Assembly (NCBI RefSeq): GCF_009498235.1
Contig: NZ_CP044205.1
Span: 2,295,389 to 2,359,388 of the forward strand
DNA length: 64,000 nt
From: Candidatus Methylospira mobilis
GTDB lineage: Bacteria > Pseudomonadota > Gammaproteobacteria > Methylococcales > Methylococcaceae
Direction: 5' to 3'
Made by a program: the position numbers and the translations under genes. The notes beneath the pieces were generated by a model, which did no database searches, was not told the DNA's origin, and saw nothing but the letters and a program-made list of their open reading frames with translations. Positions within the stretch are counted from its first letter, which is position 1. The number at the start of each line of letters is the position of its first letter. Below, piece by piece: positions 1 through 64,000 of the stretch.

Positions 1-2
1 GA

Positions 3-410
3 GGCTGGCTCGCGCAAAGGCTGGAAAAAGCCGCGGAAGCCGCAGCCGCTTGGTGGGCATTGGGGCGCATAGGCAATAGAATACCCTTGTACGGCAGTTG
101 CCACACAGTGGTAAGCGCGTCCACCGGTCAGGAGTGGCTGCATCTGCTATTGGAACAGGATTGGAAACGAAACCGGCAGGCCGCCTTTTCCGCCACCCTG
201 ATCGCGCGAATGAGCGGCGACCGCAGCCGGGACATTGATCAACAAACGCGCGCATTGGTCGCGGATAAACTGACACGCGCAAAAATGCCGGAAAACTGGC
301 TGGCCATGGTCAACAATCTGCAGCCTATCGACCTATCCGATGAAAATCGGGCGCTTGGAGAAATGCTGCCTCCCGGCCTAAAGCTTGTCTCAAATGGCTC
401 GCCGGAATGA
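3..410 (+). CDS. Hsp70/DnaK-family protein with DUF3731-like region, C-terminal fragment
   Basis: The frame is open from the left edge, so only the last ~135 residues are visible. They contain a WWALGRIGNRIPLYG segment followed by a WLHLLLEQDW segment, which I recognise as the C-terminal DUF3731-type extension of bacterial Hsp70-like proteins of about 900 residues. The ATPase domain lies outside the window, so the chaperone role is inferred from the tail alone. Its stop codon overlaps the start of the next gene, which suggests co-transcription with the c-di-GMP protein. Confidence 0.6.
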   Translation, partial: GWLAQRLEKAAEAAAAWWALGRIGNRIPLYGSCHTVVSASTGQEWLHLLLEQDWKRNRQAAFSATLIARMSGDRSRDIDQQTRALVADKLTRAKMPENWLAMVNNLQPIDLSDENRALGEMLPPGLKLVSNGSPE

Positions 411-3400
411 AGCGGCGGCGGATTTGCATCTTATCGAATCAATGAACATAACCGGGCTTAAAGCGCAGATACGCTTACCAGCTCTATGGATCATCGTTGC
501 CGGCAGTTATTTGGCCATGGCTAAAATATGCCTGGAGCTTGGCGCTATCGGCGGCACGATATCACCGTTCTGGCTTCCCGCAGGACTGGTGATGGGATTG
601 ACGCTGGCCCTCGGCTATCGAGTGCTTCCGGGGATTTTCATCGGCCAGTTGCTGAGCGGCGTTCTGCTGGAAACGCATACCGGGTGGCTGGCGCCCTTTG
701 CTGAAGCGGGCGGCAATATCCTTGAGGGCATTATTTTCCGCTATCTGGCAGCCGGCCGGCCCATCACTACCGTGCGCAGCTTCCTGAATGTTCTACCCGG
801 CGCCGCGCTGGGCAGTCTGGCGAACGCCGCCATAGGTGTAAGCGCATTTACCTGGTCCGGTGCCATTAACCCCGACATAGCGCTACAGGCCGCTTTAACC
901 TGGTTCATAGGAGACATAGGCGGCGCCTTGATAATAATGCCGGTAATCGCCGGTTGGAAAATCATCAATTGGAATGTATGGAAAAAAACCCGGTTTCTGG
1001 CGGAATTCGGTTTTTTATCGCTGTTGACGGTTACGCTGAGCTATATCGCATTTTTCGATACATTTTCGCTTCCAAGCTACCCACTGGTATTTTTGCTGCT
1101 GCCGCTGCTGCTCTGGGGAGCCTTCCGCTTCGATTACAGCGCAGTCAATTTGCTCAACGCAATATTGACCGGAGTAGCCGTTGCCGGAACCACCCATGGT
1201 CACGGCCCGTTCGCAATTGCAGCGCCGATCATGTCGCTCACGCTGTTGCAAATATTTACTGCGGCGCTCGTTTGCACTTCATTGCTGGTGATGCTGATCA
1301 ATCGCGAACGCCGGAATGTCATGATTGATATTCGACAGCAGGCAATCGAACTGGAACATCGCGTACAAAAGCAGACAGGAGCATACAGGGCCGCCAACTG
1401 GGAGCTTAGAGAATCGGAGAAGCGTTTCCGCTTTATGCTGGAAACCAGCCCTATTTCGGTACGCATCACCAGCACTGACGGTCGCAAGATCCTGTTTGCG
1501 AACCGGCGCTACGAGGAATTGATCAATGTCTCTGCCGGTCGCGCCATTGGTATCAACCCGACCACCTTTTATAAAAATCCGGACGATTACGAGAGTGTGC
1601 TGAAAATACTGAAAGCGCGCGAAAACATTTTCAATCGTCTGACCGAGTTGAGCGTACCGGGAGCCGGGACCAAATGGGTGCTGGCATCCTACCTGTCTAT
1701 ACGTTACCAGGGAAAAAGCGAGTTTCTCGGCTGGTTTTACGATATTACCGAACACAAACAAGCCGAAGAAAAGCTGACCTTGTCCGATCGGGTTTTCAAC
1801 GAAACCCATGAAGGCATCATTATCACCGATGTCCAAAACCGCATCATCGACGTCAATCCGGCCTTTTGCACTATCACCGGCTATACACGCGACGAGGCTA
1901 TCGGACAAACGCCGCATTTTCTTCGCTCCGGCAAGCAACCCCCCGAATTTTACACCGCGCTGTGGGGCACCTTGAACGAAACCGGACACTGGCAGGGCGA
2001 ACTCTGGAACCGCAAGAAAAACGGCGATCTCTATGCCGAACGCCTGACCATTTCGGCCCTGCGCGACGATCATGGCATCGTGCTGCACTATGTCGCGCTG
2101 TTTTCCGATATCACCCAAACCAAGCAGCAGCAGCAGGCGCTCGAACTGATGGCCCACTACGATGCGCTGACCCAACTGCCCAACCGCGTGCTGTTCGCCA
2201 AGCACTTCAATCAGGCCATTTCTTACAGCCGGCGCGAGTCGGCGCTGCTCGCGGTGTGTTATCTCGACCTGGACGGCTTCAAGCAGGTGAACGACTCGCT
2301 CGGTCATGACGCCGGCGATCAACTGCTGATCGAGGTCGCCAACCGCATTCAGAGCAGTCTGCGCGGAGAGGATACGCTGTCGCGCCTCGGCGGCGACGAA
2401 TTCGCGTTGCTGATTAACGATCTGCAGTCGTTCGACGAATGCGAACAGGTGCTGGTGCGTATCCACCAGGCCATCGCGCAACCGTATTTGATCGGCGGCC
2501 AGGCGGTCAATGTCGCCGCCAGCACCGGCGTAACGCTATACCCCCGCGACGACGCCGACCCCGATACCTTGCTGCGCCATGCCGATCAGGCCATGTATCT
2601 GGCCAAGACCTCCGGACGCAACCGCTATTGCCTGTTCGATAGCGAGCAGGCGCAACAGATGCAGCGCCAAAGCCGGCAACTGGAGCAGATCGAAGCCGCT
2701 TTTGTGCGCAAGGAGTTCTGCCTGTTCTATCAGCCCAAAGTCAACATGTCCAGCGGCGAGGTGGTCGGCATGGAAGCCTTGATACGATGGAATCATCCCG
2801 AGCGCGGCATCGTAGCGCCGGCGGCTTTTCTGCCGGCTGTGGAAGGCAGCGCGTTCGAGATTGTGCTCGGCAACTGGGTGATCGATACCGCATTGGCGCA
2901 GCTGGATAGCTGGCGCGGCATCGGCCTGGAAATCGAAGTCAGCGTCAATATTGCGCCGCGCCACCTGCAGGATCCGGATTTTTTTATCACGCTGCACGCG
3001 CTGCTGGCCCAGCACCCCGTCATCCCGGCGCGCCGGCTGCAGCTGGAAGTAGTGGAAAGCAGCGTGCTGAACGATCTGGGACGCGTCAGCGAAGTCATCG
3101 CGCTGTGCCGCAGGGAGCTGGGGGTCGGCTTCGCGCTGGACGATTTCGGCACCGGCTATTCGTCGCTGACTTACCTGCGCCGCCTGCCGGTAGACAGCGT
3201 CAAGATCGATCAGAGTTTCGTACGCGACATGATCGACGATCCTGAGGATCACGCCATCGTCAACGGCGTCATCGCATTGGCCCGGGCATTCAAGCGCGAA
3301 GTCGTCGCCGAAGGCGTGGAAACCTGCGAACATGGTATGGTATTGTTGGACATGGGCTGCGATCTGGCCCAGGGTTATGGCATCGCGCGGCCGATGCCTG

Positions 3401-3471
3401 CGGATGCGGTTGCGTCATGGGTACGTGATTATCGACCCGATGAGGTGTGGCGCAAAGCGCCTGTTTCCTGA
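394..3471 (+). CDS. MASE1-PAS-PAS-GGDEF-EAL cyclic-di-GMP turnover protein
   Basis: This 1025-residue inner-membrane protein should make and/or degrade c-di-GMP. A multi-helix MASE1 sensor covers about residues 25-310, then come two PAS domains (about 345-460 and 470-585), a GGDEF cyclase domain (about 595-755) with an intact RLGGDEFALL active site, and an EAL phosphodiesterase domain (about 770-1015). The EAL domain keeps the EALIRW motif, DDFGTGYSSL, the VKIDQSF lysine and the AEGVET glutamate, so both catalytic halves look intact and net activity cannot be predicted. I chose the ATG at 394, which overlaps the preceding stop codon; a TTG at 385 and an ATG at 442 are alternatives. The sensed ligand is unknown. 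Confidence 0.9.
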   Translation: MARRNEAAADLHLIESMNITGLKAQIRLPALWIIVAGSYLAMAKICLELGAIGGTISPFWLPAGLVMGLTLALGYRVLPGIFIGQLLSGVLLETHTGWLAPFAEAGGNILEGIIFRYLAAGRPITTVRSFLNVLPGAALGSLANAAIGVSAFTWSGAINPDIALQAALTWFIGDIGGALIIMPVIAGWKIINWNVWKKTRFLAEFGFLSLLTVTLSYIAFFDTFSLPSYPLVFLLLPLLLWGAFRFDYSAVNLLNAILTGVAVAGTTHGHGPFAIAAPIMSLTLLQIFTAALVCTSLLVMLINRERRNVMIDIRQQAIELEHRVQKQTGAYRAANWELRESEKRFRFMLETSPISVRITSTDGRKILFANRRYEELINVSAGRAIGINPTTFYKNPDDYESVLKILKARENIFNRLTELSVPGAGTKWVLASYLSIRYQGKSEFLGWFYDITEHKQAEEKLTLSDRVFNETHEGIIITDVQNRIIDVNPAFCTITGYTRDEAIGQTPHFLRSGKQPPEFYTALWGTLNETGHWQGELWNRKKNGDLYAERLTISALRDDHGIVLHYVALFSDITQTKQQQQALELMAHYDALTQLPNRVLFAKHFNQAISYSRRESALLAVCYLDLDGFKQVNDSLGHDAGDQLLIEVANRIQSSLRGEDTLSRLGGDEFALLINDLQSFDECEQVLVRIHQAIAQPYLIGGQAVNVAASTGVTLYPRDDADPDTLLRHADQAMYLAKTSGRNRYCLFDSEQAQQMQRQSRQLEQIEAAFVRKEFCLFYQPKVNMSSGEVVGMEALIRWNHPERGIVAPAAFLPAVEGSAFEIVLGNWVIDTALAQLDSWRGIGLEIEVSVNIAPRHLQDPDFFITLHALLAQHPVIPARRLQLEVVESSVLNDLGRVSEVIALCRRELGVGFALDDFGTGYSSLTYLRRLPVDSVKIDQSFVRDMIDDPEDHAIVNGVIALARAFKREVVAEGVETCEHGMVLLDMGCDLAQGYGIARPMPADAVASWVRDYRPDEVWRKAPVS

Positions 3472-3628
3472 CGAAAGGTGCCCGATGCAGAATTGATCTT
3501 TTTTATAGTTTTAATCCTGCACCCGGCCTCAGTTCGCTTTACTCTCCTCCTGGCAGCTCTTTCTTGTTTCCTCTGCTATCCGCGAGCGGCTCTATTCAGT
3601 CTATGCGCTGAACAGGCAGCTTCTTTTT

Positions 3629-3796
3629 TTATTTCTTGGCGCTACTGATCTGTTTATCAACCTGCGCCTTGGTTTCAGCAAACGCACTCGTCGGTACGCT
3701 TTCCATTTCCCTGCTTTTCAGCATAAACACCAATCCTATTGCCACAACAATGACGCCTGCGATGTAGAACCAAAAGTTGTCATTCTCTTTTTCCAT
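3629..3796 (-). CDS. Small single-pass membrane protein (paralogue of 4155-4331)
   Basis: This 55-residue protein starts at an ATG with a good ribosome-binding site (GAGGTGG). It has a charged N-terminus (MEKEND), an aromatic NFWFY motif, one hydrophobic helix at about residues 11-26 and a polar tail ending SSAKK. It resembles the divergent 58-residue protein at 4155-4331 (EKEKDYFWFY followed by a helix ending in LVKS), so the two are paralogues. Function is unknown. Confidence 0.65.
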   Translation of the reverse strand: MEKENDNFWFYIAGVIVVAIGLVFMLKSREMESVPTSAFAETKAQVDKQISSAKK

Positions 3797-4053
3797 CTTA
3801 GCCACCTCATGAAGTGAAACACTAAATAATCAAGGTGGTACGACCACTGATGACCGCCCACCGGAAGCATAGTCGCATTACGCTACGTTACCTGAGGGAC
3901 GGCGCCCGGAAAGGCGTCGCTCTCAAGGCAGGATTATTCTATTACATCAAATTATCTATTTCAACAAAAAAGCACCAGAAAATCGAATCAGCGCCTATAT
4001 CCCTCCGAAAACACGAGGAAGATCACGTCCCCCTCTTGCTTTCTACAAGCTTT
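3797..4053. other. Intergenic region between two divergent micro-protein genes
   Basis: No gene is supported here. It contains a possible hairpin around 3899-3925 (GACGGCGCC facing GGCGTC) of unknown role, and the right end runs into the FNR-type site described separately. An open frame on the plus strand beginning at 3835 has no ribosome-binding site and runs through the regulatory region, so I treat it as chance. Confidence 0.4.
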
Positions 4054-4067
4054 TTGATCCAGATCAC
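4054..4067 (+). promoter_or_regulatory. FNR/CRP-type operator (TTGATCCAGATCAC)
   Basis: The sequence matches 9 of the 10 defined bases of the FNR consensus TTGAT-N4-ATCAA. Its centre (4060.5) lies about 41.5 bp before a start site predicted from the -10 box at 4090-4095, which is the standard geometry of a class II FNR-activated promoter. The gene for an FNR-type regulator lies about 0.3 kb downstream on the other strand. Confidence 0.65.
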
Positions 4068-4089
4068 ATTTTTAACAGGGAAAAAAACT

Positions 4090-4095
4090 TACAGT
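4090..4095 (+). promoter_or_regulatory. Predicted -10 box (TACAGT) of an FNR-dependent promoter
   Basis: TACAGT matches four of six positions of the -10 consensus and puts transcription start near 4102. No good -35 box is present, as expected when an activator bound at -41.5 replaces it. The transcript would lead to the micro-protein gene at 4155. Confidence 0.45.
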
Positions 4096-4154
4096 AAACA
4101 CACGCTGGCCCAGATCAGCGGGATCTGTAAACTATTATATTTAGGAGAGCTACT

Positions 4155-4331
4155 ATGAGCGGAACGCAAGAAAAAGAAAAAGATTATTTCTGGTTCTATG
4201 TTGGCGGCGTTGTTCTGGCTGCCATTGTCGTATTGGGTCTGGTAAAAAGCAGCGAGCACGGCAAATATGAAATGGCCAGCAAAGCCATTGCAGTTGATCC
4301 AACCCAATCCGCCTATTTCAATAAGAAATAA
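4155..4331 (+). CDS. Small single-pass membrane protein, probably FNR-controlled
   Basis: This 58-residue protein follows a strong ribosome-binding site (AGGAGAG). It has a charged head (SGTQEKEKD), a YFWFY aromatic patch, one membrane helix at about residues 14-30 and a short polar tail. It is a paralogue of the protein at 3629-3796. The FNR-type site upstream suggests low-oxygen expression and a link to respiratory membranes. It could be a small subunit or assembly factor of a respiratory enzyme, but nothing in the sequence proves this. Confidence 0.7.
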   Translation: MSGTQEKEKDYFWFYVGGVVLAAIVVLGLVKSSEHGKYEMASKAIAVDPTQSAYFNKK

Positions 4332-4376
4332 TCTGCATTTACGCGATGACGGGGATATGCTCCCCGTCATCGCGAT

Positions 4377-5114
4377 CTACTCTTCCGAACAATACCGATA
4401 CAAACCCGCGCGGTCGAGCAGCGTTAACTGCTTGGACTTCACGTTTATCAAGCCTTGAGCCTGAAACTGGTGTAATAACCGGCTCACCGTTTCGTGGGTG
4501 ATACCCAAATAGTTTCCTATTTCCTCGCGCGACATGCTTAAACGAAACTCGGTCGACGCATACCCACGCAATCTAAGCCGCTCGGAAATATGTATGATGA
4601 AACTCGCCACGCGTTCATCCGCGCTTTTCCGGCTCAACACCATTTTTTCGACGCTTGCGTCGAACTGATAGCCGGAACGCTGCAACAATACTTGTGCCAG
4701 ACTCGGCGTATCCCTGGCGAGCACTTCAAGCTGCTGTGTCGGCAGCTCGCAATAATTGACGTTTTCGAGTGCGATCGCAGTGCAACGATAACGCTCCGTA
4801 GAAAAGCCGTCGAATCCCAGCAGTTCTCCAGGCAGCACGAAATCGACTACATACTCGTTGCCATTTTTATCGAGCGCGACCAGTTTGGAGCTACCCGACC
4901 TGATGGCGATAACCCCCCTGAAAGGGCTGCCCGCATGGTATAAGGCGGCCCCCTTCGGAAGGGTATTGTTACGTCTGACCAGGGTTCCAAGCGACTCGAT
5001 TTCCTCACGGGTCAGTCCTTTGGGGATGCAGATCCGGCCCAAATTGCAATGTTCGCAAGTTACGGGCATACGCGCATGGAGCGCAGAATGTGTGTGATTT
5101 AATACGGCTGTCAT
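4377..5114 (-). CDS. fnr: FNR-type oxygen-sensing transcription regulator
   Basis: This 245-residue Crp/Fnr-family protein has the N-terminal cysteine cluster CEHCNLGRIC and a further cysteine in the effector domain (ERYRC), the four ligands expected for an oxygen-labile [4Fe-4S] cluster. A cyclic-nucleotide-like beta roll covers about residues 45-150. The C-terminal helix-turn-helix includes EEIGNYLGITHETVSRLL, with the E-S-R contact residues of FNR that read TTGAT half sites. A matching site lies upstream of the adjacent micro-protein gene. It should activate or repress genes when oxygen falls. The name follows the family; Anr is an equivalent name in other genera. Confidence 0.9.
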   Translation of the reverse strand: MTAVLNHTHSALHARMPVTCEHCNLGRICIPKGLTREEIESLGTLVRRNNTLPKGAALYHAGSPFRGVIAIRSGSSKLVALDKNGNEYVVDFVLPGELLGFDGFSTERYRCTAIALENVNYCELPTQQLEVLARDTPSLAQVLLQRSGYQFDASVEKMVLSRKSADERVASFIIHISERLRLRGYASTEFRLSMSREEIGNYLGITHETVSRLLHQFQAQGLINVKSKQLTLLDRAGLYRYCSEE

Positions 5115-5154
5115 CTGCCTTGATGATTACAATCCGAACAACAGGAGGTCAACG

Positions 5155-5187
5155 ATGAACCCCCACAAGCATGAGGCAATACCCTGA
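5155..5187 (+). other. Ten-codon ORF behind a perfect Shine-Dalgarno
   Basis: AGGAGGT stands 5 nt before an ATG that opens a reading frame of only ten codons (MNPHKHEAIP). It lies between the divergent regulator gene and the end of the lipoprotein gene, so there is no downstream gene it could attenuate. It may be a leader peptide remnant or chance. Confidence 0.2.
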
Positions 5188-5196
5188 ACTATTAGC

Positions 5197-5442
5197 TTAT
5201 TTCAGACTATCTTCGTAGGCCTTGCGGTCCTTATCATAAAGCCGCTCGAGCGCTGCGCAGGAAGGCTGCCCAGGCGCATCACGGCATTCTCGGTACTCGC
5301 GCCGCGACGTTTCCATCCGAATAGCAGCTTCTTCCGACGCAGGATTTTTAGGCACTACAGTTTTAGAGCATCCTGCCGCTGTCAACACCAGCGCCGTCAT
5401 TACTGCCAGCGGCATTGTTTTTATGTATTGTGTTCTCTGCAT
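5197..5442 (-). CDS. Small predicted lipoprotein
   Basis: The 81-residue product has a lipoprotein signal peptide: a positively charged start, a hydrophobic stretch and the lipobox LTAAGC with Cys at about residue 25. The mature part is short and charged, with two further cysteines (ECRDAP and PSCAALE) that may form a disulfide in the periplasm. I do not recognise the family. The gene stands alone. Confidence 0.6.
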   Translation of the reverse strand: MQRTQYIKTMPLAVMTALVLTAAGCSKTVVPKNPASEEAAIRMETSRREYRECRDAPGQPSCAALERLYDKDRKAYEDSLK

Positions 5443-5617
5443 TAGTTTTCTTACTTGATTTAGTCTCTACGGGCCAGCGCGCATGCAAAAAACCCAGTCA
5501 GATTTTCCGACAATACGCCGTAGAAGCCGCCCAAGCCAAGATACTACGCAATATGTCGGCCTAACGCAATGCCCCGCCAATCAACTTGGATGCGTCGGGC
5601 TAACATGACCTGGGAAA

Positions 5618-6211
5618 CTACTCCGCGAACTGCACGGCTTCACGATTAAGCGCCAGCCATTGCAAGCCGATAATCGGTATCGCCGAGTCTATCGACCCTT
5701 GCTGCATCAACGCCATCGCTTCGGCAAAACCAACCACGCTGACTTTAATATCCTCATGCTCTTCGGCTAATCCGTGCACGCCACCGACGCCGTGAGTATC
5801 GATCAGGCCGCAAAACAAGGTAATTTGTTCGGACGAGCCTCCGGGGCTGGTATAAAACCGGCCTATGCGTATCAACTTTCTGATAAAGCACCCTGCTTCC
5901 TCCCGGGACTCGCGCATCGCCACTTCCTCAATCGATTCGCCTTCTTCTATACCGCCGGCGACTATTTCCAGCAGCCAGGGATTTCCCCCCGACTTCAACG
6001 CGCCGACTCTGAATTGCTCCAGCAATACAACTGCGTCACGTTCCGGATCATAAAGCACCACGGCAACGCCATTGCTGCGCTGATAGAATTCACGCGACAA
6101 CACCGGGCTCACGCCGCCGCCAAACAACTCATGCCTTACGCGCAATCGCAACAGGTTAAAAAAACCACTATGCAATACTTTTTCATCAACAATATCAAAA
6201 AACCTGGTCAT
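5618..6211 (-). CDS. nudF: ADP-ribose pyrophosphatase (NudF-like Nudix hydrolase)
   Basis: This 197-residue protein should hydrolyse ADP-ribose to AMP and ribose-5-phosphate in the cytoplasm. The Nudix box is complete: G-x5-E-x7-R-E-x2-E-E-x-G in the segment around GGIEEGES and RESREEAG. The upstream LLEQFRVG and the downstream FYTSPGGSSEQITLF segment are typical of the NudF/ADPRase subfamily. Length matches E. coli NudF. A strong ribosome-binding site is not seen at the chosen start. Confidence 0.85.
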   Translation of the reverse strand: MTRFFDIVDEKVLHSGFFNLLRLRVRHELFGGGVSPVLSREFYQRSNGVAVVLYDPERDAVVLLEQFRVGALKSGGNPWLLEIVAGGIEEGESIEEVAMRESREEAGCFIRKLIRIGRFYTSPGGSSEQITLFCGLIDTHGVGGVHGLAEEHEDIKVSVVGFAEAMALMQQGSIDSAIPIIGLQWLALNREAVQFAE

Positions 6212-6232
6212 GCGAAACGCTCGATAGCTGAT

Positions 6233-8344
6233 TTAATGCAGGCGGAATACCGACGTCAAATCGCGTAAATGGCGAGCCTGATCTTCCATGGACTCGGCTG
6301 CCGCCGCAGATTCCTCTACCAGTGCGGCATTTTGTTGCGTCACAGCATCCATTTGCGAAATGGCGCGGTTTACCTGGTCAATTCCGGCGCTTTGCTCCGA
6401 TGAGGCCGCCGAAATCTCCGCCATAATATCGGTTACGCGGCGTACCGAAATGACTATCTCATTCATGGTTTCGCCTGCCTGCTCGACTTGATGACTGCCG
6501 CTGTCGACTTTTTCCACCGAATCCGATATCAGTTGCTTGATTTCCTTGGCGGCGGAGGCGGAACGCTGCGCCAGACTACGCACTTCACTGGCAACCACTG
6601 CAAAACCTCGACCTTGTTCGCCGGCACGCGCCGCTTCCACAGCGGCATTCAATGCCAAAATATTAGTCTGGAAAGCCAGGCCGTCTATGACGCCGATAAT
6701 ATCGACAACTTTGCGCGAGCTTTCCTGGATAGAACTCATGGTATTAACGACATCACCGACCGCTTCACCGCCTTTGAGGGCGATAGCGGAAGTATCCATG
6801 GCCAGCTGATTGGCCATGCGCGCATTATCGGCATTTTGTTTAACGGTCGCAGCCAACTGCTCCATGCTGGATGCCGTTTCCTGCAAGCTCGCCGCCTGCT
6901 GCTCGGTACGTTGCGACAAATCCATGTTGCCGCCGGCTATTTCAGTCGCGGAAGAATGAATGGTTGCCACGGAACTCACTATATCGCCTATCATCGTGGA
7001 CAAATAATCATGCGTTACATTGATACCGTCGGCGGCTTGTCCGAATAATCCCGGGTAGTTTTTTTCGATACGTTGCGACAAATTGCCGCTCCCCAATGCG
7101 GTGGCAACACGCGAAATATCGCTCAATCCTTCGTAGGCGGTCAGGCTCAAGCGGTTCAGTAATTCGGCCAGGGTTTTCGCATAGCCCTGTTTGCTTGTTT
7201 CATCCATGCGCGCGCTGAAATCACCATTGGCGACAGCACCAACGACATCGCGCACCTCATCTATAATGCTTTGCAAACTGGCTTTCATGCGCGCCATTGC
7301 CGCCAGGATACTGTCGCCGCCGCCGTCGGCAATGCTCACATCGACGCTCAAATCGCCCGCGGCAATACACGAGGCGATACGAACCGCCTCATCGGGGTTG
7401 CCGCCTAATTTATGTAATAACTGTTCGTTGAGCGTATTCAGGGACAAACAAATATCCCTGTCAAAACCTCTGCGCCCCGACACGTCGGTACGATGAGTAA
7501 AACTGCCTTGAACTGCCGAAGCTACACCCTGCTGCACTTCAGCTACGATGCCCAGCAGATCATCCTGCATCCTTTTAATCGACGCCAGCAGACTGGTTTT
7601 ATCCCCGGCCTTCAACGCAATCGGGTTTGACAAATTACCCTGGGCGATATTTTCTGTAATCTTCACAACTTCCGCAGGCTCTCCGCCCAGTTTTCCGAGC
7701 AGCATCCGCGCTATCCAGCCGCTGACAGCTATACCCAACAAAATGCCGATGACGACCAGCGTCGACACGGCTGTGTAGCCGAACGACATAGCGTCCAACG
7801 CCTCCGTGCTATTCTGGCCTACGCGCATATTCAAAAAATCCTTGAGTTCATCCAGATCTTTCTCATAGGCGAGCTGAGTCGGACTCAGTTTTTCGAGTAA
7901 AAAACGTTGTGCATCTTCCCGTTTTGCAGGGTTTTTAGCCCACAGTGTAAAAATATCGAGCTTGGAATCATAGCTGGTATGAGTTTCCGTCAGCTTGTTG
8001 AATAACTGGCGTCCCTCCGCCGAGCGCATCAATCCCCCCAGTCTGCCCATAATTTCCAGGGAGATATCTCTCGCCTGTGCGAGATTGTTAAACTCCTTCG
8101 CAATATCATCCATGTTTGTCAATAATAATGCACTCCTGGCAAACTTTGATTCGCTTTCGAGCTTCAACCGCAAAGTAAACGCATAATCCAGTTGAAGATA
8201 GCGGCGCTTGACCAGATCGACTTCGAGTTCGTTGAGATGGCGCAGGGTTAAAATGGAAAATCCGCCCACTATCACCAATAAGCACAAAACAAAACCGAAG
8301 CCAAGCAGCAACTGCTGTCTGACGCGCATCCTGGAAAAATTCAT
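6233..8344 (-). CDS. Methyl-accepting chemotaxis protein with multiple HAMP-like units
   Basis: This 703-residue receptor begins with [17 protein letters not shown] and a first membrane helix. A four-helix periplasmic sensor covers about residues 35-190, a second membrane helix follows near 200, then at least two HAMP/HAMP-like units with LGGEPAEV and LGGNPDEA starts, and a C-terminal signalling domain. The signalling tip has the usual [17 protein letters not shown] and [21 protein letters not shown] segments split into short runs, so it should drive CheA. No C-terminal NWETF-like receptor tail is seen. I moved the start to 8344 because a purine-rich AGGGGGG stands just before it; the frame extends to 8398. 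Confidence 0.9.
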
Positions 8345-8404
8345 ACGCCCCCCTATTCCTTTTCCGTGGCAGAATACACAAATTACAGTTGCAAACAAAC
8401 CTGG

Positions 8405-9388
8405 CTATTGAAATTTAACCGATTCCAGAAAACCGCTAATGGAATGTCCGAAGCTGCTTCCCAACTGATGCGAAAGCCGGTCCAGCAATTGCTCCTGCGG
8501 CGTGTAGTTAACTCTATCTTCCGCCCCGATAATATCCTTGGCGACATGACGGATATCGCCCACATCATCGGCCAAACCCAGAGCGATAGCTTCCGAACCG
8601 GCCCAGACCATGCCGGAAAACATGTCCGGCGTTTCTTTCAGGCGGTTGCCGCGCCCCTGTTTCACCGCATCAATAAATTGCAGATGTATCTGGTCGACCA
8701 GCTGCTGGATCCGTTCTTTCTCTACGGCATCGACCGGCCCGAAAGGGTCCAGCAAGGCCTTGTGCGCGCCGCCTGTTATCAAACGCCTTTCCGCACCGAG
8801 CATTTTGATGGTATCGACAAAACCGAACCCGTTCATGATCACGCCAATGGAGCCGACCACGCTGGAGGGATGCACATAAATTTTGTCCGCTGCTGCGGCT
8901 ATGTAATACCCTCCTGATGCGCACATATCCGATACGACAGCTAAAATTGGCAGATCGGGCTTTTCCTTCTTGACACGCCGGATTTCATCGTACACATAAC
9001 CCGCCTGCACCGGACTGCCGCCCGGCGTATTGAGATGAAGAATAATGCCTTTAACGTTCTTGCTGTCCGCAGCATCGCGCAAACCGGCGATAATATTGTC
9101 GGCACTGGACTCGGTATCGCCGGCAATGACACCGGTTACATCAATAACTGCGGTATGTTTATTGCCGCCTGATGCGCTCTCGCGATCGAAAGGACCGGCA
9201 ATCAACCAAAGACTCACTCCCAGATAGACTGCGAACAGCGATTTAAAAAAAATCCCCCAATAACGGGCGCGACGCTGCTCGCCAACGGCGGCGAACACCA
9301 ATTTTTCCAACACCGCACGCTCCCAGTTGGATTGATTACTATTCGTAGTTTCGGCTTTGGCCTTGTGATCTGATTGTGATTCCGACAT
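8405..9388 (-). CDS. sppA: Signal peptide peptidase SppA (S49 family)
   Basis: This 327-residue membrane-anchored serine protease should cleave signal peptides left in the membrane. A single N-terminal helix lies at about residues 45-65. The catalytic region holds the SDMCASGGYYIA segment with the nucleophile serine, followed by SSVVGSIGVIM, both characteristic of the short SppA form. The HKALLDPFGP segment should hold the dyad lysine. The ATG at 9388 has an AGAGA purine tract; an ATG at 9400 would add four residues. Confidence 0.85.
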   Translation of the reverse strand: MSESQSDHKAKAETTNSNQSNWERAVLEKLVFAAVGEQRRARYWGIFFKSLFAVYLGVSLWLIAGPFDRESASGGNKHTAVIDVTGVIAGDTESSADNIIAGLRDAADSKNVKGIILHLNTPGGSPVQAGYVYDEIRRVKKEKPDLPILAVVSDMCASGGYYIAAAADKIYVHPSSVVGSIGVIMNGFGFVDTIKMLGAERRLITGGAHKALLDPFGPVDAVEKERIQQLVDQIHLQFIDAVKQGRGNRLKETPDMFSGMVWAGSEAIALGLADDVGDIRHVAKDIIGAEDRVNYTPQEQLLDRLSHQLGSSFGHSISGFLESVKFQ

Positions 9389-9414
9389 GTTGTCTCTCAT
9401 TGGTTCAAAATATG

Positions 9415-9620
9415 GTAACTATTCAGTTATCGCGTTGAATTAAAAAACGCGTCGTTCCGGCAGGGAATGCAGCAACCCAAACGCCACGGCTGGTATCAGA
9501 GTAACATTCCTGTCAACTGGATACCGGCATTTCCTGCCGGTATGACGCGGAGAGTTTTTCTCCGTACAAGGCCGATCAGACTGATCAGTCTGAATAGTTA
9601 CAATTTTTGTAACTATTCAG
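9415..9620. repeat. Inverted-repeat element, possible MITE-like sequence
   Basis: A 21-bp inverted repeat pairs 9450-9470 with 9527-9547 (CGTCGTTCCGGCAGG against its imperfect complement). To its right a perfect palindrome with 14-bp arms and 3-nt loop lies at 9590-9620 (arms CTGAATAGTTACAA). The last 12 bases, GTAACTATTCAG, also occur at 9415-9426, so the whole element is bracketed by a direct repeat. No coding capacity. It may be a small non-autonomous mobile element. Confidence 0.45.
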
Positions 9621-9880
9621 CTAATGCTTCTCCGTTTATCCGTTCGCAGTGGGTCTGTCAAACCTTAGGCGAATTAGCCATCAAGACCACAGATGAGTAA
9701 GAGGAAGCGAAGTGAGTCTGTCCAGAACGCTTGCAGCCCGGATAGCCGCAGCCGAACCTGATGGGCGGATTTGCGGATGCACCGGCACGCTTACGCGTGT
9801 CTCGACGGGATTGTCTCGCTTCCAGCGGCTGCGGCCATATCAGGAAAATTCACTCTGCATATTTACGATGCATCTTTAAT
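9621..9880. other. Non-coding stretch downstream of the DUF455 gene
   Basis: I see no gene, promoter or clear terminator here. Short open frames lack ribosome-binding sites and family resemblance. Confidence 0.4.
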
Positions 9881-10681
9881 CTATTGCAAACCCGCCAAGG
9901 TATCCAACTCACTCTGGCTAAATCCTGCCTGTAAGCGTAACTCGGCATTGTACGGGCCACGCGGCGCTCCTTTCATGTAACGCCCGAGCAGATTAAAATA
10001 GCTTGCCTCCAACGGCAGATCGCGCTCCCCGCAAACATAGGCGAACCATTTCGATCCGAGCGCGACATGTCCTACCTCTTCCCGCAGAATAACGCGCAGA
10101 ATTTCGACACTGGCTTCGTCGCCCACAGCGTTTAAGCGTGCTATCATGGCCGGAGTAACATCCAGTCCACGGGCTTCCATGAAGCGCGGCACCAAAGCCA
10201 TGCGAGCGAGTACATCGCCGAAGGTTTCCACCGCGATGCTCCATAAGCCGCCATGCGCCGGAAGATCGCCGTAATCGGCGTCCAGGCTTCGCAATCTTGC
10301 TCTGATCATCGAAAAATGGCGCGCTTCCTCAATCGCCACACCGGCCCAATCAAGGTAGTACGCTTCCGGCATGCCGCTAAATCGATAGACATGATCCCAC
10401 GCGAGCAGGATAGCAATAAACTCGATATGCGCCACAGCATGCAGCAACGCTATGCGACCTGCCAAGGTATTGAGCCGGCGCCGAGCTAAGTACCGAGGGT
10501 CGACCAGTTCCGGACGCTGCGGTAAGACAACACGGTTAATCGGTAACGGATTGCGCCTATCAAGGGTAAGGCCGCCGGTCTGTAAACAGGAGGCAGCCTG
10601 TAGCGTCAAATCCAGTTTGGCGTCGATTTCTGCAACTTGCAACACCTGTTCCGCCAGGTCGAAAATGTTGACACGGCTCAC
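9881..10681 (-). CDS. DUF455 ferritin-like protein
   Basis: This 266-residue protein is a member of the DUF455 family. Its core has the helical metal-ligand pattern of ferritin-like di-iron proteins: AHIEFIAI, IEEARHF and LREEVGHVALG supply Glu and His residues with the usual spacing. It lies 8 nt after the aconitase gene in the same direction, so the two are probably one transcript. A redox role such as tRNA hydroxylation (MiaE-like) is possible but not proven. Confidence 0.75.
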   Translation of the reverse strand: MSRVNIFDLAEQVLQVAEIDAKLDLTLQAASCLQTGGLTLDRRNPLPINRVVLPQRPELVDPRYLARRRLNTLAGRIALLHAVAHIEFIAILLAWDHVYRFSGMPEAYYLDWAGVAIEEARHFSMIRARLRSLDADYGDLPAHGGLWSIAVETFGDVLARMALVPRFMEARGLDVTPAMIARLNAVGDEASVEILRVILREEVGHVALGSKWFAYVCGERDLPLEASYFNLLGRYMKGAPRGPYNAELRLQAGFSQSELDTLAGLQ

Positions 10682-10689
10682 GGTACGAT

Positions 10690-13266
10690 CTAAGCCGCCT
10701 CGGCTGCGCGCGCGACAAACTCCGACATTTTATCGAAGTTTAAATAGCGGTAAGTGCTCTCTGCCGCATCGGCTAAATCCTGGACATAACTCATGTAGGC
10801 AGCAACATCGGGTATTCTGCCCAATATCGAGCAAATCGCCGCCAGTTCGGCCGACGCCAGAAATACCGAGGCTCCGGCACCAAGACGGTTCGGGAAATTT
10901 CGCGTCGAGGTCGATACCACCACTGCGTTATCGGCTACGCGCGCCTGATTTCCCATGCACAACGAACAACCGGGCATTTCCGTACGCGCTCCGGCCTTGC
11001 CGAAGCTGCTGTAAACCCCTTCTTCGATCAATTGCGCCTGATCCATACGCGTTGGAGGCGCGACCCATAAATGACTGGGTATAGCCTTACCGAATTTCTC
11101 CAATAAACGCCCAGCCGCCCGGAAATGACCGATATTGGTCATGCAGGAGCCCAAAAACACTTCGTCAATGGCTGTACCCGCCACTGCGGAGAGAGGTTTG
11201 ACATCGTCGGGATCGTTTGGACAACACAGCAACGGTTCGCGTATCTGATCCAGATCGATTTCCAGAATCTCAGCGTACTCGGCGTTTTCATCGGCCTCCA
11301 ACAACACCGGATTTTCCAGCCAGGCCGACATCGCGGCAATACGCCGCTGCAAGGTACGCGCATCGCCATAGCCTTCGGCTATCATCCAGCGCAATAACAC
11401 GATATTCGAGCGCAGATATTCTTCTACCGGCGCTTTATTCAGCTTGATCGTGCAGGCGGCAGCGGAACGCTCGGCGGACGCGTCGGCCAATTCGAAAGCC
11501 TGCTCGACTTTCAAATCAGGTAAACCCTCGATTTCGAGTATGCGTCCGGAGAAAACGTTTGTTTTTGCTTTTTTCTCTACCGTCAGCAAGCCCCGCTGCA
11601 ACGCTGCATAAGGTATGGCGTGTACCAGATCGCGCAAGGTGATGCCCGGCTGCATACTGCCGGTGAAGCGCACCAGCACCGACTCCGGCATATCCAGCGG
11701 CATTACCCCGGTCGCAGCGGCAAATGCCACCAGTCCCGACCCGGCAGGAAAGGAGATGCCGAGAGGGAAGCGCGTATGCGAATCACCTCCGGTGCCAACA
11801 GTATCAGGCAAAAGCATACGATTCAGCCATGAATGAATAATACCGTCGCCCGGACGCAAGGATACCCCTCCGCGATCCATGATGAATGCGGGCAGAGTGT
11901 GATGCGTTTTTACATCCACCGGTTTGGGGTAGGCTGAAGTATGACAGAATGACTGCATTACCAGGTCGGCGGAAAAACCGAGGCAGGCCAGATCTTTCAA
12001 CTCGTCACGTGTCATCGGCCCGGTAGTGTCCTGCGAGCCCACCGTGGTCATGCGAGGCTCACAATAAGCCCCGGGATGCACGCCTTCGACGCCACATGCC
12101 TTGCCCACTATTTTTTGCGCCAGCGTATAGCCTATTCCGAGTGCTTCGGCCTCAGCTTGCGGACGCACAAATACCGTAGATGGTCCCAAACTCAACGCCG
12201 CGCGCGCGCGGTCGGTCAAGCCACGCCCGATAATCAGAGCGATGCGTCCACCGGCGCGTACTTCGTCAGGAATAATGCCGGTTTTCAGTGAAAACCGGCA
12301 AATCTCCTGATTGGAATCATGGCGGCGAATAATGCCTTCATAAGGATAGATATCAATAATATCACCCATCTGCAAAGCGGCTACATCGCACTCTATCGGC
12401 AGCGCGCCGGAATCCTCCAGCGTATTGAAAAATATCGGCGCGATTTTGCCGCCGATGCAAACTCCTCCGGCGCGTTTGTTGGGTACGAACGGAATATCTG
12501 CGCCGGTGTGCCATAGCACGGAATTGGTGGCTGATTTGCGAGACGACCCGGTGCCAACCACATCGCCGACATAGGCAACTGGAAAGCCTTTATCCTTCAG
12601 CGCCCTGATTTGCGCACCGGCATCGGTGATGCCATCGCGCGGTACTTTCAACATCGATTGCGCATGCAACGGGATATCCGGGCGCGACCAGGCATCCTGG
12701 GCCGGGGATAAGTCGTCGGTATTGGTTTCGCCGGCGACTTTGAAGACAGTTACCGTCAGTTTTTCCGCCAATTTAGGCCGTCGAGTAAACCACTCGGCAT
12801 CGGCCCAGGACTGCAGTACAGTCTGCGCATGCGCATTGCCTTCACAGACTTTTTCAACCACATCATGAAGCGCGTCGAAAACCAGCAGTGTATGACTCAA
12901 GCCCTGAGCGGCAATCGCGCCGAGCTTTTCACTATCCAGCAACGCAATCAGTGGTGCGACATTGTAGCCGCCCTGCATGGTGCCGAGCAATTCGGTTGCG
13001 GTTTCCGGAGAAACCAATGGAGAAACAGTCTGCCCCATGGCGACAGCAGCCAGAAACTCCGCTTTGAGAGCAGCGGCCTCATCGACGCCGGCGGGTATTC
13101 GATGTATCAACAGATCGAGCAGCGCCTGTTGATCGAATCCGTCGTATGACGGCGCATTAGCTTTCAATACCTCGACCAACGCTGCAACTTGCGCAGCGGT
13201 CAACGGCTGTGGCGCCACGCCTAGCGCGGTACGCTCTGTTATGTGTTTTTTATATTCTTCCAACAT
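10690..13266 (-). CDS. acnB: Aconitate hydratase B / 2-methylisocitrate dehydratase
   Basis: This 858-residue enzyme isomerises citrate to isocitrate in the TCA cycle and needs a [4Fe-4S] cluster. The length and domain order are those of AcnB: an N-terminal HEAT-like region (MLEEYKKH start), a swivel domain near residues 160-380 ([17 protein letters not shown]), then the catalytic core with [15 protein letters not shown]. Cluster cysteines are present in [10 protein letters not shown] and in [12 protein letters not shown]. The gene appears intact and leads a two-gene unit with the DUF455 gene. Confidence 0.95.
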
Positions 13267-13509
13267 ATTTTAAGAGGCCTATTTTTCTTGTTTGCCGCGG
13301 TCCGGCGACTACCTTCTCCAATCTGGATCCATTATTACAACATAGCCAAACTATAACATGCCAACCCCTTAAAGTTGCGCATCACCGCATTAGTTTAGTA
13401 TCGAAAAAGCAGAAAATGCCGGTACTAGCCAACTACTACGGTGTGGTCCGTCACTAAAAATAGTTGTCGATGCTAACGCCAAGTTATGAGATAATAATAC
13501 AGTTGGCTG

Positions 13510-13586
13510 CGGGGTGTAGCTCAGCCTGGTAGAGCACTGCCTTCGGGAGGCAGGGGCCGGAGGTTCGATTCCTCTCACCCCGACCA
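13510..13586 (+). tRNA. tRNA-Pro (anticodon CGG), prophage attachment locus
   Basis: The 77-nt sequence folds as a tRNA. The 7-bp acceptor stem is CGGGGTG/CACCCCG, the anticodon stem CTGCC/GGCAG encloses TTCGGGA (anticodon 13544-13546), the T arm contains GGTTCGATTCC, and ACCA is encoded at the 3' end. G follows the anticodon, as in proline tRNAs. An integrase gene begins about 60 bp downstream and reads toward it, so its 3' end is the likely attB core. Confidence 0.95.
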
Positions 13587-13648
13587 TAAAAACAAATACT
13601 TATCTATTTTACAAAAACAGACTGCCGGAAATTTGCCGGTTTCATAGA

Positions 13649-14707
13649 TTAACCCACTTTTCTCAGGAGAACCATTTCAGTTCCTCCATCATCGTTTATC
13701 AGTCTATCGACGCATGACATAAGCCTGTCAATTGTCGCTTTACTGTAATGCTGGGTGACAGTTCCGTGTCTATGCCCAAGCAGATCAGCAATATCCTCCT
13801 GTGAAACGTCAGCGCTACGTAGTCTCCTGGCAAATGTATGGCGCAAATCATGTACGCGCACATCATCCAAGCTAACCTTTGCGCGTGCGCTTTTCCACGC
13901 GCGATTATTCATCCGTGAAATTCTATTACCTTCCAGGGTAAATACCCACTCGCTTGACCTACCGCGCTGCGTGTTTACCGATGAGGCCGCAGTTGCGTTT
14001 AGCGGCACCATCTTATCGTATCCGTTCTTTGTTACCGATCCGGGTATAACAAACACGATACGATCACTGCCGGATACTGTAAATTCCCACTCCCATCTCA
14101 ACCCGCATATTTCCTGATCCCTGCATCCAGTGTGTACTGCGAATGTTGCCATATTCGCAAGGTAAGCAGGCAGCTCCTTGAACAACCTTACCTGTTCGGC
14201 CTGCGTTATCGGGCGCGGCTTTCTTGGGTCTAGCTTCATAATCGGCAGCGTGGGTATTTTCTCAAGCCAGTAGTGCCCGCTTGCATCCCTCCATGCGGTG
14301 GCAGCATCGGATAACACGGCGCGAAACGCGCCTATTTCCCTCTTTATGGTTGATGGAGATACATCCCTTGACTTAATATAATCATCGAAAATTTCAGCTC
14401 TCACCGCAGATAATTGCATATTGCCAAAGCATTTGACGATATGGCTCAGTGCAATTATCTGCCGCTCTATGCCCCTCGCATCTTTGTTTTCCTTTACATA
14501 CCGCTCGCATGCCTCGTCTACCGTGTGAGGCTCGCGCTCGCCATACAGAATTGTGCTCCTTACCCGTCGCGTGACTTCCTCAAGGAGCCGCTCCGCCTCT
14601 GCGAGATCACTGCTGTGGCAGCTTTCGAAAATCCTGACGCCGCAGATTGTTTTTTCAATATGCCAAATTCCACTCCTTTTTCTAAGGCCTGGTGTTGGTT
14701 TTGCCAT
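13649..14707 (-). CDS. int: Phage integrase (tyrosine recombinase)
   Basis: This 352-residue protein should integrate and excise the prophage at the tRNA-Pro gene. The catalytic set is visible: Arg in HTGCRDQEICGLRW, Lys in VTKNGYDKMVPL, His and Arg in VHDLRHTFARRL, and His and Tyr in LLGHRHGTVTQHYSKA. The N-terminal half should hold arm-type and core-binding domains. It is the last gene of the leftward operon. Its 5' end overlaps the AlpA-like gene by 148 nt in another frame. Confidence 0.93.
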   Translation of the reverse strand: MAKPTPGLRKRSGIWHIEKTICGVRIFESCHSSDLAEAERLLEEVTRRVRSTILYGEREPHTVDEACERYVKENKDARGIERQIIALSHIVKCFGNMQLSAVRAEIFDDYIKSRDVSPSTIKREIGAFRAVLSDAATAWRDASGHYWLEKIPTLPIMKLDPRKPRPITQAEQVRLFKELPAYLANMATFAVHTGCRDQEICGLRWEWEFTVSGSDRIVFVIPGSVTKNGYDKMVPLNATAASSVNTQRGRSSEWVFTLEGNRISRMNNRAWKSARAKVSLDDVRVHDLRHTFARRLRSADVSQEDIADLLGHRHGTVTQHYSKATIDRLMSCVDRLINDDGGTEMVLLRKVG

Positions 14708-14931
14708 TTTACTTGCTCCATTTTTTCCCCAGGCTTTCCGTTCGCCGCTTTATATTGATCTACCCACGCGTCAATCTCAAGTCTGTCGTAGGCCACCGAG
14801 CGGCCGCCATCCTCCTGAATCTTTGTCAGATATGGGCGCACCTTCTTGTTAAACTCAGGTTCAGACATGTCCACATAAGCCGGGGCGCGGGCTTGCCTGA
14901 TTAATCGCGGCTGCGTGCTGCCTCTGCTCAT
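14560..14931 (-). CDS. AlpA/excisionase-like protein overlapping the integrase
   Basis: The 123-residue protein has a winged-helix type N-terminal part with EFNKKVRPYLTKI and AYDRLEIDAWVDQY, which I recognise from the short regulators that precede integrases in many proteobacterial prophages. The C-terminal third, which overlaps the integrase start in another frame, also looks typical of that family (KPGEK and a WQNQHQ segment). It probably directs excision or controls integrase expression. Confidence 0.7.
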   Translation of the reverse strand: MSRGSTQPRLIRQARAPAYVDMSEPEFNKKVRPYLTKIQEDGGRSVAYDRLEIDAWVDQYKAANGKPGEKMEQVKWQNQHQALEKGVEFGILKKQSAASGFSKAATAVISQRRSGSLRKSRDG

Positions 14932-14932
14932 A

Positions 14933-15106
14933 CTACCTCCGATAAAGCTGATGCCCCGCTGTTTCCCACCAGTACCGCATCGGGTGGAATATCTGCATGA
15001 CCAGCTCGTTGTGAATCCGCTTTTTCTGCACAGCGATCTCGTGATCTACGTTTGCCTTAAGATTTTCCCATTTTGATAATTGCACAAGCATTTTTTCGAT
15101 TGTCAT
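14933..15106 (-). CDS. Small phage protein, unknown
   Basis: The 57-residue frame (MTIEKMLVQLSKW start, HQLYRR end) ends one base before the AlpA-like start codon and begins inside the end of the preceding gene, so it fits the tightly packed operon. It is mostly helical and basic. No family recognised. Confidence 0.5.
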   Translation of the reverse strand: MTIEKMLVQLSKWENLKANVDHEIAVQKKRIHNELVMQIFHPMRYWWETAGHQLYRR

Positions 15107-15438
15107 TGCTTTATCTCTTTTTCCGATTGATGCACTGTGAAATTCCCGCTTTGCGCCACAAAAGCCATCGGGCTACGAGGAACCACCCCATGCTGTTCCA
15201 TGCATGCAACGCCAACAGCAACTACCTTGCGTAACTCGTCGAGTGCTCCGGTATCTCCGCTCTGGCTCATGTAGGCGCGTTCTGCGTCGCTCAGCAGTTG
15301 GCGCATAATGAGTAACCAAGACCCGACTTCGTGCGGATGTTGTTCAATAGTTCCCCACTTTCTATTTTGGTATACGCGCTCGTCATTAATTGCTGAATAA
15401 ATTGCTTTTCTGTCTATCATTGTTTTTCCTGTGTTCAT
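15103..15438 (-). CDS. Conserved phage protein with MazG-like motif
   Basis: The 111-residue protein has the segment INDERVYQNRKWGTIEQHPHEVGSW split as DERxxQxxKWG, which resembles helical phage proteins sometimes compared with MazG-like nucleotide pyrophosphohydrolases. The rest is helical (LLSDAERAYMS, ELRKVVAVGVACMEQHG). I chose the start at 15438 because it forms an ATGA overlap with the upstream gene and has AGGA before it. Enzyme activity is a guess. Confidence 0.6.
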   Translation of the reverse strand: MNTGKTMIDRKAIYSAINDERVYQNRKWGTIEQHPHEVGSWLLIMRQLLSDAERAYMSQSGDTGALDELRKVVAVGVACMEQHGVVPRSPMAFVAQSGNFTVHQSEKEIKQ

Positions 15439-16097
15439 GGATCGATCCTTTTGAATTCGATAACCCATACCCACGGATTTTTATCCCATGAGCCGGGGCC
15501 GTTGATTGATTCCCATAATTCTTTATAGGCATCCTCTGCGTAGCACTTGTTGTTCGGGTGCGGCGTAGTATGCGTAGCGTGATAAAAATCACCTTCGCGC
15601 CCATGTGTAATTCGGTTAATTCCTTCTGCTAGGACATCTTCTGTGCTAATACCCTGCAACCGCTCGACCCTCACACCAGTAATCTCCAGCACTATACGGC
15701 TGGCCCAGCGCGGCATATGAATAGAGGGGTGCCAACGAATACCTCCCGCACCGCGATCAAACGATGCTTGGTAAATTGCCGCATAGTCGACATCGTTATG
15801 GTTAATTGTTATCGGCACACCGGCGCTACGAGCATATGCCATGCTAGGAACAATTGCGTGTGTTTCACGTACCCACAGCCAATCATCCTTACGCCCATAG
15901 GGACACTTCCAATTACCGCCAGCTCCACACGGATAACGCCACGTACCAAAAGATGAGTTATAGGTAATAGGTTTATCGATCCATCCTTGTACGTCGGGCT
16001 GGTTTTTTATAACCCGCCGTGTTTGCGTTTTTCTACCGTCAAGAATGGCTCGAACCATGCCGCCTGAAAAAATGATTGGTCGTTCTATTTTCGTCAT
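15435..16097 (-). CDS. ASCH-domain phage protein
   Basis: The 220-residue protein starts with RPIIFSGGMVRAILDGRKTQTRRV, which is the usual opening of phage ASCH-domain proteins (shown here as RPIIF, MVRAIL, KTQTRRV). Later segments WVRETHAIVP, MPRWASRIVLEITGVRVERLQ and PWVWVIEFKRI complete the fold. ASCH domains are thought to bind RNA or modified nucleotides. Both ends overlap neighbours by ATGA. Confidence 0.75.
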   Translation of the reverse strand: MTKIERPIIFSGGMVRAILDGRKTQTRRVIKNQPDVQGWIDKPITYNSSFGTWRYPCGAGGNWKCPYGRKDDWLWVRETHAIVPSMAYARSAGVPITINHNDVDYAAIYQASFDRGAGGIRWHPSIHMPRWASRIVLEITGVRVERLQGISTEDVLAEGINRITHGREGDFYHATHTTPHPNNKCYAEDAYKELWESINGPGSWDKNPWVWVIEFKRIDP

Positions 16098-16369
16098 ACA
16101 ATCAATATTTCCCGTTGATTATTTGAACACATTCCTGGAACGTCGCTTTCCCCGTACCACCGGAGCAGCCAAGTATCACGCCATTTTGCGCGCCACATTT
16201 TTCCGGGGTAAACCCCGCTGGGTATTGATGAGCTGTATTCACTCAAACGATTTAGATCATCATTACTCATGAGCGCATGCGTATCGTCAATAATGATGTT
16301 TTGCAACGACGGCTGATCCCAGCATTTACCCATTGGATCGGTTATTTTTGGTATTGTATTTATTGCCAT
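16094..16369 (-). CDS. Conserved phage protein, unknown
   Basis: The 91-residue protein contains PMGKCWDQPS and a YSSSIPSGVYPGKMW segment that I recognise from many enteric and soil phages, where the function is unknown. The ATG at 16369 overlaps the preceding stop as TGATG. Confidence 0.65.
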   Translation of the reverse strand: MAINTIPKITDPMGKCWDQPSLQNIIIDDTHALMSNDDLNRLSEYSSSIPSGVYPGKMWRAKWRDTWLLRWYGESDVPGMCSNNQREILIV

Positions 16370-16611
16370 CACTCACCCCTTGCTTTTGCGTACATTGCCC
16401 GGTCAAAATCGTGCATGGCAGCAATAGGTGTATCCCCAAAACCGCAAACTCCTGATTGCAGATCGTCACCCCACAAAAAACAGTAACTGTTTCCGTCGAT
16501 TTTTGGTTTGATGCCCAATGCAACAGCCCAATAATTACGTTTAATCGCAGCCTCTTGCTCAATGGCTATAAGTTCACCAGCATGCGCGTGGAAGTGTTCA
16601 GGTATGTTCAT
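16369..16611 (-). CDS. Conserved small phage protein, unknown
   Basis: The 80-residue protein has a central SYCFLWGDDLQSGVCGFGDTP region (read as YCFLWG and GVCGFGDTP) and a C-terminal helix MHDFDRAMYAK, a pattern seen in short phage early proteins that may bind a ligand or partner. Function unknown. Confidence 0.55.
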   Translation of the reverse strand: MNIPEHFHAHAGELIAIEQEAAIKRNYWAVALGIKPKIDGNSYCFLWGDDLQSGVCGFGDTPIAAMHDFDRAMYAKARGE

Positions 16612-16613
16612 GA

Positions 16614-16997
16614 CTAATTACTCCTTGCTTTTGCGAGTATGGCGCGGGCGAATCCATATAAGCACTCATTTGCTCGCATGGCCCCAACTTCCGAGCACCA
16701 TATTCTGAAAATCTCCCCGTCCGTAAGTTCGCGCAGCGGTGCTGGATGCGTATATAGATTTTCATAGTTCGGATGATCCTTGATTTCCGCTATATCTTCG
16801 TCATCCAGGTGATCTGCGTTAAGAATTATCGGAGCGCCGACTACTCTCGCGAATGCTACCGGCTTCTGCTCAACCTCCGGTAGCGCATGGTAAACGGCGC
16901 TATAAATAGCGTCAGCGCTTAGATCGGCGGGGAGCATGACACTTCTCAATATGGATTGCAGTACTTCACGCGTTGGCTCTTTCTGTAAAGTTTTCAT
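16614..16997 (-). CDS. Hypothetical phage protein
   Basis: The 127-residue product is mostly helical at its ends, with a TDGEIFRIWCSEVGAM segment near residue 90. No family recognised. Its start overlaps the preceding stop by ATGA. Confidence 0.5.
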   Translation of the reverse strand: MKTLQKEPTREVLQSILRSVMLPADLSADAIYSAVYHALPEVEQKPVAFARVVGAPIILNADHLDDEDIAEIKDHPNYENLYTHPAPLRELTDGEIFRIWCSEVGAMRANECLYGFARAILAKARSN

Positions 16998-17341
16998 TCC
17001 GCACCTCCAGTAATAGTTGCATTTCTACCCCTGCTTCTCTGCTCCAGCGCAAACCCGTTACCGGCTGACCGCGATTGCGCAAACTCCATTTCACGCCGAT
17101 AAAAAAACGTCATTGTGCGCGCCCACAAAATGGGTATTGGAATGCCACAGTCCATATCCCAACGCACAGATTTATCACTATCGCGCAATACCAGGGCGCG
17201 GGTTTCGTCATACGGCAACGCACTGAGCATCATTAATTGCGTGTCGTGCTTAATGCGCATGTCATCAAGCTGTTTTTTAATTGCAGCGGTTTCTGCTTTC
17301 GACTGGCGCAGTTTTTCTGTTAGGTGGTCAATTGCGGTCAT
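16994..17341 (-). CDS. Hypothetical phage protein with N-terminal coiled coil
   Basis: The 115-residue product begins with a heptad-like helix (LTEKLRQSKAETAAIKKQLD). The rest is polar and of unknown fold. It is chained to the next gene by ATGA. Confidence 0.45.
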   Translation of the reverse strand: MTAIDHLTEKLRQSKAETAAIKKQLDDMRIKHDTQLMMLSALPYDETRALVLRDSDKSVRWDMDCGIPIPILWARTMTFFYRREMEFAQSRSAGNGFALEQRSRGRNATITGGAE

Positions 17342-17347
17342 TTGTAT

Positions 17348-17569
17348 CTATCCGCACTCCGGTTTGTCGAAAAACCGTATATGCTCAACAGGAATATTAC
17401 CTATGGTTCCGTCCTGTCGCTCAATAATTGCGGTGGTAAAATTCCCTGCCCCGCCCTCAAACTCTTCGTAATTGGTGCCAAATTGATGAAATATGGCCTC
17501 ATATTGTCCTGTGAGAACATTTCGCCCGTTTTCACATTCGTACACGCTAACCATAACTTTTCTGATCAT
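17348..17569 (-). CDS. Hypothetical small phage protein
   Basis: The 73-residue product looks like a small beta-rich domain (MVSVYECENG, FTTAIIERQDGTIGNI, VEHIRFFD). No family recognised. Its start overlaps the stop of the next upstream gene by ATGA. Confidence 0.45.
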   Translation of the reverse strand: MIRKVMVSVYECENGRNVLTGQYEAIFHQFGTNYEEFEGGAGNFTTAIIERQDGTIGNIPVEHIRFFDKPECG

Positions 17570-17670
17570 CTAATCCCCCTCTGCCGCCGCAATTTGCGGC
17601 GCTCGCTGTAATTGCGTCTGCTGTTTATCTGGATTTTGTCTATTGACCAGTAGCGGGAATGGGCGGTCAT
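17566..17670 (-). CDS. 34-residue basic peptide in the early operon
   Basis: The frame MTAHSRYWSIDKIQIN continues into an Arg-rich tail (ERRKLRRQRG). Both its start and its stop form ATGA overlaps with the flanking genes, which is the main reason to accept such a short gene. It may bind nucleic acid through the basic tail. Confidence 0.45.
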   Translation of the reverse strand: MTAHSRYWSIDKIQINSRRNYSERRKLRRQRGIR

Positions 17671-17855
17671 GCGCTAACCTCATCTTGTTTTTTAAAAACA
17701 AACCGCGACGGAGACCAGTCGCAATTAATATCTGTATCAACATGCCCAAAAATAAATTTGCAGCGACTAATGTGTGCGCAATCTCCGCATGTAAGCCCTG
17801 CGGGAAGCATCATTTTGTCAGGGTCTTCAGGATTGTAATTTAGGCTATTACTCAT
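17667..17855 (-). CDS. Small cysteine-rich phage protein
   Basis: The 62-residue product contains CGDCAHISRCKFIFG and a later INCDWSPSRF, four cysteines that could bind zinc. This arrangement is common in short phage early proteins. Function unknown. Confidence 0.55.
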   Translation of the reverse strand: MSNSLNYNPEDPDKMMLPAGLTCGDCAHISRCKFIFGHVDTDINCDWSPSRFVFKKQDEVSA

Positions 17856-18187
17856 GATGCACTCTCCGCAATTTCTTGCGCATATGCTGGATTTTCTCTA
17901 AACGAAATAGGCTCGAATTCGTCGAGCTTAAGTCCGAGGCGCTTGCCGTCACGCGCCGTTACACTCACAGCACCCCATTTATTTACCATACAGTCGTGCT
18001 CGCCAGCGGCAACGCCAGCGCCACGGAACGGGAAATCTCCGAACTTATCTTTTAAAACGCGGATGCGATCAGGAATAAACCTGGGCATTATTTTCAGTGC
18101 TGCGGCCTTATAATAGACATAATGTTTTTCAAGATTTATGCAGTATTCACGATGCATGCAAGCATTGAATTCGCTATGAATGGTCAT
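17852..18187 (-). CDS. Hypothetical phage protein
   Basis: The 111-residue product has a basic helical N-terminal half and a beta-rich C-terminal half (WGAVSVTARDGKRLGLKLDEF). No family recognised. ATGA overlaps at both ends. Confidence 0.5.
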   Translation of the reverse strand: MTIHSEFNACMHREYCINLEKHYVYYKAAALKIMPRFIPDRIRVLKDKFGDFPFRGAGVAAGEHDCMVNKWGAVSVTARDGKRLGLKLDEFEPISFRENPAYAQEIAESAS

Positions 18188-18576
18188 AATGTAACTCTAT
18201 CGATTTCGGCTATTACGGAATCAATAAATATGGCGGTATCTGCCATAACGCAATCATTCTCTACTATGTCTGATTGTGTCTGTTTTAGCGCAGCAAGCAA
18301 CCGATCGCGCTGTTTTTCAAGCTTTGCCGCATATGTACTCGCACCTGCCGCCGTCCATCCTCCATCAAGCGCATCTTGCGGTAATCCGGCGCATGCGTTG
18401 ACGCAAGCTACAGCTCGGCGCATATTGAGAATTGACTGTTCATCGCTTTCACTTGTTGCATACAGCATGAAGTTAGCTATGAGCTTACAGCCTGGGCCGG
18501 TTATGTATCCTGGTTCAGTTTCAGCCACGTACCACGGCTCATTTTCATGAGACGGCTCCCTTTCGTGAGCGGTCAT
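18184..18576 (-). CDS. Conserved phage protein, unknown
   Basis: The 130-residue product has a NMRRAVACVNACAG segment in its middle that I recognise from other phage early regions, then a helical C-terminus with AAKLEKQRDRLLAAL. It is translationally coupled to the ATPase gene by ATGA. Function unknown. Confidence 0.55.
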   Translation of the reverse strand: MTAHEREPSHENEPWYVAETEPGYITGPGCKLIANFMLYATSESDEQSILNMRRAVACVNACAGLPQDALDGGWTAAGASTYAAKLEKQRDRLLAALKQTQSDIVENDCVMADTAIFIDSVIAEIDRVTL

Positions 18577-20324
18577 GCGGCCTCCTGCATTTTTTGGTTT
18601 TCGATAACACCGCCCTCAATCCAGTACGATTGATTCACGCGACTCGGTAAATTCGGTGCGGATTTGAGAGTTCCCAGCACGATTGCCGTTTCAATTTCTC
18701 CCTGCAATGCCAACTCTTCCAGCCAGCAAAACAGGTCTTCACGACCCTTCAGGCTCAGCACGTCGAAACCGTCCAGCACGATGAATTTCAACCCGGACAA
18801 ATGACTGATAGCCTCGGCGATCATTGCGTCAGCGCGCCACTTTGCGGATACCGATAACAACCTGTAGTCGATGGGCTGCTCGCCTTCTTCGGCAGCGTAG
18901 ATTTCCATATCCGGACCGATATTGATGCGCTTCCATTCGGCGATATTGGCCGAGTACGCAAGCCGCTCGTTAATCGGTTCGAGCGCCGCTTTCAGCATGT
19001 CGCCAGGTATGCCGTCGGGCGCCAGGGCGTCGGCGATCTTCGACCAGTCCGACACGCTGTTATGTGCGACCAGCGCTTTTTTTGTATTTACGTCCGCCTG
19101 TTCTGCAGCGGTTTTGGCTGATTTCAATGCGTCCAGCGCACGTCTTTTTTCCTGCTGTTCGGCCTGCAGTTTTTCTGCCGACTCACGGGCGGCGTCGATC
19201 TGCCCCGGCGCGGGCGCATCGCCGAGCGTTGAGTTGATCTCCTCCAGCTGCGCCTTCGCCTTCTTGGCTTCTTCAATGGCGCGCTTGCCGTTGTTTACGC
19301 AGGACTCCAGTAGTGCGTAGGATTTTTCGTGCGTCGCTATGCCGGACTCGGTAACCGGGTTTTCAACTTCCGGTAGTTCTGGATATGGTTCCAGCCTATC
19401 AACCTGAAAATACAGTGCTGCGCCGCACTCCGGGCAACCGTACATGGTTGGCGTGTGGCTTTTGATGCGTCCACGCATATCCTCGATTAAGGCGCGCTCG
19501 CGCTCCAGATCGGTTTGATCTATTCCGAGTTTGCGCTGCAGACGTTCAATCATGCCGGCCTTCTGTTCCAGCTCGGCGCGGCGCTGTAGGCTGTCTTGAT
19601 GCTGCTGCCATGACTGATTTAGCGCGCCCAGCGTTTGCTGAGCGATCGGCAGGCGTTCGCGATTAATAAAATCAATTTGCTTTTCCAGATCAACAATCGC
19701 TGCTTCGTCAAATTCAGGTTTTGACACCTGCCAACCATCCGCTTTTTTCTCGCCGTACACTTCGCCGGTTATCGCCTTCCATGCCGCTTTTTCATCTCGC
19801 GCACGTTGCGCCGCTTCCTTATTTGCGGCATCGAATCCAGAGCGTAGCATCGGGAGTATGATTTCTGTTTTTGTTGCATCACAGCCTCTTTCCAGTAGCT
19901 TGGTTTTTACGAATTCCGGTTTGGCCGATACCCCCATTAAATCAAACAGGAGTGCGCGGCGACTGTTTGTATCGAGCCGAGCAAATCGGCTTGTAGCGAG
20001 CAAATAGGTCAGCCGCTCTGACGCATATTCGCCGACGCCAATCTTTATTTGCCGCGGCGTTATCGACGCCGAAAACGTGCCAACATTCGTTTCTATGCAA
20101 ATTTCAGCGCGCTTGTCGGTTGATCCATGGTTGATGAGCTCATGCGATTCGCTCTTCTTGCTGACCCGGCACAGCTCGCCGGTCAGCGCCAATGCGATTG
20201 CGTCGCGGATACTGCTTTTGCCGGCTTCGTTGTTTCCAGCGATCACCGTTACCGGTACGCGTGCCGATATATTTACCGACCGCACGGCGAGAAAGTCGGT
20301 GATGCTGATACTTTGGATTTTCAT
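18573..20324 (-). CDS. Rad50/SbcC-like AAA ATPase
   Basis: This 583-residue ATPase has a Walker A GNNEAGKSS near residues 31-39, a long coiled coil (about 160-400) interrupted by a CPECG zinc-hook-like motif near residue 300, and a C-terminal head with a Walker B-like LKFIVLDGFDVL. It is a short SMC/Rad50-type protein. No SbcD-type nuclease gene is adjacent, but it is coupled to RecT (overlapping start and stop) and near a PD-(D/E)XK nuclease, so it probably works in phage recombination. Confidence 0.8.
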   Translation of the reverse strand: MKIQSISITDFLAVRSVNISARVPVTVIAGNNEAGKSSIRDAIALALTGELCRVSKKSESHELINHGSTDKRAEICIETNVGTFSASITPRQIKIGVGEYASERLTYLLATSRFARLDTNSRRALLFDLMGVSAKPEFVKTKLLERGCDATKTEIILPMLRSGFDAANKEAAQRARDEKAAWKAITGEVYGEKKADGWQVSKPEFDEAAIVDLEKQIDFINRERLPIAQQTLGALNQSWQQHQDSLQRRAELEQKAGMIERLQRKLGIDQTDLERERALIEDMRGRIKSHTPTMYGCPECGAALYFQVDRLEPYPELPEVENPVTESGIATHEKSYALLESCVNNGKRAIEEAKKAKAQLEEINSTLGDAPAPGQIDAARESAEKLQAEQQEKRRALDALKSAKTAAEQADVNTKKALVAHNSVSDWSKIADALAPDGIPGDMLKAALEPINERLAYSANIAEWKRINIGPDMEIYAAEEGEQPIDYRLLSVSAKWRADAMIAEAISHLSGLKFIVLDGFDVLSLKGREDLFCWLEELALQGEIETAIVLGTLKSAPNLPSRVNQSYWIEGGVIENQKMQEAA

Positions 20325-21601
20325 TATTCAATGCTCCCGATGTTTCCGCGACGGCGCTGGCCGGCCTGCTGTTTCGGCGACTTCTTTGCCGCTATCGCCG
20401 CGTTGAGTTGCGCCCATTCGGATTCGGTGAATTGGCCCGGTTGTTCGGTTTGCGCGTTATTCAGTTCGCGCTCGGCCTCGGCAATATCCGCTTCTGCGCT
20501 GGATCCGTTGATGTAGTCGAGCCATGGCGTGAGTTTTTCTGACGGCGCGCGCTGCTCTGAGTCCAGTTTTTGCTGATGGCGCTCTTGGCGTGACGTGCTT
20601 TGCTGGCGAGTTTGTTGCACCGGATCAGGCTCCGGTTCTACATTTTTAGTGAAATTCTTTGGCAGTGTTTCGCCTTGCTTGTGTTCCAGGCTGGTTACTT
20701 CGCCGGTTTCCGTGTCGATGTTTTCGTCTTCGTAAATCGGCGCGTCATCAGGAACCAGGTTGTAATCGCCGTCTATCGCATCGAGACCTTGATCCTTACC
20801 TGCGTCTGCCATGCTGTCCAGTGCAGCAGCGGTCTGGAACTCAATGGAAAGCGGCAGGTATTTTGACAGTCGGCGAATAACCGTCTTGCGCCCCATTTCT
20901 GTAAAATGATCCCACCAAGGCGAGTTGGCTTTTACTTTTTCACCCGTCTTTTTTCCGTTCTTCCATTCGTCCTTATATGCGCTTTGGCTGCTGTCGCGGA
21001 TACTTTCAATTTGTTGGCGGCTCATGAATTCAAACGAGTGTCCGCCGTCCTTGAGTTTGGCAACGGCATAGAAACCAATGATTTCTCCCCGCTCACCGAG
21101 AGCCGGTTTATGCTCCAGCTTTTCATCCAATCCATAAACCATTTCAAAGTGGTCTTTCTCGCATACCTCGTGAGCGGCAATGCTGACAATCTGTCCAGAA
21201 CGGCGCGCCAGATCGATCAGTCCCTTGTAACCGATAATGACCTGGACAGAATTCACCCAGCGCTCATTGCCCTGTGGATCCTTGCGCTTGGTATTGAACG
21301 GAACCAGATATGCATGACCCAGCACTGTATTGGGCTCCAGCCCCATCTGTGCGCACTGGTCGATAGCGCCGATCAGGCTGGGTACGTCGCACTTTGCAAG
21401 GGCTGGCGTCGTTGTGGCGGCAATCTGAGCTACTTTCAGAAGCCGCTCAATATTCAGGTGCTGCGGCAGCATCTTGGCTATTTCCGCCTTTTTGCTGTTC
21501 AGCAGGTAGGCTACCTGCTCCTTGGGCTTCATTTCGGAAACCGGACGATGCTTTCCTTGGCCGGATTTCATATCGGATAAATTTTGTACTTGTGCATTCA
21601 T
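20324..21601 (-). CDS. recT: RecT-family single-strand annealing protein
   Basis: This 426-residue protein should anneal single strands during phage recombination. The RecT core is recognisable: IGAIDQCAQMGLEPN, YLVPFN, VQVIIGYKGLIDLARRSG, FYAVAKLKDG and WWDHFTEMGRKTVIRRL. The C-terminal 150 residues are acidic and low in complexity, as in many RecT proteins. I chose the ATG at 21601 (MNAQVQNL); the frame runs 40 residues further upstream into the next gene without a ribosome-binding site. Confidence 0.9.
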   Translation of the reverse strand: MNAQVQNLSDMKSGQGKHRPVSEMKPKEQVAYLLNSKKAEIAKMLPQHLNIERLLKVAQIAATTTPALAKCDVPSLIGAIDQCAQMGLEPNTVLGHAYLVPFNTKRKDPQGNERWVNSVQVIIGYKGLIDLARRSGQIVSIAAHEVCEKDHFEMVYGLDEKLEHKPALGERGEIIGFYAVAKLKDGGHSFEFMSRQQIESIRDSSQSAYKDEWKNGKKTGEKVKANSPWWDHFTEMGRKTVIRRLSKYLPLSIEFQTAAALDSMADAGKDQGLDAIDGDYNLVPDDAPIYEDENIDTETGEVTSLEHKQGETLPKNFTKNVEPEPDPVQQTRQQSTSRQERHQQKLDSEQRAPSEKLTPWLDYINGSSAEADIAEAERELNNAQTEQPGQFTESEWAQLNAAIAAKKSPKQQAGQRRRGNIGSIE

Positions 21602-21605
21602 GGTT

Positions 21606-22415
21606 TTATTCCTCTTTAAATGGGCAGCTTTTGTAGCGTGCGCAGTATTTCTCACTACAAAGTAATGACTTGGGGTTCGGGTAAAACCTGCCCGTCCTGA
21701 ACATGTCTGCGGCGAACTCAATCAATCCCGGTTGATCTTCGGTCCCGACCATTACGCGCTTTGCGTTGTTGATTTCTCCGTAGCCTATTTCCGGCGTACC
21801 TTTCGTTTTCAGGCCGATGATTTCACCCGGAGCCGATATTTCTGTTCCCGTGCTGTGTTCGAACAGCAGTTCGTAGGTTCCGATCTGCGCGCCATGGCCC
21901 TTGGTGACTGCCGCCTTTTTCTGCACCGCGTTCGATCCGCTCTTCAGATCGGTTATGCCGATAGCGCCGTCTTTGTGTTTATGCACGCGCGCCCGATCCA
22001 GTGTCCCGGTCAGCCTGACATGGATATCCGAGCCGCAATCGATTACCAGCGGCTTCGTTTCCATCTCAACCGACACGTAGTCGTAATTTGGCGCAACCTC
22101 GGCGCAGTATTTCGATAGCAGACTGATACCGATGCGCTCCGCGTCCTTTACTGACAGGTCATCTCGCGCTGGGTCGTATTCGTTTTCCGGGTCGCGCAAC
22201 TTATCAACCAGCACGCCGGCTGCATCATCTATGGTTAGCGAGTCGCCGGAGATACGCGCCTGATCGAAAACAGCGGTCCCAGCATGGATAGCGGTTCCCA
22301 GCGCGGCGCGCAGGCCGATTGTATTTTTCATTCCAAGAAGATGAACGCCCTCCCACTTCATAGCGCAGTCAAACAGACCAGCCCATGAACTCGCTCTAAC
22401 AGTTATCTCAGTCAT
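21606..22415 (-). CDS. PD-(D/E)XK exonuclease, Cas4/RecB-like
   Basis: This 269-residue protein should be the exonuclease partner of RecT. GTAIHAG supplies the histidine, LTGTLDRARV the aspartate and ITDLKSG the D-x-K core of RecB-type nucleases. The C-terminal CSEKYCARYKSCPF cluster, with one cysteine in WAGLFDCA near the start, fits the iron-sulfur cluster of Cas4/AddB-like nucleases. The start at 22415 overlaps the previous stop by ATGA; the open frame extends upstream in another gene. Confidence 0.8.
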   Translation of the reverse strand: MTEITVRASSWAGLFDCAMKWEGVHLLGMKNTIGLRAALGTAIHAGTAVFDQARISGDSLTIDDAAGVLVDKLRDPENEYDPARDDLSVKDAERIGISLLSKYCAEVAPNYDYVSVEMETKPLVIDCGSDIHVRLTGTLDRARVHKHKDGAIGITDLKSGSNAVQKKAAVTKGHGAQIGTYELLFEHSTGTEISAPGEIIGLKTKGTPEIGYGEINNAKRVMVGTEDQPGLIEFAADMFRTGRFYPNPKSLLCSEKYCARYKSCPFKEE

Positions 22416-22663
22416 GCCGCCCTCCTCATCTCCAGCCGCTGCCGCCTTTCTTCCCGAGCCATTGCAATAATCTGCTGCTCCAGCTCGCGGAATGCACATT
22501 CGAGAATTATTTCCGTGACATCCTTGCCTTGATAGAAGACCTTGTCGATAACGACGCTTTCCGGCGCTCCCGGCTCTGATTGCGTAGGTCCATATCCGCG
22601 CTCGTAATCGCAGTGCACCAGAACCACATCGTTGTTTAATTTGCATTCGACTATGTTTATCAT
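22412..22663 (-). CDS. Hypothetical phage protein
   Basis: The 83-residue product has a beta-rich first half (VECKLNNDVVLVHCDY) and a helical, Arg-rich C-terminus. It lies between a membrane peptide gene and the exonuclease gene with ATGA overlaps. No family recognised. Confidence 0.5.
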   Translation of the reverse strand: MINIVECKLNNDVVLVHCDYERGYGPTQSEPGAPESVVIDKVFYQGKDVTEIILECAFRELEQQIIAMAREERRQRLEMRRAA

Positions 22664-22911
22664 TGGTCACCTACCCTGCTGAGTGCGGAAACGTCAGCGT
22701 TTGCCACCAACTCGGCATCTTCGCTATCAATCCGCCCTGAAATACCGATTAACGCGAGGATCAGCATCAAAATTGCCAGCTCACGAAGTTTTTTTATTAC
22801 GATGCCTGTTGTTAAACGTCGGCGCGCCCACCGTAGCGACATACATGATCGATATTTGCAGTGCATGGCATACGCGATAAGCGCGTGTCTCTGATTAATG
22901 CTCTGGTTCAT
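22660..22911 (-). CDS. Small membrane protein, early operon
   Basis: The 83-residue product has a basic N-terminal half and one hydrophobic helix (LAILMLILALIGIS). It starts after a strong AGGAG ribosome-binding site. A role in exclusion or host membrane alteration is possible but unproven. Confidence 0.5.
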   Translation of the reverse strand: MNQSINQRHALIAYAMHCKYRSCMSLRWARRRLTTGIVIKKLRELAILMLILALIGISGRIDSEDAELVANADVSALSRVGDQ

Positions 22912-23059
22912 GATTACTCCTGCTGCGAATTAGTACCGGTATGCGATCCGGTAACGGACAACCTGGATTGACGGGATTCGTGTATCTAACGTCCCCAGCC
23001 GGTTGCCATGATTCCGATAACACTCGGTTTTCTTGTGTGCACTACCTACCCTACGTAAA

Positions 23060-23102
23060 CTTCATTTATCCAGCGTTTTACGGCGCTTTCGGATAAAGGA
23101 AG
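23060..23102 (-). repeat. Hairpin H4 of a four-copy stem-loop family
   Basis: On the minus-strand RNA, CTTC-C-TTTATCC pairs with GGATAAA-T-GAAG around a 19-nt loop. The stem has one mismatch at the same place as the other three copies (23418, 23641, 24006). Confidence 0.5.
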
Positions 23103-23121
23103 CGCCCTCGTGAGAAGGCGC
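23102..23121 (-). terminator. Possible terminator after the 23140 gene
   Basis: GCGCC and GGCGC form a 5-bp stem around a 10-nt loop, 20 nt after the stop codon on the minus strand, followed by TTCCTTTA. It overlaps hairpin H4, so the two structures may be alternatives. Confidence 0.35.
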
Positions 23122-23139
23122 TATACCTGGAGCTCTGGA

Positions 23140-23319
23140 TTAATCTGGATCGTGCGTTTGCAGCGCTTCTTCGATTTCTTCTTCAGCGTTCGGATCTGCC
23201 GCAGCCAGTACCTGGGTCTCAGGATCGAAGTCGCCGACGATCAGCTCCCTGTCGCGCAAAGTATCAATTGCGTCCTGAAGAAACGGATCGATTTCAGATT
23301 TTTCATTTTCATTGGTCAT
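23140..23319 (-). CDS. Small acidic phage protein
   Basis: The 59-residue product is strongly acidic (EIDPFLQDAIDTL, DPNAEEEIEEAL). It may be a DNA-mimic or a regulator, but no family is recognised. The ATG at 23319 is preferred; the frame continues to 23331. Confidence 0.45.
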   Translation of the reverse strand: MTNENEKSEIDPFLQDAIDTLRDRELIVGDFDPETQVLAAADPNAEEEIEEALQTHDPD

Positions 23320-23709
23320 TTGTATTTCCAAAAGTTGTGTTTAAAAAGTGCGTTCTCTCCCGCCGTCGCGAATCTTTCGGCCATCGTTGCGGCTGTAACG
23401 GTAATCAGCTACCGACTGCTTTGTTGATCCGGCTACCGTCGCTTTGATTTCAGTGTTTCCTTTCTAAGCTGCCTATACGGCAGCGAACGGCAACCGGATC
23501 AAGAAAGCATTGGGTGCGCGCTCTTACCCGGCGCGCTTAGGATGCGATACATACAGCCAACCGCTATTGCGCAAGCGGAGGTGTAACCAGGACTGACTCG
23601 CGTCTTTTTTCCGTGCGCGAGGACACGGTGTATCGCATTCGCTTTACCGACCATTCTGGTGACATCAACAAAATGGTCAGGAAAGCGCCTTGTAACCAAG
23701 GCAGCAGAA
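23320..23709 (-). other. 390-nt region without a supported gene, holding hairpins H2 and H3
   Basis: Two members of a stem-loop family lie here. H2 pairs 23418-23432 with 23494-23508 (GCTTTGTTGATCCGG on the plus strand) and encloses a smaller hairpin GCTGCC/GGCAGC. H3 pairs 23641-23655 with 23672-23686 (GCTTT at one end, GACCATT as the core). A 100-codon frame crosses the region but has no ribosome-binding site and looks like chance. Confidence 0.5.
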
Positions 23710-23961
23710 TTACGCTGTCGCATCGGTTTCTTTTGCCGGTTGCGGCATTTGGTAGACGAGCCGGAGGAATCTGGCTTCATCCGCACGATCACAATCGTCA
23801 CCGACCAAGGCGATCCAGAAGTTGTTTACGCCGGTTGCTATTGCGCGATGGCAAGCCGCATCAGCACCGCTTTTGGATTTTTCTGCCAGATCAACGGCGA
23901 TTTTGATCTGCCGCTCGGCCTCCTCGGTTATCTCTGTGTACGTCCAGGTTTTTTGTGTCAT
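23710..23961 (-). CDS. Hypothetical first gene of the leftward operon
   Basis: The 83-residue product (MTQKTWTYTEITEEAE start) is helical, with a VNNFWIALVGDDCD segment. A GAGGACGAC ribosome-binding site supports the start at 23961. It is the first supported gene after the leftward promoter. Function unknown. Confidence 0.5.
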   Translation of the reverse strand: MTQKTWTYTEITEEAERQIKIAVDLAEKSKSGADAACHRAIATGVNNFWIALVGDDCDRADEARFLRLVYQMPQPAKETDATA

Positions 23962-24005
23962 GTCGTCCTCGCGTGTTTTTTGGTGCCGGCATTCTTCCGT
24001 CCACC

Positions 24006-24068
24006 GCTTTGTTGAGCAGGCCCACTGTTTGCCCTGCGCTTTACGCGCTGTAACCTGCTCAAGAAAGC
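24006..24068 (-). repeat. Hairpin H1 of a four-copy stem-loop family
   Basis: The arms 24006-24020 (GCTTTGTTGAGCAGG) and 24054-24068 pair over 14 of 15 bases. A small internal hairpin (GCGCGTAAAGCGC) sits in the loop. It lies in the untranslated leader of the leftward transcript. Confidence 0.55.
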
Positions 24069-24222
24069 GCCCTTTTGCTATCAAGGGCGTTCGTTTGCTC
24101 CGCGCTTCGGTTCAAGGGCGCGTCAGGCCTTGGGCGAAATACGCCTTTTATCCTCCGATGAGTCCGTGGGACTCGCTGTTAAAGAGCGCCGCCCGGTTGG
24201 GTGGGTGGCTGCGTCGGGTGAA

Positions 24223-24252
24223 ATATTACACTTACCGTGTAATTTATGTCAA
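24223..24252 (-). promoter_or_regulatory. Leftward early promoter pL
   Basis: On the minus strand TTGACA (24247-24252) and TAATAT (24223-24228) are separated by 18 bp. The spacer and -35 box are covered by two operators, so the promoter should be shut by the repressor in the lysogen. It should drive the recombination operon down to the integrase. Confidence 0.75.
24225..24243. promoter_or_regulatory. Operator OL1
   Basis: ATTACAC-TTACC-GTGTAAT is a perfect 7-5-7 inverted repeat. The same arms occur at 26479-26497 in the rightward promoter. Confidence 0.75.
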
Positions 24253-24267
24253 CACATTACGTGTAAA
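24249..24267. promoter_or_regulatory. Operator OL2
   Basis: TCAACAC-ATTAC-GTGTAAA is a degenerate copy of the operator. Its centre is 24 bp from that of OL1 and it overlaps the -35 box. Confidence 0.6.
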
Positions 24268-24303
24268 TATTTTTATAATCCCCTCGCGCCAACCGACAGG
24301 CAC

Positions 24304-24332
24304 AAAAAAACCCGCTCGTAGCAGGTTGCGGG
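24304..24332 (-). terminator. Rho-independent terminator, distal of a tandem pair
   Basis: On the minus strand CCCGC and GCGGG enclose a 12-nt loop and are followed by seven T residues. It lies between the accessory module and pL. Confidence 0.65.
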
Positions 24333-24333
24333 C

Positions 24334-24358
24334 AATAAAAAGCCCGCCGAAGCGGGCT
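24334..24358 (-). terminator. Rho-independent terminator of the accessory module
   Basis: On the minus strand AGCCCGC-TTCG-GCGGGCT is a perfect 7-bp stem with a stable tetraloop, followed by TTTTATT. It stands 26 nt after the stop codon of the 326-residue gene. Confidence 0.85.
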
Positions 24359-24384
24359 GATTTTGTTATGGGCAACAGGTAGCG

Positions 24385-25365
24385 CTATAGTGACATTTCT
24401 TCCTGTTTTGCAGTTTCAATCCGCTTAAATGACGAAACGAGCATAAATCTAGGTCTTCCTCGCCCATCCATTTCGTACTCACCCGTTACCTCTACTGTTG
24501 AACCAAGTAGCGGACGCACTGCTTCAGCGGTAACTTCCGGAAATACACACCGCAAAGTACCTACCCCAGAGATGTTGCGTAAATGGAATCTTGTCTTATC
24601 AAGGTCAACCTCACGAAATTCACCAGTAAACGTTCCATGTTTTTTGGAATGAAGTTTGGGTTTTTTCAGGGCATCATGAATAACAACGCGCTCGCGTTGT
24701 GATAGTTCAGATGGTTTCTGTCCGGGTACAAAAAGCTCTACCGTATGTATTCCCAACCGGCCTGTTGGCGATAAGCGGTATGCGGCCGTAAGTCCGGCAT
24801 CCCGAGCGGCGGGATCGGGCATGGCCTCATAGATACCCGCATTCAAGCCTTCATCGTCCACAAAACCTGGAATTATAGATAGTTGCCTAATGGCTGATCG
24901 GACTGTTACAAAAACGGGCTCTTGATCGCCATCGAAAAACACATCACCATCACCTGGCTGCAGCTTAACTCCCGCATAAATACTCCCCGGAGCAAAGCCT
25001 GTGAGCCTAATATCAAGATTCTTTGCTAGATGATTGGCGCTACTTTCTGTGAGATCAAAAATTGCCTTTGCAAGCAATCTTAGTTGCTTTTCTGCTCCAC
25101 CAACCAGCCAGTTTATAGCATGTATGCTTGGCAGATAACCTTTAGTGTCCGGGCCTTCTGCATGAAAAACCAAATCTGAGTTTTCAAGCAGTCGCGCCAG
25201 TGGATATTCCTCAGCATAAAGCTGGTCAAGTAACTTGTAATAAGGATTTTCAGCCGCAAAAAACTCATCGTGGGTCATCTGCCCCTGCAGAAGACGCCAT
25301 GCCTCCGCCATTTGCTCATGTATCATGGCTGCGCGATGATGGATCAATGCGTAATTATTCACCAT
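24385..25365 (-). CDS. Accessory-module protein of unknown function (partner of a DUF6932-like protein)
   Basis: This 326-residue protein is not one I recognise. The N-terminal 120 residues are helical (IHHRAAMIHEQMAEAW, GGAEKQLRLLAKAIFDL). The middle has beta-rich segments (GSIYAGVKL, EPVFVTVRSAIRQLS) and the C-terminus resembles a small barrel (GSTVEVTGEYEMDGRGRPRFMLVSSF in short runs). Its start overlaps the stop of the nucleotidyltransferase-like gene by 7 nt, so the two are translationally coupled. Position between the repressor and pL, closed by tandem terminators, is typical of lysogeny-expressed accessory genes. Confidence 0.7.
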   Translation of the reverse strand: MVNNYALIHHRAAMIHEQMAEAWRLLQGQMTHDEFFAAENPYYKLLDQLYAEEYPLARLLENSDLVFHAEGPDTKGYLPSIHAINWLVGGAEKQLRLLAKAIFDLTESSANHLAKNLDIRLTGFAPGSIYAGVKLQPGDGDVFFDGDQEPVFVTVRSAIRQLSIIPGFVDDEGLNAGIYEAMPDPAARDAGLTAAYRLSPTGRLGIHTVELFVPGQKPSELSQRERVVIHDALKKPKLHSKKHGTFTGEFREVDLDKTRFHLRNISGVGTLRCVFPEVTAEAVRPLLGSTVEVTGEYEMDGRGRPRFMLVSSFKRIETAKQEEMSL

Positions 25366-25814
25366 GAATCTATCCTCAAAATACCTTTTTTATCCTTTGC
25401 TTCAAGGCCTTTCGTACACGCGGTTTTTTCACCAACATACTGAAAAAATGACGCGAAGTCATTACCTCCTTGCAATACCGGATAAAAATCTACAAGCATA
25501 TCAGTGCGAAGGCGAAGATGATTACGCTGACAATATAGCACCACCTTTCCGGCAATCAGATCATCAGCGCTACGCAGGTCTATTAATAGCTCTACATCGG
25601 ATGGTATCGGCTTATCGGTAACATAGCTACCGTCTACAAACAATGGGGCGCGCGGAAAACTTTGGGCTCTGAATTCATTCAGCACATCGCCAAGTTTGCA
25701 CCATAGGCTTGCGCGGTGATCATTCCAGCACAAGACTGATTCAGCCTCATCAAGTGTGCACGAATGTACACCGACAGGTAGAAGCCCTTTCTCATTCATT
25801 TGAGGTATCGACAT
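25359..25814 (-). CDS. DUF6932-like predicted nucleotidyltransferase-fold protein
   Basis: The 151-residue protein opens with KGLLPVGVHSCTLDEAE and has a LFVDGSYVTDKPIPSDVELLIDL core (runs split here). G-S-Y followed by D-V-E resembles the GS...DxD/E signature of minimal nucleotidyltransferases, and the opening matches my memory of DUF6932. It lies directly after the repressor gene and before its coupled partner. A toxin-antitoxin or exclusion role is possible. Confidence 0.65.
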   Translation of the reverse strand: MSIPQMNEKGLLPVGVHSCTLDEAESVLCWNDHRASLWCKLGDVLNEFRAQSFPRAPLFVDGSYVTDKPIPSDVELLIDLRSADDLIAGKVVLYCQRNHLRLRTDMLVDFYPVLQGGNDFASFFQYVGEKTACTKGLEAKDKKGILRIDSW

Positions 25815-25872
25815 TACTCATTTCGTCCAGAACTGTAACCGATCTGTACCCGCCTGAAAAATACATTAACAA

Positions 25873-25894
25873 AACCTGTCAACTTTGACAGGTT
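25873..25894. promoter_or_regulatory. Palindrome upstream of the accessory module
   Basis: AACCTGTCAA-CT-TTGACAGGTT is a perfect inverted repeat with 10-bp arms. The two-base centre suits a protein-binding site better than an RNA hairpin. It lies 60-80 bp before the nucleotidyltransferase-like gene and may be its operator. Confidence 0.5.
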
Positions 25895-25908
25895 ACAACC
25901 GCAAAACC

Positions 25909-25927
25909 ACCCACTAAAATAGTGGGT
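25909..25927 (-). terminator. Possible terminator of the repressor gene
   Basis: ACCCACTA and TAGTGGGT form an 8-bp stem with a 3-nt loop just after the repressor stop codon. Only four T residues follow, so termination may be partial. Confidence 0.5.
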
Positions 25928-25931
25928 CTAA

Positions 25932-26414
25932 TCAACCAATCTTCCGTTTGACCAGATCAGACGTGGTCGGCTTTTCGCCTCCATTTTTTATAGTCTGCAA
26001 ACCGTCCATCGCCAACCCCTCCAAGGCTGTCATCACTGATTCAACTGGTGTTCCGCTGAGCAATTTTCGCTCACTCAACGGTGCTAGCAACAAATCAACT
26101 GCCGTCTGAGTTTCAGGGGGTGCGGCGCTATATTGATCCACTATCTGATATGTGGTGGATGTCCTGTACATGTCTGGTACTGGAGCGCTGATCTCATTGC
26201 TCGACTGACTGCCAAACATCAGGAAGCATGGTGTTTTTCCTAGTTTGGTCGCCAGCAGCATGACAGTTTGCGCATCCGGCTCGCGCAGTCCTTGCTCAAA
26301 ATTTGAAATCCTTGATACCGACAACTGCCCTCCCGTCAGATCAGACAGTTGTTGGAGTTTCAGCCCTGCAGCTTCTCTCGCGGCTTTGATGCGTAATCCA
26401 ATTTCTTTTTTCAT
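25932..26414 (-). CDS. CI-like prophage repressor without peptidase domain
   Basis: This 160-residue protein has an XRE-type helix-turn-helix at about residues 6-65 (IKAAREAAGLKLQQLSDLTG and ISNFEQGLREP). The C-terminal half has no Ser-Lys peptidase motif of LexA/CI proteins, so induction cannot be by classical RecA-driven self-cleavage. It is divergent from the Cro-like gene, and the shared intergenic region holds operators. It should maintain lysogeny. Confidence 0.8.
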   Translation of the reverse strand: MKKEIGLRIKAAREAAGLKLQQLSDLTGGQLSVSRISNFEQGLREPDAQTVMLLATKLGKTPCFLMFGSQSSNEISAPVPDMYRTSTTYQIVDQYSAAPPETQTAVDLLLAPLSERKLLSGTPVESVMTALEGLAMDGLQTIKNGGEKPTTSDLVKRKIG

Positions 26415-26430
26415 TGCTCAATTAAGCCCG

Positions 26431-26449
26431 CATACACAACTCGTGTAAA
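26431..26449. promoter_or_regulatory. Operator OR-distal, next to the repressor start
   Basis: CATACAC-AACTC-GTGTAAA keeps the TACAC-N5-GTGTA core of the operator. Its centre lies 48 bp from that at 26479-26497, twice the 24-bp spacing of the pL pair. It may mediate repressor autoregulation. Confidence 0.55.
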
Positions 26450-26472
26450 TCAACTATTCGTGGAATTCACGC

Positions 26473-26502
26473 TTGACTATTACACTTTTGGTGTAATAAT
26501 CT
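26473..26502 (+). promoter_or_regulatory. Rightward early promoter pR
   Basis: TTGACT (26473-26478) and TAATCT (26497-26502) are separated by 18 bp, the same spacing as pL. The operator lies in the spacer. Transcription would start at about 26509, which is the first base of the Cro-like start codon. Confidence 0.6.
26479..26497. promoter_or_regulatory. Operator OR-proximal
   Basis: ATTACAC-TTTTG-GTGTAAT is a perfect 7-5-7 inverted repeat, identical in its arms to OL1. Confidence 0.75.
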
Positions 26503-26508
26503 ATTCAC

Positions 26509-26706
26509 ATGAACCTGATTACATACATCGAGAAAACCGGAGACGCGGCGGCGGCGCACGAGTTCGGGATATCTGAGCGAGCAGCGGCTTCATGGCGTCG
26601 ACGAGAGCGATTCCCTAGCCTGAAAAAGGCCAGAGAAATATCCGCACTGAAAGGATGGACGCTTGAGCAGGTCTATCCAAAACAGGCAGAAGAATGCCAC
26701 CAGTAA
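26509..26706 (+). CDS. Cro-like regulator, probably translated from a leaderless mRNA
   Basis: The 65-residue protein has a YdaS/Cro-type helix-turn-helix (GDAAAAHEFGISERAAASWRRR in short runs). It is divergent from the repressor gene, as Cro is in lambda-like phages. No ribosome-binding site stands before the ATG, and the predicted transcription start coincides with the ATG. It should antagonise the repressor at the operators. Confidence 0.8.
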   Translation: MNLITYIEKTGDAAAAHEFGISERAAASWRRRERFPSLKKAREISALKGWTLEQVYPKQAEECHQ

Positions 26707-26765
26707 ACCGTTCCTCCTGCTCATGCGCCCGCGCCCGTGGCGAGTAACGACGACGTTCGCAGCTT

Positions 26766-26790
26766 GCCCTCTTCCGGTAGGGCTTTTTTT
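26766..26790 (+). terminator. Rho-independent terminator after cro (tR1-like)
   Basis: GCCCT and AGGGC enclose an 8-nt loop and are followed by seven T residues. It would stop pR transcripts just after the Cro-like gene unless antitermination occurs. Confidence 0.8.
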
Positions 26791-26860
26791 GAATTTTAGG
26801 CTTCAGTGCATACAGGTACTCCAATGATTAAGGCGATTAAGCTCGTGATTGAAGACTGCT

Positions 26861-27121
26861 TCAGCTTATCCAGGACTGATCGTCATTTAGGTAGAGCGCC
26901 CTGTAAGCGTAGCCTGCTCTATCAGCACAATCGACGATGTGAGATAGAAAGAGCAGCCCGCTCTTGGCGGGTAGCAAGTAGGCACTATCGGATATGGCTT
27001 GATAGCCTTCTGGAGCCGATTCCAACTTTGATTTTAGGTTGCGCTGGAACGTATCAAGACGTCTGTAATCGTAGCCTTCATGCCATTCAGGTATTTCGAT
27101 CAAAAGCAGTATTTGGTTCAT
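26861..27121 (-). CDS. Hypothetical small protein, opposite strand
   Basis: The 86-residue product (MNQILLLIEIPEWHEG start) follows a GGAG ribosome-binding site at a good distance. It has a compact beta-helix look with AKSGLLFLSHIVDCADRAG. It lies opposite to the rightward genes. No family recognised. Confidence 0.5.
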   Translation of the reverse strand: MNQILLLIEIPEWHEGYDYRRLDTFQRNLKSKLESAPEGYQAISDSAYLLPAKSGLLFLSHIVDCADRAGYAYRALYLNDDQSWIS

Positions 27122-27161
27122 TTTTTAAGCTCCATGGGAAAAAGAATGATGAGGAAGACGC

Positions 27162-27458
27162 ATGAGCGATAAATCCCAAGGGAATAGCGGTACGTCTTTC
27201 GAAGCAAGTGATGAAATCATGGATAAATTCATGGAAAAAACGCTTGCTATCGACGCCGAAACGGATAGATCCAATACCAAAAAAAACCATGTGGGCTTGA
27301 TATACCAATTCGTTACCAACCATGTAGTGCAAACCTCTGTCGCCCTGAGCGCTGATGAAAGCGGCAAACAAAAGCTGGAATACCTACCCGTTGAAGAAGT
27401 GATTGAGCGGTTGTGTGCTGCGTTTGAAAAGGTCAATGACCGCGTAGCAGGCTGGTGA
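27162..27458 (+). CDS. Hypothetical phage protein
   Basis: The 98-residue product follows a GGAAGACGC ribosome-binding site. It is polar at the N-terminus and helical after residue 25 (EIMDKFMEKTLAIDAETD, VEEVIERLCAAFEKV). Function unknown. Confidence 0.5.
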   Translation: MSDKSQGNSGTSFEASDEIMDKFMEKTLAIDAETDRSNTKKNHVGLIYQFVTNHVVQTSVALSADESGKQKLEYLPVEEVIERLCAAFEKVNDRVAGW

Positions 27459-27657
27459 TCGCTGTAACGATGCTTTTTTTTGATGCGATGGGATCTTCCT
27501 GTATGGATATGGCTTTGGCGCACAAGGGGCATGAATACACTGCGCACTGGATTTTATCCGTGTTGCGAACACCGGGTTGCCGATATTCGGCGTCCAGCTT
27601 GTTGATTACGAGCGATTGAATGAATTTTTCGCAGTGTGGACATTTGACTATTTCCAT
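27433..27657 (-). CDS. Small zinc-ribbon-like protein
   Basis: The 74-residue product has two C-x2-C knuckles, CPHC near residue 6 and CPLC near residue 45, so it should bind zinc. A strong GGGAGG ribosome-binding site supports the start. Its 3' end overlaps the convergent 98-residue gene by 26 nt. Confidence 0.55.
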   Translation of the reverse strand: MEIVKCPHCEKFIQSLVINKLDAEYRQPGVRNTDKIQCAVYSCPLCAKAISIQEDPIASKKSIVTAITSLLRGH

Positions 27658-27799
27658 AGAGGGTTCCTCCCATGCAAAGCGTTGTTGTGTGGAAACTCAA
27701 TTCTATACGCACGGTCATGAACCCTCGCCATTTTTCCATGGTGCGCAGTATCCCACCGGAAGCGCACCCAGATAATACGACTACAAAACGGAGTTCGTT

Positions 27800-28258
27800 G
27801 TGAGAAGAATTGCTAAACAGACACACCGCGCCCTATTCCTCGCGTTGCAGGCCGACGCAAAGGAGTTCCCTGGCGGCATTCGCTCTATCGCCGAATCAAT
27901 GGGGATGAACGGAACCAATCTGGCCAATGGCCTGAACCCTGATCACGATGCCCTTCCCCCATCTTTCGGCGTGGTGCTCGAAGTCATCATGCTCGCGCAA
28001 GCAAAAAGAGCCGTTTTTTACCTGACCCAGATGGTTGGGCAAGTGCCGATGGATTTCGAAGTGCTGGAGCCCCGGTCACCGGCTGAAGCGATCGCATTGT
28101 TTCTGTCGTTGGTTGAGAAAGTATCTGCTGTGCTGGGCCATGGGTCGCATGCCGCAAAAGACGGGCATTTTGACGCCGAAGAGCGCAAAGCGCTTGAGCC
28201 TATGTTGTTTGCGCTGATGCAGGCCTGCGGCATTTTGTTGCAGGCGATCAAGCGATAG
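27800..28258 (+). CDS. CII/CP76-like phage regulator
   Basis: The 152-residue protein begins with a GTG behind GGAG. The segment RALFLALQADAKEFPGG, SIAESMGMNGTNLANGLNP and the later VLEVIMLAQAK resemble phage regulatory CII proteins of the P2/186 group (Phage_CP76), which activate or control lysogeny promoters. It occupies the position of cII to the right of cro. The C-terminal half is helical. Confidence 0.65.
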   Translation: MRRIAKQTHRALFLALQADAKEFPGGIRSIAESMGMNGTNLANGLNPDHDALPPSFGVVLEVIMLAQAKRAVFYLTQMVGQVPMDFEVLEPRSPAEAIALFLSLVEKVSAVLGHGSHAAKDGHFDAEERKALEPMLFALMQACGILLQAIKR

Positions 28259-28263
28259 ATTTT

Positions 28264-28440
28264 ATGCGGAACAACGACATCACCAGACCGATATCGCCCA
28301 TTTGCTGCGGTTGCGGAGCGGAAATACAAGTTGAAGGAGAGCTGTGTCGCGAATGCGCCGCAGGATTCTGCCGTATGGCTTTCAGGTACGTCAACGTATC
28401 TGTTGGCGCCATTACCCCGTTATCAGCCGTATGTAATTGA
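28264..28440 (+). CDS. Short zinc-ribbon ORF, possibly frameshifted at its end
   Basis: The 58-residue frame has CCGC and CREC knuckles that should bind zinc. Its last 20 residues look unnatural, while another frame over the same bases reads YQPYVIDPDDPVIGDFA and ends at 28474 with an ATGA overlap to the methyltransferase. The real gene may combine both frames, through an indel or a programmed shift. Confidence 0.4.
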   Translation: MRNNDITRPISPICCGCGAEIQVEGELCRECAAGFCRMAFRYVNVSVGAITPLSAVCN

Positions 28441-28470
28441 TCCTGATGATCCGGTTATTGGTGATTTCGC

Positions 28471-29679
28471 ATGACTGCCTATTACAACGAAATCGACAAA
28501 AACGCCGCCGCTTGGCTGCGAGAATTGATAGCAGACGGCCAGATCGCTCCGGGAGACGTTGATGAGAGCAGTATTGAATATGTCAAACCAGACGACCTTG
28601 TGGGATATACCCAATGTCACTTCTTTGCCGGGATCGGTGGCTGGAGCTATGCGCTTAGACTCGCCGGATGGCCGGATGATAGACCGGTCTGGACAGGAAG
28701 TTGTCCATGCCAACCGTTCAGCGCGGCAGGCAAAAGAAAAGGGGTTGCTGACGAGCGGCACCTATGGCCGGCCTGGTTTCACCTCATTGAGCAGCGTCGC
28801 CCTCCAGTCGTGTTTGGTGAGCAAGTTGAATCAGCGATTAAACATGGGTGGCTTGATCTTGTTCAAGATGATCTGGAAGGAATCGGTTACGCCGTCGGGG
28901 CGGTCGGTTTGCCTGCTGCGAGCATCGGCGCGGCGCATATCCGTCAGCGACTATGGTTCGTGGCCAACGCCGAGAGCAAACGACAATACCGGATCACAGG
29001 AATGCCCGAATCGTCAGGGCGGCCAATCGTTGCAACAGGCAGCGACACTGGCTTCATGGGCTACGCCGCGAGTAACAACGAACAACGGTATCGGTTCTCC
29101 GGATCGAGCCATAGACAACAAGAGCAGACTGGAAGACCAGGTGCATCTGTCGGGATGGTGTACCCCTTCTGCGAGAGACTGGAAGGATACCGCCGGGATG
29201 GCGACAGCAGCGACGAATCCGGACGGGTCGATACGGAACAGGGTGGATCAGTTACCGAGACAGGCGCAGTTAGCCCCGTGGCCGACCCCAATGGCGGGAA
29301 CACCGGCACAGAACGGCAACAATGCGGCGGGGAACAACGACAGCTCCCGGAAAACCGTGTTCCTGGCGTCGTGGGCGACTCCGACCGTAACGGACGAGAG
29401 GCGCGGAGTGAAGCCGCCACGTCCGCACGACACGGGGGTTCCGTTGACTCAGCAAGTGACTGGCATTGGATCGAATGCCGAGACGGCAAGTTCCGCCCAA
29501 TTGAACCCGGCGTTTTCCCGCTGGTTAATGGGCTACCCCGTGGAGTGGTGCCAAGCAGCGATCCGAGCGCACCGGGGTATGCCAACGCGACGAGCGAAGC
29601 GCGCATGATGCGGCTCAAGGGATATGGCAACGCGATTCACCCAGAGCTGGCGGCTGAATTTATCAGGGCTGCATCATGA
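28471..29679 (+). CDS. DNA cytosine-5 methyltransferase
   Basis: The 402-residue enzyme should methylate cytosine in phage or host DNA. Motif I is FFAGIGGWSYALRLAGW, motif IV is GSCPCQPFSAAGK with the catalytic Cys, motif VI is seen as VVFGEQV, motif VIII as HIRQRLWFVA, and motif X as LKGYGNAIHPELAAEFI. Between VIII and X there is a long, Gln/Gly/Ser-rich variable region with VANA/VADP-like repeats (about residues 170-320), which should be the target recognition region. A second long frame overlaps almost the whole gene. It has an ATGA overlap with the rusA gene. Confidence 0.9.
   Translation: MTAYYNEIDKNAAAWLRELIADGQIAPGDVDESSIEYVKPDDLVGYTQCHFFAGIGGWSYALRLAGWPDDRPVWTGSCPCQPFSAAGKRKGVADERHLWPAWFHLIEQRRPPVVFGEQVESAIKHGWLDLVQDDLEGIGYAVGAVGLPAASIGAAHIRQRLWFVANAESKRQYRITGMPESSGRPIVATGSDTGFMGYAASNNEQRYRFSGSSHRQQEQTGRPGASVGMVYPFCERLEGYRRDGDSSDESGRVDTEQGGSVTETGAVSPVADPNGGNTGTERQQCGGEQRQLPENRVPGVVGDSDRNGREARSEAATSARHGGSVDSASDWHWIECRDGKFRPIEPGVFPLVNGLPRGVVPSSDPSAPGYANATSEARMMRLKGYGNAIHPELAAEFIRAAS
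28580..29608 (+). CDS. Overlapping-frame protein with WPTP repeats
   Basis: A 342-codon frame in the +1 register lies inside the methyltransferase gene. It contains SLPGSVAGAMRLDSPDG, five W-[PAC]-T-P motifs (SWPTPRAND, SWATPRVTT, WCTPSARD, PWPTPMAG, SWATPTVTD), DWKDTAGM and LNPAFSRWLMGYPVEW. I recognise these motifs from proteins annotated separately in other phages, so the frame is conserved as protein or at least as DNA. Whether it is translated is not known. Confidence 0.5.
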   Translation: MSNQTTLWDIPNVTSLPGSVAGAMRLDSPDGRMIDRSGQEVVHANRSARQAKEKGLLTSGTYGRPGFTSLSSVALQSCLVSKLNQRLNMGGLILFKMIWKESVTPSGRSVCLLRASARRISVSDYGSWPTPRANDNTGSQECPNRQGGQSLQQAATLASWATPRVTTNNGIGSPDRAIDNKSRLEDQVHLSGWCTPSARDWKDTAGMATAATNPDGSIRNRVDQLPRQAQLAPWPTPMAGTPAQNGNNAAGNNDSSRKTVFLASWATPTVTDERRGVKPPRPHDTGVPLTQQVTGIGSNAETASSAQLNPAFSRWLMGYPVEWCQAAIRAHRGMPTRRAKRA

Positions 29680-30155
29680 CGACGCCACAAAACAAAACCA
29701 TTGCATTCACTGTGCCGGGCGAACCCACAGCAAAGGGTAGGGCGCGCTCAACTAAATCCGGGCGTCATTACACGCCGGATAAAACAGCGCGTTACGAGAA
29801 TCTGGTAAAAATTATTGCGAGCCAGGCTATGAGCGACGCCTTTCCATTCACTGTGTCAGGCGTTGATGAGTTTTCCCACAAAAACGATATAGAGCGCCTA
29901 TTTACAGGCGCCGTCATCCTGACATTTCGCGCGTTTTTCTCAGTGCCAGAAAGTTGGAGCGCTAAAAAGAAAAAATCGTGTCTTCTCGGTGAGATTTACC
30001 CGACAAAAAAACCCGACATCGACAATATCGAAAAAGCGTTGCTGGACGGGATGAATGGCGTTGTGTGGCGCGATGATGTGCAGGTGGTCGATGTGATTAA
30101 AAGCAAGCGATTTGGAAGCCCCGCGCGCGTTGAGGTTGAGGTTACGGCGTTATGA
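29676..30155 (+). CDS. rusA: RusA-like Holliday junction resolvase
   Basis: The 159-residue protein should cut Holliday junctions. It has the FTVPGEPTAKGRAR opening and the KPDIDNIEKALLDGMNGVVWRDD catalytic segment with its conserved Asp residues (KPDIDN, LLDGMN, WRDDVQV). ATGA overlaps at both ends place it in the replication-recombination operon. Confidence 0.9.
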   Translation: MTTPQNKTIAFTVPGEPTAKGRARSTKSGRHYTPDKTARYENLVKIIASQAMSDAFPFTVSGVDEFSHKNDIERLFTGAVILTFRAFFSVPESWSAKKKKSCLLGEIYPTKKPDIDNIEKALLDGMNGVVWRDDVQVVDVIKSKRFGSPARVEVEVTAL

Positions 30156-31114
30156 GCGTACTACACGTAGTTTCCGTTTCCGGAGGTAAAGACTCAGACG
30201 CAACTCTGTTCTTGGCGCTGAATCGATACCCGAAATCCCGAGTGATTCCATGTTTCGCCGACACCGGAAACGAACATGATGCTGTTTATGAGCATCTTGA
30301 TTATCTTGAGGCCGCCCTCGATATAAAAATTGTGCGCCTGAAAGCGAATTTCGAGCGGCAGATCGCACGGAAGCGTCTGTTTATTGCTCGCGACCAGCGC
30401 ACCGGTCGCGATGACCGGGGGCGCAAGTTGCGGTGGAGCAATAAGAGCAAGCGTCGCGCGCTGGAAGCATTGCACCCCACAGGAAACCCTTATCTCGATC
30501 TGTGTATGTGGAAAGGACGCTTTCCTTCCAGGAAAGCTCAGTTTTGCACGCAAGAGTTGAAGCGTGATTTGCTGGTCAACTTCCAAATGGACTTAGTAGA
30601 CGCGGGTCATCGCGTAGTGAGCTGGCAAGGAGTCCGACGCGATGAATCGCTCAATCGGCGCAATGCAAAATTGTTCGAGCGCCTGAACCCACGCTTATAC
30701 GCCTATCGCCCGCTTGTTGATTGGACAGCACAACAGGTTTTCGACTATCTGCGAGAGCGAAGACTAATCCCCAATACCCTCTATAAACAAGGCATGAGCC
30801 GCGTCGGCTGTATGCCCTGCATTAACGCCAACAAAAACGAAATCGCACAAATAGCCGCGCGTTTCCCAGGGCACATACAGCGCATTGCGGAGTGGGAGCG
30901 TCTTGTTTGCGCTGTCAGCAAGCGCGGCTTTGCGACATTTTTCAACAAGGAATTGCATACCGATAAAGGCAATGATCAGCATGTGCATGCCACTAACTGT
31001 ATTGAATCGGTTGTCGACTATGCGCGCACTACCCGAGGCGGAAAGCAATACGGTCTGTTTGAGTCGCATATTGATGTAAGTGAGTGTGCATCAGCTTATG
31101 GGTTGTGCGAATGA
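30152..31114 (+). CDS. PP-loop (PAPS reductase-like) protein
   Basis: The 320-residue protein has a SVSGGKDSDAT PP-loop near residues 8-18, which binds ATP in the adenine-nucleotide alpha-hydrolase family. Later Cys residues (LDLCMW, AQFCTQELKRDLL, GCMPCINANKNEI) may carry sulfur or metal. Phage members are usually called phosphoadenosine phosphosulfate reductases, but a role in thiolation of nucleic acid is just as possible. It lies between RusA and MmcB-like genes. Confidence 0.75.
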   Translation: MSVLHVVSVSGGKDSDATLFLALNRYPKSRVIPCFADTGNEHDAVYEHLDYLEAALDIKIVRLKANFERQIARKRLFIARDQRTGRDDRGRKLRWSNKSKRRALEALHPTGNPYLDLCMWKGRFPSRKAQFCTQELKRDLLVNFQMDLVDAGHRVVSWQGVRRDESLNRRNAKLFERLNPRLYAYRPLVDWTAQQVFDYLRERRLIPNTLYKQGMSRVGCMPCINANKNEIAQIAARFPGHIQRIAEWERLVCAVSKRGFATFFNKELHTDKGNDQHVHATNCIESVVDYARTTRGGKQYGLFESHIDVSECASAYGLCE

Positions 31115-31974
31115 CCATCAATCACACCCACAACCAGCTCATCGACGATTTGGCAGCGCATCTACGCGGCACAACAAATCGTCTTGTTTGGACGGACATG
31201 CAGCTCGGCCCCGCAGGATCGCCGCGCCCCGACCTGTTTACGCTTGATAAATCGTACTCAAAATTCCTGCCCCTGGCATACGAGATCAAGGTAACGTTAT
31301 CTGACTTCAGGCGAGATATTACTGCCGGAAAATGGCAGTCGTATCTCAAATATGCCAGCGGGGTTTATTTCGCTGTGCCGCAAGGATTAGTGTCTCGCGA
31401 CGACATACCGCCCGGATGCGGGCTGATTGTGCGCACTGAGACCGGCTGGCGGAGTCTGCGCAAGCCGACACTCCAGCATAAAGAAAGCTTGCCACACGCA
31501 GCATGGATGAAACTTGTGCTCGACGGTTGCGATCGATCAGCAACTGATTTACGGCTGAGATCAGGATCAACGTATCGAGCAAACAGGGAAATACAACGCA
31601 AATTTGGCGAGCGTGTTGCCGCAGCCCTATCCGACAGAGATAGGGCTGAATCAAACCTGAAGCAAGAACAAGCCATTCTTGAATCCAGATTGCAGGATTT
31701 GCGCGACAGCCACGAGAAAAACCGCCTGAAGTTAATCGACGAGATCAGACGGGAAGATGCCATCGGCGTACGCGCCCATACTGAGCTGGCTACTGCGTTG
31801 GGTCTGAGTCCGGATGCTGACGTGTACACCATTAGGCAGGCCGCACACAGCGCTGCAAGGCGTCTTGATGCAAACAGCGAGATAGCCGCCCTAAGAAATG
31901 TTTTGTCGCGTACAAAAATCGCTCTGGATGATGCGCTGAGGCGCGATCCACTGCTGTCTATGGAGCAAGAATGA
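31111..31974 (+). CDS. MmcB-like DNA repair protein with C-terminal coiled coil
   Basis: The 287-residue protein has an N-terminal PD-(D/E)XK-like fold: LVWTDMQLG, SPRPDLFTL, AYEIKVTLSDFRRDI and YASGVYFAVP, as in MmcB/DUF4365-like proteins. The E-x-K motif is EIK. The C-terminal half is a long coiled coil (about residues 160-270). The ATG at 31111 forms an ATGA overlap with the PP-loop gene. Confidence 0.7.
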   Translation: MTINHTHNQLIDDLAAHLRGTTNRLVWTDMQLGPAGSPRPDLFTLDKSYSKFLPLAYEIKVTLSDFRRDITAGKWQSYLKYASGVYFAVPQGLVSRDDIPPGCGLIVRTETGWRSLRKPTLQHKESLPHAAWMKLVLDGCDRSATDLRLRSGSTYRANREIQRKFGERVAAALSDRDRAESNLKQEQAILESRLQDLRDSHEKNRLKLIDEIRREDAIGVRAHTELATALGLSPDADVYTIRQAAHSAARRLDANSEIAALRNVLSRTKIALDDALRRDPLLSMEQE

Positions 31975-32085
31975 CTATTGACGCGCCGGCAATTCGGAAC
32001 TATGCCGCATGCTCTGGCAGCAATTCCTTGAGCGCGTCGTTCAAGCCGCCTGTAATTCGCGTAGCGGAAGATTCGATACCACAAT
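31971..32085 (+). pseudogene. Frameshifted 5' remnant of a small gene
   Basis: An ATG coupled by ATGA to the MmcB-like gene starts MTIDAPAIR. A shift of one base within this stretch would read on as ELCRMLWQQFLERVVQAA, which looks like a natural protein. The unshifted frame runs antisense through the next two genes. The gene was probably broken by an indel and cut by the inverted cassette next to it. Confidence 0.35.
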
Positions 32086-32256
32086 GGATTGAATATCCGT
32101 TTTCTGGCTGGCATGTTGTATATCAATACCCACCAAAGTGCCATCAGTGGAAAAGTCCAATACCACATCATCGGCTACTTCGTCAGAATCCGCTGCCTGT
32201 GAATCAGAAATATGGATATAGAGCGAATCGGTTTCAGCATCGTAACTTAGTTTCAT
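32041..32256 (-). CDS. DUF2283 protein
   Basis: The 71-residue protein opens with MKLSYDAETDSLYIHIS and has VLDFSTDGTLVGIDIQHAS, both standard for DUF2283. Its start overlaps the stop of the DUF4258-like gene. Such pairs look like toxin-antitoxin modules, with DUF2283 as the probable antitoxin. The module reads against the surrounding phage genes, which suggests separate insertion and its own promoter. Confidence 0.75.
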   Translation of the reverse strand: MKLSYDAETDSLYIHISDSQAADSDEVADDVVLDFSTDGTLVGIDIQHASQKTDIQSIVVSNLPLRELQAA

Positions 32257-32492
32257 GGGTTGAATCTCCTGTCAGGAAAAGCGTTATGCAAAGTTACGCC
32301 GTCACTCAGCGTGACTACGCGCAAGTATTTGCCAAGTTCAGGCACATAGACCCAGTATCGAATCCGGCCATCCGGCTGAATTTCTCGGCGGACGGGATTA
32401 TTCAGCGCCTCAATGCACCATTCCAGCTTGAGATAAACGCGTTTAATCAGCACATCATTCTGAAAGTACAGCGTGGTGGGATGGTTATTCAC
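32253..32492 (-). CDS. DUF4258-like protein, partner of DUF2283
   Basis: The 79-residue protein has IEALNNPVRREIQPDGRIRYW and LRVVTLSDGVTLHNAFPDRRF (in short runs), which resemble DUF4258/RelE-like small proteins. It is coupled to the DUF2283 gene by ATGA and may be the toxin of the pair. Confidence 0.6.
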   Translation of the reverse strand: MNNHPTTLYFQNDVLIKRVYLKLEWCIEALNNPVRREIQPDGRIRYWVYVPELGKYLRVVTLSDGVTLHNAFPDRRFNP

Positions 32493-32534
32493 CTGGGTCA
32501 GTTCTCCGTTTATCTGACTCGCAGTCTACAACAT

Positions 32535-32565
32535 TTGACAAGCGCCTGCTTCCGTGGTTTGCTAT
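32535..32565 (+). promoter_or_regulatory. Possible promoter of the C4 RNA-rha transcript
   Basis: TTGACA at 32535-32540 is a perfect -35 box. The best -10 candidate, TGCTAT at 32560-32565, is at a long 19-bp spacing, so the promoter is uncertain. Confidence 0.35.
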
Positions 32566-32662
32566 TGGCTATCGCCCCTCATGGGCGATACGGGTTTGGT
32601 CGCCCGGTAGTTGCAGGCGCAGAAGTTACGCGCCGACAGGTTCGTGGCTTTTTTTATGCCCT
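32566..32662 (+). ncRNA. C4-type antisense RNA
   Basis: The stretch resembles the C4 antisense RNA of P1/P7-type phages: GGTCGCCCGGTAGTTGCAGGCGCAG, a GGCGC/GCGCC stem and GACAGGTTCGTGGCTTTTTTT at its 3' end (given in short runs). In P1 this RNA is cut from the leader and blocks translation of the antirepressor gene. The downstream gene is a Rha antirepressor-like gene, as expected. The ends are approximate. Confidence 0.6.
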
Positions 32663-32801
32663 CACGATTATGGTGGGTGGCGTATGGGGAGGCCGCGAGG
32701 CCTGCCGGTTCCTGTACCCGGTCGACCAACCCCCTACGTCATCCGCCGCCCTGAGTTTGGTCGCTTCGGTCGGCGGTTACTTAACCGTACAGGAGCCCAC
32801 C

Positions 32802-33716
32802 ATGAATACCATTACCCAAGTCACGCCCGAAATCCGTCTGCACGATGGAAAAGCCGTCACTACGTCAATTGCTGTCGCTCAATATTTCACCAAGACGCAC
32901 GACAACGTACTCAAAAAAATCCGTTCACTGATAACTCAGTTATCGCCCGACGACTGTGCCGTTACTTTTAACGAGACAGTAATCGACGTTGTCGTGCCAG
33001 CCAGCGGTGGAACCCGCAAAGACCCCGCCTACGAAATAACCAAACGCGGCTTCACCCTACTGGCAATGGGATTCACCGGCGAGAAAGCGCTGCAATTCAA
33101 ACTGCGTTACATCGACGCCTTCGAGGCGATGGAAGCGCAATTGTCGCCAACCCAAATAAAAAAGCGCCTCCGCCGCTCCGTAGCCCAACACCCCGCACTG
33201 CCTCCATCGCGTCGTATACGCAGCCGAGACGATCTGAGCTTTACCAAGCGCGACACAGAGGGGAGATTAATCAACTGGATAGTGCAAAGTCCGGTCAACA
33301 GCTGGCACGAACACCACGGAATCGGAGAAATCTGGTTCAACGAAATCGTCGAACTAGCGCGCCATAGCCCAGAGGATGCCTATATCGCCATGAAGTGCGC
33401 AGGGCCCGCGCTGATGCGTTATTCCGGGTCAGGCCATGCCGACGGCTTCTTTGACCGCATGGCGCGCTGGGCGCTGTCCGCAATCCTGACGCAGGACGCG
33501 CCCGATCTACCGTTCCAGTGTCTGCAGATGGGCATGGCGCCCCTGGTGGGAATGGATAGCTTTCTGGAGAAAGCAGCACCTAATGAACTCGAATTTAAAT
33601 CCATCGTCAGCCGCTTGCGTGACCCTGATTTACGGATTGATAACGAACTCATTTCTGAAATTGGCAGAGCCTGTCTTGAGGTTCTCGTTAAACGTGCGCA
33701 AGGGGGAAACCATTAA
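32802..33716 (+). CDS. Rha-family phage regulator (antirepressor-like)
   Basis: The 304-residue protein has the Rha domain at about residues 10-110: GKAVTTSIAVAQYFTKTHDNVLKKIR, DPAYEITKRGFTLLAMGFTG and KALQFKLRYIDAFEAME in short runs. The C-terminal part (about 130-300) is a separate domain I do not recognise. The ATG at 32802 follows AGGAG. The frame is open far upstream through the C4 RNA and the inverted DUF2283/DUF4258 module, but that part is not a natural N-terminus. Confidence 0.8.
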   Translation: MNTITQVTPEIRLHDGKAVTTSIAVAQYFTKTHDNVLKKIRSLITQLSPDDCAVTFNETVIDVVVPASGGTRKDPAYEITKRGFTLLAMGFTGEKALQFKLRYIDAFEAMEAQLSPTQIKKRLRRSVAQHPALPPSRRIRSRDDLSFTKRDTEGRLINWIVQSPVNSWHEHHGIGEIWFNEIVELARHSPEDAYIAMKCAGPALMRYSGSGHADGFFDRMARWALSAILTQDAPDLPFQCLQMGMAPLVGMDSFLEKAAPNELEFKSIVSRLRDPDLRIDNELISEIGRACLEVLVKRAQGGNH

Positions 33717-33939
33717 TCCGACAACCGCCAAGATCCTCACCGGCCTGCTGATACTCCCGGCAGGCGTGGTGTTTATCGCGCTGTTCTGCGTGGTCATGGC
33801 TGCTCGCGTGGCACTTTGGAGGGCGTGTCGATTTTACCTGCAACGCACCTGTAACGTTTCAGGTTTGTTTCAGGTCGTTGCAGGTTTGTTTATGTCTTGT
33901 TTCCGTTCGTTTCAGTTGAGAAATTCAGGTAACAAATGA
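33694..33939 (+). CDS. Small membrane protein, unusual start
   Basis: The 81-residue frame has one hydrophobic helix (ILTGLLILPAGVVFIALFCVV). The best ribosome-binding site (AGGGGG) stands before an ATT at 33712, not before the GTG at 33694. ATT as start would make an ATTAA overlap with the preceding stop. The last part of the gene overlaps the first iteron cluster. Confidence 0.5.
   Translation: MRKGETINPTTAKILTGLLILPAGVVFIALFCVVMAARVALWRACRFYLQRTCNVSGLFQVVAGLFMSCFRSFQLRNSGNK
33836..33885. repeat. Iteron cluster 1, candidate replication origin
   Basis: The 10-bp motif ACCTGNAACG occurs at 33836-33845 and 33847-33856, and inverted at 33855-33864, 33866-33875 (one mismatch) and 33876-33885. 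It lies about 50 bp before the replication gene. Confidence 0.6.
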
Positions 33940-34835
33940 ACTATTTTCCATTCCACATCGGCGACTACATCAGTTCCACGCGGCATTTGACGTGGGACGA
34001 AGACTGCGCCTATCGACGGCTGATGGATGTTTATTACACGACTGAAAAGCCGCTACCACTTGATGAAAGGAAACTGTTCAGACTCGTGCTTGCGTCTACC
34101 GACGCGCAACGGGAAGCGGTTTCAGTTGTGATAGAGGAGTTTTTTACTAAAACAGATGGTGGATGGGTTAATAAGCGAGCGGATTCCGAAATAGCGTCTA
34201 TGCGCGAAAAACAATCTGAACACGAGATTCGCTCGGCCCATGAGCGCGACAGAATGTCCAGGCACAGAGAGCGCAGATCTGAAATGTTTTCCGCCCTGCG
34301 CGAAGTCGGAGTTGTTCCCGCCTGGGATATATCCATGAAGGAGTTGCAGCGTTTATTCGGCGAGAACTGTGAGGATTTATCGTCTGATGAACCTGAAACG
34401 CACCTGAAACGCGAACAGGCCGTTGCAGGTTCACTACCTGCAACGGCTATACCAATACCAACACCAATACCAACACCAGTAATAAAAGAAAAGAGAGTAT
34501 CCGCTCCTCCGGAGCGGACGCGCGCGAAAAAAAATTTGGTAACGGCGATCAATGAAAATTTCGAGCCTTCCGAAGCCGTGTTGTCGTGGTATGCACGTCA
34601 GGGTTACACCGAGCCGATAGCTGCCCATGTCGATTCATTCGTGAACAAATGCAAGGCAAAAAACTACCGATACGCAGACTGGGACGCGGCATTCCGCAAT
34701 GCAATTACGGATGACTGGGCGAGGTCTCGAACGAGGAAAGTCAATGAGTCAGGAAAAAACCCGATGCAAATCAATTCAGGATTTGCTGAAAAATATGCCG
34801 GAATTGGACAAACCGGCGCCAGCGATGAGCGCTGA
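33936..34835 (+). CDS. DUF1376 replication initiation-like protein
   Basis: The 299-residue protein starts with NYFPFHIGDYISSTRHL and a DCAYRRLMDVYYTTEKPLP segment, the DUF1376 signature of phage replication proteins. A Pro-Thr-Ile linker (IPTPIPTP) joins it to a C-terminal part with FVNKCKAKNYRYADWDAAFRNAI, which resembles DnaT/DnaB-loader binding domains. The gene contains a second iteron cluster, as lambda O contains its origin. The start overlaps the preceding stop. Confidence 0.8.
   Translation: MNYFPFHIGDYISSTRHLTWDEDCAYRRLMDVYYTTEKPLPLDERKLFRLVLASTDAQREAVSVVIEEFFTKTDGGWVNKRADSEIASMREKQSEHEIRSAHERDRMSRHRERRSEMFSALREVGVVPAWDISMKELQRLFGENCEDLSSDEPETHLKREQAVAGSLPATAIPIPTPIPTPVIKEKRVSAPPERTRAKKNLVTAINENFEPSEAVLSWYARQGYTEPIAAHVDSFVNKCKAKNYRYADWDAAFRNAITDDWARSRTRKVNESGKNPMQINSGFAEKYAGIGQTGASDER
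34391..34445. repeat. Iteron cluster 2, inside the replication gene
   Basis: ACCTGNAACG occurs at 34391-34400, 34402-34411 and 34436-34445, and inverted at 34421-34430. The two direct copies are 11 bp apart, which puts them on the same face of the DNA helix. Confidence 0.65.
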
Positions 34836-35502
34836 AGAGTTGATGATGCAAGTCGCTGAAATCAGCAGAAAAGCTGCGCAAACGCTCGCTGATGAACGTA
34901 AAGCGAACCGGCAGCGCCATATCACCGAAATGCTGAGGCGATCCGCGTTACCGCGAAGATTCTCCGGTGCGCGCATGATGGACTGCAAGAGAACTCAAGC
35001 TCCAGCCTATGCGCAAGCTCGTGAATTTATTTCTGGTTTTCGCGCCCGCCTTGAGACGGGGTCAGGGATGGTTGTCTGGGGTGATGTCGGAACCGGGAAA
35101 ACACATCTGGTTTGCGCCATAGCCAACGAGCTGATTGCTCAAGGCCACTCTGCAATGTACTGCACGGCGCTGGAGGCGGTAACCCTGGTGAAATCAACAT
35201 GGAAGCGCGGCAGCAATGGGTTAACAGAATACGATGTATACGGTCGATTCGGTGACCCTGAGTTGCTGATTATGGACGAAATTGGGGTGCAAATGGGATC
35301 TGATTTTGAACGCATGGTTTTGACCAGCATTGCCGATACCCGCAGCAGAAACTGCATGCCAACGATCATCGTATCGAACCTGGATTTATCGGGAATTTAT
35401 GAGCTGATCGGTGAGCGCATGTTTGATCGACTGGTTGGGTTTGACGCGAAGATTGTGCGGATGGAAGGTAGATCACTGCGCCTGAATACGGTTGCGGCCT
35501 GA
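34744..35502 (+). CDS. DnaC-like replicative helicase loader
   Basis: The 252-residue ATPase has a Walker A GDVGTGKT near residue 115, Walker B LLIMDEIGVQ, and sensor region TIIVSNLDLSGIYELIGERMFDRL, as in DnaC/IstB-like loaders. It should load the host helicase at the phage origin. AGGAAAG supports the ATG at 34744, which lies inside the end of the DUF1376 gene (92-nt overlap). Confidence 0.88.
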   Translation: MSQEKTRCKSIQDLLKNMPELDKPAPAMSAEELMMQVAEISRKAAQTLADERKANRQRHITEMLRRSALPRRFSGARMMDCKRTQAPAYAQAREFISGFRARLETGSGMVVWGDVGTGKTHLVCAIANELIAQGHSAMYCTALEAVTLVKSTWKRGSNGLTEYDVYGRFGDPELLIMDEIGVQMGSDFERMVLTSIADTRSRNCMPTIIVSNLDLSGIYELIGERMFDRLVGFDAKIVRMEGRSLRLNTVAA

Positions 35503-35969
35503 TGCGCGTTTTCGCCATCAAATCACCCTCAGGTGCGCTGATACCGCACGGCGATGAAGCTGCGGAACTGTTCAGGTCGCTAAAGGTCGGCCACCCGGTT
35601 TCCGTTGAGATCAAGCGCCCAAGGAACTACCGGTTTCACAAGAAGATGTTCGCGCTGTTCAAGCTGGCATTCGATGTGTGGGAGCCGGGTGAACTGAAAT
35701 ACAAGGGCATTGTTGTCGAGAAGGAATTCAACCGGTTTCGGAAGGATATGACCATATTGGCCGGGTTTTGCAAGCCGGTGTACTGCATCAACAGCGAGGT
35801 GCGCCTGGAAGCCGAAAGCCTGTCGTATTCCGGCATGGACGCTGACCGGTTCGATCTGGTTTACCGCGCAGTGCGGAATGTCGTCTGGAAGCATGTGCTA
35901 CAGCACGCCGGTTATCGCAGTGAAGCGGAAGTTGACCGTGTTGTGAATGAGTTGATGGGGTTTGATTGA
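35502..35969 (+). CDS. DUF1367 phage protein
   Basis: The 155-residue protein has HKKMFALFKLAFDVWEP and FNRFRKDMTILAGFCKPVY, then LEAESLSYSGMDADRFDLVY, all typical of the DUF1367 family near NinB/replication genes of lambdoid phages. Its function is unknown. Its start overlaps the DnaC-like stop. Confidence 0.75.
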   Translation: MRVFAIKSPSGALIPHGDEAAELFRSLKVGHPVSVEIKRPRNYRFHKKMFALFKLAFDVWEPGELKYKGIVVEKEFNRFRKDMTILAGFCKPVYCINSEVRLEAESLSYSGMDADRFDLVYRAVRNVVWKHVLQHAGYRSEAEVDRVVNELMGFD

Positions 35970-36277
35970 TGAGCACAGCCGCCGAAAAACGCTACATGGC
36001 GCAAGTAGCGGCGCTGGGATGCGCGATATGCCGGCGGCTTGGTTTGGGGGTGACGCCGGCGCAAGTGCATCACCCGCGGGCAGATGCGGGCATGGGGCAA
36101 CGGGCCAGCGACTTCGACACGATACCGCTTTGTCCCTATCACCATACCGGGGACGGCGGGTTTCATGCGCTGGGGCCTGTTCGGTTTGCGGCGGAGTACG
36201 GGGTTACGGAGCGCGAGTTGACGGAGCAGACGCGGCGGGATGTCGAGCAAGCGAATACCGATGCGCGGTTGTGGTAG
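35969..36277 (+). CDS. Ref-like HNH nuclease
   Basis: The 102-residue protein has ALGCAICRRLG, QVHHPRADAGMGQRASDFDTIPLCPYHH and GGFHALG segments (in short runs). These match the compact zinc-HNH core of the P1 recombination-enhancement factor Ref and related phage proteins. It should bind DNA and may nick it with RecA. Start overlaps the previous stop. Confidence 0.75.
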   Translation: MSTAAEKRYMAQVAALGCAICRRLGLGVTPAQVHHPRADAGMGQRASDFDTIPLCPYHHTGDGGFHALGPVRFAAEYGVTERELTEQTRRDVEQANTDARLW

Positions 36278-36471
36278 GTCAGGCGCCCGTTTGGTTGAAA
36301 TGCTCCGAATGCAAGTACCTGTTCATGCCGGAGGGTATTTGCAAGGTAGCGGAGCGTAGGCAGCAGGAATACCATCATAATCCGGATAACGTGATCGGAT
36401 TATTTCCGCGGTACCGATACAGGCCGGTGCTTGATAAGTATCGTTGGTGTGATTTTGGGAGGATCAGATGA
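36271..36471 (+). CDS. Small phage protein with a C-x2-C motif
   Basis: The 66-residue frame begins at a GTG that overlaps the preceding stop codon and ends with an ATGA overlap to the next small gene. It has KCSECKYLF and a later ICKVAERRQQEY, then NVIGLFPRYRYRP. It could bind zinc. Function unknown. Confidence 0.5.
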   Translation: MVGQAPVWLKCSECKYLFMPEGICKVAERRQQEYHHNPDNVIGLFPRYRYRPVLDKYRWCDFGRIR

Positions 36472-36626
36472 ATAGAAAAACACGACAGGTTTTACGGCGC
36501 TGCTTCAAGCCCCGCATAAAGCGGATCGGCGACGTTTATTGGTGCAGGTATCGGGAGTTCAATATTTCAGGATGGACGCCAACCGACGCCTATAGAAATC
36601 TAATGCAGCAGGTGTTACATGGATAA
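36468..36626 (+). CDS. Small basic phage protein
   Basis: The 52-residue frame (MNRKTRQVLRRCFKPRIK start) is coupled to the previous gene by ATGA. The second half, YWCRYREFNISGWTPTDAY, looks like a natural short domain. Function unknown. Confidence 0.5.
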   Translation: MNRKTRQVLRRCFKPRIKRIGDVYWCRYREFNISGWTPTDAYRNLMQQVLHG

Positions 36627-36651
36627 AAACTAACCCGAGTAAGGCTGAAAT

Positions 36652-37383
36652 ATGAATGACACGGCGATTCCAGAAGCTTCAGGACCGGTTAATCAGGGTA
36701 CGATAACCGGCGTTATCAATCGCAACCATAAAAAACCGCAGCTCAGGAAGGCGGTTTCATACCACGGAGCAACGATAAAGGAAGAGCGTCGCGAGTTGGT
36801 TCGAACCTTCGGTGAACGCATGCGAGCGGCTCGCGAGCTATGCAATCTGACGCAAAGCGAGGCGGCCAGACGCTTGGGGTATGGAAACTCATCGAAGCTC
36901 GCAAAAATTGAAAATTCGTCCGACACCAATTCAATTCCGTTCCTGCTGATCAGGCGCGCCGCCAAGGTTTATGAGGTTTCCGCCGATTATCTGCTCGGCG
37001 CGGCCGATGATTGGGAGACGGACGCACGAATGACTCAAGAGCGGGCCACTTCCGCTTGGCTCATGGATGCTTGGGAAAACACGCGGCGGCGTGACTTGGA
37101 AACCCTGCGAAAATTGCATGACAAGTTTTCGAATATGGAGCGCTGCATTGTCGCAATGGTGGCCGCTGGCCATGACGCAGAGCAAGCGATACTCCGGTTC
37201 AGTGAGTTGAACCCCACGTTCGAGGACGAGATGCGTGGCGGCGCCAAACTGATAACGGCTATCGGCGACATATCGGATATTACCCGGTATGCCGAAGAGG
37301 TTATGCGCAGGTTCCGCATTGAGTGTATAGCCACCAAGCAAACGGACATGTTCAACTCGTCATGGCAGCAAAACCTAAACTAA
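36652..37383 (+). CDS. XRE-family regulator before the terminase genes
   Basis: The 243-residue protein has an XRE helix-turn-helix at about residues 55-110 (FGERMRAARELCNLTQSEAARRLG and SADYLLGA). The C-terminal half is helical and has no peptidase motif. Its location between early and late genes suggests control of late genes. The end overlaps the small terminase gene by 22 nt. Confidence 0.75.
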   Translation: MNDTAIPEASGPVNQGTITGVINRNHKKPQLRKAVSYHGATIKEERRELVRTFGERMRAARELCNLTQSEAARRLGYGNSSKLAKIENSSDTNSIPFLLIRRAAKVYEVSADYLLGAADDWETDARMTQERATSAWLMDAWENTRRRDLETLRKLHDKFSNMERCIVAMVAAGHDAEQAILRFSELNPTFEDEMRGGAKLITAIGDISDITRYAEEVMRRFRIECIATKQTDMFNSSWQQNLN

Positions 37384-38210
37384 CCCCGGGGGAGTGGCTT
37401 AATGTCAGATCCAGATGGCAGGAAGACCCGAGAAAGGGATTCTCGTGGCTGATTGAGGAACTCAGCTTGCCGGTGAGCGATGAAGCCGTGCGTCAACGAT
37501 CAAAGGCCGAAGGTTGGGCCAAAGGATCGGTAGCGCCACAACAACCCAAGAAACCAGCCACAACAAGACCTGCTGCCTGTATCAAGAAAAAATCCAAGCT
37601 TGGAAATACAGAAACCAAGCTTGGAAAAGCAAATCAGCATCAACCCAAGCTTGGAAGCGATGAGCCCAAGCCTGGGAGTGAGCGTGGGATTGGTCGCCCT
37701 ACCCTGTACCGTGACGAGTATGCGGAGCAAGCATATAAACTTTGCCTGCTTGGCATGACCGATGCGGAAATGGCCGAGTTCTTCGAAGTTTCCGAATCGA
37801 CGATCAATCTATGGAAGATAGAGTACCCCGAATTTTCGGAGTCCATAGCGATGGGTAAAGGCGTAGCCGATGCAGCCGTTGCGGAAGCGCTCTACAAATC
37901 GGCAACCGGCGCTCATTTTATCAAGGAAGACCGCGCCGTCAGCGATGGCTGCGGCGGAACCAAGATCATCACCATGGAGAAGCAACTACCGCCAGAATCG
38001 CGCGCGCAATCCTTCTGGCTGAAGAACCGGCAGCCCCAGCAATGGCGCGACAAGGTGGAAGTCAATGCGACTATGAAACTGGATCAAGAAACCCTGGCGA
38101 TGATAGAAACGCAGTTCGTCGCCCGAATGGCCGCTGCCCATGAACGGCAGCGCGCGGTGCTGATCGAGCGCGGGATCGTGATTGATGCCGAAGACACTGA
38201 TCTTCCATGA
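37362..38210 (+). CDS. terS: Terminase small subunit-like protein
   Basis: The 282-residue protein should recognise phage DNA for packaging. Residues 120-165 (YAEQAYKLCLLGMTDAEMAEFF and STINLWKIEYPEFSESI in short runs) form the helix-turn-helix seen in phage small terminases, followed by KGVADAAVAEALYKSATG. The N-terminal third has a Lys/Gln-rich linker with a repeated KLG motif, coded by repeated DNA palindromes. It overlaps the large subunit gene. Confidence 0.8.
   Translation: MAAKPKLTPGEWLNVRSRWQEDPRKGFSWLIEELSLPVSDEAVRQRSKAEGWAKGSVAPQQPKKPATTRPAACIKKKSKLGNTETKLGKANQHQPKLGSDEPKPGSERGIGRPTLYRDEYAEQAYKLCLLGMTDAEMAEFFEVSESTINLWKIEYPEFSESIAMGKGVADAAVAEALYKSATGAHFIKEDRAVSDGCGGTKIITMEKQLPPESRAQSFWLKNRQPQQWRDKVEVNATMKLDQETLAMIETQFVARMAAAHERQRAVLIERGIVIDAEDTDLP
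37594..37675. repeat. Four phased CCAAGCTTGG palindromes in terS, candidate pac site
   Basis: The palindrome occurs at 37594-37603, 37615-37624 and 37645-37654, with a one-mismatch copy at 37666-37675. The spacings are 21, 30 and 21 bp, close to whole turns of the helix. Confidence 0.5.
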
Positions 38211-39750
38211 TCCGCGTTACCTCGACTTTGTAGACAAGTACCACGCCGATCCCCTGCGTTTTGCTGTCAGCGTATGTGGCATGTCGCCGTCTCAGGACCA
38301 GGAAGACCTCCTGCATGCCATCACCCCGGCCAACGCCAAGGTATCGGTCGTATCAGGCACATCGACAGGAAAAACGGCTGGTTTTGGGCGAATTGCCCTA
38401 TGGCACCTGCTCTGTCACCCCGTTGCGGTTTACGAAGGAAAGATCGAGATAGGTTCGAACACCTACATCGGCGCGCCGCGAATCAATCAGGTGTCCGATG
38501 GCGTATGGAAGGAGATGAACGACGTTTATCTTGCCATCGCCAGCGGGCCGTATGCCTGGATCAACGACTATTACGAAATCAACAAGACGCGCGTGGTGGT
38601 CAAGGGGTTCGAGGATCAGTGGTTTATTGCCCAGGTCGCCATGCAACAAGGTCAGTCGATTGGCGTGGCCGGCAAGCACCGGTATTGGCAGCTCATTATC
38701 ATCGACGAAGCCGCCGGCGTGTCGGATGATCACTTCGATGTGATTGATGGCACCCAGACCCAGCCCGGAAACAGAACGCTGATGGCGTCTCAGGGAGTCA
38801 AGAATGCCGGGCGTTTTTATGAGTCACACAACAACCTTTCCAAGGCCAATGGCGGCTCATGGACGGCGCTGCGCTTCAGTTCCGAGCGGTCGCCATTCGT
38901 TACGCGGCAATGGCTGAAGGATCGCGCCGATGAAACCGGTGGGCGGAAGTCCATAGAATACCGTATTCGCGTGCTTGGTCAGTTTGCCGAGGATTCAGGT
39001 AGCATTCTGCTGACGCGCGTGGATCTTGAAAAAGCGTTTAACCGTGGCAGCATCATCGGCGATGACGAGCCTTACGGCATACTGGTGTTGGGCGACGTGG
39101 GCATGGGCGAATACCGCGACGATTCAGTTGCAGTCATCGCCAAGGTAATCGGATATGGCGATTTCGGGCCGGACGCAAGGCGCGTCGAATACATTGAAAT
39201 ACCCTACTGCACCAACAGCAAAAACGAGATTATTTTCGCGGGTGACTTGGTAAATCTGGTTGGCAAACTGTCGAACGCTACGCTGCTGGTCGACAACGGC
39301 GGCGTCGGCGCCACGGTCAACAAACTGATTGAGGCCTCCGGCGTCCCAGTGGTAAAGATCAACTGGGGCAGTCCATGCTTCAAGAAGGAGTACAAGGACC
39401 GGTTTTACAATCGCCGGGCCTGCGCCATGGTCCGCTTCCGCGATGCCATCAAATCCGGGCGCGTATCGTTCCGAATGGAGATAGACAAGCGGCTGAAGGA
39501 AAAGATTCTGCTACAGGGTTCCCGCCTGCCCTACCACTTCGCGGAAGCCGGTGGGCTGCGCTATGTCATGGAGAAAAAGGAAGTGATGCGCGCCAATGGC
39601 ATCAAGTCGCCGGACATCATCGACGCGAAGTCGTTCGCGTTTCTGGAGGACGCGGTTTACATGGCGCGCGAGGGAGACGGTGTCAATTCTGCCGGCGTGG
39701 TGGCTTCGGCTCTGGCAGAGGCTGAAGAGATGTTTGCGGATTTGGTTTAG
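38185..39750 (+). CDS. terL: Terminase large subunit
   Basis: The 521-residue protein is the packaging motor and nuclease. The ATPase part has Walker A GTSTGKT near residue 58 and Walker B LIIIDEAAG near 175. The C-terminal nuclease part has VLGDVGMGEYRDDS and LLVDNGGVGATV, which supply acidic residues in an RNase H-like fold, and SPDIIDAKSFAF near the end. The ATG at 38185 follows closely on a TTG. Confidence 0.9.
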   Translation: MPKTLIFHDPRYLDFVDKYHADPLRFAVSVCGMSPSQDQEDLLHAITPANAKVSVVSGTSTGKTAGFGRIALWHLLCHPVAVYEGKIEIGSNTYIGAPRINQVSDGVWKEMNDVYLAIASGPYAWINDYYEINKTRVVVKGFEDQWFIAQVAMQQGQSIGVAGKHRYWQLIIIDEAAGVSDDHFDVIDGTQTQPGNRTLMASQGVKNAGRFYESHNNLSKANGGSWTALRFSSERSPFVTRQWLKDRADETGGRKSIEYRIRVLGQFAEDSGSILLTRVDLEKAFNRGSIIGDDEPYGILVLGDVGMGEYRDDSVAVIAKVIGYGDFGPDARRVEYIEIPYCTNSKNEIIFAGDLVNLVGKLSNATLLVDNGGVGATVNKLIEASGVPVVKINWGSPCFKKEYKDRFYNRRACAMVRFRDAIKSGRVSFRMEIDKRLKEKILLQGSRLPYHFAEAGGLRYVMEKKEVMRANGIKSPDIIDAKSFAFLEDAVYMAREGDGVNSAGVVASALAEAEEMFADLV

Positions 39751-39757
39751 AGAAAAC

Positions 39758-40465
39758 ATGAGGATAGTAGGAAAATCTATGCACGATATTTTAAGGCGAA
39801 CCATTTATTCACTGAACGATCGGAAAGAAAAACTCGCACGCTTCAGTTTGAAGGCCGCAGGACTCAATGACGACCCATCGTTTCTCGCAATTGGATTGCG
39901 GGAATATCTTCCAACAAAAAAACTTACCGTACAACAGGCCGTAGCCTTATCCGTAGGGATTAATCCCAAGCATGAGTTCAGCACCCTTACATACGATGAA
40001 CGCGACGTTATCCAATACGCTACCGGCGACGCTCAGGCGCGTTTAAAGGAGTTTTTCGAGCGTTGCAAGCTGATTCGGGATCACCTGCACGAGCGATCTA
40101 TCCCCGTACTGGAAGTTTCTCCGAATTATCTGTTCCACAAGGTCATGCTTGATGATGTATTGTCATGGGTTGAAACAATTGTCGAACAGAAACCTAAAAT
40201 TGGCGTAACTAAAGCAACAACAAAGCCCCCTGGAAAAATGTCTGATGTCGAGTTAAGTCAAGCCTACGGAATGACGGTTTACATGGCAAACAATCTTCTG
40301 ATAATTTTTCTGGAAGCGGACAGACTAAGTATTGATCTTAACGCACCGCTCCGTGGTGAGCGCGCCAAACTACAGCAGAACGTCATAAAACATCTTAGCG
40401 TAGGTAAATTCAATCGTGCCTGGAAATCCGGACTAGAATGCGGGGTCATCGCTCAAGGAACGTGA
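39758..40465 (+). CDS. Hypothetical protein after the terminase
   Basis: The 235-residue product has no family I recognise. It is basic and helical, with LPTKKLTVQQAVALSVGINP near the middle (in short runs) and a C-terminal helical part. An ATG at 39779 with AGGAAAAT before it is an equally good start. It lies before the IS remnant and may be an accessory insertion. Confidence 0.5.
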   Translation: MRIVGKSMHDILRRTIYSLNDRKEKLARFSLKAAGLNDDPSFLAIGLREYLPTKKLTVQQAVALSVGINPKHEFSTLTYDERDVIQYATGDAQARLKEFFERCKLIRDHLHERSIPVLEVSPNYLFHKVMLDDVLSWVETIVEQKPKIGVTKATTKPPGKMSDVELSQAYGMTVYMANNLLIIFLEADRLSIDLNAPLRGERAKLQQNVIKHLSVGKFNRAWKSGLECGVIAQGT

Positions 40466-40474
40466 AATTAACAC

Positions 40475-40602
40475 TCGTGAACAGCCCATCGAAGGTCGCC
40501 AATTCCAATGACTCCTTGGTTTTACTGGGTACCCGCCGGTGAATAACTTCGGATTTGTACAAGCCGTTGATGGTTTCAGCTAGCGCGTTGTCGTAGCACA
40601 CT
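40475..40602 (-). pseudogene. IS3-family transposase remnant
   Basis: The reverse strand reads CYDNALAETINGLYKSE followed by VIHRR and a degraded tail ending LELATFDGLF. This is the DDE-region C-terminus of IS3-family OrfB. Upstream and downstream parts are missing. Confidence 0.75.
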
Positions 40603-40699
40603 GCCAGCTGTAACCCATCAATAAAGCGGAAACTCGCCCGTTTCGCCCCTTTCGCATCAGGTATTTTGACTGCATCATCACAAAATACCCAGCCATGCC

Positions 40700-41536
40700 A
40701 TGGAAACCCCTTTAATCGTTTACAACCTGGGCGATCGCGGACGCAAGCACCGGGGAAAGGAACGAAACTTCAACCTGCGCAAGCTGGCGGCGGCCATCAA
40801 CAGCGACGAGACTCAGGAGCGCGTCAAGAACCGCGACATGCCGGGTTTCTACGGGCACCTGTTCCGCGCGCGCTTTGGCCTGAACCCACCGGAAACCGTC
40901 ATCGTCGGCGGCAATGTCGTGCGGCTGGACCCTGCTTTCGTAACCACCCACCTGCGCGCCCTGCCCGATGGCACCATTGAACACAAGGCCGAATTTCTCA
41001 ATACCGACGCCGGACAACTGGCGCAGAAGGCCTATGCCAGCAAGTTCGGAGGATTCTCCTCGGCAATTGACCAGATAAAGCCGGAATTCTGTGGATTCGA
41101 TTATGTGTTCGAGCCCAATTTCAACAACAACCGCGGCTACAGCGTGGCGCTGGATTCTGTTTCGGTCGCTGAACGCGATGCCGTGTTCGACAGCATTATC
41201 GTGGCCGAATACAAAGACCAGATGACCGGCTGCCTGCGCCTGCTCGACAGCGTGTCCAAGGCGCATGAGTTGGCCCTGCAGTCGGTGGACCATCTTCGCC
41301 AGGAGAACGAGGAGTTGATGTCCATGCTGGCTGTGGGTCGAGACGAGGCGGCGCTCGATAGCGTTCCCATTCTCCCGCTGTCGGTTTCTCGCGCTCCCGC
41401 GCAACGCATCATTTCCGACATCGCCTCATTTCGCAACGCGCGCCTACCCCGCTTTGTCGAGCCCAAGGGCGACGAATCAGGGCAGATGGAGCGCGCCTAC
41501 GACAGATTATTAAACCGTTTCGGCATTGGAGGATAA
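40700..41536 (+). CDS. Phage head morphogenesis-like protein, possible scaffold or protease
   Basis: The 278-residue protein begins a run of tightly spaced late genes. The region around TIEHKAEFLNTDAGQ and AYASKFGGFSSAI (residues 95-120) resembles segments near the substrate region of prohead protease/scaffold proteins, but no catalytic triad can be named. The middle has a coiled coil (LDSVSKAHELALQSVDHLRQEN in short runs). Confidence 0.5.
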   Translation: METPLIVYNLGDRGRKHRGKERNFNLRKLAAAINSDETQERVKNRDMPGFYGHLFRARFGLNPPETVIVGGNVVRLDPAFVTTHLRALPDGTIEHKAEFLNTDAGQLAQKAYASKFGGFSSAIDQIKPEFCGFDYVFEPNFNNNRGYSVALDSVSVAERDAVFDSIIVAEYKDQMTGCLRLLDSVSKAHELALQSVDHLRQENEELMSMLAVGRDEAALDSVPILPLSVSRAPAQRIISDIASFRNARLPRFVEPKGDESGQMERAYDRLLNRFGIGG

Positions 41537-41542
41537 ACCAGT

Positions 41543-42271
41543 ATGTTCCAGCCAGTAAAAGCAGGTTTTGGCGAGTATATGGGCGCGTTTTACGCGCAGT
41601 TGAGCGTCACCACGATGCCCATGCGCGAATTTTGCACCCGAGGGTTGGCCAAGAGCATCGCGTTTGTGCCTGGACGCATGATCGACTCGGTAGAGGAAAT
41701 GCTGGGGCTATGGCAGCGCAACGATAACGACAACGCGCCTACCCAGCCGCGCAAGCTGCCGGTGGTGTTGGTCGCGGTTGACAAGGATTACACCCCTACC
41801 GCCCGCGATTTTACCCGTCAGGTGGTTGACGCCCAGTGGTTGACGATTCCCTCGGATACCAAGGAACGCGCGTTCAAGATACGCACTATCGCCGGAGACA
41901 TTCGCGCCCAGGTGGTGGTGATCGCCGCCGACGACCCTACGGCCAAATCCATCGCCGCGCAGTTCGATTTGTTCATCGACTCGCCGTCGAATCGCGCGTT
42001 CAATGCCGCCTATGAATTCGCGGGGCAGGTCATGGATTGGCCGGTGATGCTGGAAACCAGCGATACACCGGCCAGCAATATCAAGGTTGAGGCTAAAAAC
42101 CTGAGCATTCTGGCCCTCGACCTGAATCTGCACACCACCATCCCGCTGTTCGATGCGCCCAAGGATGGCGAGGTAAGCGACGGCAAGGGAGCGGCGGGCG
42201 ATGCCGGTGATCCATCAGGTTACCCGGTTGTCATCCAGACCAATCGCACCGCAATGGATGTGGAGCCATGA
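41543..42271 (+). CDS. Hypothetical virion protein
   Basis: The 242-residue product lies 6 nt after the previous gene. It has alternating beta segments (VVLVAVDKDYTP, RAQVVVIAADDP) and a Gly/Asp-rich tail. It may be a tail-terminator or connector protein, but I recognise no family. Confidence 0.5.
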   Translation: MFQPVKAGFGEYMGAFYAQLSVTTMPMREFCTRGLAKSIAFVPGRMIDSVEEMLGLWQRNDNDNAPTQPRKLPVVLVAVDKDYTPTARDFTRQVVDAQWLTIPSDTKERAFKIRTIAGDIRAQVVVIAADDPTAKSIAAQFDLFIDSPSNRAFNAAYEFAGQVMDWPVMLETSDTPASNIKVEAKNLSILALDLNLHTTIPLFDAPKDGEVSDGKGAAGDAGDPSGYPVVIQTNRTAMDVEP

Positions 42272-42774
42272 GCATGACGCCCATTCAAGCCACGTTTGTC
42301 GGTTATTCGTCGCGGCCCTGCACGCTGTTCTCCGCCTACAACACCCATACCGGCGTGTTGGCCATCAGTGTCGAGGCCGATTATAGAAAGGATCGGCGCG
42401 AGGGCTGCGTGGTAATCACCAACGACAAAACCGTCGACCGAGACGCCCTGTTCAGTGATGACCACCTACATGACGCCATTGCCGCTTTCTTCTTGCTGCA
42501 GGCCGGCATGGCTTCCGACAACAAAAGCCCGCGACTCGTGTTTTCCGAGAAAACGCAGCGCGTTAACCCTTCCAACGCCATTGAAAAGGATGGAATGGAT
42601 GCCTCCGGACCACGCTATCGCATATCCGAGAGCATCACCTGCGCACAGATGGCGGCGCTGGCGACGGCCTGGTATGCAAGCTGTCGCGCGGATTCCGTTG
42701 AAGGGGCGTTGGAAATGTTCGATAAAGTGAATGCGCTTAACGATTTGCTGTCGGGGAAAATCGTATCCATATGA
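42268..42774 (+). CDS. Hypothetical virion protein
   Basis: The 168-residue product (MSMTPIQATFVGYSS start) is coupled to its neighbours by ATGA at both ends. It mixes beta strands and helices. No family recognised. Confidence 0.5.
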   Translation: MSMTPIQATFVGYSSRPCTLFSAYNTHTGVLAISVEADYRKDRREGCVVITNDKTVDRDALFSDDHLHDAIAAFFLLQAGMASDNKSPRLVFSEKTQRVNPSNAIEKDGMDASGPRYRISESITCAQMAALATAWYASCRADSVEGALEMFDKVNALNDLLSGKIVSI

Positions 42775-43103
42775 TCGACAACCAGACAACCGCCGCAAAG
42801 TCGTTTTACCGCGAAATAAGAACGTTCTCGGAGCGCACGCGGCCATGGGACACCGCAGTGTTCTATCACACCAAGCCGGATGAGGCTTTGGACGCCACGC
42901 TGGTATCGGAGCGGGTATATGGTCGGCGCGACGAATTCCTGGCGGTAATGGCCGCTGCCGGGATCGACACCGCGAATCAACCCATACCGCAAAAAATGCT
43001 GACGCTTCCGACTGAAACGCAATTGGCGGCTATCAAGCGCCGTACCGGCTTCGAATCGATTGCCGATTATCGCGAAAATTTCGCGCCGACATGGGCAAGT
43101 TGA
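42771..43103 (+). CDS. Hypothetical virion protein
   Basis: The 110-residue product is helical (FYREIRTFSERTRPWDTAVF) with a conserved-looking LTLPTETQLAAIKRRTG tail. It may be a head-tail connector. No family recognised. Confidence 0.45.
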   Translation: MIDNQTTAAKSFYREIRTFSERTRPWDTAVFYHTKPDEALDATLVSERVYGRRDEFLAVMAAAGIDTANQPIPQKMLTLPTETQLAAIKRRTGFESIADYRENFAPTWAS

Positions 43104-43104
43104 A

Positions 43105-44121
43105 ATGGTAGATACCTCATGGCTAGGTAAGCTAAAGGGATCTGCGGGAGAAGCCAAAGGACGATTGGCTGATGATGCCGCGCAACGCTCTGCCGCAGCC
43201 AAAGAAAAGCACAGCATCATCCTGAATCAGAATGAGGTGCTGACAGGAAACTGGGACGCGCACAAGGTTCTCTTCACCACGCTGGGTGGAAAGTTAAGGA
43301 CGATAACATCCGATGACCTCACCGCGTTCAGGAGAAATATTCAAACCGCGCAGGCAAACTTCACCAAGGGTATCACCGCCAAGCAAGTAATTGAGCTTTC
43401 CTTGCACGCTGATCGCATGGCATCGACGGAAGAAATACACATGGCGGTTCCCGTCAGCGCAACTAACGGAACCGTGCGCTATATCACCAACTCCGGCCCC
43501 AACTCCAAGGTGACGCGCCATCATGTCACGGTTCAATTTCTCAACTACATGGCTGAGGCATCCTCCGGAGCCGGTGGTGCGCGCAAGTCCGCTCAGCGCC
43601 TGCGCCTTGCCCCGCTTAAATTCGATTGCGATTGCGAACGGCACCGCTACTGGTTTCGGTATATCACCACCATTGGTGGCTTCAATGCTGGCCGCGCTGA
43701 AACCGGATATCCGAAAATAAGAAATCCCAATCTTTATGGCGTGGGCTGCAAGCATGTCCTGCGCGTCATGGCCGACATCCGCAGCGGCGGCGCAACGCTT
43801 GCGTTTTTAACCAGGCTACTGAAAAAAGGCAAGGCTGCTGACAACGCCAAGGCAGCCGTGCGGCAGGCGCAAAGCGAAGCAGAAAAAGTTGCCGCCAACC
43901 AGGAAAAAAGGAAATCGGCAAAAGAGCTTAACGCCATACGAAAGGCGGTCAATAACGCCACGAAGCCGAAGAATCTCTCCGCGCGGTCGAGGCAGGTGAA
44001 GCGGTCGCCAGATCCAGAGGAAGCTATTCGAGTAAATATGCGCGCGATGGGTATCAAGGATGAGCGGCAAATTGAATCAATGATCCAGCTGATGCGCACG
44101 CAAGCGCAGGCAGACAAATAA
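43105..44121 (+). CDS. Protein with SWIM-like zinc motif in the virion operon
   Basis: The 338-residue protein has FDCDCERHRYWFRY and, 45 residues later, LYGVGCKHVLRVM. C-x-C...C-x-H is the SWIM zinc-finger pattern. The C-terminal third is a Lys/Ala-rich coiled coil. The function is unknown; it might bind DNA inside the head. Confidence 0.5.
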   Translation: MVDTSWLGKLKGSAGEAKGRLADDAAQRSAAAKEKHSIILNQNEVLTGNWDAHKVLFTTLGGKLRTITSDDLTAFRRNIQTAQANFTKGITAKQVIELSLHADRMASTEEIHMAVPVSATNGTVRYITNSGPNSKVTRHHVTVQFLNYMAEASSGAGGARKSAQRLRLAPLKFDCDCERHRYWFRYITTIGGFNAGRAETGYPKIRNPNLYGVGCKHVLRVMADIRSGGATLAFLTRLLKKGKAADNAKAAVRQAQSEAEKVAANQEKRKSAKELNAIRKAVNNATKPKNLSARSRQVKRSPDPEEAIRVNMRAMGIKDERQIESMIQLMRTQAQADK

Positions 44122-44133
44122 AACGGATACCCG

Positions 44134-44622
44134 ATGCTGAGCAATGTGCCAACGGCTATCAACAAGATGACGCGCAAGGTGATCAAACATCACCCGAATG
44201 CCTATAACTGCCAGATATTCAGAAAGGCGGTGAATCGCCCCGACCCACAGATGGGAGGAATCCCCACGCTCGGCGGCATCGGCGTCCTTGATACCGAGGA
44301 TGAGGAAGATATTTCATGGGAGTGGATCGCGAACGGCTACTCAATGACGGTGGAATCGTTCCAGCCCAGCCCGATGATGTCCAGACAGGACGCAAACAAC
44401 GGCGATACCGAGGAATACCGATTTCTGATCGTCCCCGAGGATGACGCCGCAGATCTTCAGCTAAAAAAACATGATGTGGTGTACCTGCTGCTGGGTGAGT
44501 TTATCCGACTGGCCTACGAGATCGTCGGCATCGAGACCGTCATCAACATCCCGCCTTACGCCATGCGCTATGTCATGAACCGGCGCGACGATCTACACAT
44601 GGTTGGGCAGTCGGCTTGGTAA
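44134..44622 (+). CDS. Hypothetical virion protein
   Basis: The 162-residue product has IFRKAVNRPDPQMGGIPTLGGIG and later YRFLIVPEDDAAD, VVYLLLGEFIRLAYEIVGIETV (in short runs). This looks like a neck or tail-completion protein, but I recognise no family. Confidence 0.45.
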   Translation: MLSNVPTAINKMTRKVIKHHPNAYNCQIFRKAVNRPDPQMGGIPTLGGIGVLDTEDEEDISWEWIANGYSMTVESFQPSPMMSRQDANNGDTEEYRFLIVPEDDAADLQLKKHDVVYLLLGEFIRLAYEIVGIETVINIPPYAMRYVMNRRDDLHMVGQSAW

Positions 44623-44709
44623 TCATCTCAGATATAAGCCTGTAACCGGGCATCAATTAGCGGAAAACCGCGCAAAGCTCCCCATTGTCGTCGTCATATT
44701 CTTTTCGGT

Positions 44710-47700
44710 ATGACTACCGACACGCCGATCTACACGCAATTCAAACACAACGCCAAAGCCGCTATTGCCCACTTAATTAAAGAGCAAAAGGGAATCGCAG
44801 TGGCTGCGCTCTATCACCCGGAAATAGGCGATATTGATCTGGTCTGGGGAAAAACGACAGATGATGCGAGATCGAAAGGAACCGGCATTGCCAAAATACT
44901 TAGGTGGCATCCCGAAGTCCTGCGCGACCTGCAAGGTTTTATCTCATCGCTACACGTTCATCAACGACACGGCAAAAAGATTCACTTGACTGGAAACGCT
45001 GGTGAGAGGGCAGCTGTGCAGGTTGATTACGATCAACGCAATGGACATTGGTTGTTGACCGCGTATATCAAGGGATATGCCGCCACCCATGCCGATACTT
45101 CAGCGGCAGACATGGCGAACGGGAGACCGGATTCTGCTATTCCCCCGAGCGGCGACGAAAAAACATTAGACTCATTAGTGTCTAATGTCAATACCTCCTT
45201 TGAAAAAGGTCGCAGCAGTCTTGGTACGAGGACGGACACTACCAAGTTTGACGCCAAGGATGACACAGCTCGCCTTAACCCTGCTACAGGAAAAACTGTA
45301 GACTCAGCAAATACGCCTGTCAATAGCGCTGATGCGCTTCTTCACATCGAAAACGCCGCCCACGAAGGCGCGTTCGGTAATAACCCCCTGCCCTCGCCCA
45401 GCGATGCCCAATGCACTGCCGGTAACTACAAGGTTGGGCGAGTTGAAATTGCCGGGTTCAAGATTGCCATAGAGCAGCCGCGCGGCACCTATCGCACTGG
45501 AATCGACGCCAAAACCGGAAAGCGCTGGGCTACGCGTCTCGCCGGACACTACGGCTATTTCTCTGGAACCAAGGGTGCTGACGGCGACCCGGTTGACGTG
45601 TTCATCGGTTTTTACCCCTACTCTGAAATGGCCTACGTCATCAACCAGTTCATCAATGGTCGCTTCGACGAGCATAAAGTAATGCTGTGTTACCCCGACG
45701 AATACAGTGCGCGCAAGGCGTATCTCGACAGCTATGAGCGCGGCTGGAAAGGCCTGCAAAACATGATCCCAGCCACTCTGGAACAACTTCGCTGGTGGCT
45801 TAAAAACGGCAATACCAGCCGACCGCTACGCCCTGAATTTCTCCCCTTTGCCGGACTTGAAACCATGAACCAGAAAATTTACTGGGATGGCAACGCCATG
45901 CCCATTGATGCATCGCTCGATAAAGTGCTGTACGACATCCGCCGCTCCGTGGATGGCGCGCTTATTTTCGATGCGGTCAGCATGACGGACATTGTTGAGG
46001 ATGCCGATGGACTGGCAGCGTTCGATGCGCTGGTTACGCCCTATGCGTCACTGGAACGCAAGATGGCAGTGCTGCAGCGGGTGATGGATCGTTACGGACA
46101 AGCGGTAAAGGTAACCGCGATGCAGATCAGCGATCCGTTCACGCAGCGCGGCGTCGCCAATGTCGCCGTCATCTACGAACTGAGCGACGGGCAAACGGTA
46201 AGCGTTTTTCTGCACAACCCGGATGTAACGCCGAGAAAGATCGCGCCTACCGACGAGCTGATTTCATGGAAGTGGCTGCTTAACAAGAAGGACATCACCA
46301 TCGTGGTGGCGCCCGAAAAAGGCCAGGACTTGGACGTTAAGGAGGTAGGTAAGCGCATCATGCGACTGGTCGAGAAAAATAGCGCGTTGTTCGGCAAGGC
46401 CAATGCCCAACGCGCCGAGCGCATGCAGTCCATAGAAGATATTAAAACTGAAATCGTCGGCCTGGAGGCCGAGCTGAAAACCAAGCTGCATGAGCTTGAG
46501 GTAGCGAAGGTTGAGGCCGAAGACCGGGCGATGAAATCAACGCCTTCAGAGGGTGTTGTGGTTACGTACCGTGAAGCACTTCCACCTACAACCAATGCCG
46601 TGGAATCGCCAACACCAGAAGCGCAGGAAGGTACAGATCATCAGGATGTATCCGACATTGATGTCGGATACATCAATGAACCTGTAACTGAAGCGCCCTT
46701 ATCGGAAGCGCGGCCGCAACATGATGGTCAACAAACGCCAGACACTGCCGTCGCAGTTTTAAAGGATGGATATTCCAAGCTATCCCCGGAAGAGATCATC
46801 GTTACCAAGATGAACGAGGCAATGCTAGCATTGATTGCAGCAAAGGATAACGGCGATGCGCGCAGTATCTCGGAAGCAGAGCAATTGATGCGTGAAGCCT
46901 ATGGCTCGGAAGAAGCGACGCCGATGCTGAAAATGTCTGCGGCAGAACTGCGCGACCTGCATAACGCGGTTGCTGGGAAGCCGTTTGAGGCTACCGTAGC
47001 GGCGTCTGCTTTTGGTGGGCTAAGGCCTGCGCTTGATCTTGTTGGCGCGGAAGTACCTGAAAATAAAATCGTCTTAGCTGGTAACGAGATTGGAGATTTC
47101 CCCGATACGCCCGAGGGAAAAAAAGAGTTAAGAGTGGCGGCGCGAGCGGTCTTCGAATCTATGCTTGGAAAGTGGGTTTCATGCCCCGCTCTGGATGGGG
47201 ACGTTGAGATTCGCAAAAGCGGTATGAATAAAACGCTAAGCCTGAGCGGAGACCCACGCAAGTTGAAACTCGTTGCCGCGCTAGAAGAACTTATTCGTAT
47301 CGGAAAGAAACTGGATACCAAACCCAGCTATGCGCCAGAAATTGAAAGAAGTGTTATAGCCTACCACTACATGCGATCTCTTGCGAATCTTGAGGGTACG
47401 GACATCGCCGTTCGCTTTATCGTTAAGGAAGATGAAAAAGGTAAATTCCACTGGGATCATAGCGTTCATGATACCGATGCAACGTTTGATAGCACAAAAG
47501 AAAACGGGCCGAATTTCTCCGACCCGCTTCTTGTCACTACTTCATGCGGCGGGGGAACGTATCCTTCCCGCTTAGCGAGCGACCAACTTGATGGCACTGT
47601 AGAAGAAGGATCAGCAGATTTCAACGGTGATTTCATTGTTGATGAAAACGAAATTGGCGATACATTTGAAGTTGAAACTTCCACCGATGAAGAAGACATA

Positions 47701-48507
47701 ACCAATACGCTGGATTCAGCTGTAGGTGGTGGGCATATGGTATTCAACCTGTTTATTGAAGGTGAGCCGCCTGAAGTAGTTGATGAAAATGATTCTGGAG
47801 ATAACCCCGGAGACGAAACCACCAAGCCAGCGCCAGAAATACCCGTTATCGAGCTGACCAGCGAGAGCGGCGGAGAAAACGTGAATGCCGATGGAGGAAA
47901 AACGGGCTCCGTCGACGCCGCCTACCTATTCGCCAACGCAACCGATGAATTCAAGGAATGGCTGTCCGAATACCTGAAAAAGCCGGATTATTCACCATTT
48001 GTTACCGCCAGGGAAATGGATCAAGCGGCCAAACGCAACGGAGCCAGTGTTGACTGGGGCGTGTTTTCCGGCACAGACCAGGATATCGACTCAGACGGCT
48101 ATGTGGGCGAGGTCAAGAAGGGCGGAGAGATCGTTGGCCGCATCGACATTGGCAATGATGGCAAGGCGATGGTGTTCGTTGGTGCGACCGGAGATCAGCG
48201 CGTTGTCTTCCCATCCGGCGTGGAGGCGGTCTATTCCGATGATGATGCCATCGAAATGGTTGACGTCCTGTTTTCTACCCAATCTGGAGATACGCAGCCC
48301 GCTATTGCTACTGACCCGCAGCTGGTAGCAGACTTAGCCCTGCTTCACTCCGTCATAGATGGGACCGTAGCCGATATCCTTTCTCCCGAACTCGGCGAAC
48401 AGATGGCCGCCACATTCGAGCGCAATCAGGACAACGCGGAGTTCATGGAATTGTTCAACCGGGCTGTGAATGCCTACACCGCCGCCATGATGGCGGCCAC
48501 GGCATAA
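44710..48507 (+). CDS. Polyvalent DarA-like antirestriction protein with nuclease and pyrophosphatase-like domains
   Basis: The 1265-residue protein has several domains. Residues 5-125 (GDIDLVWGKTT, GIAKILRWHPEVL, WLLTAYIKGY) match the PBECR group of barnase/colicin-E5-like ribonucleases in phage polyvalent proteins. Residues 225-385 hold an inorganic-pyrophosphatase-like domain with DGDPVDVFIG. Residues 410-600 (LIFDAVSMTDIVEDADG, QRGVANVAVIYELSDGQ, ISWKWLLNKKDITIVVAPE) resemble DarA of P1. The rest is acidic and poorly ordered. In P1 such proteins are packed in the head and protect injected DNA from type I restriction. No good ribosome-binding site precedes 44710. Confidence 0.75.
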   Translation: MTTDTPIYTQFKHNAKAAIAHLIKEQKGIAVAALYHPEIGDIDLVWGKTTDDARSKGTGIAKILRWHPEVLRDLQGFISSLHVHQRHGKKIHLTGNAGERAAVQVDYDQRNGHWLLTAYIKGYAATHADTSAADMANGRPDSAIPPSGDEKTLDSLVSNVNTSFEKGRSSLGTRTDTTKFDAKDDTARLNPATGKTVDSANTPVNSADALLHIENAAHEGAFGNNPLPSPSDAQCTAGNYKVGRVEIAGFKIAIEQPRGTYRTGIDAKTGKRWATRLAGHYGYFSGTKGADGDPVDVFIGFYPYSEMAYVINQFINGRFDEHKVMLCYPDEYSARKAYLDSYERGWKGLQNMIPATLEQLRWWLKNGNTSRPLRPEFLPFAGLETMNQKIYWDGNAMPIDASLDKVLYDIRRSVDGALIFDAVSMTDIVEDADGLAAFDALVTPYASLERKMAVLQRVMDRYGQAVKVTAMQISDPFTQRGVANVAVIYELSDGQTVSVFLHNPDVTPRKIAPTDELISWKWLLNKKDITIVVAPEKGQDLDVKEVGKRIMRLVEKNSALFGKANAQRAERMQSIEDIKTEIVGLEAELKTKLHELEVAKVEAEDRAMKSTPSEGVVVTYREALPPTTNAVESPTPEAQEGTDHQDVSDIDVGYINEPVTEAPLSEARPQHDGQQTPDTAVAVLKDGYSKLSPEEIIVTKMNEAMLALIAAKDNGDARSISEAEQLMREAYGSEEATPMLKMSAAELRDLHNAVAGKPFEATVAASAFGGLRPALDLVGAEVPENKIVLAGNEIGDFPDTPEGKKELRVAARAVFESMLGKWVSCPALDGDVEIRKSGMNKTLSLSGDPRKLKLVAALEELIRIGKKLDTKPSYAPEIERSVIAYHYMRSLANLEGTDIAVRFIVKEDEKGKFHWDHSVHDTDATFDSTKENGPNFSDPLLVTTSCGGGTYPSRLASDQLDGTVEEGSADFNGDFIVDENEIGDTFEVETSTDEEDITNTLDSAVGGGHMVFNLFIEGEPPEVVDENDSGDNPGDETTKPAPEIPVIELTSESGGENVNADGGKTGSVDAAYLFANATDEFKEWLSEYLKKPDYSPFVTAREMDQAAKRNGASVDWGVFSGTDQDIDSDGYVGEVKKGGEIVGRIDIGNDGKAMVFVGATGDQRVVFPSGVEAVYSDDDAIEMVDVLFSTQSGDTQPAIATDPQLVADLALLHSVIDGTVADILSPELGEQMAATFERNQDNAEFMELFNRAVNAYTAAMMAATA

Positions 48508-48520
48508 GGGAGCGCTGGCG

Positions 48521-51500
48521 ATGTCACTATTAGAAAAGCTTTTCGGCGCAATCGCCACAAGAAGGAGCGCGCTTGATGCCGCCGCCCCGCCCTGCCCCGT
48601 CTTGGATGCCGTTACCAACCCAATTGAGCAACTGAAGCTGACCACCGAGCTGGGAAAAGTACGCAAGGAAATTGCTGGGCTGGGTGATTCGGCAATGGAC
48701 GCCATGAAGCGCCTTGGGCTTACTACCCGGCTTGGCAAGATTCGCATGGAGCTGGGCGGACAACAGAATCAAGCTCTGGCTTTGGAGCCAGATACAGCGC
48801 CCCAGCAACCTGAACCAATTCAGGAAGCCCATGACGCCCCCGTGGAGACCGTTCAATTCGGCCTGCAAGCAAGTGGCGTCAAGACCCGTGAAAAGATCAA
48901 CGCGCAGGTGTCGGCCATAACCGACCAGATTCGCGCCGGCAGAAACCCTGCGACGCTGACCGACGATGAAATAGCGCTGCTCAAGCAATATTCCGGCAAG
49001 GGTGGGTTGACGATCAACTCCCAGCACGAGTATTACACCCCGCCCCATGTTGCCGAAGGGGTGTGGGACGCGCTTAAAGCCAATGGCTTTGAAAATGGCA
49101 ACGCTCTGGAACCGGCCACCGGCGCCGGTGTATTTCTGGCTACCAAGCCCAGCGGCGTCATTGCCACAGGTACCGAGATCGACCAGACCAGCGCCACTGT
49201 TGCGCAGATCTTGAACCCTGGGGACGTGGTATCTAACCAGTCATTCGAGTATCTGGCCGCGTCATCGCCCGATAACAGCTTTGACGCCGTGATCGGAAAC
49301 GTACCCTTTGGCAACGCCCGAGGCCCGAGCGCGCACGATGACCCGCCCTACAAATCCGAAAAGCTGATCGAGCGCTATTTCGTGCAGCGCGTGATTGACA
49401 AGGTTAGGCCGGGCGGACTCATCTGCCTGGTTGTGCCGGTGAATATCATTCAGGCAAAGGGCAAGGCTTGGGAGAAGTTTCGTATTGCCATCAGCAAGAA
49501 AGCCGAATTCCTGGGCGGTCACAAGCTGCCATCCAAGACGTTTTCGAAGCAAGGCACCGATGTCGTGGTCGACGTGCTGGTGATGCGCAAGCATGGCGCC
49601 GATTTTCTCGCGCAAGTGGATAACCTGCCGTTCGACACATTGACCGCGGCCAACGTGGTTTGGGCGGAGTTCATCGAGGGCCGCTACTGGCAAGGCGAAG
49701 GAAAGCGCTACATCAAGGGCGAGTTCGTACCCAAAGACCCGACCAAGTTCCGCGACTCGGACAAGGTTATCGCCGGCGAAAACATGACCGATGAGGCGCT
49801 AAAGCGCGCGCTTGCGGTTAAATTCCACTCTCGCATTGATTGGGAGATGCTGGATAGCGCCGAACCGATTGTCCGCAACTACATAGACGGCGACCGCAAG
49901 GAGATCAATGGCATTGATTACGAAATGCAGGGCGGCGCGTGGGTAAAGATAGCCTACACCGAAAGCAAAACCGAGCTGGATACGACTATTTACGGCGTTG
50001 ACTCGTTGGACGCGCTGGAGTCCATCATGCAATCGGATTCCGGCATCCTGTCGTTGGGCTGGGGAAATATCGAAGCGGCATGCGATGCGTTTCCCAACCT
50101 CGTGCCGCAACATGTCAAGGACGCGCTAAATTTTTCTCGCTTGCAGTCGGATGACAACCAATGGCGGGCATTTCGCGGCGCGGTAATCGGCGCCAGGATC
50201 GAGTCGTACCTGAACAGCGGCAGCGATGACGCAAGTGATCTGGCCGAACTGAAAGAATTGATCCTGCATGAGATCGTTAAATACGGACACCCCAACAGCG
50301 TTACCGGCCTGACCGTGGCCGGCAAGGAATCGAAGCGTTTAGGATTGTTCATCAACTCGGTGGATGAGGCGGGTAACTTCTCGCCGCTACTGGAAACCGG
50401 GACCATTCGCCAGGAAACAGCGGAATTTAATTCCGCCGATCCGGTATCGATCGTCACCTATCTGTTTGAGCAGAACCAGGACCCGGTAGAACTCAGTACG
50501 GTGCTGTCGATGTACGACGGAGAAGCCATGATGGAAGACCTGGGCGACATCACCAAAATACCGGGGCTGGCCGTGTCGCCCGATGGTTTCATCTACCCAT
50601 TCGATCAATATTGCTCGGGCGATGTATTCCCCAAACTCCGGGCAATGCGCGAAGCGATGCTATCGGAGAAAGATCCGCGCATTATCGAGCAATACAAGCG
50701 CCAGATCGAAAGCATCGACGCCAAGCGCCGCAAAACGCCGACCGAAGACATTACCTTCCGCATGAGGCAAAAGTGGTTCGATCAGAAAAACTACGTGATT
50801 GAATTCCTGCATGCCAATGGGTTTAAGGTTACGATTCAGTACGACGAAGAACGTGGTGAATTCGTTTCCCGGGGAACCGGTGGCGGACTGATACCGCAAA
50901 TCGTCAATTACCTGAACGAAAAGCCGGTAATGGGCGGCGTCAAGGTCTCGGATTACAAGGACGCCATCAAGGCGCTGGAGGATCAATTCGACGCCTTCAT
51001 GAAGTCGCACCCGAACAGCGAAGACCTGACCAATCAGTACAATGAAAAGTTTAACGGCTATGTCGATTTCAGCTACTCCTGTAGCGACCTGGGGCTGACC
51101 AATCTGGGCGACAGAATTAAGCCGCATACCTACCAGAATGAAGCCATTCGCCGACTGTCGCGTGAAGGAAAAGGGATTCTTGGTTTCGACGTGGGCCTGG
51201 GAAAAACCTTTACCTCCCTGGCGCTGCAAGCCTACAACGAGCAGATGGGGCGTTCCAAGCGCACCTGCATTGTTGTTCCTGACTCGGTGTTGGCAAACTG
51301 GTATCACGAACACAAGGCGTTCTATAAGGATACCTCACGCATGCTGGTTGTCGGCATGTCGCCGAAAACAAACAAGGATGGCACTGCGCAACGTGAGGCG
51401 ATTGTCGACGAACAAGGCAATCCGAAGCTGCTCAACGGAGAACCCATATACCAGGATGTCTTGACCAAGGACGACGCGGAAACCATCTGGGCGAAAATGC

Positions 51501-54500
51501 ACAGCATTCCGCAGTCCGACTTGTCGCTGGTGATCATGTCGCATTCCCGCTTCGGCATGATACCGGTCAAGCAGCAGACCAAAAAGAAATACACCGAAGA
51601 AATGCTGTCGCGGGAGCTGATGAGCGCCGGGGATGCCGACAAGCTGATGTCCGCAAATCCGGGCAAGCTGTCATATGCCGACGCGCAGAATCAAGACCGC
51701 ATGGAGCAGAAATACTCCGACGAAGGCACGCGCAAACAGGACGCATACCCGTATTTCGAGGACATGGGGTTTGATACCGTCATGCCCGATGAGGCGCATT
51801 TTTATAAAAACGCCTTCAAGCCGGGCAAGGAAGCGAGCCGCATCGCTTATCTGCCAACGCCCGACCCATCGCAACGCGCCATCGACCTGTCGTTGAAACT
51901 GGCGCATATCCGCGAAATGAACGGCGGGCGCGGCGTTGTGTTGCTGACGGCCACCCCGGTTACCAACAGCCCGCTTGAAATCTACAACATGTTGTCATTC
52001 CTGATTCCGGCAGAGGAATTCGAGCAGTTTGGCGTCTACACACCCGATGATTTCGTGCGCGTGTTCGCCGATGTGCAACAGATCGAGAAGCTCAAGGTTT
52101 CCGGAGACGTGGGTAACGTCGACGCGATGGTCGGCTTCCAGAATCTGGATGGCCTGCGTTCGCTGTTCCACAAGTACGCGATTATTAAAAATGCCGAGGA
52201 CGTAAACCTTCCCCTCCCCGGCATCGAAGAAACCCAATCAACCGTTGAGCTATCCGAGGAACAGCAGGGTATCTATGTGGCGCTGCGCGCCGAGGCCAAG
52301 ACGGCATCGTCTCCCAAGAAAGAGGAGCGTGAAACGGTACGACCGCTGTTCTCTATCATCCGCGACATGGACAGAACCACCACCGATCTGGACATGTATT
52401 ACAAGCAGATCACCTTCATCTTCGCGCCCGCGCACAAGGAAGCGCTGGAAAAAGCGCTGGCGATGATGCCGAAAACGGTACAGCGCAAGGAGTACGACGC
52501 CGACAAGGAAAGAGATGTGGTCATGACGGTGCCGTTAGAGTACACGCTCACCGAAAAAGACGGCAAACTGGTGGTGGTCATGACCGACGCCGGCGAAGAG
52601 GACATGGTGGCCGCCATGCAGAAGGTCGGCATCCCGGAAGATGAAGTGGCGCACCCGATCACGCCAAAATATGCCGAACTGCTGAAGAACCTGAAAAAGG
52701 AACTGGATGTTGGCGGAAAGCAGCTAATTTTCATCGAGGAAAAAACCCAGCACCGGAAGCTGGCCCGGGTCATCGTGCATCACCTGCCCATTACGCTGGA
52801 GAACATCGGCATTATCAACGCCACGGATGCCTCCGGCGAAAAGCTACAGCGCATTTCAGACAGCTACAACGCCGGCAAGATCAAGATTGTTATCGCCAAC
52901 AAGAAAGCGGAGGTCGGCGTCAACCTGCAAAAAGGCACGACGGCGATTCATCACCTGACGTTCCCCTGGGTTCCGGCCAGCATGCAGCAGCGCAATGGCC
53001 GCGGCGTCCGGCAAGGCAACACTGCGGCGACGGTCAATATCTACTACTACATAGGGAAAGGATCGTTCGATCTGTTCCGCCTGAACCTGATCAATAAGAA
53101 AGGCAACTGGATTAACGATGTGCTGCGCGGCACCGAATCGAACATGGAATCCAAGGGCGACGGCCACCTGTCGGCGGAGGATGTCATGGTGCTGCTGTCC
53201 GATAACCCGGAAGAGGCCAAGGCGCGCATGGAGGAAGCAAAAGCCAAGCGCGAAGCCGCAAAACGGGCTAAATCCGACAAAGCCATGGTCATCAACCTGA
53301 ACCAGCTCATAGAGGCGCGGCGCAAACTCGCATTGCTGGATGGCTGGAAATCGGACGAAAAGACCAAGATAGAAGCGGAGCTGGCGAAACTGGCGGCGCG
53401 CATTGCCGCGCTTGAGGAAGATGATGGCGAGGAAGCCCGTAAAGACCGCTCCGATAGTAGGCGCAAGCAGTCCCTGCAGCAAAAAAAGCTCGATACCCTG
53501 GACGCCCGTTATCTGGCTATCGAGGAAAGCGCATCGGCGACAGTGAAACAAAAAACCGTATTCCTGAAAGCCAAGGCGGCAGCAGGCGAACTACCCTTTG
53601 ATGCGGGCGCTGTCGACAATCCGGAATCGGTGCTGGTTACCAACGATGGCCGGATAATAAAGCCGGGCATGGTGTTCGACATTAAAGACGCGAAGTACGA
53701 CCGTGACCGCAAATTGACCAAAGGCCTAAATCTGGTTGAAGCCATTGACGCATCGGCGCGCACCATCACCTTCAAGCCCAAGAGAGAAAATTACAGCTCG
53801 CGGCCCATCAGTCTGAACGATCTGCACAACTACGAGCTGAAGCCGGTATCCATGACGATTGAGGAATGGGACTTGGCGAACAAACTCGCCAATAACCTAA
53901 CGCTGAAGGATGTCATCGGGTTGGGGTTTGCCACCTACGACAAGTTCAAGGATCAAATCAAACTGGCCTATAGGGAATACTATATCGCCGATCTGGGGGA
54001 CGGCACGGTAACACTGACCAGGGAAAGCTCCAGTTATCGTTCCCTGGTGGATGCCCGCTTCGTCTGGCCGGATGGCGGCAGCGAGGCCATTAAGCGCCAA
54101 GTGGTCAAGGATTACTACCGCAACATCACTGTTTATGGCACGGACTACGGCGGCCCGATTATGGAAACCCTGTTCGGCGAGGATTGGAATGCCGCCATTC
54201 AGCAATATGCAGAAATGGCGACGCAGGAAGACGTGTTGCGTCAGGCGCAAGCCATTTTTGAGGCCGACGTTCAATCCAGGGGCATGGATGAATACCAGTT
54301 CATCGAGCGCAACAAGTGGTTCGTAGCCAATAATTGGCGCGAATATACTGCAAAGATACCAGGCGACAATGTACAGGAGATAATGGATTGGGTGCGAACA
54401 TTCATGGCGGACAAGATTGCGGCCTACGAAGCCGAGTCCCGGAGACGCCAGGACGAGGCCAACCAGAAAGCCGCCGAAGCGATTAAATCCAGCCCGGACT

Positions 54501-55003
54501 ACAAAGAGATTCCAGAGGGTATTGCGCTAAAGCTCTCGGAAAAAGGCATCACCGCCCTGTACAACACCGAATCGGTCTACATTAAGCGGAGCAATTGGCC
54601 GGCCTTCTCGCTGCTGCTGTTGCAGGACTCGAATGGCAAGCAAGGATTGCTGTACGCCGCCAAGGAGCGGCTGAAAAGCGCCTATGGCGCGCAATTCGCC
54701 GCCGATATATCGACAAAGTTCAGCGGCGCATGGTGGTATATGCCCTCCTCCCATAAGCTCGACGATATCGTTTCCGTTATACTCAACGATCAGGACGCGC
54801 CGGTGATCGAGACCAACAGGGACGCTCCGGAAAAGCTGAAAGTTCCTGCCGACAAAATAGCCGTTGGCGATGAACTGAATGGATTTGTCGTCCGATCGCT
54901 GGGTAAAACCTGGGCGGCTAAGGAATATGAAATCAGCGCCGTCAAGCGGGATTCGGGCTTCGATATCGAAGAAGGCGACTTGATCCAATACGCGAGATTT
55001 TAA
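48521..55003 (+). CDS. DarB-like antirestriction protein: DNA methyltransferase fused to SNF2-type helicase
   Basis: The 2160-residue protein has an N-terminal adenine methyltransferase (residues 180-330: LEPATGAGVFLA, DAVIGNVPFG as the NPPY-like motif). A helicase follows: Walker A FDVGLGKT near residue 890, DEAHFYKN, VVLLTATPVTNSP, and the C-terminal helicase motif GRGVRQGNTAATV. A coiled coil lies at 1570-1680. This layout matches DarB of P1, which is injected with the DNA and blocks type I restriction. It lies 13 nt after the DarA-like gene. Confidence 0.85.
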   Translation: MSLLEKLFGAIATRRSALDAAAPPCPVLDAVTNPIEQLKLTTELGKVRKEIAGLGDSAMDAMKRLGLTTRLGKIRMELGGQQNQALALEPDTAPQQPEPIQEAHDAPVETVQFGLQASGVKTREKINAQVSAITDQIRAGRNPATLTDDEIALLKQYSGKGGLTINSQHEYYTPPHVAEGVWDALKANGFENGNALEPATGAGVFLATKPSGVIATGTEIDQTSATVAQILNPGDVVSNQSFEYLAASSPDNSFDAVIGNVPFGNARGPSAHDDPPYKSEKLIERYFVQRVIDKVRPGGLICLVVPVNIIQAKGKAWEKFRIAISKKAEFLGGHKLPSKTFSKQGTDVVVDVLVMRKHGADFLAQVDNLPFDTLTAANVVWAEFIEGRYWQGEGKRYIKGEFVPKDPTKFRDSDKVIAGENMTDEALKRALAVKFHSRIDWEMLDSAEPIVRNYIDGDRKEINGIDYEMQGGAWVKIAYTESKTELDTTIYGVDSLDALESIMQSDSGILSLGWGNIEAACDAFPNLVPQHVKDALNFSRLQSDDNQWRAFRGAVIGARIESYLNSGSDDASDLAELKELILHEIVKYGHPNSVTGLTVAGKESKRLGLFINSVDEAGNFSPLLETGTIRQETAEFNSADPVSIVTYLFEQNQDPVELSTVLSMYDGEAMMEDLGDITKIPGLAVSPDGFIYPFDQYCSGDVFPKLRAMREAMLSEKDPRIIEQYKRQIESIDAKRRKTPTEDITFRMRQKWFDQKNYVIEFLHANGFKVTIQYDEERGEFVSRGTGGGLIPQIVNYLNEKPVMGGVKVSDYKDAIKALEDQFDAFMKSHPNSEDLTNQYNEKFNGYVDFSYSCSDLGLTNLGDRIKPHTYQNEAIRRLSREGKGILGFDVGLGKTFTSLALQAYNEQMGRSKRTCIVVPDSVLANWYHEHKAFYKDTSRMLVVGMSPKTNKDGTAQREAIVDEQGNPKLLNGEPIYQDVLTKDDAETIWAKMHSIPQSDLSLVIMSHSRFGMIPVKQQTKKKYTEEMLSRELMSAGDADKLMSANPGKLSYADAQNQDRMEQKYSDEGTRKQDAYPYFEDMGFDTVMPDEAHFYKNAFKPGKEASRIAYLPTPDPSQRAIDLSLKLAHIREMNGGRGVVLLTATPVTNSPLEIYNMLSFLIPAEEFEQFGVYTPDDFVRVFADVQQIEKLKVSGDVGNVDAMVGFQNLDGLRSLFHKYAIIKNAEDVNLPLPGIEETQSTVELSEEQQGIYVALRAEAKTASSPKKEERETVRPLFSIIRDMDRTTTDLDMYYKQITFIFAPAHKEALEKALAMMPKTVQRKEYDADKERDVVMTVPLEYTLTEKDGKLVVVMTDAGEEDMVAAMQKVGIPEDEVAHPITPKYAELLKNLKKELDVGGKQLIFIEEKTQHRKLARVIVHHLPITLENIGIINATDASGEKLQRISDSYNAGKIKIVIANKKAEVGVNLQKGTTAIHHLTFPWVPASMQQRNGRGVRQGNTAATVNIYYYIGKGSFDLFRLNLINKKGNWINDVLRGTESNMESKGDGHLSAEDVMVLLSDNPEEAKARMEEAKAKREAAKRAKSDKAMVINLNQLIEARRKLALLDGWKSDEKTKIEAELAKLAARIAALEEDDGEEARKDRSDSRRKQSLQQKKLDTLDARYLAIEESASATVKQKTVFLKAKAAAGELPFDAGAVDNPESVLVTNDGRIIKPGMVFDIKDAKYDRDRKLTKGLNLVEAIDASARTITFKPKRENYSSRPISLNDLHNYELKPVSMTIEEWDLANKLANNLTLKDVIGLGFATYDKFKDQIKLAYREYYIADLGDGTVTLTRESSSYRSLVDARFVWPDGGSEAIKRQVVKDYYRNITVYGTDYGGPIMETLFGEDWNAAIQQYAEMATQEDVLRQAQAIFEADVQSRGMDEYQFIERNKWFVANNWREYTAKIPGDNVQEIMDWVRTFMADKIAAYEAESRRRQDEANQKAAEAIKSSPDYKEIPEGIALKLSEKGITALYNTESVYIKRSNWPAFSLLLLQDSNGKQGLLYAAKERLKSAYGAQFAADISTKFSGAWWYMPSSHKLDDIVSVILNDQDAPVIETNRDAPEKLKVPADKIAVGDELNGFVVRSLGKTWAAKEYEISAVKRDSGFDIEEGDLIQYARF

Positions 55004-55005
55004 GC

Positions 55006-55419
55006 ATGAGACTCTACAGCAAAGACGATTTACAAGACGCCCTGTTCGAAGCGCTGAACAGCAATAAAAGCTCGGCTGAGTTCGTCAAGAAATATGTCAC
55101 CAATCTGGGCAAAATCATCAAGAAAAGGCCGCAGCATTACCGCTATTTCGGTCCGTACTGGTGGGCGCTGAAGTCGATCATGCTCAAGTACGAAGTACCC
55201 GGCATTGATGATTTTGTAGATCTGGAGTGGCTGGAAAAAATCAATCAGGCGCTGACCGGCGATGACTATGTCTGCGTGGCGTCCTGGGCCATGCAGGAAA
55301 GCCGGTTCGGCGGTCTGGAACTACCCACCAACACCGTGATGCTTGAAGACGCCGAGGGCAATATGACCGAATGCGTCACCATAGACCCGTTTCTTGAGGC
55401 GCTGATTAAAAGCGGTTGA
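55006..55419 (+). CDS. Small protein coupled to the DarB-like gene
   Basis: The 137-residue product starts 2 nt after the DarB-like stop. It is helical (LQDALFEALNSNKSSAEFVKKY and PYWWALKSIMLKY) with an acidic end. Position suggests an accessory to the antirestriction proteins or a virion protein. Confidence 0.5.
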   Translation: MRLYSKDDLQDALFEALNSNKSSAEFVKKYVTNLGKIIKKRPQHYRYFGPYWWALKSIMLKYEVPGIDDFVDLEWLEKINQALTGDDYVCVASWAMQESRFGGLELPTNTVMLEDAEGNMTECVTIDPFLEALIKSG

Positions 55420-55427
55420 TTTTGGAC

Positions 55428-55823
55428 TCACTTACCCATCGCTAAACGGGCGGCATCCGCCAGAAATCCACTCCGGGTAGAGTGATGGGCGCGGGCGTAA
55501 TCGTCAATCTTCGCCAGCAGTCGGCGCGGCAGGGTGATATTAATTTTTTCGGAACGCCCATCGAAACGCGCGGTATCTACGTCGACCAAGGCCCATACGC
55601 CGCCCTCGAAGTCAGGGTTTAGCCTATGCTCGGCGATCGGTCGCGGAACCGGAATTTCCTCATCGTCGTCGGTCATGCCTTCAAGGTGCAGGTCAATAGC
55701 TTCCGCCACACTGTTCAGGGCGTCGTCGAAGGTGTCGCCCGCCGAAAAACATCCGGGAAGATCGGGAACGGTAACGCCAAAACGCACGCCGTCATCGGTA
55801 TGCAATACCACGGGAAAGCGCAT
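55428..55823 (-). CDS. hicB: HicB antitoxin
   Basis: The 131-residue protein has the partial RNase H-like HicB fold at residues 1-75 (FPVVLHTDDGVRFGVTVPDLPGCFSAGDT in short runs) and a C-terminal ribbon-helix-helix (KINITLPRRLLAKIDDYARAHHSTRSGFLADAAR in short runs). It should bind the HicA toxin and its own operator. It lies 9 nt after hicA. Confidence 0.9.
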   Translation of the reverse strand: MRFPVVLHTDDGVRFGVTVPDLPGCFSAGDTFDDALNSVAEAIDLHLEGMTDDDEEIPVPRPIAEHRLNPDFEGGVWALVDVDTARFDGRSEKINITLPRRLLAKIDDYARAHHSTRSGFLADAARLAMGK

Positions 55824-55832
55824 AATAAACTC

Positions 55833-56033
55833 CTATTTCCACCCCGCCTGTTTCTCGATGCTGCGTAGCGCACCGGCAGGGATGTCGCTGTCAGGGTGCT
55901 TTACAGTCACCCGGCCCGGATTTGTCGGATGCTTGAATTGATGGTGCGAACCTCTGACTCTATCCAGATACCAGCCTTCCGACTCCAGGCGCTTGATGAC
56001 TTGCTTGCTGTCCCTGGTGGTTATTATAACCAC
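55833..56033 (-). CDS. hicA: HicA toxin (mRNA interferase)
   Basis: The 66-residue protein is a double-stranded RNA-binding-fold ribonuclease. GSHHQFKHPTNPGRVTVKHP contains the catalytic His after Gly-Ser. The start is a GTG at 56033. A perfect 23-bp palindrome overlaps the start codon, so the usual HicB autorepression probably acts here. Confidence 0.88.
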   Translation of the reverse strand: MVIITTRDSKQVIKRLESEGWYLDRVRGSHHQFKHPTNPGRVTVKHPDSDIPAGALRSIEKQAGWK

Positions 56034-56036
56034 CAG
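56014..56036. promoter_or_regulatory. HicB operator palindrome over the hicA start
   Basis: CTGGTGGTTAT-T-ATAACCACCAG is perfect over 11-bp arms. It covers the first codons of hicA and contains a TATAAT-like core on the minus strand. Confidence 0.6.
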
Positions 56037-56263
56037 TCAGTAATTGACAATGTATTTGACAGGGACGCGGCTACCGGAAGATTACCACTGTCAACCTGTC
56101 AATTTTTACAGTTACGCCGATGCACGGCGCAGGGCTATAATGCCGGTGAGCAATCAGGAAACATAAGCCGTGCAGGGACAGCCGCTTCAACCGTTTACCG
56201 CAATAATCACAATAGCCGCCGATATGAGGCAAAGTTTTGCGTCATATAGGTGGGCGAATTTTT

Positions 56264-56270
56264 CGTTATG
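56264..56270 (+). other. Putative R' core of an attC/attI site (GTTATGC)
   Basis: GTTATGC fits the pattern of integron core sites. The Shedu-like gene starts 20 bp after it, as cassette genes do. The left half of the site is not clear, so this is the weakest of the four sites. Confidence 0.35.
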
Positions 56271-56290
56271 CCCCTTAGGGATTTGCACGA

Positions 56291-57139
56291 ATGCAAACTA
56301 TAGATGAAGCCCTGATCGAAAAATTCAAACAAATCCTTTGTGAGCCCCCCTCCCCGGGACGCCAGAAGGAGCAGGTTGTACAGGACTTTCTTGAGCAACA
56401 CACAGAGCTGATTCCGATTCCGAACCGCTTGAACCACCATCTCCATTTTCAATCTGTAGTGTCCAAGTTCCCACTTGGTACTGAACTGACTACAGACTAC
56501 GTCTACATCACAAAAAGTTCTGACGTTTGGAGAGTAACCCTTGTCGAATTGGAGTCTCCGGATAAGCGCATCTTTACCAGTGACGTTAAGAAAACGAATA
56601 CTTCAGCAGAGTTCAATGCAGCGTTGAATCAGGTAAGAAGTTGGAAACACTACCTTGATGAAAACAAAGCCGAAGTAATTCGTCGCCTTGACCCGTTGCT
56701 ACAACCAATAAACATGAGGCGGAACCCCATCGAGTTTCACTTCCAACTCATCATTGGCCGATCCGAAGACAAAAACCTAAGCGTGGAACGGAAGAAACAC
56801 TTTAGAGGACTCATTGATGAAACTGGGATCGACCTTTTAACATTTGACCAACTGATTGACTGGTACAGAAACGATCAGCGCTATAAGAAGCTTGTGCTGC
56901 GCCTCACGGGCGCGCAATACGCTTTCAAGCATATGCATTTCGAGCCGACACAAATTCTTTCGTATGTGGGGCCTGACCGTCTATCCCTAAGCTCCGACGA
57001 GTTTGGGCGCTTAAAGGCTGCTGGATACGAAATGGACAAGTGGAGCAAGGGTGACTTGCTCACCTACAACGTCAAATTTGCAGAATCGACAAGAAACCAA
57101 GAGCTAAATAAAGGACGGCACTCTTTTTACTCTAAATAA
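56291..57139 (+). CDS. Shedu-like nuclease (DUF4263)
   Basis: The 282-residue protein resembles the C-terminal PD-(D/E)XK domain of Shedu anti-phage nucleases. QKEQVVQDFLEQHTELI opens the domain; TTDYVYITKSS and VTLVELESPDKRIF hold the candidate acidic residues; AALNQVRSWKHYL follows. E-x-E replaces the usual E-x-K, a variant I recall in part of the family, so activity should be tested. It lies in the first integron-like cassette with a membrane protein. Confidence 0.75.
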   Translation: MQTIDEALIEKFKQILCEPPSPGRQKEQVVQDFLEQHTELIPIPNRLNHHLHFQSVVSKFPLGTELTTDYVYITKSSDVWRVTLVELESPDKRIFTSDVKKTNTSAEFNAALNQVRSWKHYLDENKAEVIRRLDPLLQPINMRRNPIEFHFQLIIGRSEDKNLSVERKKHFRGLIDETGIDLLTFDQLIDWYRNDQRYKKLVLRLTGAQYAFKHMHFEPTQILSYVGPDRLSLSSDEFGRLKAAGYEMDKWSKGDLLTYNVKFAESTRNQELNKGRHSFYSK

Positions 57140-57216
57140 AGGTGTATAATTTACTTTAGTCGCAACAGGCCATCATTCAAATGAGCTGTTTAGCAATGAA
57201 GACCAAGGAAAGATCT

Positions 57217-57963
57217 ATGTCTCACGATAATACAATCAAAAATTACATGAAGTTTCTTTGGGGACCTCACTTAGCGGAGATTGTTTTTGAGTCGCCCAGC
57301 CGACAAGCAGTATCTAGCTCCGTTCAAAATGCTTCCGTAATTTCCGGGTTTAGTATTGCAGCTATAGCCATAATTTTGGCTACCACCCCTCTAACCTCAC
57401 CTTTATTGATCACTCTTGTTTATTTATTTCTAGCATTAATGCTACTATTTAAATGCGGCGATTGCTTGACCAATTCACTGCATTTTGATGACCCCATAAC
57501 CAACCAGAAAGAACTAAAGTTTTATCGCAGGCAGGTTTACTGGGGATGGAGGCATTATAATCTGGCCATAATAATAATTATTGCATCGATAGCATTTTTT
57601 TCCATTATAAAAATACAAGACCAAAATATACCAAGCCACCTAAAGCTATCCTTGTACACTGCAATTACCTTGGTTTTCGCATGGTGGGCATCATTTTGGT
57701 TTGTGGATTTATGGAAAACAATTATTTTCATTGTAAAATGTGAAGACAAGAATTACAGCAACTACTCGACAGAGCAAAAGAAGTTAATTGAGCGCAATAT
57801 TCTTTTCAAGTTAATCTTGTATTCCGGTATAACTGTAACTTTAACTATATTATTAACTCTTTTGCCTTTTGGTTTTTTTTCTTCATGTGTAGATGTGCAG
57901 GCATTATTAATTACATTGATATTGTTTGCAGTCCTTCGAGCGATAGTAATAGATACATTTTGA
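57217..57963 (+). CDS. Membrane protein with four to five helices, AT-rich
   Basis: The 248-residue product has hydrophobic helices near residues 45-95, 120-145, 150-175 and two at 200-245. The gene is clearly more AT-rich than its neighbours, a sign of foreign origin. AGGAAAG stands before the ATG at 57217. It follows the Shedu-like gene in the same cassette and may be its partner or an independent exclusion protein. No family recognised. Confidence 0.65.
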   Translation: MSHDNTIKNYMKFLWGPHLAEIVFESPSRQAVSSSVQNASVISGFSIAAIAIILATTPLTSPLLITLVYLFLALMLLFKCGDCLTNSLHFDDPITNQKELKFYRRQVYWGWRHYNLAIIIIIASIAFFSIIKIQDQNIPSHLKLSLYTAITLVFAWWASFWFVDLWKTIIFIVKCEDKNYSNYSTEQKKLIERNILFKLILYSGITVTLTILLTLLPFGFFSSCVDVQALLITLILFAVLRAIVIDTF

Positions 57964-58082
57964 CCAGTCACTATGCTTGAGAGATTTATGATCTACGCTG
58001 GATTCTGCCTTGTTTTCTGTCTTGGATTAACAAAAAAAGCACCCACTTCGGCGCTAGACTCAGTCTCGTTTGTTGTGCCACG

Positions 58083-58169
58083 GCCTAACGAAGCGTTCGA
58101 AGCGGACGCGCTTGACGATCAGCCTACTTACCACAGTTTTTGCGCGTACCGCTCAACTTTGCGTTGGTC
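58083..58169 (+). repeat. attC-like integron recombination site 1
   Basis: GCCTAAC (58083-58089) and GTTGGTC (58163-58169) are the outer cores. The inner arms AGCGGACGCGC and GCGCGTACCGCT pair over 11 bp with one extrahelical base, as in bona fide attC sites. The next gene starts 24 bp after the right core. Confidence 0.7.
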
Positions 58170-58192
58170 ATCTTGATACTGAGGCGCGAACG

Positions 58193-58684
58193 ATGAGCGA
58201 ATTTGATACGCGGAAGAAGGCTCTACTAGAACCATTATTCATCGAAGCTGGCAACGCATTGATGGATTGCCAGACTTTCGAGTACGGCCTAACGCTTCTG
58301 CTCTTTCATCTTGCCAGACTCGATAGCATAACTCTCGACCCTCAAAAGGTTGCTCTAATTTTGGAGAACCAAGACAAGAAAACGGCAGGCCAGCTAATTG
58401 CCATGCTGAAGAAAAAGGCCAACGTAAGCGACGGTATCGAAAAAGCCTTGGAAGTTGCTCTCGCTTCACGCAACACACTTATCCATCGCATATTGATAGA
58501 CAACGCAGAGAAACTTCCCCAAGCAGAAACGAGGGCATCGCTGCTTAAGGAAATTCGAAGCCTGCGCGCTAATGTTCAAAAGGCAGACAAGAAGTTGCGC
58601 CCGTTCATCCACGCATTTGGTCTCGAACTCGATGGCTTTGACAATCGCCAATTCGAAGCCGAAGCAAAGGCAACGTTTACGTGA
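58193..58684 (+). CDS. HEPN-like helical protein in an integron cassette
   Basis: The 163-residue protein is all-helical. The motif ASRNTLIHRIL gives R-N-x3-H, which resembles the HEPN RNase signature R-x4-6-H. HEPN proteins are common toxins and defence effectors. The gene is the only one between two attC-like sites, so it can move on its own as a cassette. No nucleotidyltransferase partner lies next to it. Confidence 0.6.
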   Translation: MSEFDTRKKALLEPLFIEAGNALMDCQTFEYGLTLLLFHLARLDSITLDPQKVALILENQDKKTAGQLIAMLKKKANVSDGIEKALEVALASRNTLIHRILIDNAEKLPQAETRASLLKEIRSLRANVQKADKKLRPFIHAFGLELDGFDNRQFEAEAKATFT

Positions 58685-58691
58685 ACCCGAT

Positions 58692-58757
58692 GCCCAACCC
58701 TTCAGTCGAGAGGGGCTGCGCAAAAGCGCGCAGCCCCTCACTTTTACGTTGTTGGGC
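58692..58757 (+). repeat. attC-like integron recombination site 2
   Basis: GCCCAAC (58692-58698) and GTTGGGC (58751-58757) are complementary cores. Inside, GAGGGGCTGCGC pairs perfectly with GCGCAGCCCCTC. The CCTTCA and CACTTTTACGTT spacers are common in environmental cassette sites. The next gene starts 3 bp after the right core. Confidence 0.85.
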
Positions 58758-58760
58758 ATC

Positions 58761-59687
58761 ATGATGAGGATCGTGCCATTTATTCTTGGCTTGGCGCTAG
58801 ATATTGCACTCAAGCGCCTGACGCGGCCGCATACGGTCTACTCGAAGCTTGCGATAACAGCACTGCTCATCAGTGGCGGAGCCTTCATCACCCCATTTTG
58901 GCAACAAGCCGTTGAAGGTCTCATTGCGCCCTTGGACAATCCAGGATGCACCGGCCCACTTCCATCTATCGCATCAGGTTCGATTTTTCTCTTGTTATCC
59001 TTTTTGTTTGGATCTATATCGCAAAGGCATTCAACGCAACAACGGGAATCACTTGTAGACACAAAATCGCTCAGTGGTCCTATCTCAATTGGGCAGGCGC
59101 AAGTTTATTGCTACTGCGGGTCGGTATTGGCAATGTCAAACATTGATGTGGTCATTACCTCAGAGAATAGAGATCTACATCTTGGAAGTATTAACGGCAC
59201 TTCTGTTTCAGGAAGAATTAGGCGACTTGCCGCTTCATATAACAGCGATGGAACACTAAGCGCCGACCATCTGCTTAATCACACCATCCAATGGAAATCG
59301 AATCAGCATCACAAGGGACCATACAGATTGGGGCAATGCATAGTCTCTCCCCCATTTAATGCCAAACGTCGCGGCATCAAATCCATAGTTCATGCAATCA
59401 CACTTGAAAAACGTGACTCAGGATTAAATATCGTAGAGGAATCTGCGAACCGAGAAGTAATCGATTTTGTTATCAAACATTGCAACGTACAACAGTATTC
59501 TTCCTTTTTTCTACCAATATTTGGACTCGGTAGTGGTGGCCTATCTCGAGATGATGCGATCTCCAGAACATTAACCCCTCTCATTGCCAAGCTTCGTACC
59601 ACGGCTGCGCCCCTTTCTGTTTATGTGGGAACCTATCGTCTCTCTGATGCAGCAATTGCTTCGACATTTTTGCTGAGAGCGCAATGA
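58761..59687 (+). CDS. Two-helix membrane anchor plus macro (ADP-ribose-binding) domain
   Basis: The 308-residue protein has two membrane helices (about residues 25-55 and 70-90), then a domain at about 115-300 that resembles macro domains: NIDVVITSENRDLHLGSINGTSV and SGRIRRLAA recall the NAAN...GGGV...AI loop, GQCIVSPPF and IKSIVHAITLE the middle strands, and FFLPIFGLGSGG the P-loop-like end. Type II Thoeris effectors are known to have this 2TM-macro layout and to sense an ADP-ribose derivative. The next gene overlaps it by ATGA. No TIR gene is adjacent. Confidence 0.65.
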   Translation: MMRIVPFILGLALDIALKRLTRPHTVYSKLAITALLISGGAFITPFWQQAVEGLIAPLDNPGCTGPLPSIASGSIFLLLSFLFGSISQRHSTQQRESLVDTKSLSGPISIGQAQVYCYCGSVLAMSNIDVVITSENRDLHLGSINGTSVSGRIRRLAASYNSDGTLSADHLLNHTIQWKSNQHHKGPYRLGQCIVSPPFNAKRRGIKSIVHAITLEKRDSGLNIVEESANREVIDFVIKHCNVQQYSSFFLPIFGLGSGGLSRDDAISRTLTPLIAKLRTTAAPLSVYVGTYRLSDAAIASTFLLRAQ

Positions 59688-60178
59688 CCCCCCATCTCGC
59701 AGAGGATGTTGCATCGCTCTTATGTCGGCTAGATGAGCGCAGGACAGGAGCAATTATAGGTTACACAAGCGGAGTCTTTGATCTTTTTCATCAAGGGCAT
59801 CTCAACTATCTAAACGCATGCAAACTGGCTGTGGATGTATTGGTTGTCGGTGTAGACGCCGATATCTTGGTTCGGATTAGAAAGGGCAGTCATCGTGCTT
59901 ACGAAAAATGCAACACAAGGGTCGCCCATGTACAAGAGACAGGCCTTGTAGACGAGTTATTTATCAAGACGAATTCCTCCGACGAGATAATTCCCATCAT
60001 TCGACCGCATAGATACTTTATTCCAAGCAACCGCCAAATCAGCGCTCTGCGATCCCAACTTCTAAACGACTTATCAGTACGACTTGATGTGCTTCCTTAT
60101 ACAAGTGGGGTATCTACAACGAAAATGGCACGGCTAATTGGAATTTCTTCGGATAGCAGTGACTTTGAAAATAAGTGA
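59684..60178 (+). CDS. Cytidylyltransferase-fold nucleotidyltransferase
   Basis: The 164-residue protein has the nucleotide-binding H-x-G-H motif in SGVFDLFHQGHLNYLNACK, then VLVVGVDAD, and a C-terminal TSGVSTTKMARLI that matches the STT motif of RfaE/TagD-like enzymes. It should transfer a nucleotide to a phosphorylated substrate such as a sugar phosphate or NMN. It is coupled to the 2TM-macro gene by ATGA, so both should act together. Confidence 0.75.
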   Translation: MTPHLAEDVASLLCRLDERRTGAIIGYTSGVFDLFHQGHLNYLNACKLAVDVLVVGVDADILVRIRKGSHRAYEKCNTRVAHVQETGLVDELFIKTNSSDEIIPIIRPHRYFIPSNRQISALRSQLLNDLSVRLDVLPYTSGVSTTKMARLIGISSDSSDFENK

Positions 60179-60189
60179 ATTCGATCGAT

Positions 60190-60240
60190 GCCCAACCCAT
60201 CATTCCACCGGACTTGCGCGAAAAACCACGCATGAAGCCC
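60190..60240 (+). repeat. Truncated attC-like site 3
   Basis: GCCCAAC (60190-60196) followed by CCATCATTCCACCGGACTTGCGCG in the left half (short runs) matches the left arm of cassette sites such as site 2. The complementary right arm and right core are missing, so the array was cut here. Confidence 0.55.
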
Positions 60241-60283
60241 AATATCATCGCCACCTGACAAGCTTATCGCTAACTCAACTTAA

Positions 60284-60306
60284 GCCCGCCCCACGCGGGC
60301 TTTTTT
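60284..60306 (+). terminator. Rho-independent terminator
   Basis: GCCCGC and GCGGGC enclose a 5-nt loop and are followed by six T residues. It would stop transcripts from the cassette array before the capsid gene. Confidence 0.85.
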
Positions 60307-60450
60307 GCGCCCGCAAAAAATAACCACCCCGCACCCCGCCCCCACCAAAACCGGAAAACAGCGCAAAAACCGCCCTACCCTCACCCAAAACTATCACCTG
60401 AACCTCGGCGCGTCGCCGAACACAGTCTGATAACTTTTGGCGAGATCGAT

Positions 60451-62166
60451 ATGCCCAATAAAATCAAGCACCAATACTCCCGTAAATCAACCGCCGAGGT
60501 GGATGCGTTCACCCAGGGGTTGCGGGAAAACGCTTTTAACCAGCAGGGAACATTCGACTCTGCGGCAACCTACGACTTCCTGTCTAATGTCACCAACCAA
60601 AACACAGGAATCAAGGTTCCCGACAACCTGCAAGCGGTTTACGATGAAGTCGGCGAGAAGGGGAGCGATGTCGTTACCCGAGCCATTCTCGATGGCATCA
60701 ATAACTATGAAACAGCGCACGGCTGCTCGGTTCCGGCTGACATTCTGGAGCAGGCGATACATGCCGCTTACGGAACCACGAATGAGGCGCGCCGAATAAA
60801 TCAGCTTCCGGCGCTGGACTCGGCGAACAGCAACCACATGGACGAGCTGAGCCTGCAGCCCAATCGCGCCGTTGTCGCCATTCTTTCGATAATGGCGGAG
60901 GCGATCCCGTTCGCGCATTACCTGCCGGCGGACATCGGTTCGAATGAAGCGCGTCTGGCGATCATGCAACATCAGGCCGGCAGCACCTACGGCGGCTATC
61001 TCGAAAACGCCATTCTGGATGGGATCGCCAGCGGCGAAGTCTTTATCACCTCGTCGCGGATTCATAAACTGGATATCAACAGTCAGGGCGCGGCTACCGC
61101 GAAACTGACGACAATCCAAACAGACGATGAGCATTGCGATCAAAGCGACACGGCGGTAGCGCCAAAGCTGTTGCGCGGCACAACTATCGTCTACGTGAAC
61201 GGCAAGGTGGCCGCGCGCGAAGTCGATAACACCGGTAGCGGCAATTCGCCCATCAGCGGTACCGCGATCGTTGCGGGAACCAGCTACGCCATATCGGGAA
61301 CCATTAATTCCGATACCGGCGTGGTGACGCTGGCGACCACGCCAGCTATCCCCAACACCAGCGATGTATCGGTCATTGTCGAAGGCTTTATCGACTATGA
61401 ACGGAGCCCTGAGCTGACGCCGCGGATTATAACGGCGGTCAACATTTTCAAGCTGCACGCCAGCCCCTGGCGCGTGTTCACGCAACAGACCATCGACAGC
61501 CGTACCCAGATGTCGAACGAATTGGGGCTGGACCCTTACGGCGAAAGCGTGATCGGCATTCAGCAGCAATTCGCCAACGAGCGCCATTACAAGGTGCTGG
61601 CCATGGCGCGGCGCTTGGCGGTCAACAACCACACGCAATTCGATTTCAATTGGGCGACCAATAATGGCGGCGAAAGCCTGCAAAAGACCCGCTCTCAAAT
61701 CCTACAGGACTTCGCCACCCCGCTGGGCGTCGCCGATCAGCAAATGGCGAACGACACCATGAACCACGGTATCACCCACTTGTACGTGGGTAAGTTCATG
61801 GCGTCCATGCTGTTGTCGATGCCGAGCGACATTTTCGTGCCGTCAGGGCTACCCGCTCGTCCGGGCATTTACCGCGTTGGGCGTCTGTTTGGCCGTTTCG
61901 ATGTGTATTACGCGCCCAAGGGCGTGAAGGAAGCGATCGTCAATGGCACGCAAACCGCTCAGGTTTTGTGCATCGGACGCGCAACCGACGTCACGCGCAA
62001 CCCGTTTGTGCTGGGCGACGCCGTGGCGCCCCAGGTTATACCGTTGGCGGTCAATTCCGACATGAAAACCGGGGCCGCGTTCTACGCGCGCAACTTTACC
62101 TCAGTCAATCCGCACTGCCCGTCTTCCATGGGCTGCGCGATGATCGACGTCTACAACCTGACCTAA
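60451..62166 (+). CDS. Major capsid-like protein
   Basis: The 571-residue protein precedes the tail sheath gene and has the traits of a large capsid subunit: an N-terminal helical region (residues 1-130), a beta-rich centre with an inserted Ig-like or E-loop segment (about 215-310) and a C-terminal part with GIYRVGRLFGRFDVYYAP, VLCIGRATDVTRNPF and FYARNFTSVNPH. I recognise this C-terminus from capsid proteins of myovirus-type phages. No cleavage site is evident. Confidence 0.7.
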   Translation: MPNKIKHQYSRKSTAEVDAFTQGLRENAFNQQGTFDSAATYDFLSNVTNQNTGIKVPDNLQAVYDEVGEKGSDVVTRAILDGINNYETAHGCSVPADILEQAIHAAYGTTNEARRINQLPALDSANSNHMDELSLQPNRAVVAILSIMAEAIPFAHYLPADIGSNEARLAIMQHQAGSTYGGYLENAILDGIASGEVFITSSRIHKLDINSQGAATAKLTTIQTDDEHCDQSDTAVAPKLLRGTTIVYVNGKVAAREVDNTGSGNSPISGTAIVAGTSYAISGTINSDTGVVTLATTPAIPNTSDVSVIVEGFIDYERSPELTPRIITAVNIFKLHASPWRVFTQQTIDSRTQMSNELGLDPYGESVIGIQQQFANERHYKVLAMARRLAVNNHTQFDFNWATNNGGESLQKTRSQILQDFATPLGVADQQMANDTMNHGITHLYVGKFMASMLLSMPSDIFVPSGLPARPGIYRVGRLFGRFDVYYAPKGVKEAIVNGTQTAQVLCIGRATDVTRNPFVLGDAVAPQVIPLAVNSDMKTGAAFYARNFTSVNPHCPSSMGCAMIDVYNLT

Positions 62167-62179
62167 TATCGAGGCGATC

Positions 62180-62599
62180 ATGTCAAGAATCATTGAAATT
62201 GGCGCGCCGGTATCCGGTGAAAAAAGCGCAAACGACGCGTTGAAAGAAGCGTTTGAAGGAGCTGGTTACCCGCTGGATGTAACGATTGAAAGCCACCTGC
62301 AACGCGCTATCGCGCTGCCGGAAATCGGGGTCTATTTGCCCGCGTCGAAGAGAACGTTCGCCACCATACGCAATGAGGATGCGTTTCATCGCGCGGTATC
62401 CAGCATCGAGCAAATCGCGGCGCTCAACGGTTACCAGAAAATCGTGACCATCGAGGAGGGGCATGCGGACCCGGCCGCGGACGGCGCAGCCGGCGCGGAT
62501 GCAACCGAAACAAAGAGTCGAGCCAAAAAACCAGCGAATTCCGGGGCGGATGCGTCCACGCATAACGCATCCGATCCCAATTCCAAGCAAGGAGCATAA
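62180..62599 (+). CDS. Small protein between capsid and sheath genes
   Basis: The 139-residue product has an ordered N-terminal 95 residues and an Ala/Asp/Lys-rich tail. Position suggests a head decoration or neck protein. No family recognised. Confidence 0.5.
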   Translation: MSRIIEIGAPVSGEKSANDALKEAFEGAGYPLDVTIESHLQRAIALPEIGVYLPASKRTFATIRNEDAFHRAVSSIEQIAALNGYQKIVTIEEGHADPAADGAAGADATETKSRAKKPANSGADASTHNASDPNSKQGA

Positions 62600-62602
62600 C
62601 CC

Positions 62603-64000
62603 ATGACCGGAGTGGCTTTTACTCGTCAATTGGGTTCGGAATCGGGAGTCCAGCTCAACCCGCTGAGGGACGAGTCGGAACTCCCAACGCTGGACAACGC
62701 GGACCAGACCTTCGCCGTCGCCATGCGCGCCACCCGTGGACGCATCGACAAGCCGTTTGCCGTCAATAGCGGGAACATCGGCAAAAAGCTGGGCAGCGGC
62801 GAGTCGATTCGCCTGTCCGCGCTGAACGAAGCGTGGGTTCAGGTATGGGAGGCGGTGAACCGTGGCGCTTACAACGCCATAGTGCAGCGCCTGATAACGA
62901 ATGCGGCGGTTATCAAATGGGCTGTGGTCACGCTGCCCGATTCCGCTCCCGATGCCCCGGCGTTTTCGGTATCCGCCATCGATCCGGCGCCGCCCTACCT
63001 GCTCGCCATCAAGCATCTGGAGTGCCATAACGACGGCATTAAACTGGCGTTTCATGCCGATGAATCTCGCTCTGGCGGGGTGCTGACCGAGAATAGCAAG
63101 ATAACGCTGAGAATATTCGATTCTGCCGACATATTGCTCTATGAGTTCCGTGGATCGCTAGATCCCGCCGCCCGCGATGATTTCGGGAATTCAGCGTTTT
63201 TGCCGGATGTCGTGTCCGGGATAACCGACGCGGTGGAAATCGAAGTTGGCGCAACCACCGCGATCGCCATCACCTCGAATGCCTATGGATACGACGCGGC
63301 GGGCAAGGAGAAATGGGTTAAGTCGGACTTGCTGATGTGTTTCGATGAAGGGGGCAAGGCGTACAGCACTCAAGACTACCATAATGCGCGTGATAAACTG
63401 CAGCGCACGCAATTGGGTTATGCCTACATCGCATCGGGCGGCACGCAATCAATCGGACTGATTGCGGCGCTGGCTCAATTATCGTTCGACACCAATAAGC
63501 AGTTCCGCCTCGACATACCCGGAAATTTAACGGTGGAGGAAGCGATTACGTTTAAGGAACAGCTTAATCTGGAAGCCGTTGAAACGGCTCACTTGATACA
63601 TGTGTACTGGGCGCCGCTAAAAAGCGACGATCCGACCGGAGTGAACGGTAAAGGCTATATTGGAACCTCGGCGCTTAATATCGCGTTGTCGTGCCTGCGT
63701 AACGCGCAGGCCAATTCCAAGGGGTTCGCGTCTAAAAACTACCCTATCGCCGGGCGCGAATGGCCGGTACAGCGCACCGGGCTGGTACAGGTCGTCACCC
63801 CTGGCGATCAGGAACTTAGCGCGCTGGCAAAAGCCAGGATCAACCCGGTGATTTTTGAAACATACACCGGCGGTGGGCGCTATGTGTTCAGAGACTCCTT
63901 GACCTGCGCTCCGGTTGAAAACGTCCTCAAAAAACTGATTTCCGTGGTTGAAATGTCCACCAGCATCGACGATGCCGTGACGCGCTACGCAAAGGATGTG
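62603..64000 (+). CDS. Contractile tail sheath protein, cut by the window edge
   Basis: The frame opens at an ATG at 62603 (MTGVAFTRQLG) and stays open for 466 codons to the right edge. Segments typical of sheath proteins are LGYAYIASGGTQSIGLIAAL, GKGYIGTSALNIALS, FASKNYPIAGREWP and ARINPVIFETYTGGGRYVFRDSLT, all in short runs. This marks the phage as contractile-tailed. The end of the gene is outside the window. Confidence 0.75.
   Translation, partial: MTGVAFTRQLGSESGVQLNPLRDESELPTLDNADQTFAVAMRATRGRIDKPFAVNSGNIGKKLGSGESIRLSALNEAWVQVWEAVNRGAYNAIVQRLITNAAVIKWAVVTLPDSAPDAPAFSVSAIDPAPPYLLAIKHLECHNDGIKLAFHADESRSGGVLTENSKITLRIFDSADILLYEFRGSLDPAARDDFGNSAFLPDVVSGITDAVEIEVGATTAIAITSNAYGYDAAGKEKWVKSDLLMCFDEGGKAYSTQDYHNARDKLQRTQLGYAYIASGGTQSIGLIAALAQLSFDTNKQFRLDIPGNLTVEEAITFKEQLNLEAVETAHLIHVYWAPLKSDDPTGVNGKGYIGTSALNIALSCLRNAQANSKGFASKNYPIAGREWPVQRTGLVQVVTPGDQELSALAKARINPVIFETYTGGGRYVFRDSLTCAPVENVLKKLISVVEMSTSIDDAVTRYAKDV

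Follow-up and report, generated by a model that had tools for sequence, protein, structure and literature searches.

The P1-P2 Locus and Its Regulatory Sites

The window, the 64,000-nucleotide stretch of the Candidatus Methylospira mobilis genome analysed here, comes from an assembly of one contig (4.7 Mb), and the same stretch forms part of an 86 kb viral contig in IMG/VR. Behind the HTH repressor of the prophage lie the gene for a DUF6932 protein (P1), the gene for a larger partner (P2), two terminators, and then a promoter-like site, all on the minus strand (Table 1). As the original prediction stated, P1 and P2 are coupled by a 7-nt overlap and tandem terminators close the pair; terminator-like sites are above chance in this region (12 in 23000-27500 vs. 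5.6 +/- 2.2 in shuffles).

Table 1. Features of the locus, with positions counted from the first letter of the window.
Feature	Position	Strand	Basis
P1, DUF6932 protein, 151 aa, predicted nucleotidyltransferase fold	25359..25814	-	ORF, PF22014, AF2 model
P1 signature GS-x9-D-x-E, residues 62-75	25590..25631	-	aligned DUF6932 proteins
P1 probable third acid, D109 (VDFY)	25488..25490	-	place on strand 108-113
P2, 326-aa partner, family A	24385..25365	-	ORF
P2 N-terminal helical hairpin, residues 4-62	25180..25356	-	AF2 helices 4-26 and 41-62
P2 C-terminal OB fold (predicted), residues 240-316	24418..24648	-	VIA-align to SSB and PriB
HTH repressor of the prophage	25932..26414	-	HTH_3, E 2.2e-11
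Small divergent cro-like HTH protein, 65 aa	26509..26706	+	weak HTH/repressor matches, best E 0.003
Hairpin directly 3' of the repressor	25909..25927	-	RNA fold
22-bp palindrome 5' of the P1-P2 pair	25873..25894	.	
Tandem terminators 3' of P2	24309..24358	-	24358-24341 and 24327-24309
Right operator set, TTACAC-N5-GTGTAA	26432..26496	.	26480-26496 exact; 26432-26448 with 1 mismatch
Left operator set, TTACAC-N5-GTGTAA	24226..24266	.	24226-24242 exact; 24250-24266 with 2 mismatches
pL-like promoter	24223..24252	-	TTGACA-18-TAATAT, 10/12

Five matches to TTACAC-N5-GTGTAA with at most two mismatches occur in the 64-kb window (1.19 expected; 1 of 100 shuffles had five). Two sets of this operator enclose the repressor together with the P1-P2 module, an arrangement like that of the lambda operators around cI, rexA, and rexB. 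Their presence on either side bears out the earlier placing of the module between repressor and pL, and the left set overlaps the pL-like site on the minus strand, promoter-like sites being at chance level in the region (4 found vs. 4.7 expected). The evidence supports equating this place with the rexAB slot of lambda.

The palindrome noted earlier before the pair is exact, with two 10-bp arms around a 2-bp centre, and no match to it with three or fewer mismatches arose in 100 shuffles of the window. Two hairpins follow the repressor (RNA fold z -3.2 to -3.8), and the palindrome is the second of them; it may therefore serve as a terminator besides being an operator. Together, the two hairpins could block transcription of P1 from the repressor promoter, and a promoter scan found no minus-strand promoter-like site between them and P1; expression of the module in the lysogen is therefore an assumption. 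An operator conserved with the module was considered and rejected, as an exact search of 115 loci with the 18-bp core of the palindrome matched only copies of this prophage.

P1 is a Predicted Nucleotidyltransferase

P1 matches DUF6932 (PF22014, E 2e-23; 83.8 bits vs. a curated cut-off of 27) and contains G62-S63-Y64 and D73-x-E75, in agreement with the GSY...DxE signature first read from the translation. The GS pair, D73, and an acid (D or E) at position 75 are kept in all 76 distinct aligned DUF6932 proteins, and D or E occupies position 109 in 71 of the 76. D109 lies on strand 108-113 of the structural model and was assigned as the third acid on this ground, not by superposition. With this assignment P1 contains GS plus three metal-binding acids (G62, S63, D73, E75, and D109), a set that is complete in 71/76 DUF6932 proteins.

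The AF2 model of P1, built from 18 sequences, has a mean pLDDT of 93.5. When it was compared with known structures by VIA-align, 46 of the best 50 rows were nucleotidyltransferases by title. Scores are modest, with Z under 8 throughout; the best belong to 1ylq and 2rff (both Z 6.2, rmsd 4.0 and 4.2 over 89 and 101 residues), followed by HI0073 (Z 5.5) and by AadA and Cid1 (Z 5.1), with the first unrelated row at Z 4.9. The leading Foldseek rows, none with E <0.001, include MNT antitoxins, HI0073, and polymerase beta. A sequence profile of P1 searched against the PDB matched polymerase beta/lambda, a CD-NTase, and a uridylyltransferase weakly (E 0.13-0.74), its two best matches being unexpected: a subunit of G1-ATPase (E 0.0033) and a fragment of a kinase (E 0.038). 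Judged by the model, P1 has the fold of the DNA polymerase beta-like nucleotidyltransferases and, given this fold and the kept residues, is probably an active nucleotidyltransferase.

P2 is a Putative Nucleic-Acid Binder

The original description of the second protein as unrecognised holds: neither Pfam, NCBIfam, nor PADLOC matches P2 at E<=1, and its sole PHROGs match covers 24 residues (E 0.13). Profile matches to a ribosome hibernation factor are weak (best E 0.038). The AF2 model of P2 (16 sequences; pLDDT 81.9) consists of an N-terminal helical hairpin, an alpha/beta middle part (residues 65-234), and a C-terminal part that VIA-align matches to SSB (4dam; Z 8.8, rmsd 3.6 over 80 residues) and PriB (2pnh; Z 8.7, rmsd 3.3 over 75 residues), OB-fold rows filling the list of structural matches. 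This predicted OB fold resembles those known to bind single-stranded nucleic acid, so P2 is likely a nucleic-acid binder, and its hairpin is possibly a docking part. No recognised toxic active site was found in P2. Over most of its length, the model also aligns with Q6NE06 of Leptospira phage LE1 (Foldseek E 4.3e-8, TM-score 0.38).

Single-sequence searches with P2 found a match in 0/50,697 phage records and 0/72,556 plasmid records, only in its own genome among 369 genomes of the class, in two of 311 genomes of the order (own included), and in viral contigs only in its own prophage. A first alignment (A1) added Methyloglobulus morosus, a member of the same order (Methylococcales), alone among genome contigs and nothing new among viral contigs; a later one (A3) found 15 other viral loci and, among 299 genomes of the phylum, the own genome only. 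No further members of this family were found in phage or plasmid records. DUF6932 itself is present in 17/398 genomes of the phylum and 5/369 of the class (own included).

DUF6932 Proteins Pair with Four Partner Families

The pairing of P1 and P2 recurs in other genomes, an outcome in favour of the original reading. P2-type partners (family A) occur at 17 loci, comprising this prophage, 15 further IMG/VR loci, which include near copies of each other, and Methyloglobulus. A DUF6932 gene lies directly upstream in 17/17, with overlaps of 4, 7, or 16 nt. The same is true of 31/31 viral loci of a second partner family (C). P1 and P2 are a genuine pair, conserved together.

Starting from DUF6932, a partner of one of four families lies directly downstream in 30 of 35 loci, the own locus apart. 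The families were defined on these same 35 loci and the classing profiles were built from some of them, so this count documents the recurrence of partners and is no test of a prediction. One locus (L006) was counted as paired by annotation and Pfam. Besides P2-type proteins, the partners comprise family B, which corresponds to PADLOC PDC-M63B (the L048 partner matches at E 1.5e-154); family C, of which the member at L051 has no PADLOC match and no member was found in phage records; and family D, an XRE domain plus an ImmA/IrrE peptidase, exemplified by the L008 partner, which matches PD-Lambda-2_B at E 3.6e-74. Two family D members are short, at 137 and 142 aa. The exceptions are two loci with no recognised partner (L009 and L059), one with a fused DUF6932 (L023, see below), one with an internal stop (L029), and one at a contig end (L030).

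DUF6932 pairs are spread over prophages, plasmids, and chromosomes. For plasmids, six of 12 matches were examined, and L008/L010 and L019/L020 are near copies. In Methyloglobulus, the pair sits between two genes recognised by eye as guaB and guaA, and no adjacent phage gene was noticed; within this interval (L013), a Phd/VapC-like pair (2934-3598, +), also recognised by eye, adjoins DUF6932-P2. An Acinetobacter plasmid (L007, 3959-5679, +) encodes a DUF6932 and ImmA/IrrE pair beside Tn7-like tnsD/tnsE. In one viral contig (L023, 3911-5191, +), DUF6932 is fused at its C-terminal side to what by eye resembles an alpha/beta hydrolase, possibly a further effector type.

The position next to a repressor recurs as well. 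The lambdoid-type phages mEpX1, vB_EhrS_59, and PhiR30_1 have a family B pair with cI on one side and the N or kil region on the other. At the 15 other viral family A loci, ten upstream genes were chosen by eye as possible repressors; eight of these ten contain repressor domains (HTH and/or S24; S24 in six) and two have no domain match, and some are separated from the pair by one or two genes.

Kinship and Joint Inheritance of the Partners

Profile comparison with hhalign relates three of the four families. Families B and C align at E 3.5e-11 (probability 97%), A and B at E 3.9e-5 (71%; lowest E 0.13 in 20 column shuffles and 0.22 on reversal), and A and C at E 1.9e-4 (47%; column shuffles 0.077, reversed 0.0051), while A and D show no kinship (E 0.47). 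By this measure P2 is a distant relative of PDC-M63B. The N-terminal hairpins align between B and C (E 9.5e-4 vs. 0.16 for reversed controls; E 0.0021 with other cuts) and, weakly, between B and D (E 0.0019 vs. 0.06-0.1). A single docking hairpin common to all partners was rejected, as the family A hairpin could not be aligned with the hairpins of B, C, or D.

A tree was built from 70 of the 76 distinct DUF6932 proteins; six labelled as having no partner were left out, among them that of L006, which does have one. In this tree the four partner classes require three changes, the minimum, against a mean of 30.9 when shuffled. Support is 99/99 for C, 100/96 for D, and 97/77 for A, and B also groups, apart from one long-branched exception. 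Three proteins (L005_B, L078_A, and L064_B) have long branches and an unsure place, and a program warning marks L005_B and L106_C as possibly misjoined. Family A groups with D (100/94). As the partner classes group in this tree and A falls with D, an OB-type and a peptidase-type partner were exchanged, in either direction, at least once. Within family A, the identity matrices of P1 and P2 are correlated across 15 loci (r 0.876; 0/5000 permutations as high), and the two proteins are inherited jointly.

Likeness to Known Systems

The nearest named relative is PDC-M63AB; the PDC systems are unpublished candidates of Payne et al. 2021 (PMC11811056). It shares with P1-P2 a DUF6932-type first gene, a second gene of about 310 aa, an overlap of the two, and an occurrence in prophages. 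P1 matches PDC-M63A at E 3e-7 over residues 7-82 only, judged without PADLOC's own cut-offs. However, P2 does not match PDC-M63B at E<=1, P1 has GSx9DxE instead of DxD, and P1 belongs to its own DUF6932 branch (A, 97/77), nearer the group with XRE-peptidase partners. Among 16 family A members, one matches PDC-M63B (E 0.036) and two match PDC-M32A (best 4.6e-5). When a PDC-M63AB pair carried by a prophage of E. coli NILS69 was deleted, tests with 10 phages gave no sign of defence activity, for which the authors give limited phage diversity as one possible reason (PMC12409345). A megablast search of E. coli genomes with the DNA of L048 found no match.

The second relative is PD-lambda-2. On a Rhizobium lentis plasmid (L008), a DUF6932 gene replaces the first gene of this system, directly before homologues of its B (3.6e-74) and C (5.5e-38) genes, and a plasmid locus of Agrobacterium fabrum (L010) has the same annotated layout. 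In the PD-lambda-2 of Vassallo et al. 2022, by contrast, the first gene is HigB-like and a third gene is present, which the P1-P2 pair lacks (PMC9519451). P2, which matches nothing in PADLOC or Pfam at E<=1, is likewise no XRE-peptidase.

L008 also provides defence context, with GajB (a Gabija-type helicase, 2.9e-175) and Drt6 (a DRT reverse transcriptase, 1.1e-155) encoded 5' of DUF6932. Ten nearby proteins were scanned across loci; six match PADLOC models at E<=1e-10, namely GajB, Drt6, PD-lambda-2_C, a type III restriction enzyme (L050), PDC-M62A (L009), and a NERD protein (L048), and four do not.

HEPN-MNT (HepT/MntA, type VII) resembles the pair in having a small nucleotidyltransferase with a GS...DxD-like signature beside a partner, but its motif, GSx10DxD, differs from the GSx9DxE of P1 (PMC7641770). 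Neither P2 nor the 16 family A members have a HEPN or DUF86 match in Pfam at E<=1. The second acid is Glu in 12/15 DUF6932 proteins of family A, and in MntA changing both acids to Glu abolished modification of HepT (PMC7641770); this counts against the model proposed below.

RexAB of lambda is similar in place, downstream of the repressor between cI and oL, and in including one putative nucleic-acid binder, but RexB is a membrane effector, and P1 is more likely an enzyme in solution. Compared by sequence, neither RexA nor RexB of lambda showed significant kinship (hhalign best E 0.15; RexA against the family B profile gave E 0.017 and 1.5 bits in a two-sequence hmmsearch). A RexAB-type defence pair, RexABpp of P. 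putida, lies downstream of a CI-like repressor (PMC12894663). DUF6575, a domain listed among those of experimentally selected defence systems (PMC9519451), occurs in phage proteins of which one aligns with the P2 model (Foldseek E 2.4e-6, 310 columns) at a low TM-score of 0.27 and rmsd 13.1, with no Pfam sequence match of P2. In the literature searched, which leaves outside most subscription papers and all preprints, we found no paper that names DUF6932, one each that names PDC-M63 and DUF6575, and, among the titles and abstract openings covered, no description of the P1-P2 pair, which may be described elsewhere.

Other Defence-Like Genes in the Window

A Shedu-type SduA protein is encoded at 56291-57139 (+; PADLOC E 5.2e-90), which gives the prophage a likely second defence gene. 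About 180 bp before it, at 56093-56114, lies a near copy of the palindrome with three mismatches in 20 arm positions relative to 25873-25894; no match as good occurred in 300 Markov sequences, and a 4-mismatch match occurred in 5/300. As the palindrome recurs before the Shedu gene, P1-P2 may share a regulator with it. The two copies could be a common regulatory site of two defence loci, a link that we noticed post hoc and in which the second copy is less palindromic.

Elsewhere in the window, a protein encoded at 30152-31114 (+) matches PADLOC SspD (2.3e-23) and BrxP (3.8e-16). A 371-aa protein (58572-59687, +) has membrane-like segments and an end that, by eye, resembles a macro domain, and near it a 260-aa membrane-like protein is encoded (57181-57963); neither has a PADLOC match at E<=0.001.

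Proposed Function

P1-P2 was originally read as a toxin-antitoxin or superinfection-exclusion pair. Its conserved pairing, its kinship with PDC-M63AB and with the family of PD-lambda-2 B, and its rex-like position stand behind this reading; the NILS69 deletion (PMC12409345) tells against it. On the kinship and the position, we favour phage exclusion of a toxin-antitoxin-like kind: a two-gene anti-phage module in the rex slot, in which the nucleotidyltransferase P1 controls an OB-fold partner, P2. To this specific model we give an even chance of being right. What was computed directly is the pairing, the overlap, the folds predicted for P1 and the OB part, the catalytic signature, the operator-flanked position, and the joint inheritance. 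Further points against the model are the modest structural scores of P1, the failure of P2 to match PDC-M63B or to show a recognised toxic active site, the family A hairpin that aligns with no other family, the two hairpins ahead of P1, and the four of ten neighbours that match no PADLOC model at E<=1e-10.

In this model, the module would act by abortive infection or superinfection exclusion and would be on in the lysogen. P1 would sit on P2, perhaps at the hairpin, and hold it inactive; in the simplest form of restraint P1 would attach nucleotides to P2, as the MntA antitoxin does to HepT. On infection by another phage, P2 would meet phage nucleic acid, or its modification would be lost, and the freed P2 would make the infection fail by stopping growth or replication.

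P2 is cast as the harmful part and P1 as the restraint mainly because, in the PD-lambda-2 system that was tested, the B protein is toxic alone and is rescued by the preceding gene (PMC9519451). The OB fold and the catalytic signature by themselves would also fit reversed roles, with P1 a toxic enzyme acting on RNA or nucleotides and P2 a nucleic-acid-binding sensor and antitoxin that releases P1 on infection, as RexA activates RexB. Only P1 has a kept catalytic signature, P2 looks like a binder, and at other DUF6932 loci the partner is an XRE-peptidase. Proteins of that type are generally antitoxins or regulators. RexA-type DNA binders, moreover, occupy the same slot (PMC12894663). Yet it is the XRE-peptidase that is toxic in PD-lambda-2, and DUF6932 genes without a recognised partner exist (L009 and L059), and we regard the reversed assignment as a serious but rather unlikely alternative.

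A plain addiction pair, which would stabilise the prophage and have no anti-phage function, would account for the two-gene overlap, the spread over prophages, plasmids, and chromosomes, the Methyloglobulus pair in the guaB-guaA interval beside a Phd/VapC-like pair, and the NILS69 deletion without phenotype (PMC12409345), but it fits poorly with the repeated use of the rex slot and the defence-system neighbours, which make it improbable. Least probable is a lysogeny helper, in which P2 would bind nucleic acid and P1 would tune the phage switch or protect the repressor in the way of Hex of phage 434, which is encoded in the repressor operon and keeps the repressor from cleaving itself (PMC3564112): a repressor is often nearby, but DUF6932 pairs also occur on plasmids and chromosomes with no phage switch seen beside them.

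Returning to phage exclusion, we conclude that P1-P2 is probably a phage-exclusion module of toxin-antitoxin type and forms a new branch next to the candidate PDC-M63AB. More tentatively, and with the balance against it, DUF6932 may found a family of defence modules in which one nucleotidyltransferase "A" is combined with an exchangeable "B", either an OB-fold protein (families A, B, and C) or an XRE-ImmA/IrrE peptidase, DUF6932 then replacing the HigB-like protein of PD-lambda-2. Control in this family would be by nucleotide transfer, temperate phages would have filled the rex slot with it repeatedly, and its regulator may here be common to the Shedu gene.

These results assign DUF6932 to a likely enzyme class, connect it with four partner families and a genomic slot that recurs, and add a new branch whose second protein is unrecognised by the 2023 PADLOC models. 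They also turn an unnamed PADLOC candidate into testable hypotheses, namely which partner is toxic, whether it is nucleotidylated, and which phages are excluded. As an instance of part-swapping in defence systems, a nucleotidyltransferase that has moved from one partner type to the other, OB-fold or protease, would make a useful test case.
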